36,792 nucleotides of DNA from Deltaproteobacteria bacterium SM23_61 (GTDB taxonomy: Bacteria; Desulfobacterota; SM23-61): assembly GCA_001304105.1 (NCBI GenBank), contig LJUR01000014.1, forward strand, positions 1 through 36,792, written 5' to 3'. The notes beneath the pieces were generated by a model, which had not been told where the DNA came from, did no database searches, and worked only from the letters and a program-made list of their open reading frames with translations. Positions 1 to 36,792 of this stretch are shown piece after piece (positions within the stretch are counted from its first letter, which is position 1; every line of letters begins with the position of its first letter). Made by a program: the position numbers and the translations under genes.

Positions 1-1
1 C

Positions 2-232
2 CACGGGATCCACCCCAAAGTGGTAGCTCTGCCCGAAGGGCTGGGCCACTGGGAGTTGGGGAAGATTGCCCGGGCAAAGAGATATAGGAGCAGCGATTTT
101 GACACCCACGAGCTCTGGTGGGAAGAGCAAGGAAATGGGGTCCACCCAAACAGAGTGATTCCCGCCCAATTCGATCCGGCTGGAGGGGGGGCGGCGAGGA
201 ATGATACCGTAGTCACCTTAACCAAAGTCTGA
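2..232 (+). CDS. Molybdopterin-dependent oxidoreductase, C-terminal fragment (5' end outside window)
   Basis: Frame is open from the window edge (HGIHPKVVALPEGLGHWELGKIARAKRY...GVHPNRVIPAQFDPAGGGAARNDTVVTLTKV*); resembles the C-terminal molybdopterin dinucleotide-binding domain; followed by a multiheme cytochrome gene. Confidence 0.65.
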   Translation, partial: HGIHPKVVALPEGLGHWELGKIARAKRYRSSDFDTHELWWEEQGNGVHPNRVIPAQFDPAGGGAARNDTVVTLTKV

Positions 233-389
233 CTGAAGATATTTGGATATTTCCCCTGCCATCCCCTCCGCTCTGGCGGGGAAGGTGAGGGTGGATCAAA
301 GATCAAAGGGAGTTTAGATGCGTCTCCCTTACCACGGGGGAAGAGGAGGCGCCGGGATAGAACCTTACATTCGACTCCGAGGACAGGCC

Positions 390-932
390 ATGAAAATTCC
401 AGCCATACCGAAACTCTCCAAGCGCACCTGGGCTTTGATCGTCTGTGTCTTGGTGATCCTGGCGGCCATTCCGGGCCTCGGGTTGGTCCGGTTTACCACC
501 AGCCACCCCTTCTTCTGCATGAGCTGCCATAAGAATCAAGAGCCTATCGCCATGTGGGCCCCCTCGCGAGCCCATCCGTCATCGGTGGGCTGCGTGGATT
601 GCCATACGCCCGAGGGAGGAATTACCCTTTCCCATACTTTTTCGGCCAGCGACGATTTGATGAACCAAAGATGCCTGAGCTGCCATCCCACCAATCCGGC
701 GGGAGAGCAGATGGATCTAGACAAGGTAAGGATCGTAAAAATTTCCCACCAACAGCACGAGAAGGAGAAGGCCCTGTGCATCGACTGCCACCGCAATGTA
801 GAACACGACAAGGGGACTCCCCGGACCAACCGGCCCACCATGGAGACCTGTTACCAGTGCCACGAGGCCCATCCCCGGACCCAGGCCTGCGACACGTGCC
901 ACCCCATCAACCTGGTCTACACGAAAAAATAA
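390..932 (+). CDS. Multiheme c-type cytochrome, NapC/NirT-like, membrane anchored
   Basis: N-terminal TM anchor (KRTWALIVCVLVILAAIPGLGLV) then six CXXCH motifs (CMSCH, CVDCH, CLSCH, CIDCH, CYQCH, CDTCH). ATG at 390 preferred over the upstream start at 318. Confidence 0.85.
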   Translation: MKIPAIPKLSKRTWALIVCVLVILAAIPGLGLVRFTTSHPFFCMSCHKNQEPIAMWAPSRAHPSSVGCVDCHTPEGGITLSHTFSASDDLMNQRCLSCHPTNPAGEQMDLDKVRIVKISHQQHEKEKALCIDCHRNVEHDKGTPRTNRPTMETCYQCHEAHPRTQACDTCHPINLVYTKK

Positions 933-1140
933 GACGCCTAGGGGCGATTCACGAAAAACCCTATTTTAAAACCGCTCTCCTTCATTAATTTACATCCATT
1001 TCCCAATCTGCTATTATTGCTCTAACCTGTTTTGGATTATCTATCCCGGCATAATGCCTACATCCCTATTGCTCTGCCCGGCTGTGGTGTTAAATCTTTA
1101 ATTTTTTTTGCAATTTTTTGGATCTTTATCCGGATGTGCC

Positions 1141-1350
1141 CGTTTTCATCCGGCCCCATTCGGTCTTTTTTTGTTCAATTCTTTGGCCAATAGAATCTGC
1201 GTTTATCTGAGCTTCTGTTGGGCAAAGCCTTAAACTTTTCTTGGGGTTTTTTCAATGAATCCTTATGCCTCTGTATCCGTTTTCATCCGCGTCCCATTCA
1301 GTCTTTGGTCTTTAAGCCTTCTGAGGTTATAAAATCTGTGTTTATCTGTG
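1141..1350. repeat. Imperfect direct repeat, two ~70-bp copies (1141-1210 and 1278-1350)
   Basis: Both read CGTTTTCATCCG..CCCATTC.GTCTTT...AATCTG.GTTTATCTG; spacing about 137 bp. Confidence 0.7.
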
Positions 1351-1429
1351 TCCGATAGAAAGTTTTTGGTTGCGGCGAAGCCGCGTTGTGTTCTCTGAGC
1401 CCTCGGTGGTAGAAATTTGGAGGTCTTCC

Positions 1430-2476
1430 ATGCGTTCCATCTTCATCGGGTCCACGGGGGCGGGACCGGGCCAGACCCTGGCCACGTGGGCCCTGGCCGC
1501 CCGGCTGAAAGAGAGAGGGCTGAAGGTCGGTTTCTTCAAGCCTTACGGTCTCCTTCCGGATTCAACGGTCTCTTCTCCCGGCGGCTTTTGCGACCCTGAC
1601 GTCCTGCTTTTCAAACAAGTCTTGGAAATTTCCGCGCCGGACGAAACCCTCTGTCCGATTCCGTTCCCGGAAAATCAGGCTTCGGCTGGGATGCAGGGTG
1701 AGGAACTCGTGGAGAAAATACAGAAGGCTTATCTGGAGGTCTCCCGGGGGAAAGATGTGGTTTTAATCATGGGGGGCAAGGAAATTTTTTTTGGAGAAGG
1801 GGGGCCCGGCCTCTCGGATGGTTTATTGGTCAAGTCTTTTGAATCCTCCGTCCTGCTGATCGATCGCTACCAGCGGGATAACCTGACTTTTTACTCGGTT
1901 CTCTCCCTGAACTCCTTCCTTGAGGGGCGGGTGAAGTCGGTTATCCTCAATCACGTGCCGGCGGATAAGATGGACCACGTGAAGACCAAGGTGGTTTCCT
2001 TCCTCCAGCAGAAGGGAGTGAAGTCGGCGGTGGCCGTTCCTGAAGACCCCATCCTGGCCGCCCTCACGGTTTCCGGCATAGCCGATATCACCGGTGGAGA
2101 GATCCTGGGCGGTGCCCGGGGAGAAGGGAATCTGGTGCAGACTTCGACCATCGGAGCCAAGCACCTGGAAGGGCCGCTCTCCATCTTCAAGCAGGTGTAC
2201 AACAAGGTGGTTCTCGTGGGTTTGAACCCCGAGGAAAAACCCGTGTCCGGGATCATTTTGACCGGGGGAAAAACCCCCGGCGAAAGGGTGGTCAAGGTGG
2301 CGCAAGATCGGGAGATTCCCCTGATTCTGACCCGGGGGGACACTTTTCAGGTTATGGAACGGCTGGAGAAGGCCAGACCGGGCTTGACCCTCAAGGATGA
2401 ATTCAAAGTGCACCGCTTCCTCAAATTGATCGATGGGGTCAATAGCGGGAGCCGGTGGGTGGAAGAACTCCTCTGA
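1430..2476 (+). CDS. BioD-like P-loop / DRTGG-domain protein (phosphotransacetylase N-terminal-like)
   Basis: MRSIFIGSTGAGPGQTLATWALAARLKERGLKVGFFKPYG resembles the dethiobiotin-synthetase-like fold; C-terminal GIILTGGKTPGERVV resembles DRTGG. GGAGGT ribosome site just upstream of ATG 1430. Confidence 0.7.
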   Translation: MRSIFIGSTGAGPGQTLATWALAARLKERGLKVGFFKPYGLLPDSTVSSPGGFCDPDVLLFKQVLEISAPDETLCPIPFPENQASAGMQGEELVEKIQKAYLEVSRGKDVVLIMGGKEIFFGEGGPGLSDGLLVKSFESSVLLIDRYQRDNLTFYSVLSLNSFLEGRVKSVILNHVPADKMDHVKTKVVSFLQQKGVKSAVAVPEDPILAALTVSGIADITGGEILGGARGEGNLVQTSTIGAKHLEGPLSIFKQVYNKVVLVGLNPEEKPVSGIILTGGKTPGERVVKVAQDREIPLILTRGDTFQVMERLEKARPGLTLKDEFKVHRFLKLIDGVNSGSRWVEELL

Positions 2477-2489
2477 TTGCGGAATAAAA

Positions 2490-2576
2490 ACCGTTGCCGG
2501 TTGTCGGTTCCCAGTTACCGGTTCATCGTTATATTTTTTTTGACCGGCAACGGGGAACCGGGAACGGGCAACAAGG
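2490..2576. repeat. Intergenic imperfect inverted repeat of GCCGGTT/GGTTCCC type
   Basis: Arm 2490-2525 (accgttgccggttgtcggttcccagttaccggttca) is approximately the reverse complement of 2540-2576 (tgaccggcaacggggaaccgggaacgggcaacaaggt); half-copy at 28590-28622. Confidence 0.7.
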
Positions 2577-2621
2577 TTTTATTCACTTGAGCGCACTTCA
2601 GACATTTTAGGCCTTGTCTCT

Positions 2622-3431
2622 ATGCCCTGGCTCAAACGCATCAACTCCATGTCCCAGAGCCAAAAGGAGGGGCTGTACCGCCTGCTCATTCCCCCTTCGC
2701 TATTCAGGCGGTTCCAGATCAACCCTCTAACCTTTACGGATTATGAGGGGAACCGGTTGGTCCGGTTCTACTGTCCCGAGCGGGAAGAAACGGTGATGAT
2801 CGAGGTGAAGCGAAAACTCGACGACCCGGACCCCGTTTACTCCATCCAGGCATCGGACGGGCCGGACTTCACCCAGGTGAACTGGGATTTTCTTATCGTG
2901 AACGACCCGGACAGCGAACGGTTCAACATTGACGTGGATGAACAGGGCCGGGACACCATGTGGGGGAGGGCCTCCCGCAACCTGCCCGAAGAGATCAAGG
3001 CCCTTGAGGCGGGCATGGCCCCCGGTCAGGTCCGCAAAGGGCTGGGGCTGACCCGGGAAGTCATCACCGGCCTGGAGTATTTTGCCAAGATTTTAGACAT
3101 TAAGACCATCAGCCTGGAAGCGCTCTTTTATCACAATGCCATTGTGTATGAGCGTTGCGGGTTCACCTATTTTGAAGGCTTCAAACGTATGACCCGGATT
3201 CACCAGGCCTTCCAGCCCGGAGGAAAGCTCTTCAGGCTGCTGGACGGCTCGACCCCCTTCCGCCAGACGGGGTTTGAGAAGACCGTCCGCGGCCGCTCCT
3301 GGGCCGTTCACGACGGAGTGGTCAGCGAGATCGACGATGAGGTTCTCGACGAAGGCTGGTACTCCCCCAAGATGTACCTCCTGGTCGGCCAGCCCCGCAC
3401 CGCCACAACCTTCCCCGACGCCGTTTACTGA
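2622..3431 (+). CDS. Conserved hypothetical protein (269 aa)
   Basis: Long ORF with no competing frame, just downstream of the DRTGG-like gene; no family recognised with confidence. Confidence 0.75.
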   Translation: MPWLKRINSMSQSQKEGLYRLLIPPSLFRRFQINPLTFTDYEGNRLVRFYCPEREETVMIEVKRKLDDPDPVYSIQASDGPDFTQVNWDFLIVNDPDSERFNIDVDEQGRDTMWGRASRNLPEEIKALEAGMAPGQVRKGLGLTREVITGLEYFAKILDIKTISLEALFYHNAIVYERCGFTYFEGFKRMTRIHQAFQPGGKLFRLLDGSTPFRQTGFEKTVRGRSWAVHDGVVSEIDDEVLDEGWYSPKMYLLVGQPRTATTFPDAVY

Positions 3432-3566
3432 TTTACCCGGCATTTTCCCCGGCAGCCCAAAAAGAATGATGGGCAGCCAATTCCACGTCCCGAAAATACC
3501 TAATTACTTAAGCCTGACCCCATGCCTTTTGAAGAGCGCAGGGCGGCGTTTGCCAGGGAAGGGCAA

Positions 3567-3605
3567 TAAAAAACCCGTGCGACCGAAGGAGCGGAACGCA
3601 CGGGT
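3567..3605 (-). terminator. Rho-independent terminator closing the minus-strand transport operon
   Basis: On minus: ACCCGTGCG-ttccgctccttcggt-CGCACGGGT followed by TTTTTT; arms 3573-3581 and 3597-3605, about 30 bp past the tctC stop codon. Confidence 0.9.
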
Positions 3606-3634
3606 ATAGATAGGATGGCTGTTGGACCCGGTTC

Positions 3635-4618
3635 TTATTTTTTAAGAGCAATCCCCGCCATCTTGGCAATCCTTCCATAGTCTTTATGCATCATGGCCAG
3701 CCATTTTCCGAAGGCCTCGCCTTTGATGAATTTGAGATCCGTTCCGCGGGATTCCAGAAGTTTCAAAAACTCCGGATCTTTGCTCACCTTTTCGAAGCCA
3801 TTAATCAGAAAATCCACAATTTCTTTCGGCGTCCCTTTGGGGGCCGCGATCCCTCGCCAGGAAACCACGTTCGCCTGATACCCGAGTTGGAGGGTCGTGG
3901 GAACCTCTTTCATGGCGGCAAAACGATTTTCCGCAATGATCGCCAGCGTCTTCACCTTCCCCGCCTGGACATGGGGAAAAATCTCTGAGGCACTTGTGAT
4001 CGTGGCGTCCAGATGCCCGCCCAAAAGGGCGGTAATCGAAGGGCCGGCCCCCTTGTAGGGAACGTAGGTAAGCTTCAGGCTCGCGGCATGGGCCAGCGCT
4101 TCTCCTGCCAGATGCCAAGGGCTTCCCGTCCCCGCTTGTCCGACCCGAAGCTTGCCGGGATTCGCTTTGGCTGCTTTAATGAAATCTTCCAGGGTTTTGT
4201 ACTTGCTGTCCGCCAAAACGCTGATGCAGGAGGGAACGACGGCAACCAGAGCGATGGGTTCATAGTCCTTATAGGTTACCGGATATCCTTTGGTAATATG
4301 GGGGGCAATGGTCAACGTGGTGACAATGAAGGTTAAAACATACCCATCCGGCTTGGCCTTGGCACCATAGTTAAAGCCGATGGCCCCCGCGCCTCCGGCC
4401 CGGTTGGTCACAAAAATGGTCTCCCCGATATACTTGGAGCCGTATTGCGCGACTGCTCTTCCCAAAATGTCGGATCCGCCCCCGGGGTTAAAGGCCACGA
4501 CCAATTCAATCTTTTTTTTCGGATAGTCCAGGGCTACCGACGAGCCCTGAATGACGAATACCGCAAGTACGGTTGCGATCAATCCCATAAGCCACTTTTC
4601 TTTGAAAACTTTGCGCAT
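3635..4618 (-). CDS. tctC: Tripartite tricarboxylate transporter substrate-binding protein (Bug/TctC)
   Basis: Signal peptide then YPKKKIELVVAFNPGGGSDILGRAVAQ...GGAGAIGFNYGAKAKPDGYVL...VPYKGAGPSITALLGGHLDA, typical Bug motifs. Confidence 0.93.
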   Translation of the reverse strand: MRKVFKEKWLMGLIATVLAVFVIQGSSVALDYPKKKIELVVAFNPGGGSDILGRAVAQYGSKYIGETIFVTNRAGGAGAIGFNYGAKAKPDGYVLTFIVTTLTIAPHITKGYPVTYKDYEPIALVAVVPSCISVLADSKYKTLEDFIKAAKANPGKLRVGQAGTGSPWHLAGEALAHAASLKLTYVPYKGAGPSITALLGGHLDATITSASEIFPHVQAGKVKTLAIIAENRFAAMKEVPTTLQLGYQANVVSWRGIAAPKGTPKEIVDFLINGFEKVSKDPEFLKLLESRGTDLKFIKGEAFGKWLAMMHKDYGRIAKMAGIALKK

Positions 4619-4702
4619 ATCTTTCCTCCTTTTTTTGTTTTTGTAAGTGGTTGGTGCTTCGCTATTTCCCTCCTTTCCTCCTGGATTCTCTTCCCAGTCG
4701 AT

Positions 4703-6174
4703 TCACCGTCTTTGGGCAACCGAACGAAAAGCCCGTTTCATCCATGGTGCCACAAAGGGCAGAATCGTCAAGACCAACAAGACGGTGCTGATGGGCGTAA
4801 AAAATTTGAAAAAATCTCCTCCGCAGAGCAAAACGGTTCTGGCAAAGTTGGTCTCCACCATTCCACTCAGGATCATGCCAATAATCAGGGGGGCACGGGG
4901 AATGTTGGTCTTTATCCCCCGATCCCGGAGAGGGCCATCACGTAAACATCGAACATGTTGTTCCGCAGGGAAAAAGAGCCGGCGAAACAAAGGAGCAGGA
5001 TGATGGGGCTTAAAAGGTAGTTGGGCACCCGCGAAATCTTGGCGAAGAATTTCGCCAAGGTTAGACCGAAGACGAGCATCAAAACATTCGCCACACCCAT
5101 TCCCAGGATCAGTTTCCAGACGAGTCCCATCTGTTTGCTCATCAAGAGGGGCCCTGGCTGGAGGCCGTGAACCATGAAGGCTCCCATGATGATCGCCGTC
5201 ACCGCGCCTCCCGGGATCCCGAGAGTGAGAAGGGAAATCATGGTGCCACCCGTGGCGGCGTTGTTGGCCGATTCTGGACAGGCGATCCCCTCCGGGTAGC
5301 CGGTTCCGTAAAGTTCGGGATGCTTGGAAAGATTGCGCCCTTGGCTGTAGGATATGATAGCGGCGATGTCGGCCCCCGTTCCGGGTACCGCACCCACGAT
5401 CAGGCCCACCCCCGAGGAGCGGAGGATGGGGAGCCGGAGATTCCTGAATAGGGAAGGGGGGGGAAAAATTCTTTCAATCCTGGGGATCTTCGGGCGGATG
5501 GCCGAAAGGGCCTCGATATTCATCAATATCTCGGGGATGGCGAACATGCCGATCATCACCGGCATGTAGGGAATGCCCCCCAGAAGGTTGCTGTTTTCGA
5601 AGGTAAACCGGGGAATCCCGTGAATTTCATCGATCCCGATGGTGGCCAGGAAGATCCCGATGCCCGCGGCCAGCAGACCCTTCGGCAGAGACTTCCCGGA
5701 AAAATGAGCCACGGCCGCCAGGGCAAATATCCCCAGAGCAAAATATTCTCTTTCTCCGAAGGCCAACCCTAGAATCGCGATGGGCCGCGAGACCAGGGCC
5801 AGGACGATGACGCTGACCATGCCGCCCACAAAAGAAGAGATGGTCGCGATCCCGATCGCTAACCCGCCTTCCCCTTTCTTGGCCAAGGCATTTCCGTCGA
5901 AGATGGTCGCCACGGCGGCGGGCGTACCGGGAATGCCCAGGAGGATCGCTGAAATCGACCCTCCGTACACCGCCCCCACGTAGATGCCCAACAACAGCAT
6001 AATACCGGGCAACGGGTCCATGACGAAGGTCAGCGGGGAAACCAGGGCGACCCCCAGCGTTGCCGACAATCCCGGGAGGACCCCGACGATGATTCCCGTC
6101 ATCACCCCCTCGGCGATGATCAGAAGGATGGGCCAATCCAGAACCGCTCCTATATGGGAGAAAAACGCGTCCAT
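4703..6174 (-). pseudogene. tctA: TTT permease TctA, reading frame broken near its C-terminus
   Basis: Frame 4912-6174 encodes TctA (GVLPGLSATLGVALVSPLTF, GIPGTPAA, VPGTGADIAAIISYSQGRN) and stops at ...MALSGIGG*; the TctA C-terminus (KTNIPRAPLIIGMILSGMVETNFARTVLLCGGDFFKFFTPISTVLLVL) continues in another frame in the ORF ending at 4703. Confidence 0.85.
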
Positions 6175-6194
6175 TTTCGGTCCCTCAGGGAAAC

Positions 6195-7505
6195 TTACGG
6201 AAATACGACATTAAAGAGCATGGAAAAAATCCCGTAAACCGCAATTGTCACCATGCCGGAAGTCACCAGGATTCGGGCAAGCGCCGGCCGGATTCTCCAA
6301 GGATAGAGAAGCAGGCTTGCGGCGATCATAAACACGAACGCCACAGGAATGAAACCCGTAAAAGGGACAGTCAAAATGAACAGGGTGAACACGCCGATGG
6401 TCCCTAAGACCCGGTAAAGGTTCATCCGGTCTTTTTCTGCCCGGCCATCCTCCTGGACCCCCAGCTCTTCAAAGATTGCCTTCTGCACCGATAGAAGCCG
6501 GCAAAAGGCTTCCGGCCCCCGGATGTATTCGGCCTCTTTTCTCTCGATGATTTCCTGCCGGAGCATTTTCAGGTTTTCCGGTTTGGTCAGGAGGGAAAAA
6601 ATCCGTTCCCCTGCGCTCGGTTCCGCTTTCCTCGGCAGCCCCAAACCCACCCATGTCCCCGAGACGAGATTGGCTCCCAGTTCCTGAAAGGTGGGGGTCC
6701 GGGGCAGGCTCGGGAGGCGTTCGGGACTCGCCACCGCTACGATATCGAAATGTTTGAGAATCTCCTCATTCTGCAAAAAAACCGTCAGGGGAAGGAGCCC
6801 CGCCGAGATGGTTCCCTCTTGCAAGGCATCCAACATCGCAGGTGAATCGTCGAACCAGACCCCACGGACCTCCCGGCCCCTCCCGGTCAAGGCCTCCCCC
6901 AGATAATAAGGAAGGTCCCGGCGATGACAAAAACCTATGGGCGGGTCTTTTGACCCTCCAAGAATCGCCTCAAGGCTCAATCGCTTCGATTCTTGGCTTT
7001 CGACCCGGGTCCCCACAATAACATCAGGGTCAAAAAGCACTCCCATGACCGGAAGGAATTTTTCCAGTGTTTTTAAAGCCCCCAAGAAATTCGGAGCCGT
7101 AGCTTGATCGTTGGTGATCACCGTCAGGGTCTTTCCATCCGGTGCAGCCATGGATCCTTTATACTGGGCGGAAAAGTAGCCTTCCCCTGGATGGTTCTCG
7201 ACCACCCAGGGACTCTTTATTTCCTTGGTCAGAAGGTCGGCAATCTGGTTGACCAGGAACCCCTTGCCGCTTCCTGCGGCAAAGGGAGAAAGGAGGCGAC
7301 ATTCAGGAGGGGAAAAAGCTTTGAGGATGATCAAAACGGTCATAGCCATGACGACGATGAGGATAAAGAGGGGGAAAACCCCCGGGCCCACGGTTCCGGC
7401 GACATGGCTTTCAAACTGGGCCAAATCCAGGAGCATAAAAATGGAGAGTCCGATGACCCCCCCCATGAGAAGGATGACCGGCAAATCAATTTTTTTTGGT
7501 CTCAT
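6195..7505 (-). CDS. TctB-family membrane protein with inserted Bug/TctC-like substrate-binding domain
   Basis: N-terminus is TctB-like (two TMs, GTVGPGVFPLFILIVV); residues ~72-355 look like a full Bug domain (SPFAAGSGKGFLVNQIADLL, WVVENHPGEGYFSAQYKGSMAAPDGKTL, LPRTPTFQELGANLVSGTWVGLGLP); C-terminus returns to TctB-like TMs. Confidence 0.8.
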   Translation of the reverse strand: MRPKKIDLPVILLMGGVIGLSIFMLLDLAQFESHVAGTVGPGVFPLFILIVVMAMTVLIILKAFSPPECRLLSPFAAGSGKGFLVNQIADLLTKEIKSPWVVENHPGEGYFSAQYKGSMAAPDGKTLTVITNDQATAPNFLGALKTLEKFLPVMGVLFDPDVIVGTRVESQESKRLSLEAILGGSKDPPIGFCHRRDLPYYLGEALTGRGREVRGVWFDDSPAMLDALQEGTISAGLLPLTVFLQNEEILKHFDIVAVASPERLPSLPRTPTFQELGANLVSGTWVGLGLPRKAEPSAGERIFSLLTKPENLKMLRQEIIERKEAEYIRGPEAFCRLLSVQKAIFEELGVQEDGRAEKDRMNLYRVLGTIGVFTLFILTVPFTGFIPVAFVFMIAASLLLYPWRIRPALARILVTSGMVTIAVYGIFSMLFNVVFP

Positions 7506-7549
7506 TGGACAACTCGATCCCCATCCATCCCGGCCCTGTTTGAAAAGGC

Positions 7550-8935
7550 TCAGGCGAAAAACTGGAGCAGCGAGAGGAGCTCCTTTTGGTTTTCCAGATT
7601 TTCAACGAAATCGAGAATTTTTTCCCCCCTCTCCTCTGGCAAGGGAGGCTGCGCGAATCCCGCGCAGCGGCGGAATTTTTCCTCGACTTCCTGCAGGGTC
7701 AACGGATTGTCCGGGCTTCCCTTGCGTTCGAGGACTTTCCGGCGAAGCCTTTCTCCCTTTTTCGTCCGCAGTTCAACGACGGCCGGCGAAACGTAACTTT
7801 GAAAATCCTTTTCCAATTGGCCGTCCACGAGGCAGTCGACCCGTTGGGCCATCTTGAGAACTTCCGGGTTACGGATCTCCTCCATCGTAAAATCATCCAG
7901 GAAGACCTTCTTTCTTACCAGGGCAGCGGCCACTGTATAGGGAAGGCTGAATTGCGCCTGGGGAATCGTCTCGGGCATGCGCGTCTTTTCCAAGGGCAGG
8001 CACACAAAATTGAATCCCTGCTGGTTCACTTTGACCATGACCCCATCCACGTCATCGGGGGTCAAATCCCGCTCGGCGAGGATATCCAGGACGGCATCGA
8101 TGGCCGCGTGCGTATGCATGCAACAGGGGTACTTTTTCAGGGTCACATGAACTCCTTCGAATTTTTCCCCGAGACCTTCCAGAAGATGCCTGCGGTCGTA
8201 TTGGCCGCGGTGATAAACGGGATAATATCCGAATTTTCCTTCCAGAACCTCTTTGGCTGCGGTAAGGCCTCCCCGGGCAAAAACCCCCGCATAAATACCC
8301 GCTTGAGCGGCCAATCCCTGACAAAAGCGCGTCGCCAGGGTTCCCTCCAGGAGGTTTTGGGAATTCCCCGAGGTCTGGCTGTAGGCCAGGCCCATGGCAT
8401 GAATCATTTTTTCCTCATCCAGCCCGAGAACCCTTCCGACCACTCCGGCGCACCCAAAAGCGGCATACTGGTACGTTACGTTCATGCCGCTCAGCCCGGA
8501 GGGAATCTTGTGGGTCCGGCCCATCCGGCACATCAGGTCGATCCCCAGGGTGACGGCGGTCAAAAATTCCCGGCCCTCCAAGCCGCCCCTCATTTCGGCG
8601 GCGGCCAGGGCCGCAGGGACGATCGAAGCGCTGGCATGCATCGTACCGGGCTCAAAGACATCGTCGAAGTCCACCGCCCGGGCCATCATGCCGTTGGCCA
8701 GAGCAGCCAGGAAAGCCGGGACCTTCCTGCGCGACCGGAAGATCGTGCTTTCTTCCTTCCCGCCCCATTCCAGCGCCTGGGCAACGACCTCGGGGCAACC
8801 CTGGGCGTTCGTCCCCGCGAACATGGCCGCAAATGTATCCAAGACGCTCTTCTTCGTGGCGGCGTGAACCTGGGGTGGAATATCTTCAAACTGAATCCCG
8901 ATCAGGTTTCGAACCAATGGAACGATGGCGTCCAT
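7550..8935 (-). CDS. MmgE/PrpD family protein
   Basis: 461 aa; VHAATKKSVLDTFAAMFAGTNA, MMARAVDFDDVFEPGTMHASASIVPAALAAAE, KKYPCCMHTHAAIDAVL are MmgE/PrpD-type motifs. Confidence 0.92.
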   Translation of the reverse strand: MDAIVPLVRNLIGIQFEDIPPQVHAATKKSVLDTFAAMFAGTNAQGCPEVVAQALEWGGKEESTIFRSRRKVPAFLAALANGMMARAVDFDDVFEPGTMHASASIVPAALAAAEMRGGLEGREFLTAVTLGIDLMCRMGRTHKIPSGLSGMNVTYQYAAFGCAGVVGRVLGLDEEKMIHAMGLAYSQTSGNSQNLLEGTLATRFCQGLAAQAGIYAGVFARGGLTAAKEVLEGKFGYYPVYHRGQYDRRHLLEGLGEKFEGVHVTLKKYPCCMHTHAAIDAVLDILAERDLTPDDVDGVMVKVNQQGFNFVCLPLEKTRMPETIPQAQFSLPYTVAAALVRKKVFLDDFTMEEIRNPEVLKMAQRVDCLVDGQLEKDFQSYVSPAVVELRTKKGERLRRKVLERKGSPDNPLTLQEVEEKFRRCAGFAQPPLPEERGEKILDFVENLENQKELLSLLQFFA

Positions 8936-9010
8936 CGCCGAGTTCCTTTCCCGCCCCCCCTCAAGGGCAAAAGGACGGAATGGGCCTTCCGATCCAATCC
9001 GCCCGGAGGA

Positions 9011-9838
9011 CTAATACTTCTGGTATTTTTGCTGCCGGGGCGGCGATTTTTTCATATTCAGCCCCATCTTCTCCCCGAGGTCCCGGTACTTGGGCTTCAG
9101 GTCGTATTCCTCCTTGTACTCCTGGAGCATGGGGATCCCCCAGTTGTGTTTCTGCAGCCAATGAATCCCCTTGATGAAATCAGGGAGCATTTCCGGAACG
9201 ATGGTGAATAGGATCTCGTCATCCTGGGCAGCCGCCAGGCGGCGGTCCCCCTTGCACGGAATGGCGATCTGGCATTCCCGCTTCAGTAAAGAGGGGACCG
9301 TGGCGTACACGCAAGCCGCATGGCCGGAGAGCTGGGCGTGGATGTCCTTGCCGTCGATCCAGTTTTTCACGATGATCAACTGGCTGGTCTGCATGCCGTT
9401 GACATGCATGACAATGACGTCAGGCATGAAATTGCAGGTATGGGCCGGGGCGGACACGATCCCCTGGTACCGGCCATACTCCAGGTGGGGCATGTTCTTG
9501 CACCATTCGGATGCCGCCTTCAGGTCCCGCACACTGTCCGGATAGCGGTGATGCCCCTCGAGGAAATACGGGGTGTGCTCCACCAATCCCAGGCCGATGG
9601 CCGGCTCCACGCACCAGTTGTCGTTTTTAAACATGGCGATCGTCAATCCGTCCCGCTGCGAACGGGCGAAGGCCTGGCAGAGGGAATACTTGTGCTTCCA
9701 GTCCCGGGTGGGGATAATGGCTCCTTGGGGAACCTCCTTCTTATTTTTCAGCATCTTGACGGCAATGGGATGCACCCGCATGCGCAGCCACTGCTCGAGC
9801 TCTTTGCTGCATTCGTGAATTTTCTTAAGTGATATCAT
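9011..9838 (-). CDS. DUF169-like protein
   Basis: MISLKKIHECSKELEQWLRMRVHPIAVKMLKNKKEVP...SLCQAFARSQRDG resembles DUF169 N-termini; start placed at 9838 rather than 9967. Confidence 0.65.
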   Translation of the reverse strand: MISLKKIHECSKELEQWLRMRVHPIAVKMLKNKKEVPQGAIIPTRDWKHKYSLCQAFARSQRDGLTIAMFKNDNWCVEPAIGLGLVEHTPYFLEGHHRYPDSVRDLKAASEWCKNMPHLEYGRYQGIVSAPAHTCNFMPDVIVMHVNGMQTSQLIIVKNWIDGKDIHAQLSGHAACVYATVPSLLKRECQIAIPCKGDRRLAAAQDDEILFTIVPEMLPDFIKGIHWLQKHNWGIPMLQEYKEEYDLKPKYRDLGEKMGLNMKKSPPRQQKYQKY

Positions 9839-9969
9839 GTTTTTCCTCTTCCCCTGACTCGGCCTCCTTTTCCCTTTCCCTCGATTCATTCCCTTTGACC
9901 TCCCTTTGTTTTTTTGCCTTGTTTGATCCAGGCTCCTTGAGGTAACACCTGTGAGAACCGTCTTCAAAT

Positions 9970-10728
9970 TTATCCATCCAGCATCCTCGAGCCCCTCTTC
10001 CCGGATTTCCCCTTCGGCGCCGATGGGGGACCGACAATCCTTCCTTTCTTCTCGATTTTCAATTTCTGGGCAAGAAATTCCACTGCCTGGCTGTAGTGGG
10101 CTTTCATGAGCGCCCGGATTTTTGGCAGGTCTTTTTCCTTGCAGGCCTGCAGCATCCGCTGGTGCTCCACAATGGATCTTTCCATTCTCACCTGGTACAG
10201 GGTCAGGTTTTGGAACCAGCAGGTTCTTTTATCCGCGTCGCAAAAAATCTCGTAGAGCTTTTGATTGTTCAGGCTCTTGGCGATTTCGTGATGGAATTGC
10301 CAGTTAACCTTGCGGTAGCCCTCCACATCCTGCTTTTCGACCCGCTGCTTCATCTCCCCGATCAATTTGGCCAGATCACTGAAAAAACCTCTGTCCGGCT
10401 GGAGAGATTTTTCACCGAGTGCAGATGCCTCGATCAATTCTTTGATGGAATAATTTTCCTCGATTTCTCTTCGGTTGATCCCGATGACTTCCCGCCCTTT
10501 CCGGTTTCTTCCCGTGGCGATCACCAATCCCCATCGCTCCAGGCTGAGCAGGGCCTCCCGCACGGGGACGCGACTGATCTCCAGCCGGTCCGCAATTTCC
10601 CTTTCGATCAGCCGGTCTCCCGGCTTGATCTTCCCGGAAAGGATCTCTTCTTCCAGAATCCTGAAGACCTGCTGGGCGATCGTTTGGACCGGTTTAATGA
10701 TCTTTCTTCGGTTCATCCTGCTACCCAT
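9970..10728 (-). CDS. GntR family transcriptional regulator (FCD subfamily)
   Basis: VFRILEEEILSGKIKPGDRLIEREIADRLEISRVPVREALLSLERWGLV is a canonical GntR wHTH; helical FCD-like C-terminus. Confidence 0.93.
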   Translation of the reverse strand: MGSRMNRRKIIKPVQTIAQQVFRILEEEILSGKIKPGDRLIEREIADRLEISRVPVREALLSLERWGLVIATGRNRKGREVIGINRREIEENYSIKELIEASALGEKSLQPDRGFFSDLAKLIGEMKQRVEKQDVEGYRKVNWQFHHEIAKSLNNQKLYEIFCDADKRTCWFQNLTLYQVRMERSIVEHQRMLQACKEKDLPKIRALMKAHYSQAVEFLAQKLKIEKKGRIVGPPSAPKGKSGKRGSRMLDG

Positions 10729-10736
10729 CCGGACCC

Positions 10737-11132
10737 CTAGCGATACCGGGCGCCGCTCAGAACATTTACCAGGTATCCCTTCCCCCCGGCAAACCGGATC
10801 GCATGTTGCATCCCCGCAGGAACGAGAATCGAAGCCGGGCCCTTGACTCGATGTTTCTCCGCCCCCAGCATCACCTCCAATTCCAAATCCCCGAGAAGAC
10901 AGTACAATTGATTCACCTCGTGGGTGTGCAGGGAGGGGCCTGCTCTCAATTCATCCTTCACTTCCCGGTTCACCTGGCGCACCAGGAGGGTCACGTCCGA
11001 CTCCGGGACCATTTCGCGGTCCATGAATTTGAAGAGCGGACCGATCTCCTCCTCCATTTTGGGAATATCATGATGGACCAGCTCCTCGATGGCCTGCGGC
11101 TTCACGATGAATCTTTTCATTTTTTGTTCCAT
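10737..11132 (-). CDS. Cupin-domain protein
   Basis: 131 aa; GPSLHTHEVNQLYCLLGDLELEVML...VPAGMQHAIRFAG matches a cupin metal-binding core. Confidence 0.8.
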   Translation of the reverse strand: MEQKMKRFIVKPQAIEELVHHDIPKMEEEIGPLFKFMDREMVPESDVTLLVRQVNREVKDELRAGPSLHTHEVNQLYCLLGDLELEVMLGAEKHRVKGPASILVPAGMQHAIRFAGGKGYLVNVLSGARYR

Positions 11133-11156
11133 CGCCTGGCCTCCTCGGCGCTCCTG

Positions 11157-11960
11157 CTAGCCTGATACCGTCCGGGCCTCAATGGGGAGCTTTTGGAACT
11201 CCCTGACGTAATCCCGAATAAAATCCACCCACAGGGAAAGAATTTTTTCTCCTTTTTCTTTCGTGGCCGCCATCGGGTCGCCCATCACGCCGGATTTTGT
11301 CACCTCGTCGGACAGGTGGTAAGCATAGGCCGAGATTCCTTTGAAGGTCACCTGGGGGCTGCCCTTTTGGACGAAACTATCGATCCTGGCTTTGACGTAT
11401 TCTTTTTGGGCCTTGGTCATGTCCACCAATTCTGGGCGGAGCGCCAGCATGACGCTGGTCATGATCTCCCCCGCATGGAGAAACACTTTTTCCTTCAGTT
11501 CCGGGATGTCCTTCCCCATCTGATTGGCCGTCCCCCAGAGATTCACCATGCCAACCCGGGCCGCCGAACGGCGGACAAGCTCATGGGCCACCTCCATGAT
11601 TGCGGGATCATTTCCCACATGGGAATTGATGAACATGATCCGACGAAGTCCATGCTCCACGAGACCGTCGCAAATTTCACGCAAAACCTGGGTCAGCGTA
11701 GAAAGCCGGATGGAGAGGGTCCCGGGAAACCCCATGTGCCATTCCGAATAGGTGACCGAAACAAGCGGGGCGACCAAAAGTTTCGTCCCCGCGGCCACCC
11801 TTTTCGCAACCTCCAGGGCGACGATGGAATCAACACCCAGCGGCAGGTGGTAGCCTTCCACTTCCACCGACCCTGTGGGGATTAGAACCGTATCGGTTTC
11901 TTTTCTCGCCTCGACAAACTCCGTCCAGCTCATTTCTTCCAACAGTTTCTTTTCGACCAT
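11157..11960 (-). CDS. Creatininase family protein
   Basis: MSWTEFVEARKETDTVLIPTGSVEVEGYHLPLGVDSIVALEVAKRVA...FINSHVGNDP...LHAGEIMTS; ATG at 11960 avoids overlap with the TRAP permease gene. Confidence 0.88.
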   Translation of the reverse strand: MVEKKLLEEMSWTEFVEARKETDTVLIPTGSVEVEGYHLPLGVDSIVALEVAKRVAAGTKLLVAPLVSVTYSEWHMGFPGTLSIRLSTLTQVLREICDGLVEHGLRRIMFINSHVGNDPAIMEVAHELVRRSAARVGMVNLWGTANQMGKDIPELKEKVFLHAGEIMTSVMLALRPELVDMTKAQKEYVKARIDSFVQKGSPQVTFKGISAYAYHLSDEVTKSGVMGDPMAATKEKGEKILSLWVDFIRDYVREFQKLPIEARTVSG

Positions 11961-11997
11961 TCCTTGTTTCCTCCTTTTCCGAGTTCGGTTTCCGCTT

Positions 11998-13983
11998 TCA
12001 ACGTGGAAGGCGATTCCGATCTTTTGCAAACCATGCCCTGGGCGGGCGAAAGCCCCCGCTGAACCAATCGTCAACCTTCGCAGAGTAGGGAAATATTTTT
12101 TGAATTCCAATGAGGGTACCGAACAGCCCGAACCCAACGGCGTCGGTCAGCAGCCCCGGTTTGATCAAAACCAAGGAGGCGATCACCAACCCCGCTCTCT
12201 CCGGAATGGTTGCCCGCCTGAAAAGCCAGCCCTCCACGCCGGCCGAGAGGGCCACGATGCCGCAAACGGCCGTACAGAGGACCCAAAGAACATAGGGAGC
12301 CCTGCCGATCATTAACATGGAAGGATCATAGACGAACATGAAGGGAACGATGAAGGCGGCGATCCCGATGCGGCAGGCCGCGAAACCGGTGCGCATGGGA
12401 TTGGCCCCGGAGATCGCCCCCGCGGCGAAAGCCGCCAGGCAAACAGGCGGGGTAATCGCCGAGATGCAGCCGAAATAGAAACAAAAAAGATGGGCGGCGA
12501 TGGGCTTGACGCCCAATTCGAGCAAGGCAGGGACGACGATCGTCACCAGGGTAAGGTATACCGCCGTAGCCGGCATGCCCATGCCCAGGATGATGGAGGC
12601 GATCATCACATAGACCAGAGTCAACCAGAGTTCGCCTCCCGCCGCCATGACCAGGATATGCGCGAATTTCATCCCCAACCCCGAGATGTAAACCGACCCG
12701 ATGATGATCCCCGCGCAGGCGCAGGCCATGCCGACCGTGACCGCCGCCCGGGATCCTTCCTCCAGCGCGGACAGGAATCCCACCGGGTTGAGCCGGGTTT
12801 CTTTTTTCAAGGAGCTGAACAGAAGCAGGCAGAGAATGGCCCAAAAAGCGGCCATCATCTCCGTATAACCCAGAGCCAGAAATAGGATCAGCGCCACGAC
12901 GGCAATGAGAAGGTGTCCTCCGGCGGCAAGGGTCTTTCGGAAGGATGGCAGATCCTTCTTATCGATCGGCCTCAATCCTTCTTTCTTGGCCTCGAAATGG
13001 ACCATCATCATCACGGAGGCGAAATAGAGCACGGCCGGGATCAAGGCGTGGATGCAGACCTGCAGGTAGGGGACAGAGAGAAACTGGGCGATAATGAAGG
13101 CGGCCGCTCCCATGATGGGGGGCATCAGGATGCCGCCGGTGGAGGCGACGGTTTCCACGGCCCCGGCGAAAAGAGGGCGATAGCCCACGGATTTCATCAA
13201 AGGGATGGTGAAAGATCCCGTCGCGACCACGTTGGCCACGCCGCTCCCGGAAAGCGTCCCCATGAATGCGCTGGCCAGGACCGCTGTTTTCGCCGGCCCG
13301 CCGGTCAGGCGCCCGGCGATGGAATAGGCCAGGTTGATGAAAAAATTCCCCGCCCCCGTCCGAATCAGGAAGGAGCTGAAAAGAAGAAACAGGATAATGA
13401 ACGACGAGACCACCATGAGAGGCAAAGAAAATAGGGCGATGTCGCTGAAGGTCACATCCACGAACCGAATCCAGGGAGTGGGCGGGCTGTTCAGAAGTCC
13501 CGGGAAATAATTGCCGAAGACCGTATGAATGATGAAAAATCCCGTAATGATGACCATCGGCCAGCCAACGGTCCGCCGGGTGGCCTCCAGGACCAAAAAG
13601 ATGGCGGCTGAACCCACAAGGGTATCCATCCGGGTGGGGGCGCCCCAGCGAAGCTGAAGTTCGTCGAGGTCATACAAAATATACACTTCGATCCCGACCG
13701 CCAGCAGAATCAGGAGGACATCCAGAAAAAAAAGCCCCCGAAATGCCTGCGGGCGGGAATTTCCCCGGAAGGGGTGGAGAAAGAAAGTAAGGACCAGAAT
13801 GAAGGTGAGAAAAGCGGACCGGTGTGCCAAGGCCGTGGGCTCGCCAAAGTAGGCCGTAAAGAGATGGTAGAACCCCATATAAACGGCAATCAATGAAATC
13901 AGGATGAGCCGGAGGGTCGCCGGGGAAATTTTTTCTGCGGCGAGAAAACACTCGAAAAAGCTCTCTCGTTTGAAGGGTTCCAT
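11998..13983 (-). CDS. TRAP transporter fused 4TM/12TM permease (TAXI-associated type)
   Basis: 661 aa polytopic protein; GTLSGSGVANVVATGSFTIPLMKSVGYRP, GVEVTASTGGILMPPIMGAAAFI-like segment, GMGMPATAVYLTLVTIVVPAL, AITPPVCLAAFAAGAISGANPMRTGFAA. Confidence 0.93.
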   Translation of the reverse strand: MEPFKRESFFECFLAAEKISPATLRLILISLIAVYMGFYHLFTAYFGEPTALAHRSAFLTFILVLTFFLHPFRGNSRPQAFRGLFFLDVLLILLAVGIEVYILYDLDELQLRWGAPTRMDTLVGSAAIFLVLEATRRTVGWPMVIITGFFIIHTVFGNYFPGLLNSPPTPWIRFVDVTFSDIALFSLPLMVVSSFIILFLLFSSFLIRTGAGNFFINLAYSIAGRLTGGPAKTAVLASAFMGTLSGSGVANVVATGSFTIPLMKSVGYRPLFAGAVETVASTGGILMPPIMGAAAFIIAQFLSVPYLQVCIHALIPAVLYFASVMMMVHFEAKKEGLRPIDKKDLPSFRKTLAAGGHLLIAVVALILFLALGYTEMMAAFWAILCLLLFSSLKKETRLNPVGFLSALEEGSRAAVTVGMACACAGIIIGSVYISGLGMKFAHILVMAAGGELWLTLVYVMIASIILGMGMPATAVYLTLVTIVVPALLELGVKPIAAHLFCFYFGCISAITPPVCLAAFAAGAISGANPMRTGFAACRIGIAAFIVPFMFVYDPSMLMIGRAPYVLWVLCTAVCGIVALSAGVEGWLFRRATIPERAGLVIASLVLIKPGLLTDAVGFGLFGTLIGIQKIFPYSAKVDDWFSGGFRPPRAWFAKDRNRLPR

Positions 13984-14051
13984 TTGTAGACCTCTACTGC
14001 CCTTTGGCGAGAAGAGGGACGCCTCGTCCCTCTCCCCTTTTCACCCCACCG

Positions 14052-15035
14052 TCACTTCACCAGTCCTTTTTCCTTGAAATACCGCATGGCCCCGGGATGG
14101 ACGGGAATCATATTGCCGATCAGCGGCGTGTTCATGGCCATATCTTTGGCCGGAACATACTGATGGTATTTTTTCTGATTCTCGGCAACCGCCTTGGCGA
14201 TTCGATAGACCAACTCCTCGTCCAAGTCCGCACGGCAGATCAGGGTTGTCACCGCCATAATGCTGTGGACATCCTCCTTCTGATCTTCGTCGAAGGTTCC
14301 TTTGGGGACCACGAGTTCCGCGATGCCCGGAGTGGCATCGAGAATTTTTTGGATATGTTTCTGATCCATGGACAAGAGCTTGATCCCCGGGCTCACCTTC
14401 AGGTTCAGAAAATTGGCGTGATTCAGCGGAAACATACAGGCAATCGCATCGAGATGCTTGTCCTTCAACATATTCACCCGCTCGCGATCGCCCAGGATAT
14501 TCACCACTCCTCCCTTGGCCTTGATGCTGTCGAAGGTGATCCCGTAGGCCTTGAGCGTAGCCTGAGACAATACGTAGGTCGTCTGCCCCACCTTGGCGGG
14601 CGAAATCTTTTTGTCGGCCAGGTCCGCGAGCGAATTGATTTTACTTTCCTTGCGTACCACCCAGACGAAGGGAAGGGAATACATGGAAATGAGGTGGCGA
14701 ATCTCCTTATGGGGTTTATCAAAGGGCTTTACCCCCTGGTAAGCCTGCACCTGGGTGTTGGAAAGGCACATGCCGACCTGGCCGCCCCCGCCCTGGAGCA
14801 ATTTCGCGTTGGCCACTCCCCCGCCGGGACCGGGCTTGGTGGTCAGCGCCGGGATTGCCTGGTGGATAATCTCCGCCGTCAATGAAGCCACCGGGTGCCA
14901 GCCGCCCCCCAACGATCCGTTGTAGACCGTCAGGTAAGACATCTTCGGCTTCCATTCCGCGTTGGCGGCAACGGCAATCAGGAGGACACTCAAGAAAACA
15001 ACGAAACCGATCTTTCCCGTTTTTTTCCGGCTCAT
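14052..15035 (-). CDS. TAXI family TRAP transporter solute-binding subunit
   Basis: Signal peptide from ATG 15035; YLTVYNGSLGGGWHPVASLTAEIIHQ...KPGPGGGVANAKLLQGGGGQVGMCLSNT...IPVHPGAMRYFKEKG. Confidence 0.92.
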   Translation of the reverse strand: MSRKKTGKIGFVVFLSVLLIAVAANAEWKPKMSYLTVYNGSLGGGWHPVASLTAEIIHQAIPALTTKPGPGGGVANAKLLQGGGGQVGMCLSNTQVQAYQGVKPFDKPHKEIRHLISMYSLPFVWVVRKESKINSLADLADKKISPAKVGQTTYVLSQATLKAYGITFDSIKAKGGVVNILGDRERVNMLKDKHLDAIACMFPLNHANFLNLKVSPGIKLLSMDQKHIQKILDATPGIAELVVPKGTFDEDQKEDVHSIMAVTTLICRADLDEELVYRIAKAVAENQKKYHQYVPAKDMAMNTPLIGNMIPVHPGAMRYFKEKGLVK

Positions 15036-15216
15036 GAAGATCCCTCCTTTTCCTGAAAATTGGAGCGCATCAAATTTGGGTATCCCATCTTCTTTTACAA
15101 TTTCTTTTTTATCACCCCCATCCTTGTTGGATTGCGGAAAACCATCCAAAATTTCCCCCCCCTGACCTTCCTCTTCTTTCCCCCTTTTCATGGGAGAGGA
15201 TGCCAGCTCCGCACTC

Positions 15217-15384
15217 CTACCGCCGATCCCGCATCCAGAAAAATCCCATCATGGCAAGGAAGGTTATGCCTATCGTCCCGACCAAAAAGAGATTAAAGTG
15301 CCCCTGGTGAAAATGAGACTTGCCCAGAAACACGAGAACCGCGACAAGGGCCGCGATAAGAACCCACCCGTATTTGTTCGCCAT
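15217..15384 (-). CDS. Small predicted membrane protein (55 aa), first gene of the operon
   Basis: MANKYGWVLIAALVAVLVFLGKSHFHQGHFNLFLVGTIGITFLAMMGFFWMRDRR; two hydrophobic segments, GGAGAG-like ribosome site upstream. Confidence 0.6.
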   Translation of the reverse strand: MANKYGWVLIAALVAVLVFLGKSHFHQGHFNLFLVGTIGITFLAMMGFFWMRDRR

Positions 15385-15580
15385 GGAGTTTTCCCTCTCT
15401 TGTCCGGGGTACCCGGTCATGCGGTTTTTTCCGCGGGATCCAGGATTACGGGCTGCCCGGATCTTTTCCCCTCCGGTGCGCGGACAGTCCTAGAATCGAT
15501 CGGCGATTTCCATGAGGAACAAAACTTCCCTTTCTTGCGCACCCCCGGCACGCGCCTGAGATTTAAAATGGAGGGCAGGA

Positions 15581-15619
15581 TTTGGTATACCGGATACAGT
15601 ATGCCAAAAAATTTGTCAA
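15581..15619 (-). promoter_or_regulatory. Candidate GntR-type operator overlapping a sigma70-like promoter of the transport operon
   Basis: TTTGGTATAC-N8-GTATGCCAAA inverted repeat (15581-15608, 9/10 arm match, embedded GGTATACC) adjoining minus-strand TTGACA (15614-15619). Confidence 0.7.
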
Positions 15620-15794
15620 GTCTTTTTTCAGGATCAAATTTCCGACAACGGCGGTTTCTGGGCCGAGAAGTGGTCCCGCCGGCGGCGAAAAATATCGGCA
15701 ATTCATTGCTGTGGGAAATAGGGGGAATAGGGGACATACGTTAGGTTGTAAGTTGTACGCAAGGGGAGCGAAAAGGGGGTCCAGGAGAGAAGAT

Positions 15795-16727
15795 TTACTG
15801 AGCCAGGTCTTCGATCATCTTCATGCTGGCTTTGGGCACGCGGGTGAACTGGATGCCGGCGGTCACGGTTCCGTTGGACTGGAGGCGGATCACTTTCCCG
15901 TGGGCTTTCCAATCCTTGAGGGGCTCTTGATCCGATTCCAGCAGAACCCGGAAGGGCTCGCAGGGGATCTTGCCGCCTTCCAGGGCGATGTCCGAAAGGA
16001 ACGCTCCCCCGATGCTGATGTTCTCCATGGTGGCTTGGCCCGTATCCCGGCGGTAAGGGGTTCTGACGGAGTAAATCCCGATCTTCAGGGGAAGGTGAAT
16101 ATTCATCCGCGGCCAGCGCCTCTGGTGTTTATAGTTTGTTTCCTCTTCGGGCAGCTCCCGGGGAATGTTGAGGAAGGTATATATCATTTTGCCCCATTCC
16201 TCAAGATCGGAGCTTTCCTTGGGGAGAACTTCATCGACTCCCCATTCCAGGCAGCGGCGGGAATTCCGGCTCTTGGCCGAGCAAAGGATCTTTAAATCCT
16301 GCTGATCGGTGGTCATCCTCCGCAGGGAGCGGATGATCTCCATGCAGGGAATATCCGCAAGCTCTTCGTCGAGGATCAAGAGGCTCGGAAGGGTCTTGGA
16401 GCACGAAATCAGGACGTCACCCCCGAACCCGGCCCTTTCCAGCTCCACCCTTCCATCCTCCGAGAGGACCCGCTGGAGTTGGGAAAAGAGATGATCGTCG
16501 GAAGTTCCCACCAGGATTCTTTTCTTTTCCAGCGACAAGTTGTCGACCGGGAGATTAAACTGTTTCATGAAGTTGATCAGGCTCTCCCGGCTGATCATTC
16601 TTTCCCCGGTGATGGGGTTTTTCTTTCCCTGGAATATGCCCTTGTCGAAGTTGCGGGAAATGGTTGACCGGGAGATGTTGACCAGTCTGGCCGCTTCTCC
16701 TGTAGTGAGAAATTCTTTTGAGGTCAT
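15795..16727 (-). CDS. HTH (excisionase/MerR-like) - receiver-like - PilZ domain protein
   Basis: LTTGEAARLVNISRSTISRNFDKG; RILVGTSDDH...PSLLILDEELADI...LPKESS; QRRWPR plus NISIGGAF (RxxxR and [D/N]xSxxG of PilZ). Confidence 0.82.
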   Translation of the reverse strand: MTSKEFLTTGEAARLVNISRSTISRNFDKGIFQGKKNPITGERMISRESLINFMKQFNLPVDNLSLEKKRILVGTSDDHLFSQLQRVLSEDGRVELERAGFGGDVLISCSKTLPSLLILDEELADIPCMEIIRSLRRMTTDQQDLKILCSAKSRNSRRCLEWGVDEVLPKESSDLEEWGKMIYTFLNIPRELPEEETNYKHQRRWPRMNIHLPLKIGIYSVRTPYRRDTGQATMENISIGGAFLSDIALEGGKIPCEPFRVLLESDQEPLKDWKAHGKVIRLQSNGTVTAGIQFTRVPKASMKMIEDLAQ

Positions 16728-16853
16728 TGCCTTTTTCCTCTGATGGAAAAAGCGAAGTCTGCGGGTCCCGACAGCTTTGCTTTTCCCTGGAATGACTCCC
16801 TGCGTAGGAAAAGGGAAAAACCCATTTTTTTCAAAAATATTCCGCTTCCTTTT

Positions 16854-16882
16854 TAGATAACAGCAAAAAGGAAATTTGTCAA
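16854..16882 (-). promoter_or_regulatory. Sigma70-like promoter of the HTH-REC-PilZ gene
   Basis: Minus strand TTGACA (16877-16882), 17-bp spacer, TATCTA (16854-16859). Confidence 0.5.
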
Positions 16883-17168
16883 TTTTTTTTACCCTTCCAC
16901 GGGGAAAAAATTATTAGCGTCCATTCGGATCGGGGACTTTCCCCCTCTCCTTTCTTGAGAATCCGCCTTCTTCCTTTATTGCCGAAAGTTTCCCCTCCCA
17001 CATCTTGAAAGACCGTTGCAAAAACATAAATGTAAGAATGAAAACGGAAACCCGAGGCGATTTTTTCATTCCCCTTTTTCCTGGATAGCTCTTCTTGAAG
17101 ATCATGTCGCCGCGTAAGAATCCAGGCTCAGGGGTCTTGGAAGAGTTTTGTTCGTAAGCAATTAAAAA

Positions 17169-17225
17169 TGACATTTTATGTCAGTTTGTTGTAAAAAATG
17201 GTAAATTTATTTACGGTAAATTTAC
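17169..17225. promoter_or_regulatory. Candidate upstream activator sites
   Basis: TGACAT-TTT-ATGTCA palindrome (17169-17183) and direct repeat GGTAAATTTATTTAC/GGTAAATTTACATTC (17200 and 17215) about 70-130 bp upstream of a sigma54-like promoter. Confidence 0.4.
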
Positions 17226-17294
17226 ATTCATCCACAAAAGATTTTTTTCCCCAATTATTTCAATGTACTAAAAAAATCATTGGAGAAATATTTT

Positions 17295-17310
17295 TGGCAG
17301 AGTAATTGCT
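17295..17310 (+). promoter_or_regulatory. Candidate sigma54 promoter for the 38-aa ORF
   Basis: TGGCAGAGTAATTGCT; GG-N10-GC spacing, about 47 bp upstream of ATG 17356. Confidence 0.55.
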
Positions 17311-17355
17311 AATCAAGAAATAGGAATTTGAATCGTTACCCCTAGGAGGAAAAAA

Positions 17356-17472
17356 ATGGGAAAAGGGTTTAGTGCTTTTCACGGTGCGGGTTCTTTCTTG
17401 AATAAATGGATCGGTTTGTTTCTGTGGATCCTACTGTTGGTATTCCTGGCAGCCATGCAGGGAAGGTTGTAG
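17356..17472 (+). CDS. Small membrane protein (38 aa), absent from the supplied ORF track
   Basis: MGKGFSAFHGAGSFLNKWIGLFLWILLLVFLAAMQGRL*; strong AGGAGGA ribosome site 7 bp upstream of ATG. Confidence 0.6.
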   Translation: MGKGFSAFHGAGSFLNKWIGLFLWILLLVFLAAMQGRL

Positions 17473-17595
17473 GAAATTCCTCCGGGCTTCCCTTTCCCCA
17501 GCCAGCTTCTGCCGGGTATGGATTTCTCGCTCCTAATTTTTTCAAGGTAAACTCCCGCCTCCTCCGGAAGCCTGTGATCCCTCCGGATCTTTTGC

Positions 17596-17625
17596 TTGAC
17601 ACCCTTCCTCTCTTTTTTCCATAAT
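17596..17625 (+). promoter_or_regulatory. Sigma70-like promoter of the PA2779-C39-TPR operon
   Basis: TTGACA (17596-17601), 18-bp spacer, CATAAT (17620-17625). Confidence 0.6.
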
Positions 17626-17692
17626 AGTTTTTGGAGTGAGGAAGGAAGATTTTGGCAGAAGTGTCTTGCCAAAGAAAAAAGGAGGACTCTGG

Positions 17693-18091
17693 ATGACCCG
17701 ATTTCTCAGCAAGTGGATCGCCTGGTATCTGGTTCTGGCCATGCTCGTGATCGGCGTCACCCCCCGCGTGTACGCGGGGTTCGCCCCCTCCGAGGCCATC
17801 GGCCTCTCCCCGGCGGAGAGAACGGCCGACTTGGAAAAGGTACGGAAGTTCCTGGAGATGAAGATGGTCCGGGAACGGCTGAAGGAATTCGGCTACACCG
17901 CGGAAGAAATTCAATCCAAACTGAGCCAGTTGAGCGACGAGCAGGTTCACCAGCTGGCCCTCAACCTGGATGACCTGAATGTGGCCGGAGACAGCGCCCT
18001 GGGAATCATCATCGCCCTGCTGATCATCGCCATCCTGGTGATCGTCATCTTGCAGCTGATGGGCCACAAGATCGTCATCAAAAAGTCCTGA
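17693..18091 (+). CDS. PA2779 family protein
   Basis: MTRFLSKWIAWYLVLAMLVIGVTPRVYAGFAPSEAI...ERLKEFGYTAEEIQSKLSQLSDEQVHQLALNLDDLNVAGDS..LGIIIALLIIAILVIVILQLMGHKI; GGAGG site upstream of ATG 17693. Confidence 0.82.
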   Translation: MTRFLSKWIAWYLVLAMLVIGVTPRVYAGFAPSEAIGLSPAERTADLEKVRKFLEMKMVRERLKEFGYTAEEIQSKLSQLSDEQVHQLALNLDDLNVAGDSALGIIIALLIIAILVIVILQLMGHKIVIKKS

Positions 18092-18104
18092 GACTCAGGC
18101 CTCC

Positions 18105-18692
18105 TTGGTATTATCAGCCAGAGATCGATTCCCCCGGAAGGATGCAGGAAGAAAACTCCCTGTGCAGGGAGTCTCCTTCCTGCTGGTTGCCATTTTTTGT
18201 TTCTCTTGTTCCTGCGTCGGTCCACCTTCGACCCTTTCCGCCCAGCCCGCCCGGGTCATTGAGGGAGTCCCCTTTTTCCCCCAGGAGAAATTCCAGTGCG
18301 GCCCCGCATCCCTGGCCGGGGTCCTGAATTACTATGGATGGAAGGTTTCCCCCGCCGAGATCGCGGCCGAGATCTTCAGCCGGCAGGCCCGGGGAACGCT
18401 GGACATGGATATGGTTTTTTACGCCCGGAAGAAAGGGCTGAGAGCCGAAAAATACAGGGGAAGCTTCGAAGACCTGCAGGCTCAAATCAGTTCCCGCCGT
18501 CCCCTCATCGTTCTGATCGACCAGGGGCTTTGGGTTTACCAGAGCCATCACTTCATGGTGGTGGTGGGGTATGACGAAAGGGGCGTCATCGTCAATTCCG
18601 GAAGAGAAGAACGCAAGTTTCTATTCCGGGATTCCTTTTTGAATACCTGGAAGAAAACCAAATTCTGGACCTTAAGGATCACCCCCCCATGA
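18105..18692 (+). CDS. C39-like cysteine peptidase (PA2778 family)
   Basis: VPFFPQEKFQCGPASLAGVLNYYGWKVSPAEIAAEIF...SHHFMVVVGYDERGVIVNSG: C39 catalytic Q/C and H regions. Confidence 0.82.
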   Translation: MVLSARDRFPRKDAGRKLPVQGVSFLLVAIFCFSCSCVGPPSTLSAQPARVIEGVPFFPQEKFQCGPASLAGVLNYYGWKVSPAEIAAEIFSRQARGTLDMDMVFYARKKGLRAEKYRGSFEDLQAQISSRRPLIVLIDQGLWVYQSHHFMVVVGYDERGVIVNSGREERKFLFRDSFLNTWKKTKFWTLRITPP

Positions 18693-19153
18693 AAAAAAGA
18701 GTTCTGATTTTACTCTTTGCTCTTTGCTCTATGCTCTCTGCGCTGGGTTGTTCGTTCCCCCGGGTCATCGTCCTGAAGGACCCCCTGACTCCGGAGGAGC
18801 ACTTAAACCTTGGGGTCACTTATGAGCAGCAGGGGGATTTCGACAACGCCATCAAACAATACAAGCTGGCGGCCAAGAATCTTCCCCGGGCCAATCTTTA
18901 TCTGGGAAATGCCCATTTCCAGAAGAAGGAATGGAAAGAGGCCGAAGGTTTCTACCGCGAGGCTATCGAGCTGGAACCCGACAACGCCGACGCCCACAAC
19001 AACCTGGCCTGGCTGTATTACACCCGAAAAGAAAATTTGGACCAAGCCGAAAGGCTGGCGCAGAAGGCCTTGGAGTTGAACCCGGCCAAGGGGGACATTT
19101 ACCGGGATACGCTGGAAAAGATCAGGGAGATGAAGAAGGGCTCCGGGCGATGA
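18689..19153 (+). CDS. TPR repeat lipoprotein
   Basis: Lipobox SALGC; EEHLNLGVTYEQQGDFDNAIKQYKLAA, YLGNAHFQKKEWKEAEGFYREAIELEPDNADAHNNLAWLYY. Start overlaps the C39 gene stop. Confidence 0.85.
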   Translation: MKKRVLILLFALCSMLSALGCSFPRVIVLKDPLTPEEHLNLGVTYEQQGDFDNAIKQYKLAAKNLPRANLYLGNAHFQKKEWKEAEGFYREAIELEPDNADAHNNLAWLYYTRKENLDQAERLAQKALELNPAKGDIYRDTLEKIREMKKGSGR

Positions 19154-19225
19154 AGGCCAAGAAGGAAGACCGATTTCATACTTGAGATTTGGCTCTTATG
19201 CGGCAATTTCCAACGGGCCATTTGT

Positions 19226-19795
19226 TTATATGCTCCTGCGGTACCCGACAAATGTCAGGATGTCTCCCATGAGAATCTCATAATCCTTCCGAATCTGCTC
19301 GTACATCCGGGCATTTTCTATGGCCAAAGCGCCCATTTCGGCCAGGGCTTCAAGGAAGCCGATCTCCTCTTGCGAGAAATTTCGGGGTTTGGAAGTATAA
19401 AGCCGGAGAACCCCGATTACTCTTTTCTTGACCGCAAAGGGGACCGAAATAATGCTGAAAATCCCCTCTTCGGCCGCCTCCTTCTGGTATTGCGCTCGTC
19501 GGTCCCGGGTCGCATCATAGATGCTCACCGTTTTCCCCTTCATGGCCTCGGCGATGCTCCGATCCACCGCCACCGCACCCTTGGATAGGTATTTCTCGCT
19601 CAATCCGTGAGCGGCAACTAGCTCCAATGTCTGCCTGGAAGGGTCCAGGAGGCGGATGGCGCAGCCTTTCAGGTTCATCACTTGGTTGACTTTGGTGACC
19701 AGCAACTGCAGGACTTCCCTGATGTCCAGGGTGGAGTGGATTGCCTTCACCACTTCACGGAAGGAGTCGAAGAACAATTTCTCACGAGAATTCAT
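19226..19795 (-). CDS. GAF domain protein
   Basis: MNSREKLFFDSFREVVKAIHSTLDIREVLQLLVTKVNQVMNLKGCAIRLLDPSRQTLELVAAHGLSEKYL...AFLEALAEMGALAIENARMYE-type GAF pattern; start at 19795. Confidence 0.88.
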   Translation of the reverse strand: MNSREKLFFDSFREVVKAIHSTLDIREVLQLLVTKVNQVMNLKGCAIRLLDPSRQTLELVAAHGLSEKYLSKGAVAVDRSIAEAMKGKTVSIYDATRDRRAQYQKEAAEEGIFSIISVPFAVKKRVIGVLRLYTSKPRNFSQEEIGFLEALAEMGALAIENARMYEQIRKDYEILMGDILTFVGYRRSI

Positions 19796-20161
19796 GTTTC
19801 CACCTCCTATCGGGTTCCTATTGGGTACGAGAATGGCTAGTAACTGGCTCTTGACCGGGAGAATATAAAAAAATCTTACCGCAGAAATAAAAAGATGACA
19901 ATAGCCTAAAGGACTTCCCCTCTTGGCGATTCCTACCCATTCAGCTCGACCCTCTGCTCTCCGCCGGTCCTTTTTCCAAGTTTTCCTTTCTTTCCCATTG
20001 CGTACCTTGCATTGCGCTTTTGAAAAGGGGGCCCCATGAAATAAGGAGGCAATAAATTGACGGTGTTTTTTCCCATGAAAAGGCAATTTTTACATTCCTT
20101 TTGTCCCCCCTCAATTTCCTATCATTCAATAAAAACAAAGAGTTAGAGATAAGGCACGGGA

Positions 20162-20177
20162 TGGCATGTAAATTGCT
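20162..20177 (+). promoter_or_regulatory. Candidate sigma54 promoter upstream of prkA
   Basis: TGGCATGTAAATTGCT: GG-N10-GC with good -24/-12 match; prkA ATG at 20234. Confidence 0.75.
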
Positions 20178-20233
20178 CAATTATGTACCGAACGAACCCG
20201 GCTACCCGGGCCGAAAAAACAGGAGGTAAATAC

Positions 20234-22288
20234 ATGCTCCCCCAGCAAGAAGTCCTGTCCCTGATCGACCGGTACACCCAGGATAGCGCCTACCAGGCCC
20301 TTCACTGGGAAGGCACCTTTGGGGATTACCTGAAGATCGTAAACGAGAACCCCGGGATTCTGCGGGATGCTTTCCAGCGCATTTACGATCTTATCATTTC
20401 CTACGGGACCGAAGAATATGTGGAAAATAAGGATAAGCTGACCCGCTACCGGTTCTTCTCCGACCCGGACAACGGAGGGGTCGATGCCGTCTTCGGCCTG
20501 GAAAGGCCGCTGATGCATCTGGTCAACGTTTTTAAATCCGCCTCCCGCCACTACGGTACCGAGCGGCGCATCCTGCTTCTCCACGGCCCGGTGGGCTCGG
20601 CCAAGAGCACCATCGTCCGCCTCCTCAAGAAGGGGCTGGAGGCCTATTCCCGGAAACCGGAGGGAGCGGTGTACTCTTTTTCCTGGCACTTTCCGGACCC
20701 GGAGAAGGGACAAATCAATGAGCCCTGCCCCATGCACGAGGACCCTTTGAACCTCCTTCCCCCCCCAGTCCGGGAGCCTTTGATCCAGAGCCTTAACACC
20801 AAAATCAACGGCCGCACGAAAATCGCCGTCGACGGGGACCTCTGCCCGTCCTGCCGTTTCTACTTCCGCACGCTGATGCAGAGGTTTGCGGGGGACCTGA
20901 AGAAGGTCCTTGACCACGTCCGGATATACCGGCTCATCCTTTCCGAACAGGACCGCATCGGCATCGGCACCTTTCAGCCCAAAGACGAGAAGAATCAGGA
21001 TTCCACCGAGCTGACCGGAGACATCAACTACCGCAAGATCGCCCTCTATGGGTCTGATTCGGATCCGCGGGCCTTCAACTTCGACGGGGAGTTCAACGTG
21101 GCCAACCGCGGGCTCATCGAGTTCGTCGAGGTCCTGAAACTGGACGTGGCCTTCCTGTATGACCTGCTCTGCGCTTCCCAGGAGCACGTGATCAAGCCCA
21201 AGAAATTCCCCCAGACCTACATCGATGAGGTGATCATCGGCCACACCAACGAGCCGGAATACAAGAAGCTGCAGAACAACGAGTTTATGGAAGCCCTGCG
21301 GGACCGGACGGTGAAGGTGGACGTACCCTACATCACCCGGCTTTCCGATGAGGTCAAGATCTATGAGAAGGATTATGGCCCCAACCGGGTACAGGGGAAA
21401 CACATCGCCCCCCACACCATAGAAATGGCCGCCATGTGGGCGGTGCTGACCCGGTTGAGAGAGCCGAAAAAAGCGAACCTGAGCCTGCTCCAGAAACTGA
21501 AGCTCTACAACGGGAAGACGCTCCCCGGCTTTACCGAGGAGAACATCAAAGAACTGAAGGACGAAGCGGAGCGGGAAGGGATGGAGGGCATATCTCCCCG
21601 TTACATTCAGGACAAGATCTCCAACGCCCTCGTATCCGAGGACGCCGAGGGGTGCGTGAATCCTTTCACCGTCCTCAACGAACTGGAATCCGGGCTGGAC
21701 CACCACAGCCTGATCACCTCGGAGGAGCAGAAGAAGCGCTACCGGGAGCTGATGACCGTGGTTAAGGATGAGTATGCCGACATATCGAAGAACGAAGTCC
21801 AGCGGGCCATCTGTGCCGATGAGGATGCCATCAAGCGGCTCTGCGGGAACTACATCGACAATGTCAAAGCCTACACCCAGAAGGAGAAGGTGAAAAACAA
21901 GTACACCGGCGAAAACGAAGAGCCCAATGAACAGCTCATGCGTTCCATCGAGGAAAAGATCGAGATTCCCGAGAGCCGCAAGGATGACTTCCGACGGGAG
22001 ATCATGAACTACATCGGGGCCCTGGCCATCGAGGGGAAGACCTTCGATTACCGGTCCAACGAGCGCCTCAACCGGGCCCTGGAACTCAAGCTCTTTGAGG
22101 ACCAGAAGGATACCATCAAGCTGACCAGCCTGGTTTCCAACGTGGTGGACAAGGAAACCCAGGAGAAGATCGATGTGGTCAAGAGCCGGCTGATCAAGAA
22201 TTATGGGTATTGCGACGTTTGCGCCACGGATGTGCTCCACTTTGTGGCCTCCATCTTCGCCCGGGGGGACTTGAAGGAAGCAAAATAA
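20234..22288 (+). CDS. prkA: PrkA family serine protein kinase
   Basis: [27 protein letters not shown]-loop, [49 protein letters not shown] before ATG 20234; followed by DUF444 and SpoVR genes. Confidence 0.95.
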
Positions 22289-22289
22289 A

Positions 22290-22375
22290 AAGAACCGCAA
22301 GGCGTAAGGCGTAATGCGCAAGGCGCAAGGGGTAAAGAGAAAACACCCAATACCCAACACCTAAAACCCCAAACC
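22290..22375. repeat. Low-complexity intergenic repeat (GCGTAAGGC / ACCCAATACCCAACACC)
   Basis: aaccgcaaggcgtaaggcgtaatgcgcaaggcgcaaggggtaaag...acacccaatacccaacacctaaaacccc. Confidence 0.6.
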
Positions 22376-22427
22376 ATGCCTTCCCCCAGGGGGTGATTCG
22401 GGGGGCCAAGGGAAGCAGGAAAAAGCT

Positions 22428-23531
22428 TTGTACCAAGCAAACCGCATTGAACGTGACCGGAGCCGGTTCAAAAAGATTGTCCGCGGGGCGATTCGTTCGG
22501 GAATCCGGAAATATATTTCCCATGGGGAACTGATCGGGCGGAAGGGAAAAGACCTGGTTTCCATTCCCTTACCCCAGCTGGAGATCCCCCGCTTCCGGTT
22601 CGGGCAGAACCCCAAAGGGGTCGGGCAGGGGGAGGGAAACCCCGGGGACCCCATCGCCCTGGACCCGAACGGGCCGGGGCAGAAACAGGCCGGATCAGAC
22701 CCGGGAGATCACATCCTGGAAGTCGAATTGACCCTGGAGGAGCTGGCCGAAATCATGGGGGAGGAGCTGGCCTTGCCCAGGATCGAGCCCCGGGGGAAGA
22801 AGAACATCGTCGCCGAAAGGGACAAGTACAAGTCCATCGCCCGGACCGGCCCGGAAGCGCTCCGGCACTTCAAACGCACCTTTCGCCAGGCTCTGCGCCG
22901 GCAGATCATCACCGGAACCTACGACCCGGCGGAACCCAAAGTCTGGCCGGTGAAGGAAGATAAACTGTACCGCTCCTGGAAGACCCTGCCGGAACAGGAA
23001 TCGAACGCGGTAGTGATTTACATGATGGATGTCTCCGGCTCCATGGGGGACGAAGAGAAGGAACTGGTCCGGCTGACCTCCTTCTGGATCGATACCTGGC
23101 TGACCTCGCAGTACAAGGGGGTGGAACGACGCTTCATCATCCACGACGCCGCCGCGCGGGAGGTGGACGCGGAGACCTTTTTCCACACCCGGGAGAGCGG
23201 AGGGACGCGCATTTCTTCGGCTTACGAAGTCTGCCTGAAACTGATGCGCGAGTCCTTTCCCTCCCAGGATTACAACCTCTACCCCTTTCACTTCACGGAC
23301 GGGGATAACTTCAGCGACGACGACGAGCAGGCCCTGAAACTGCTCTCCGAGATCGTTCCCCAGGCCAATGTCTTTTGTTACGGCCAGGTGGAGGGGTCCT
23401 ACGGCTCCGGAGGATTTCTGAGCCAGATTCAAGAAAAGGTGAAGGAAGAAGAGAAAGTCCGCACGGCCACCCTGCGGGACCGGGAGAGCATCTACGATGC
23501 CCTGAAAGCCTTTCTGGGCACCGGGCGGTAA
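22428..23531 (+). CDS. yeaH: DUF444 / YeaH-YhbH family protein
   Basis: NRIERDRSRFKKIVRGAIRSGIRKYISHGELIGRKGKDLVSIPL..., VVIYMMDVSGSMGDEEKEL (VWA-like), GGTRISSAYEVC; likely TTG start at 22428. Confidence 0.92.
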   Translation: MYQANRIERDRSRFKKIVRGAIRSGIRKYISHGELIGRKGKDLVSIPLPQLEIPRFRFGQNPKGVGQGEGNPGDPIALDPNGPGQKQAGSDPGDHILEVELTLEELAEIMGEELALPRIEPRGKKNIVAERDKYKSIARTGPEALRHFKRTFRQALRRQIITGTYDPAEPKVWPVKEDKLYRSWKTLPEQESNAVVIYMMDVSGSMGDEEKELVRLTSFWIDTWLTSQYKGVERRFIIHDAAAREVDAETFFHTRESGGTRISSAYEVCLKLMRESFPSQDYNLYPFHFTDGDNFSDDDEQALKLLSEIVPQANVFCYGQVEGSYGSGGFLSQIQEKVKEEEKVRTATLRDRESIYDALKAFLGTGR

Positions 23532-23645
23532 TGATTTAACCATAGATGCAGATTCTTCCTGTGTCGATTTTTTCTTTTGCTTTTGGATACAACCATCTCT
23601 GTGTTCTCTGTGCCCTCTGTGGTGAAATAGAAGAAAGGAAAAGAC

Positions 23646-25313
23646 TTGCTGAAGCATTCGCCCTCCCAAAAATTTCCCTCGGAACTGAAGCGGATGAAGT
23701 ACGAGATCCAGGACCGGGCGCAGGAATACGGGCTGGATTTTTTCCGGGTCATCTTCGAAGTCCTCGATTACCACGAAATCAATGAAATCGCGGCCTACAG
23801 CGGCTTTCCCCAACGTTACCCCCATTGGTCCTTCGGCATGCAGTATGAGGAAGTCTCCAAAAGCTATGCTTATGGACTATCCAGAATCTACGAGATGGTC
23901 ATCAACAATGACCCGTGCTATGCCTACCTCCTCAAATGCAATAACCTCATCGACCAGAAACTGGTGATGGCCCATGTCTTTGCCCATTGTGACTTCTTCA
24001 AGAACAACCTTTATTTCTCGCACACCAACCGGAAGATGATGGATGAAATGGCCAACCATGCCACCCGGATCCAAAGGTATGCAGACCGTTACGGGACCCA
24101 GGCGGTGGAGGCCTTCATGGATTGCTGTCTCTCCCTGGAAAACCTCATCGATCCCCACGCCACTTTCATGAAAAGGCGCGATCCCGAGGAATCCGGGGAC
24201 CGGAGCTGGGTCTGGACTCCGGGGTCCGGGCATGAACATGGATCTTTCGCCTGCGGTGGGGAGGGAAAGTCAAGCTGCACTTCCACCGGCTGTTCCTCCG
24301 TCTCCGGGAACTGCCCGGGCGGGCAGGCCAAAGAGGGGACCCAAGGAGCGGACCTCTTCGCCGATGACGAGGACGCGGAGCGCGTCCTACCCCGTCGGCT
24401 TCACAGCAAGGGGTACATGGACCGCTACATCAATCCCCCCGATTTCCTCAGAGCCCGGGCCGAGGAATTGAAGGCCAAGCGGAGGGAAAAAAAGCGTTTT
24501 CCCGAGACGCCGGAAGGAGATCTCCTCCTCTTTTTAATCGAGTCCGCCCCCCTCAAGAACTGGCAGAGGGACATCCTCTCCATTCTTCGGGAAGAGGCCT
24601 ATTACTTCCTCCCCCAGGCCCAGACCAAGATCATGAACGAGGGTTGGGCTACCTACTGGCATTCAAGGATCATGACCGAGAAGATCCTAAAGGATGCCGA
24701 GGTGGTCGATTACGCCGACCATCACTCGGGAACGCTGGGCAGTTCCCGGGTTCGCTTGAACCCTTACAAGCTGGGAGTGGAATTGTTCCGGGACATTGAA
24801 GACCGCTGGAACAGGGGGCGATTTGGGAAAGAGTACGAGGAGTGTGACGACCTCAGGGTCCGGGAAACCTGGGATAGAAATGCCGGCCTGGGAAGGGAAA
24901 AGATCTTTGAGGTCCGGCGGCTGTACAATGACCTGACCTTCATCGACACCTTCCTGACGGAGGATTTCTGCCGGAGGCAGAGGCTTTTCCTTTATGCCAA
25001 AGAGGAAGAGAACAAGACCTGGGTAATCCAGAGCCGGGAGTTTTCCCAGATCAAGAGGATCCTTCTTGACAGCCTGACCCATATGGGCCACCCCATCATC
25101 CGGGTCATGGACGGGAACTTTGAGAACCGGGGAGAACTCCTTCTACACCACCAGCATGAAGGGCGGGACCTCAAGTGGGATTTTTCCCGGGACACCCTGG
25201 TCAACCTTCAACGGCTGTGGAAAAGGCCGGTTCATGTGGAAACCCAAAAAGAGGGGGAAAAAATTCTTTTGACCTATGACGGGGCCGAGCACCGGGAGAA
25301 ATCCCTTGATTAG
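23646..25313 (+). CDS. spoVR: SpoVR family protein
   Basis: Ends of long ORF conserved: YPHWSFGMQYEEVSKSYAYGLSRIYEMVINNDPCYAYLL, REEAYYFLPQAQTKIMNEGWATYWHSRIM. Confidence 0.94.
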   Translation: MLKHSPSQKFPSELKRMKYEIQDRAQEYGLDFFRVIFEVLDYHEINEIAAYSGFPQRYPHWSFGMQYEEVSKSYAYGLSRIYEMVINNDPCYAYLLKCNNLIDQKLVMAHVFAHCDFFKNNLYFSHTNRKMMDEMANHATRIQRYADRYGTQAVEAFMDCCLSLENLIDPHATFMKRRDPEESGDRSWVWTPGSGHEHGSFACGGEGKSSCTSTGCSSVSGNCPGGQAKEGTQGADLFADDEDAERVLPRRLHSKGYMDRYINPPDFLRARAEELKAKRREKKRFPETPEGDLLLFLIESAPLKNWQRDILSILREEAYYFLPQAQTKIMNEGWATYWHSRIMTEKILKDAEVVDYADHHSGTLGSSRVRLNPYKLGVELFRDIEDRWNRGRFGKEYEECDDLRVRETWDRNAGLGREKIFEVRRLYNDLTFIDTFLTEDFCRRQRLFLYAKEEENKTWVIQSREFSQIKRILLDSLTHMGHPIIRVMDGNFENRGELLLHHQHEGRDLKWDFSRDTLVNLQRLWKRPVHVETQKEGEKILLTYDGAEHREKSLD

Positions 25314-25453
25314 GCCCTCTTCTCATTTCTATCTCTATGAAAATGTAAGGATTAAAGATGTCCCCTGATTTTGCCGATAAAGTCGATGAAAGAAAAAACT
25401 CCCCCCTTTCCCAACCGGGAAGGAGGGAGGATGAAAGGGTGAATAGAGGGAAA

Positions 25454-25921
25454 ATGGCCAGGGCAGAAAATATTATCAACGAGCTTCAGAAGTGTCCATT
25501 CGGACAACCGGGGGAGGTCTTTGCCCAAGATGGGGACCTTGAAGTCCGGGTGCAACTGGCCGACTGGGACCGCCTGGGCTGCCGGCTGGAGAAGCTGGAG
25601 ATGAAAGGCACCCGGGGCCATTCCCTGAAAGTTGACCCCATCCGTCTGGAAAAAGAATTGACCTACCTGGGCGAACCCCTCCGCATCGTTGAGCTGGAGA
25701 AAAATCGCGGAAAAGCCATCCTGCGAAGTTTCCCCCCCCGCAGGGAGAACGGGACCGTGTCCTTCTTCGAAATGATCCTTGACGGCTCTGAAGGACTATC
25801 CCTGACCCGGCTGGCCTATGACCGGATGCTGGGTCAGCGCTCCCCGGTACCCGTTTCTCTTACCCGGGACACCCTGGAGCGCCTTCTGGGCGACCTGGTG
25901 GACCTGGCTTCGGATCATTAA
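25454..25921 (+). CDS. Uncharacterised protein, fourth gene of the prkA-yeaH-spoVR cluster
   Basis: Starts at MARAENIINELQKC... (GTG 25439 also possible); the upstream part of the ORF crosses a hairpin repeat CTCCCCCCTTTCCC-aacc-GGGAAGGAGGGAG. Confidence 0.7.
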   Translation: MARAENIINELQKCPFGQPGEVFAQDGDLEVRVQLADWDRLGCRLEKLEMKGTRGHSLKVDPIRLEKELTYLGEPLRIVELEKNRGKAILRSFPPRRENGTVSFFEMILDGSEGLSLTRLAYDRMLGQRSPVPVSLTRDTLERLLGDLVDLASDH

Positions 25922-26424
25922 AAGCCTATCCAAAAACATTTAAAATTTTCTCCCAGCATTCTGTCCCGGGAATAAGCTGACAAAGGCAAACCCTGGTGCT
26001 AGGAGCCGATGCCCAGACCGATGCGCTTGCCAAAATAGGCATTCGTTCCTCCGGAGCCGACGGGGTTCTTACGATGGACACTGCCAAAGGGTCTATTTTG
26101 GCAGAACTTACCAATGCTTACCCCGCTGCCCGCGTTCCTTTACGGAACCCTGGAGATGCGGCGGAAGAAGACTTTCCTCCCGCCGGATTTTGTCCCGCCG
26201 AGGCGGGAATCTGTCCGACCCTCGGCTCCACATGCAATTTTATGCCTGTTATTTTGGGATATACTCTCAGGCTTTCCCTCCATCAAATTAGCGGACAGCG
26301 CCATGAAATTGGACGGCAAAAAATTGACCCGTTCTTTCGACTGGGCCGGATCGGGACGCTTGCCAGCCAGCTTCCATAAATAAAATTCCCAATAGATCTA
26401 TGTAATTAGGCATTCCGCCTCTCC

Positions 26425-26441
26425 GTGGCATGCGAATTGCT
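26425..26441 (+). promoter_or_regulatory. Candidate sigma54 promoter upstream of the GxxExxY gene
   Basis: TGGCATGCGAATTGCT with GG-N10-GC; similarity to the prkA promoter continues downstream (TTGCTCA..AT..TACCG). Confidence 0.65.
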
Positions 26442-26548
26442 CACTATCATACCGGATGTCCCTGAACCACTGTTCTGGGAGGGGATCGGTTTAACCGGAA
26501 AACGGGTAAGAGGGTGAATTTCTTTTCGGCTACCCCCCGGCAAAGGCC

Positions 26549-26965
26549 ATGGAAACCCAGAGGATGCTGAGAAAATTCGTCGGCAACAGGAAAAAGGCTC
26601 CTTTCAGGGAGCTGACCGAAAGGATCCTTTCCTGCGCCCGGGAAGTCCATTCGAGTTTGGGCCCCGGTCTGTTGGAGACCACCTATGAAGAAGCCCTGGC
26701 CCATGAATTTTCCCTGAAAGGAATCCAATTTGTGCGCCAGAAAGAGGTCAACCTCAGCTATAAGGGGAAGAGCATCGGCTGGCATCGGATTGACTTTCTG
26801 GTCGAAGATGAAGTGGTGGTGGAATTGAAGTGCGTTGAAAAACTCCACTCGATTCATCAGGCCCAGTTGGTGTCTTACCTGCGTTCCCTGAACAGGAAGT
26901 CGGGCCTGTTGATCAATTTTAACGTGGTGAAGTTCACCGACGGGGTCGAGAGTTACGCCATCTGA
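26549..26965 (+). CDS. GxxExxY protein (PD-(D/E)XK-like)
   Basis: SSLGPGLLETTYEEALAHEFSLKGI...SIGWHRIDFLVEDEVVVELKCVEKLHSIHQAQLVSYL; signature GLLETTY and D-x..ELK core. Confidence 0.9.
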   Translation: METQRMLRKFVGNRKKAPFRELTERILSCAREVHSSLGPGLLETTYEEALAHEFSLKGIQFVRQKEVNLSYKGKSIGWHRIDFLVEDEVVVELKCVEKLHSIHQAQLVSYLRSLNRKSGLLINFNVVKFTDGVESYAI

Positions 26966-27150
26966 AATCCCCCGATCATCGCGATTCCCTTTTTCTCCCT
27001 AAAATTCTTTTCCCGCCAGTGCTTTTTCCGCGCAACGCTCTTCCTTCCGGGCCGCAAACTTTCTTTTGCGCAGAAAAGAACAAAAGTGAAGGGTGGACAA
27101 GACGCATTTTGGGATTGAAAAAAATGGAGGCCGTCGGCTAAGATTCCTCC

Positions 27151-28342
27151 ATGAATCGTGAACCCGTAGCCCATCCGAATCCCCAGCGCCTGGTATTCAT
27201 CGTCGGCTTGACCATCGGCCTGTCCATTCTCGGGGACTCTTTCCTGTACGGCAATCTGCCCATCGAGGCGGAAAACCTGGGCATTGCCCTTCCCCTGGTC
27301 GGGGTCCTGCTCAGCGCCAACCGCCTGGTCCGGCTGATCTCCAACACCTGGGCCAGTTCCCTGTTTGAAAAATTCGGGCCCCGCAAGCCCTTCATAGCCT
27401 CCACAGTGCTGGCCCTCATCACCACGGCCCTGTACGGGGTGGGCTGGGGGTTCACGGTTTTTCTCCTGGCGCGCATGGGGTGGGGGGTCGCCTGGTCGGC
27501 GCTCCGGCAGGGGGGCTATCAGGCGGTCTGGACCGGAGGACCCTATGCCAAGGGAAAGCTGATGGGGCTCCTCTGGGGTATGATCCGCCTGGGCAGCGCC
27601 TTCAGCGTGTTGCTGGGAGGTTATCTCCGGGACCTGTGGGGTTACCGGGCCGGGGTTTTAGGGGTTATGTCCGTTTCCGCGCTGGCCATTCCGGTCGCTC
27701 TTTCCATCCGGTGGCCTGCGGAGGCCCAGCGGATCTCCTCCTCCAGGCAGTCTTTCTGGGAAGGATGGAAAGAAGCCCTGAAAACGGAGCGGGGCCGCCG
27801 CCTTCTCCTGGCCGGGTCCATCCATACCCTGTTTGAAGGGGTCCTGATCGCCACGGCATCCCTGTTTCTGGCCCGCCGGCTGGGGAACTTCGATTTTCTT
27901 TCCGGCCTGGGCATCCGCATCGGCACCATGCTGGACTTCGGATATCCTCTTCGCTCCGGGGATCGGCTGGATGTCCGATCGAATGGGGCAGATTCGGTCC
28001 TTGATTCTGCTGGTTTGTGTCCTGCTGGTGAGCCTGGCCGGGGCGGTGAGCTTCAGCGGGCCTTTTCTGGTTCTATTCTTGGCCTTCCTGTTCGTCAGCA
28101 GCGCCGGCCTGAATATCATCCTGAGTGCCCTGGCCAATGGCGTTTCCGTGCAAATGGAAAGGCCTCATATCTATTTGGGGGTTTACGCCACGGCCATCGA
28201 CGGCGGAGCGGCTTTGGGTCCGCTCCTGGCCTACTCGGTCGGAACACTGGCGGCCTTCGCGGCTCTCTATATTGGAGTGGGGGGTGTGCTGGCCCTGGCC
28301 ATTCTGCGGTACTGCTGGCCCGGGAGCAAAGAGACTCATTAG
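27151..28342 (+). pseudogene. MFS transporter with internal frameshift
   Basis: Frame 1 hydrophobic MFS sequence to ~27940 (GTMLDF), then continues in a second frame as DILFAPGIGWMSDRMGQIRSLILLVCVLLVSLAG...GSKETH*. Confidence 0.8.
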
Positions 28343-28402
28343 TCGCTCAAGGGGCAAATTGACCGTAAGATGGCATCAAAACTTCCATTGAAACTGATTG
28401 TA

Positions 28403-28540
28403 ATTTCGAAGCACGAAATCCGAAATTCGAAATTCGAAATAAACCCAATTGTTCAAAATTTAAATGCCTTTTTTGGTTTGCTGTTTTTGAACTTTTGAAT
28501 TTCGAATTTGTTTCGGATTTCCACATTCGGATTTCGGATT
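28403..28540. repeat. Intergenic inverted repeat rich in CGAAATTCGAAATCCG
   Basis: Arm 28403-28440 (atttcgaagcacgaaatccgaaattcgaaattcgaaat) vs arm ~28497-28540 (gaatttcgaatttgtttcggatttccacattcggatttcggatt). Confidence 0.7.
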
Positions 28541-28625
28541 TTTTGATGCCTCGAACGCGTTTGGTTCGGGCTTGACCGGGTTAGGATCGCGGGGCAACGG
28601 GGAACCGGCAACTGGCAACCCGGAT

Positions 28626-28863
28626 TCAGGCATCTATGACCAGGTCCGATTCGGGAACGGCAACGCAGGGCAGGATCATTCGATTGGCCAGATCCGCATC
28701 CTCCAGCCCGTCTTCCGTCTCCATTGCTGCGCTCCCCGAAAGAAGCTTTACCCTGCAGGATCCGCAGACCCCCATGCGGCAGCCGCTCTCTATCTGAATC
28801 ATTGAAACTGCTTTCTCAGTCAAAGGTTTTTCCTGATTTTTGGAAGGTGATTTTGAAGGTCAT
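28626..28863 (-). pseudogene. 2Fe-2S ferredoxin remnant, frame disrupted
   Basis: N-terminus MTFKITFQKSGKTFD* from ATG 28863; C-terminal cluster motif IESGCRMGVCGSCRVKLLSG...ILPCVAVPESDLVIDA* in another frame. Confidence 0.7.
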
Positions 28864-28975
28864 CCCGTTCTCCCGCTGAGAGATTGGTTCATCTCCAAAT
28901 TCATTGCTCAAATTTTTCATGAAAGCTTGCCCCTGGGATCGCAGGGCATTCTGAATAGACCAGCTTTTTTAGCTT

Positions 28976-29737
28976 TCAGACCATGTAACTGCCGCCGTTC
29001 ACATCGATGCACACCCCGTTTACGTAGCTGGCGTCGTCCGAAGCCAGAAAGGCGACCACCGTGGCGATCTCCTCGGGCTGGGCCACCCGGCCCAGGGGGA
29101 TTCCAGCGAGGATCCTTTGCCGCTCCTCCTCGTCGCGCGATTCCCATTTCGCCTTGACCCGCTCGGTCAGGACGGGACTGGGAGCCACGGAGTTGACGCA
29201 AACCCCGAAAGGCCCGAGCTCCGCGGCCATGTGCCGGGTGAATCCCACCACTCCAGCCTTGGCGGAGCTGTACTGGGGGCCCGAAAGACGGCTGAAAAAT
29301 CGGCCGGCAAAGGAAGATACATTGACAATGCGGCCGTATTTCTGCCGTTTCATGATCGGCGCTGCGGCGCGGATGCACAGGAAGACCGATTTCAGGTTCA
29401 GGAGCATGGTTTCATCCCACTCTTCGGGAGAAACGTCTTCCACCGGCTTCACCGGTGTTCCCAGACCGGCGTTGTTCACCAGAATGTCCAGCCGCCCCCA
29501 TTTCTTCATGACCGTTTCGGTCATGGCCGCAACCTGGGAGGAATTGACCACGTCGCAGGGGACCACCAGGGCATCCCCTCCTTTCTTGCGGATGGAGGCA
29601 GCCACCCACTCCAGGTCGGAAACCGTCCTGGCGCTCACCGCCACCCGTGCGCCGCGCTGGGCCAATACCCTGGCCGTGGCCGCCCCGATTCCACGGGAAG
29701 CTCCGGTGACCAGGGCGATTCGATCATTCAACAGCAT
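28976..29737 (-). CDS. SDR family oxidoreductase
   Basis: ALVTGASRGIGAATARVLAQRGARVAVSAR (TGxxxGIG), LVNNAG, YSSAKAGVVGFTRHMAAELGPFGVCVNSVAPSPVLT, YVNGVCIDVNGGSYMV. Confidence 0.96.
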   Translation of the reverse strand: MLLNDRIALVTGASRGIGAATARVLAQRGARVAVSARTVSDLEWVAASIRKKGGDALVVPCDVVNSSQVAAMTETVMKKWGRLDILVNNAGLGTPVKPVEDVSPEEWDETMLLNLKSVFLCIRAAAPIMKRQKYGRIVNVSSFAGRFFSRLSGPQYSSAKAGVVGFTRHMAAELGPFGVCVNSVAPSPVLTERVKAKWESRDEEERQRILAGIPLGRVAQPEEIATVVAFLASDDASYVNGVCIDVNGGSYMV

Positions 29738-29885
29738 AACCCCCCAACTCCAATTTGGGTTTCATACTGGCGCTCGGAGGGAGCGCCTCGACGCGTTGGA
29801 TTATTATGATTTTTCCTTTTTCGCGAAGACAGGGGACCCGAAACGGGGCTGGCTCAAAAAACGATAACCCGAGGGTGCCGCCATC

Positions 29886-30998
29886 CTAATTTCTTTTCCA
29901 AGCATTCCCCGCGGCAGTCAGGATCGCTTGGACAAAGTTCTCCGGCGAACAGTTGGGAACCTGGACACCCGGACGGCGGAAAAAATCTTCCACCGTCCGC
30001 CGCAAAACCCCTTCCTCTGCTTCCAGTCCCCTGATTCCTGCTTCCATCTCTTCCACCAGTTGAACGGGAACACAGTGAACGGAGCCGGTCAAAAAAATGT
30101 TTCGGATGATCTTCCCGTCCATGAGGACAACCGCCCGGATCAAAGGCCCCTGAGGGACCTTGAGCGCGTGTTCCCCCCGGGCCCATTCAGCGGACAGGGG
30201 GTCACCTAACTTTCTTCTTTCGGTCATGGCCATGAGCCAATCTTCGGAAAATATCCGGGCGGTTTCTTCTTCAACAAGCTGTTTCTCTTCCGGGGAATAA
30301 CCTTCCCGCTGAAACTGAATCTTCATGGCCCTTTCCAGGGCGGAGACGTAGGTTTGCTTGACCTCCTCGAAGGAGGGGACCCGGCCCAGGAGCTCTTCGA
30401 AGTTGGTCACCCTGGCTTCCACGGTCTTGGCTTCTTTATCCGCAAATTTCTCCGGGGGGACCCTGAGCGCCCGGGACATGAGGTCCATGCGGGGTTTCAG
30501 GACCTGGGGGCCGGATCCCCAGCGGCAGGCATCCCCCAAGAAAGTCACCGTGTGGCCGGCGACCTTTTTTCCCAAAACCTCCATGTCGTTCAGCGGGCGG
30601 TAGACAGCCGGAATCCCGAAGCGTTCGGAAATCGCCTGGGCCGAAGCGCCGATGAGGAACCGGTAGGCCTCGGCGACGGTCTCCGGAAAACCGGGTAGCT
30701 GCTTCCGGTTGAACCAGAAGTAGATGATCAGGGTCCCCGGGTCGGCCCAGTAGGGAGAGCCTCCCGTGTCTCGCCGGCCGATCTCGATATCTTTCTGGCG
30801 GCAAAAGTCCAGGTCGAGTTCCTTCTCCGGGTCGTTGTAATAGAAGAGGCAGGCGGATGGACGCTCGAAGGTGAAGAGGCCCAGCGTGTTGGGAATCTTC
30901 TCCTCTGATTTCAGCTTGAGGAGGGTGCTGGTCAAAGATGTACTGGCGGCGTAGCTGGAGAGCTTCAAATCCAGCAGCCGCCATTCATCGTTACGCAT
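29886..30998 (-). CDS. Lipoate-protein ligase A-like protein
   Basis: RRDTGGSPYWADPGTLIIYFWFNR and PLNDMEVLGKKVAGHTVTFLGD correspond to LplA motifs; AGGAGG before ATG. Confidence 0.78.
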   Translation of the reverse strand: MRNDEWRLLDLKLSSYAASTSLTSTLLKLKSEEKIPNTLGLFTFERPSACLFYYNDPEKELDLDFCRQKDIEIGRRDTGGSPYWADPGTLIIYFWFNRKQLPGFPETVAEAYRFLIGASAQAISERFGIPAVYRPLNDMEVLGKKVAGHTVTFLGDACRWGSGPQVLKPRMDLMSRALRVPPEKFADKEAKTVEARVTNFEELLGRVPSFEEVKQTYVSALERAMKIQFQREGYSPEEKQLVEEETARIFSEDWLMAMTERRKLGDPLSAEWARGEHALKVPQGPLIRAVVLMDGKIIRNIFLTGSVHCVPVQLVEEMEAGIRGLEAEEGVLRRTVEDFFRRPGVQVPNCSPENFVQAILTAAGNAWKRN

Positions 30999-31025
30999 TT
31001 CGAATCCTCCTGAATCCGCGGTCCA

Positions 31026-31142
31026 TCACCGGAGCATCCTGTCCGGCGGCCAGGTGCCGACTTCCGACCAGAGGATGATCGCCGTCAGCCCCATCCCCTG
31101 CAATTCCACAAAGGGCCAAACGGCCCGGTAAATGTTATCCAT
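31026..31142 (-). pseudogene. Fragment resembling the C-terminus of a TRAP large permease (DctM)
   Basis: MDNIYRAVWPFVELQGMGLTAIILWSEVGTWPPDRMLR* resembles DctM ends (xxIYRGVxPFVxxQxxGLxLxxxFPxIxTWLPxxM); no upstream permease. Confidence 0.55.
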
Positions 31143-31162
31143 AATCGAAGAGACGGGGAAAT

Positions 31163-31196
31163 AAAAAATCCCGTATCGGGCCCGGAAACGGGATTT
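31163..31196 (-). terminator. Rho-independent terminator-like hairpin
   Basis: On minus: ATCCCGT-ttccgggcccgat-ACGGGAT followed by a T-run. Confidence 0.65.
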
Positions 31197-31598
31197 CGGA
31201 AAACCGATTCAATCGCCTCCTCCGCTATTCGGTGAACAGGTTCAACTGGAAAAGTCTATCGAGCGTGGTTGTCGTTGGAACCCCGTCTGCGTCGGATCTG
31301 GGGCGAATCTAGCATAAGTTGCCCCGAAGGAGCAAGGGAATTTTGACCTCTTAGCAAGGGTCTGAATGGTTTCCCCTTCGGGATCAGGTCCTCATTTTGG
31401 CAAGCGAATTTTTCCGACCCCTGGACATGGGTTATGCCCTCAAGCTTTCCCTCAGCCGAATTTATTCACCCTTTGGGGAGAAAGTACGAATTCCGGTTTC
31501 CTTTGACATTCTGCATATGCGAGTGTTACAAAGGTGAGAACCCACTTCCGTCGGGCGTTTAAGCACCTATTCTTAAAGGAATCAATAAGCCATTCCCC

Positions 31599-32774
31599 AT
31601 GGATCAGCCTGAATCCGCGACCTTTCCCTGGATACCGATCGCTCTCCTGACCGGGGTTTTCTACCTCAACTTTACCTCCCGATTCCTGCTGGCGCCTCTG
31701 CTGCCGGTCATTGAACAGGATCTGGGACTGGGGCATGGCGATGCGGGCTCCTTGTTTCTCCACATTGCCTGCGGGTACGGGGCAGGGTTGGCCGCTTCCG
31801 GGTTTATCTCCTCCCGGCTCACCCATCGGCTGACCATCCTGGTGTCGATTTTCATGGCGGGCGCGGCTTTTGTGGTCATCTCCAGGCTGGACTCCGTGGG
31901 CGATATGCGAATCGGGCTGGTGATTGTCGGCCTTTTCGCCGCGCTGTACATTCCCTCGGGAATCGCCACCATCACCGAACTGGCCCGCCAGGAACACTGG
32001 GGAAGGGCTTTGGCCATCCATGAGCTGGGCCCCAACCTGGGGTTCATCACCGTTCCCTGGCTGGCGGAAGGCCTGCTGCGGTTTACCACCTGGCGGGGGT
32101 CTCTGGCCGTCCTGGGGGCGTCTTCGGTCTTCATGGGGGTTCTCTACGTGTTTGCGGGAAAAGGGGGCAGGCAGAGAGGGACTCCCCCCAACGGGCGGTC
32201 AATCTGGCAAATTCTCTCAAGCCCCGCCTATTGGGTCATGGCCTCCTTCTTCGTGGTATCCATCGGCTCGAGCGTGGGACTGTACACCATGATCCCCCTC
32301 TTTCTGGTGAACGAGATGGGAATGGAGAGGACGACGGCCAACACCCTCATCGGGTTTTCCCGGGTCTTTGGGATCGCAATCCTTTTCCTGTCGGGATTCA
32401 TCACCGATCGGTTTGGTCCCAAAAGGGCGATGACCGTTTTTCTCCTGACCACCGGGATCCTGACGGTCCTTTTCGGGGCCTTCCGAAACCCATTGGGAAC
32501 TGTCGTCCTTATGTTCCTCCAGGCGGCGTCGGTTGCGTGTCTGTTCCCCGTGGGGTTTACGATCATCTCCCTGGTCTTTCCCGCCCCCCTGAGGGGGGTC
32601 GCAGTCTCCCTGGTGATTATGATCGGATTTATTTTGGGAGGGGGTGTGGTGCCCTCGGCTCTGGGGCACTGGGCGGAAGTCTTTTCTTTCTCTTCGGGCT
32701 TTGCCCTTTTGGGGATTTCTTTTCTTGCCATGCTGCCCTTTTGTCTCCGCGTCGGAAATCGACTGCAGGTGTAA
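31599..32774 (+). CDS. MFS transporter
   Basis: 391 aa, ~12 hydrophobic segments; FYLNFTSRFLLAPLLPVIEQDLGLGHGDAGSLF, FLSGFITDRFGPKRAMTVFL. Confidence 0.92.
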   Translation: MDQPESATFPWIPIALLTGVFYLNFTSRFLLAPLLPVIEQDLGLGHGDAGSLFLHIACGYGAGLAASGFISSRLTHRLTILVSIFMAGAAFVVISRLDSVGDMRIGLVIVGLFAALYIPSGIATITELARQEHWGRALAIHELGPNLGFITVPWLAEGLLRFTTWRGSLAVLGASSVFMGVLYVFAGKGGRQRGTPPNGRSIWQILSSPAYWVMASFFVVSIGSSVGLYTMIPLFLVNEMGMERTTANTLIGFSRVFGIAILFLSGFITDRFGPKRAMTVFLLTTGILTVLFGAFRNPLGTVVLMFLQAASVACLFPVGFTIISLVFPAPLRGVAVSLVIMIGFILGGGVVPSALGHWAEVFSFSSGFALLGISFLAMLPFCLRVGNRLQV

Positions 32775-32871
32775 CCTGCTCTTGCGGCCCTGGTATTTTG
32801 AGCGGCCGTTTCCAAAGAACAGGGAACCGTAGAGAGCACGGAGTAGGCGGAGGTTTTATAAATTCTGAGCA

Positions 32872-34035
32872 ATGAAGAAGAGCCGAATCGTCATCACCTG
32901 TGCCAAGGGCGTCCCTCCTTTTTTGAAGGAGGAAGTCCTGTCCCTGGGACTTCCGGTCCTTTCGGAAACCGTTGCCGGCGTGGAGACCGAGGGGACGGAA
33001 GAGGACGCCATGAGGCTGAATCTTTTCCTGCGGACCGGCCAGCGGGTCCTTCTTCTGCTGCGGGAAATGGAAGCCCTCAACGCCGATGACCTTTACCGCG
33101 GCATTTCGCGAATCGCCTGGGAGGATTATGTGCCTCCGGAAGACTACCTGTGCGTGACTTCAGCCGTGGATAACCCCACCATCCGTGACTCCCGGTTTGC
33201 CAACCTGAAATGCAAGGACGCCATCGTGGACCGCATCATGAGAAAGGTCGGCCGCCGTCCCGACTCGGGCCCGGAACGAACCGGGGCGGTCGTCGATCTT
33301 TACTGGAAAGGGGATCTTTGCCTGGTTTATCTGGACACTTCGGGGGAACCCCTCTACCGACGCGGCTACCGGAGAATTCCCCTCCACGCCCCCATGCAGG
33401 AGACCCTGGCCGCGGCGGTGATTCAGGCTACCGGGTGGAAGGGGGAAGGGAACTTCGTCAACCCCATGTGCGGCAGCGGCACCGTGGCCGTTGAGGCGGT
33501 CCTGATGGCCCTGGACATGGCTCCGGGCCTGCTCAGGAAGAATTTCGGGTTCATGCACCTGAAAGGGTTCAACCGCTCCTCCTGGAAGAAGATGCAGGAA
33601 GAGGCGAGAGCCCGGGTGAAAAAGTCATTCCCCGGTAAGTTGGTGGCTACCGATATCGATCCCGGCGCCATCCGGGCAAGCCGGCAGAACGCCGCTGCGG
33701 CGGGGATTGCCCCTCATATCGAGTTTTCCGTGGGGGATTACTCCGAGACTCCCCTGCCGGAAGGCGGAGGGGTGGTCATTCTCAACCCGGAGTACGGGGA
33801 GAGAATGGGAAGGATCGAAGAATTAAAGGAGGTCTACCGGGGCATCGGGGATTTTTTCAAAAAGAAATGTCAGGGATACACGGGCTATCTCTTCACCGGC
33901 AACCTTGACCTGGCGAAGAAGGTGGGATTGAAATCCCGAAGAAGGATCCCTTTCTTCAGCGGCAACATCGAATGCCGCCTCCTGGAATACAACCTGTACG
34001 AAGGAAGCCGGAGGACCCCTGATGCCGAAAAGTGA
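32872..34035 (+). CDS. THUMP/RlmL-like class I SAM-dependent RNA methyltransferase
   Basis: NFVNPMCGSGTVAVEAVLMALDMAPG, ATDIDPGAIRASRQNAAAAGI, VVILNPEYGERMG. Confidence 0.9.
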   Translation: MKKSRIVITCAKGVPPFLKEEVLSLGLPVLSETVAGVETEGTEEDAMRLNLFLRTGQRVLLLLREMEALNADDLYRGISRIAWEDYVPPEDYLCVTSAVDNPTIRDSRFANLKCKDAIVDRIMRKVGRRPDSGPERTGAVVDLYWKGDLCLVYLDTSGEPLYRRGYRRIPLHAPMQETLAAAVIQATGWKGEGNFVNPMCGSGTVAVEAVLMALDMAPGLLRKNFGFMHLKGFNRSSWKKMQEEARARVKKSFPGKLVATDIDPGAIRASRQNAAAAGIAPHIEFSVGDYSETPLPEGGGVVILNPEYGERMGRIEELKEVYRGIGDFFKKKCQGYTGYLFTGNLDLAKKVGLKSRRRIPFFSGNIECRLLEYNLYEGSRRTPDAEK

Positions 34036-34083
34036 AGCGGAGGAAGTCACGGAGGGGCTTGCAATTTTGGAATTTTATAAAAT

Positions 34084-34137
34084 AAGGGATCAGCGTCGAA
34101 GAAGGAGAATTGCTTGAGTCCTGCACTGATCCCTTTT
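34084..34137. terminator. Bidirectional terminator-like inverted repeat
   Basis: AAGGGATCAG (34084-34093) and CTGATCCCTT (34126-34135) flanked by TTTT; lies between convergent genes. Confidence 0.45.
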
Positions 34138-34188
34138 CCTGGCTACGGATCGATCAGCATTGCCCGATAGAATATCGGGAAACCGCAA

Positions 34189-34362
34189 TTATCTCTTTTT
34201 GGCGGCCTTGGCTCTTTCGCCTCTGCTTTTCCGCTTGAGGTCCATTCCGTGGGCTCGTTCGTAAGTCTGGATGTCCTTGAATCGCCCCTTGGCGTCGCGC
34301 ACCGCGTAAAGTTTTTTGCCTGCCACGCTTCGGTGAGTTGTCCGCCGCACTTTTCCCGCCAT
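34189..34362 (-). CDS. Small basic conserved-type protein (57 aa), below the ORF-track cutoff
   Basis: MAGKVRRTTHRSVAGKKLYAVRDAKGRFKDIQTYERAHGMDLKRKSRGERAKAAKKR*; GAGAGGAG ribosome site upstream. Confidence 0.72.
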   Translation of the reverse strand: MAGKVRRTTHRSVAGKKLYAVRDAKGRFKDIQTYERAHGMDLKRKSRGERAKAAKKR

Positions 34363-34617
34363 GGAAAGTCTCCTCTCTTGGATTTATTTACTTCCGAAGA
34401 TGCTCTTCAAGCCTCATGAACACCGGGTAATTACCGCTTACCCCTCTCCCCGCCATCCTTCTTTCATAATGTAGACGAAATCGTTCGCCTGCGCAAGAAA
34501 TATTCGCTAAAAAACATATCGGTTCTCCCTCCAATCGCGCGGGTGGAAAGAGGGCCGGAATATTCTCCGCCCAGGGGGTGGGATGCACCCTATGGGCCCC
34601 TCCTTAGATCTCTTTTC

Positions 34618-35673
34618 TTAATTCCAATTCTTCAGGATGAACCCGATGCCGATCCGGTTCACCGAGTGGTTGTAGTCCATAAGGCTCTCGCCGTACCCGT
34701 TATAGTACTGGAGATAGCCTCCGATCCGCTCCAAGATCGGAAAGCTCCATTCCAGCTGCACGGCGCCCCGGTTGTCATGTAAGTCAAGGTTGTTGCGGAG
34801 CATGATTCCGAACCGGTTCCCTTTCCAGAAATAGTAGCCCCAGATCTCCCCGTATCCCAGATAATCTCCCATATGCGGGTTGTCATCATCTTCAGCAGAC
34901 TCGGGGATTCGGCACCACCCTTTCAGGAGAAGGGAGAAATTCCCTCTTTCAAACCCGGCATTGGCCACGATGCGGTTCCAGCTCCTGGATAAAGGTTCGG
35001 ACTGGCCGTTGGACTGGTGGTTGAAACCCAGGTTTATGAACCGGCCTCTCAACCCCAGGAGGCGGTAATCAGTCCGAAGGTTGAGAAGAAGTTCGGGCTC
35101 ATAATTCGTCTCCCGGAAAGGAGAGGAGTCTTCGAAGTTATAAAACTGCCAGAAGGATCGCTGGGTGTAGGCGACCCACAGGTCGGCTTTCTGGCCAAGA
35201 ATGTCCTCCCAGAGTTTGACCTTCAGGCTCAACTGAAAAGCAACTTCTTCATGCTTGAGATCTTTGCCCGGGTCGGCCTCCCGAACGGCTTCGTAATTGG
35301 GCGACGAGTTGTACGAGTAAGGAAGGATATAGTTGGAGTTATGGGGAGAGATTGAATATTTTCCGCGACGGGTTTCCGGCTCCAACTCCCAGAGATGGGA
35401 AAAGTAGGAGAACTTCTTCGTTTCTCCCGGCGGGGGTTTTTTCACCGATTCTTCCGCCGGCACGACCTCCTTCGATTTGCGGCCGGCCAGGCTGTCGTAG
35501 CACTTCAGCCGTTCCCCGGGATCCTCGATTTTGGCGCACTCGGCCAGTTCCCGGGAGGTCTCCGGGAGTCCCTCCCCAGGGACCGCACCCAGAAAAAGCA
35601 AAAAAGAGAGCAGGCCAATCCAGGGATGTCTTACGGTGAGGAAAGAACGCCAGGATATGCGGTGTCTTTTCAT
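34618..35673 (-). CDS. pldA: Outer membrane phospholipase A (OMPLA/PldA)
   Basis: Signal peptide; ECAKIEDPGERLKCYDSLAG; ADLWVAYTQRSFWQFYN; catalytic GFNHQSNGQ; beta-strand pattern to C-terminus. Confidence 0.92.
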   Translation of the reverse strand: MKRHRISWRSFLTVRHPWIGLLSFLLFLGAVPGEGLPETSRELAECAKIEDPGERLKCYDSLAGRKSKEVVPAEESVKKPPPGETKKFSYFSHLWELEPETRRGKYSISPHNSNYILPYSYNSSPNYEAVREADPGKDLKHEEVAFQLSLKVKLWEDILGQKADLWVAYTQRSFWQFYNFEDSSPFRETNYEPELLLNLRTDYRLLGLRGRFINLGFNHQSNGQSEPLSRSWNRIVANAGFERGNFSLLLKGWCRIPESAEDDDNPHMGDYLGYGEIWGYYFWKGNRFGIMLRNNLDLHDNRGAVQLEWSFPILERIGGYLQYYNGYGESLMDYNHSVNRIGIGFILKNWN

Positions 35674-35758
35674 CAGCTCCTCCCCCCAAAAAGGGTGTAT
35701 GATCCGGTGGGAATTGGTTATGAGGCTTCCGGATGCCTTCTCCGGGTGGTCCCGGAGG

Positions 35759-36052
35759 TCAATCCTCCACAAACTTTCCGCCCTTGACCTGCTTCTCGAC
35801 CAGATTGCGGCGGGCATCGAACTTCATCTCGACTTCAATGGGAACATAGCAGCCTTCCTTCCCGATCAGGACTTTACGGGAATAGTAGGCGGTCTCACCT
35901 TCCCCTTCGCCGTACTCGGCGCTCAGGTCGTTGTTCAAATCCACCCGCGTTCGGATGATCTCCCCGCAGCGGTCGCACTTGACAGCAATCCAAAGGGAAT
36001 AATCCTTGGGCGAACCGGTGACCAGGCTGGCGAACTTCCGAAAGATTCCCAT
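35759..36052 (-). CDS. Conserved hypothetical protein (97 aa) with CxxC motif
   Basis: MGIFRKFASLVTGSPKDYSLWIAVKCDRCGEIIRTRVDLNNDLSAEYG...; complete ORF. Confidence 0.65.
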   Translation of the reverse strand: MGIFRKFASLVTGSPKDYSLWIAVKCDRCGEIIRTRVDLNNDLSAEYGEGEGETAYYSRKVLIGKEGCYVPIEVEMKFDARRNLVEKQVKGGKFVED

Positions 36053-36292
36053 AGCTGATCCCTTCCTGATGGCCGATATTATTGCTTAGCTTTACCCCAT
36101 TTGTCACTCTTTTCTTGATCCAGAGATAGGGACGGGCTTTTTCGTTTCTCTTTTTTGGGAAGATAAATCTTCGCGGGAAGACAGGGTAGCCCTTCCATTT
36201 GACAATTCGTATTTTCGTCCCTATAATCGTTTTCATAAATGAGGCGCGTTTCAATCTCGAAGATCGAAAGGCGGTGCTCGAAAGGAGCGAAC

Positions 36293-36792
36293 ATGGAGGA
36301 GAATCGGATAAAAGCCCTGGCCGAGATGCTTCTCGCCGCGGAAATTTCCCGCAAGCCCATTGCACCCCTCACCGAGTCCGACCGGGGGATCACCGTAGAT
36401 GAAGCCTACCGGATCCAGCTCCGTATGATGGAGGTGAAAAAATCCAGCGGGCAGGTGGTTGTGGGAAAGAAGATCGGAATTACCAGCCGGGCCATGCAGG
36501 TTATGCTGGGAGTAAGCGAACCGGACTACGGGCACATTCTGGATGGAATGGTGGTTGCGGAAGGAGAGATGATTCGAGCTGGGGACTTGATTCAGCCGAG
36601 AATCGAGGGGGAAATCGCCTTCATTTTGAAGGAAGACCTCCATGGCCCGGGGATGACGCTTACCGACGTGATTCGCTGCAGCGAAGGCGTGATCCCGGCG
36701 CTGGAGGTCATCGACAGCCGGATTATGGACTGGAAGATCAAGCTTCCCGACACCGTGGCCGACAATGCCTCCAGCGCCCGGATCGTCCTGGG
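36293..36792 (+). CDS. 2-keto-4-pentenoate hydratase-like (MhpD family), truncated by window end
   Basis: MEENRIKALAEMLLAAEISRKPIAPLTESDRGITVDEAYRIQLRMMEVKKSSGQVVVGKKIGITSRAMQVMLGVSEPDYGHILDGM...RIEGEIAFILKEDL. Confidence 0.9.
   Translation, partial: MEENRIKALAEMLLAAEISRKPIAPLTESDRGITVDEAYRIQLRMMEVKKSSGQVVVGKKIGITSRAMQVMLGVSEPDYGHILDGMVVAEGEMIRAGDLIQPRIEGEIAFILKEDLHGPGMTLTDVIRCSEGVIPALEVIDSRIMDWKIKLPDTVADNASSARIVL

Follow-up and report, generated by a model that had tools for sequence, protein, structure and literature searches.

TTT transporters are encoded by tctA, tctB and tctC together. TctB (PF07331) is ordinarily a protein of ~150 residues with four to five TMs, and a published survey predicted that TctB N-termini are cytoplasmic (PMC5812351). 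According to a 2026 paper no TctB has been characterised to date (PMC13390454). The TctC/Bug receptors (PF03401; Bug27 2QPQ, BugD 2F5X, BugE 2DVZ and 4X9T) carry a signal peptide and are free extracytoplasmic proteins, and their canonical first pincer is P-F-x-A-G-G-x-x-D (PMC5812351). No structure of TctA or TctB was found in the copy of the PDB that was searched.

In SBP-fused ABC importers, the SBP is joined to a transporter subunit and acts outside the cytoplasm. Importers can also carry cytoplasmic regulatory domains, as in MetN, where a substrate-binding C-terminal domain gives trans-inhibition. A TctA-TctB fusion has been reported for Paraburkholderia caribensis (PMC5812351), and the rare DctP-DctQ (P-Q) fusions in TRAP transporters (PMC8276074) are the nearest reported precedent for the protein described here. 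Neither a TctB-TctC fusion nor a cytoplasmic domain was found described in the open-access literature.

In this work, a stretch of 36,792 nucleotides from Deltaproteobacteria bacterium SM23_61 (contig LJUR01000014.1; referred to as the window) was analyzed. An open reading frame of 436 codons on the minus strand (6195-7505), here called tctB::bug, encodes a TctB with an internal TctC/Bug-fold domain. The parts of this gene, tctA, tctC, the MmgE/PrpD gene and the TAXI-TRAP genes discussed below are also on the minus strand. A TctB with a TctC/Bug-fold SBP in place of its TM2-TM3 loop is, as judged from sequence comparison and structure prediction, almost certainly a real architecture, and the transporter design is real, conserved in two phyla and no fewer than eight species, and apparently undescribed.

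Comparison with described transporters

Like other TctBs, the fused protein contains the two TctB halves with five hydrophobic segments and, following TM1, the GxGPGxFP motif, and its gene shares an operon with tctA and tctC. It differs from them in the ~285-residue Bug-fold domain that stands in for a TM2-TM3 loop of ~20-30 residues. The insert shares with the TctC/Bug receptors the fold over their whole mature length, the P-F of the first loop, and the hinge strand with its conserved W and P. Unlike the receptors, the insert has no signal peptide, follows TM2 within a membrane protein, and is predicted to be cytoplasmic. The insert retains the canonical PFxAGGxxD only in part and lacks YKG, and it has its own signatures, GxGxFS and DP.

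The TctA-TctB fusions (that of P. caribensis and two natural cases found here) also place TTT components in one chain, but they are end-to-end joins of two membrane subunits with no SBP domain. In the P-Q fusions and the SBP-fused ABC importers, an SBP is likewise attached covalently to a subunit of the transporter, which in the P-Q fusions is also a small membrane subunit. Compared by description, those SBPs act outside the cytoplasm, whereas here the SBP is a TM2-TM3 insert that is predicted to be cytoplasmic, and the tctB::bug operons keep a free secreted SBP too. The likeness to MetN-type domains is functional and unproved, and lies in the proposed role, that of an importer-attached domain which senses a ligand in the cytoplasm; the folds are unrelated, and an ABC transporter is compared with a secondary transporter.

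Domain architecture and predicted structure

The original prediction described a protein that starts as a TctB, continues as a Bug receptor and returns to TctB. Against the Pfam profile of TctB, for which the cut-off is 29.1 bits, the window protein scores 44 bits. The match falls into two stretches that flank the insert, the best of which (residues 353-436) corresponds to profile positions 59-137. TM1 (residues 8-35; 7401-7484) is predicted to run from inside to outside, and TM2 (residues 43-63; 7317-7379) is preceded by the TctB motif GTVGPGVFP (residues 37-45), in which G40, P41, G42 and P45 are invariant in all eight fused proteins that are known. TM3-TM5 (residues ~355-434; 6204-6443) make up the C-terminal TctB half. 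These segments were recognized by hydropathy and by AF2/DSSP. The ordinary TctBs here are 148-168 aa long and lack such a domain, in agreement with the expected size of ~150 aa.

The Bug/TctC-fold domain spans residues ~66-350 (6456-7310) and was identified by phmmer, alignment, AF2, Foldseek and a family profile. The TctC profile matches with 36 bits (cut-off 27) in two stretches, the best being residues 86-141; the family concerned is PF03401 and not PF03970, as had been written originally. Among the relatives, the homologue from genome G282 scores below the PF03401 cut-off and that from Thalassobaculum gives no score; their PF07331 scores are 43.5 and 38.1 bits, respectively. The only above-chance sequence matches in the PDB are Bug/TctC proteins, which cover residues 66-345 of the query (phmmer; 25hk, 1.6e-11; Bug27 2qpq, 1.1e-8). 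A six-member family profile matched TctC chains in the PDB with values up to 1.6e-25, always within the insert, and alignment with mature TctC proteins showed that the insert covers an entire mature Bug protein, beginning with its first strand and ending with its last helix.

The AlphaFold2 model of the window protein, built from an alignment of 15 rows only and of moderate confidence (mean pLDDT 70.8), has an alpha/beta domain at 69-347, which is preceded by two helices (8-35 and 43-63) and followed by three (355-379, 386-400 and 407-434). The structural comparison that had been suggested as a check of the insert was run, and all 17 of the best Foldseek matches in the PDB are TctC/Bug chains (E 2.6e-15 to 1.2e-11; TM-score by target length 0.69-0.77). 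The TRAP and ABC receptors rank below these chains and are more distant.

Homologues and their rarity

A counterpart is found in G282, a genome of the same phylum that consists of a single 4.5-Mb contig, and is 32% identical over residues 3-436 (E 5e-67). Scoring in the large genome draws was limited to the four best candidates of each genome, so that the counts are lower bounds; on this basis the G282 protein is the sole other full-length homologue among 398 genomes of the phylum. A tblastn search against plasmids returned a third homologue, WP_322335086.1, which is followed by tctA and tctC on the complete, mobilizable plasmid of Thalassobaculum sp. OXR-137 and is annotated only as TctB family. 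Five further alphaproteobacterial homologues (G688, G772, G633, G1223 and G1237) came from genome draws, giving a total of eight open full-length copies in eight genomes of two phyla. With TctB pieces before and after the insert and the full-length architecture present in seven other genomes, the protein is, as had been supposed, one polypeptide and not the product of two genes merged in assembly.

The fusion family is rare. At least 1 genome out of 64 in G282's class and at least 4 out of 395 alphaproteobacteria carry it. A draw of 399 genomes across the Pseudomonadota gave no fusion among the best four candidates per genome, the matches at E <= 1e-25 all being Bug proteins that stand alone. 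The insert is absent from every other one of the ~130 TctB matches in eight genomes of the window's class. TTT systems are abundant in the family to which the window belongs, with 8 to 27 TctB matches per genome (G000-G007).

Several candidates were rejected. The long TctB ORFs of L039 and L057 are TctA-TctB fusions, that of L040 is an upstream open frame only, and a match in Sneathiella (L026) from the contig scan is a chance match and not TctC. Viral contigs scanned with a two-member alignment gave an ordinary TctC only. Five IMG/VR contigs catalogued as viral (L105-L109) encode TctC/Bug-like receptors, of which L106-L109 are alike in their first loops.

Operon and neighborhood

The first gene of the conserved cluster encodes an MmgE/PrpD-family enzyme (7550-8935; PF03972, PF19305), whose orthologue next to the tctB::bug gene of G282 is 47% identical. 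The tctB::bug gene starts 44 bases after it, and tctA lies 20 bases beyond the end of tctB::bug and is followed by a separate tctC, so that TctA, TctB and TctC are encoded together at 3635-7505. The 12-TM permease TctA (4912-6174; PF01970, 471.6 bits) is 68% identical to the TctA of G282. The separate secreted TctC/Bug receptor anticipated in the same operon is indeed encoded there (3635-4618; PF03401, 189 bits over residues 54-319), and all eight fusion loci adjoin their own tctA and an orthologous secreted tctC.

The reading frame of the window's tctA is broken at its 3' end, near 4912, where there are ~ten bases fewer than in the G282 orthologue. The final ~66 codons are read in a different frame (4703-4914) and, at 4718-4915 of the window, are 60.6% identical to the C-terminus of the G282 TctA. 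The frameshift may be a true mutation or an error of the draft consensus. TctA is intact in G282 (498 aa) and full-length in Thalassobaculum (497 aa). Because the adjacent tctA is frameshifted, the window's copy of the transporter may not work; the fusion itself is independent of this frameshift.

The gene order in G282 repeats that of the window: PrpD, TctB::Bug, TctA, TctC, creatininase, GntR and DUF169. This cluster of MmgE/PrpD, TTT, a creatininase-family amidohydrolase, a GntR regulator and a DUF169 protein is found at 7550-12137 of the window and at 9065-17004 of L048, and the window's copy additionally has a cupin. In the alphaproteobacterial loci, a TauD/TfdA-type dioxygenase takes the place of PrpD as the neighbor. 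Since the cluster enzymes differ (TauD versus PrpD/creatininase), no single substrate is implied. A second transporter that depends on an SBP, a TAXI-TRAP system consisting of a DctM-type protein of 661 aa and a TAXI receptor, is encoded at 11998-15191 in the same gene run as the TTT.

Membrane topology

Five hydrophobic segments are present in ordinary TctBs and in all eight fused proteins, which places the C-terminus outside by prediction. The cytoplasmic N-terminus that had been proposed for the protein is supported as a prediction, and the TM layout is corrected to five segments. Lysine and arginine are frequent at the N-terminus, on either flank of the insert and between TM4 and TM5 (WRIRPALAR in the window protein, within 6204-6443, in the C-terminal TctB half). 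Few are found between TM1 and TM2, in the turn from TM3 to TM4 or at the C-terminus. In the fused proteins, they make up 66 of 349 residues of the inner segments versus 14 of 331 of the outer ones, counts from related sequences whose p-values are not independent. A cytoplasmic insert is favored in each of the eight, and the same positive-inside pattern was found in 12 ordinary TctBs. Two natural TctA-TctB fusions (L039, 3-1808, G005:C484; L057, 1486-3237, G360:C70) have K/R-rich linkers joining the two chains, which again would be inside. By these indications the insert very probably lies on the cytoplasmic face of a protein that is predicted to be N-in with five TMs.

Conserved residues and the ligand cleft

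Seventeen residues of the insert are invariant in all eight proteins: S73, P74, F75, V102, G107, G109, F111, S112, G117, P152, D159, P160, G231, G283, W285, L288 and P291. Eleven of these are within the 46 of 285 positions that form the cleft loops or the hinge (p 4e-6). The cleft and hinge segments were picked from the AF2 model, and some of the conserved positions are general positions of the Bug fold. The invariant SPF (residues 73-75; 7281-7289) is in the 'pincer' loop between the first strand and helix, and the family signature GxGxFS (residues 107-112; 7170-7187), also invariant, is at the start of the domain's second helix.

The Bug landmarks that had been read in the insert are borne out for the fold over the full mature length and only in part for the canonical ligand signatures. 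At the first pincer, the window protein reads PFAAGSGKG; G-G is found in none of the eight proteins, the second Gly being absent from all, and the Asp is absent in the window and in G282. The Y-K-G of the second pincer is likewise found in none. Because the usual carboxylate-binding signatures are gone, ligand binding by the insert may be altered or lost. Since the invariant residues gather at the cleft and hinge while the canonical pincers are retained only in part or not at all, the sequences indicate a cleft that is kept, with a chemistry unlike that of the known carboxylate receptors.

Origin and evolution

Among 43 TctAs, those linked to the fusion form one clade with support of 100/100. 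A quick tree gathers the inserts and the cognate secreted TctCs into a clade each (SH-aLRT 99 for both), and the branches of the inserts are long. The TctA, TctC and insert trees branch alike, with the window and G282 together, and with G1237, then G633, and then Thalassobaculum/G1223 with G688/G772. As the three trees share their branching, the distribution looks like one old insertion inherited with one TTT lineage and not like repeated accidents; its presence in two phyla may reflect age or transfer. Two close pairs give dN/dS values of 0.14 and 0.19 for the insert, which indicates that it is maintained under purifying selection. At the protein level, its evolution is about two- to fourfold faster than that of the secreted TctC from the same operons (dN 0.084 versus 0.045 and 0.149 versus 0.035); rows for TctA, taken in wrong frames, are left out of this comparison.

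Proposed function and alternative explanations

In the explanation that we consider likeliest, the secreted TctC would still take the substrate outside and TctA would still move it, and the inner Bug domain would be an inward-facing sensor or gate. The domain would close on a cytoplasmic ligand, either the imported substrate or its product, and its closure would change the state of TctB/TctA, for example by feedback inhibition or by promoting substrate release. It would not be a substitute for the secreted TctC, since that protein is retained in every operon. As a whole, the account of a TctB-borne Bug domain that acts as a cytoplasmic sensor or gate of a TTT is about evenly poised between right and wrong. 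Granted a cytoplasmic location, we lean towards the insert being a ligand-responsive regulator. We put forward with more hesitation the proposal that an SBP fold on the cytoplasmic face, where it binds the imported solute or its product, controls or drives the inner half of the transport process, the transporter having a Bug receptor on each side.

Next in order is a cytoplasmic Bug domain that binds no small molecule and is a structural or docking module, stabilizing TctA/TctB or recruiting a pathway enzyme. The loss of the canonical pincer residues, the faster evolution of the insert relative to the secreted TctC, and the low or absent PF03401 scores in G282 and Thalassobaculum are consistent with such a module, but the invariant residues concentrate at the cleft and hinge, even if some of them are constraints of the fold, and we judge it rather unlikely. 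Least of the serious options, and improbable, is a reversed, N-out topology in which a periplasmic Bug domain is a tethered second receptor, as in the SBP-fused ABC importers and the DctP-DctQ fusions. SBPs normally lie outside the cytoplasm, and rare fusions of this kind are known in TRAP transporters (PMC8276074); however, the positive-inside pattern of the eight homologues and the 12 ordinary TctBs, the cytoplasmic N-termini predicted for TctBs (PMC5812351), the K/R-rich stretches that link the TctA-TctB fusions, the lack of a signal peptide before the insert, and the secreted TctC present in every operon all argue for the opposite orientation.

The insert could also be a decaying relic for which its transporter lineage has no further use, or the window's gene could be part of a dying operon, as the tctA frameshift and the long insert branches might suggest. 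Eight open copies in two phyla, the low dN/dS of the close pairs and the invariant residues within the insert speak against decay and make it very improbable. An assembly chimera of a tctB gene and a tctC gene would be conceivable in a draft of 286 contigs that is 88% complete and 7% contaminated, but the insert has TctB sequence before and after it, with each join in frame, and the single-contig genome of G282 and the complete Thalassobaculum plasmid show this architecture and order of genes as well, which refutes this explanation. The cytoplasmic sensor or gate thus precedes the non-binding module and the tethered receptor in our ordering.

Implications

A folded domain of a known kind on one defined loop provides a handle on the position of TctB and on sensing. 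Should the insert be both cytoplasmic and ligand-binding, it would represent an arrangement for which no description was found, SBP-type recognition from inside the cell that controls an SBP-dependent secondary transporter.
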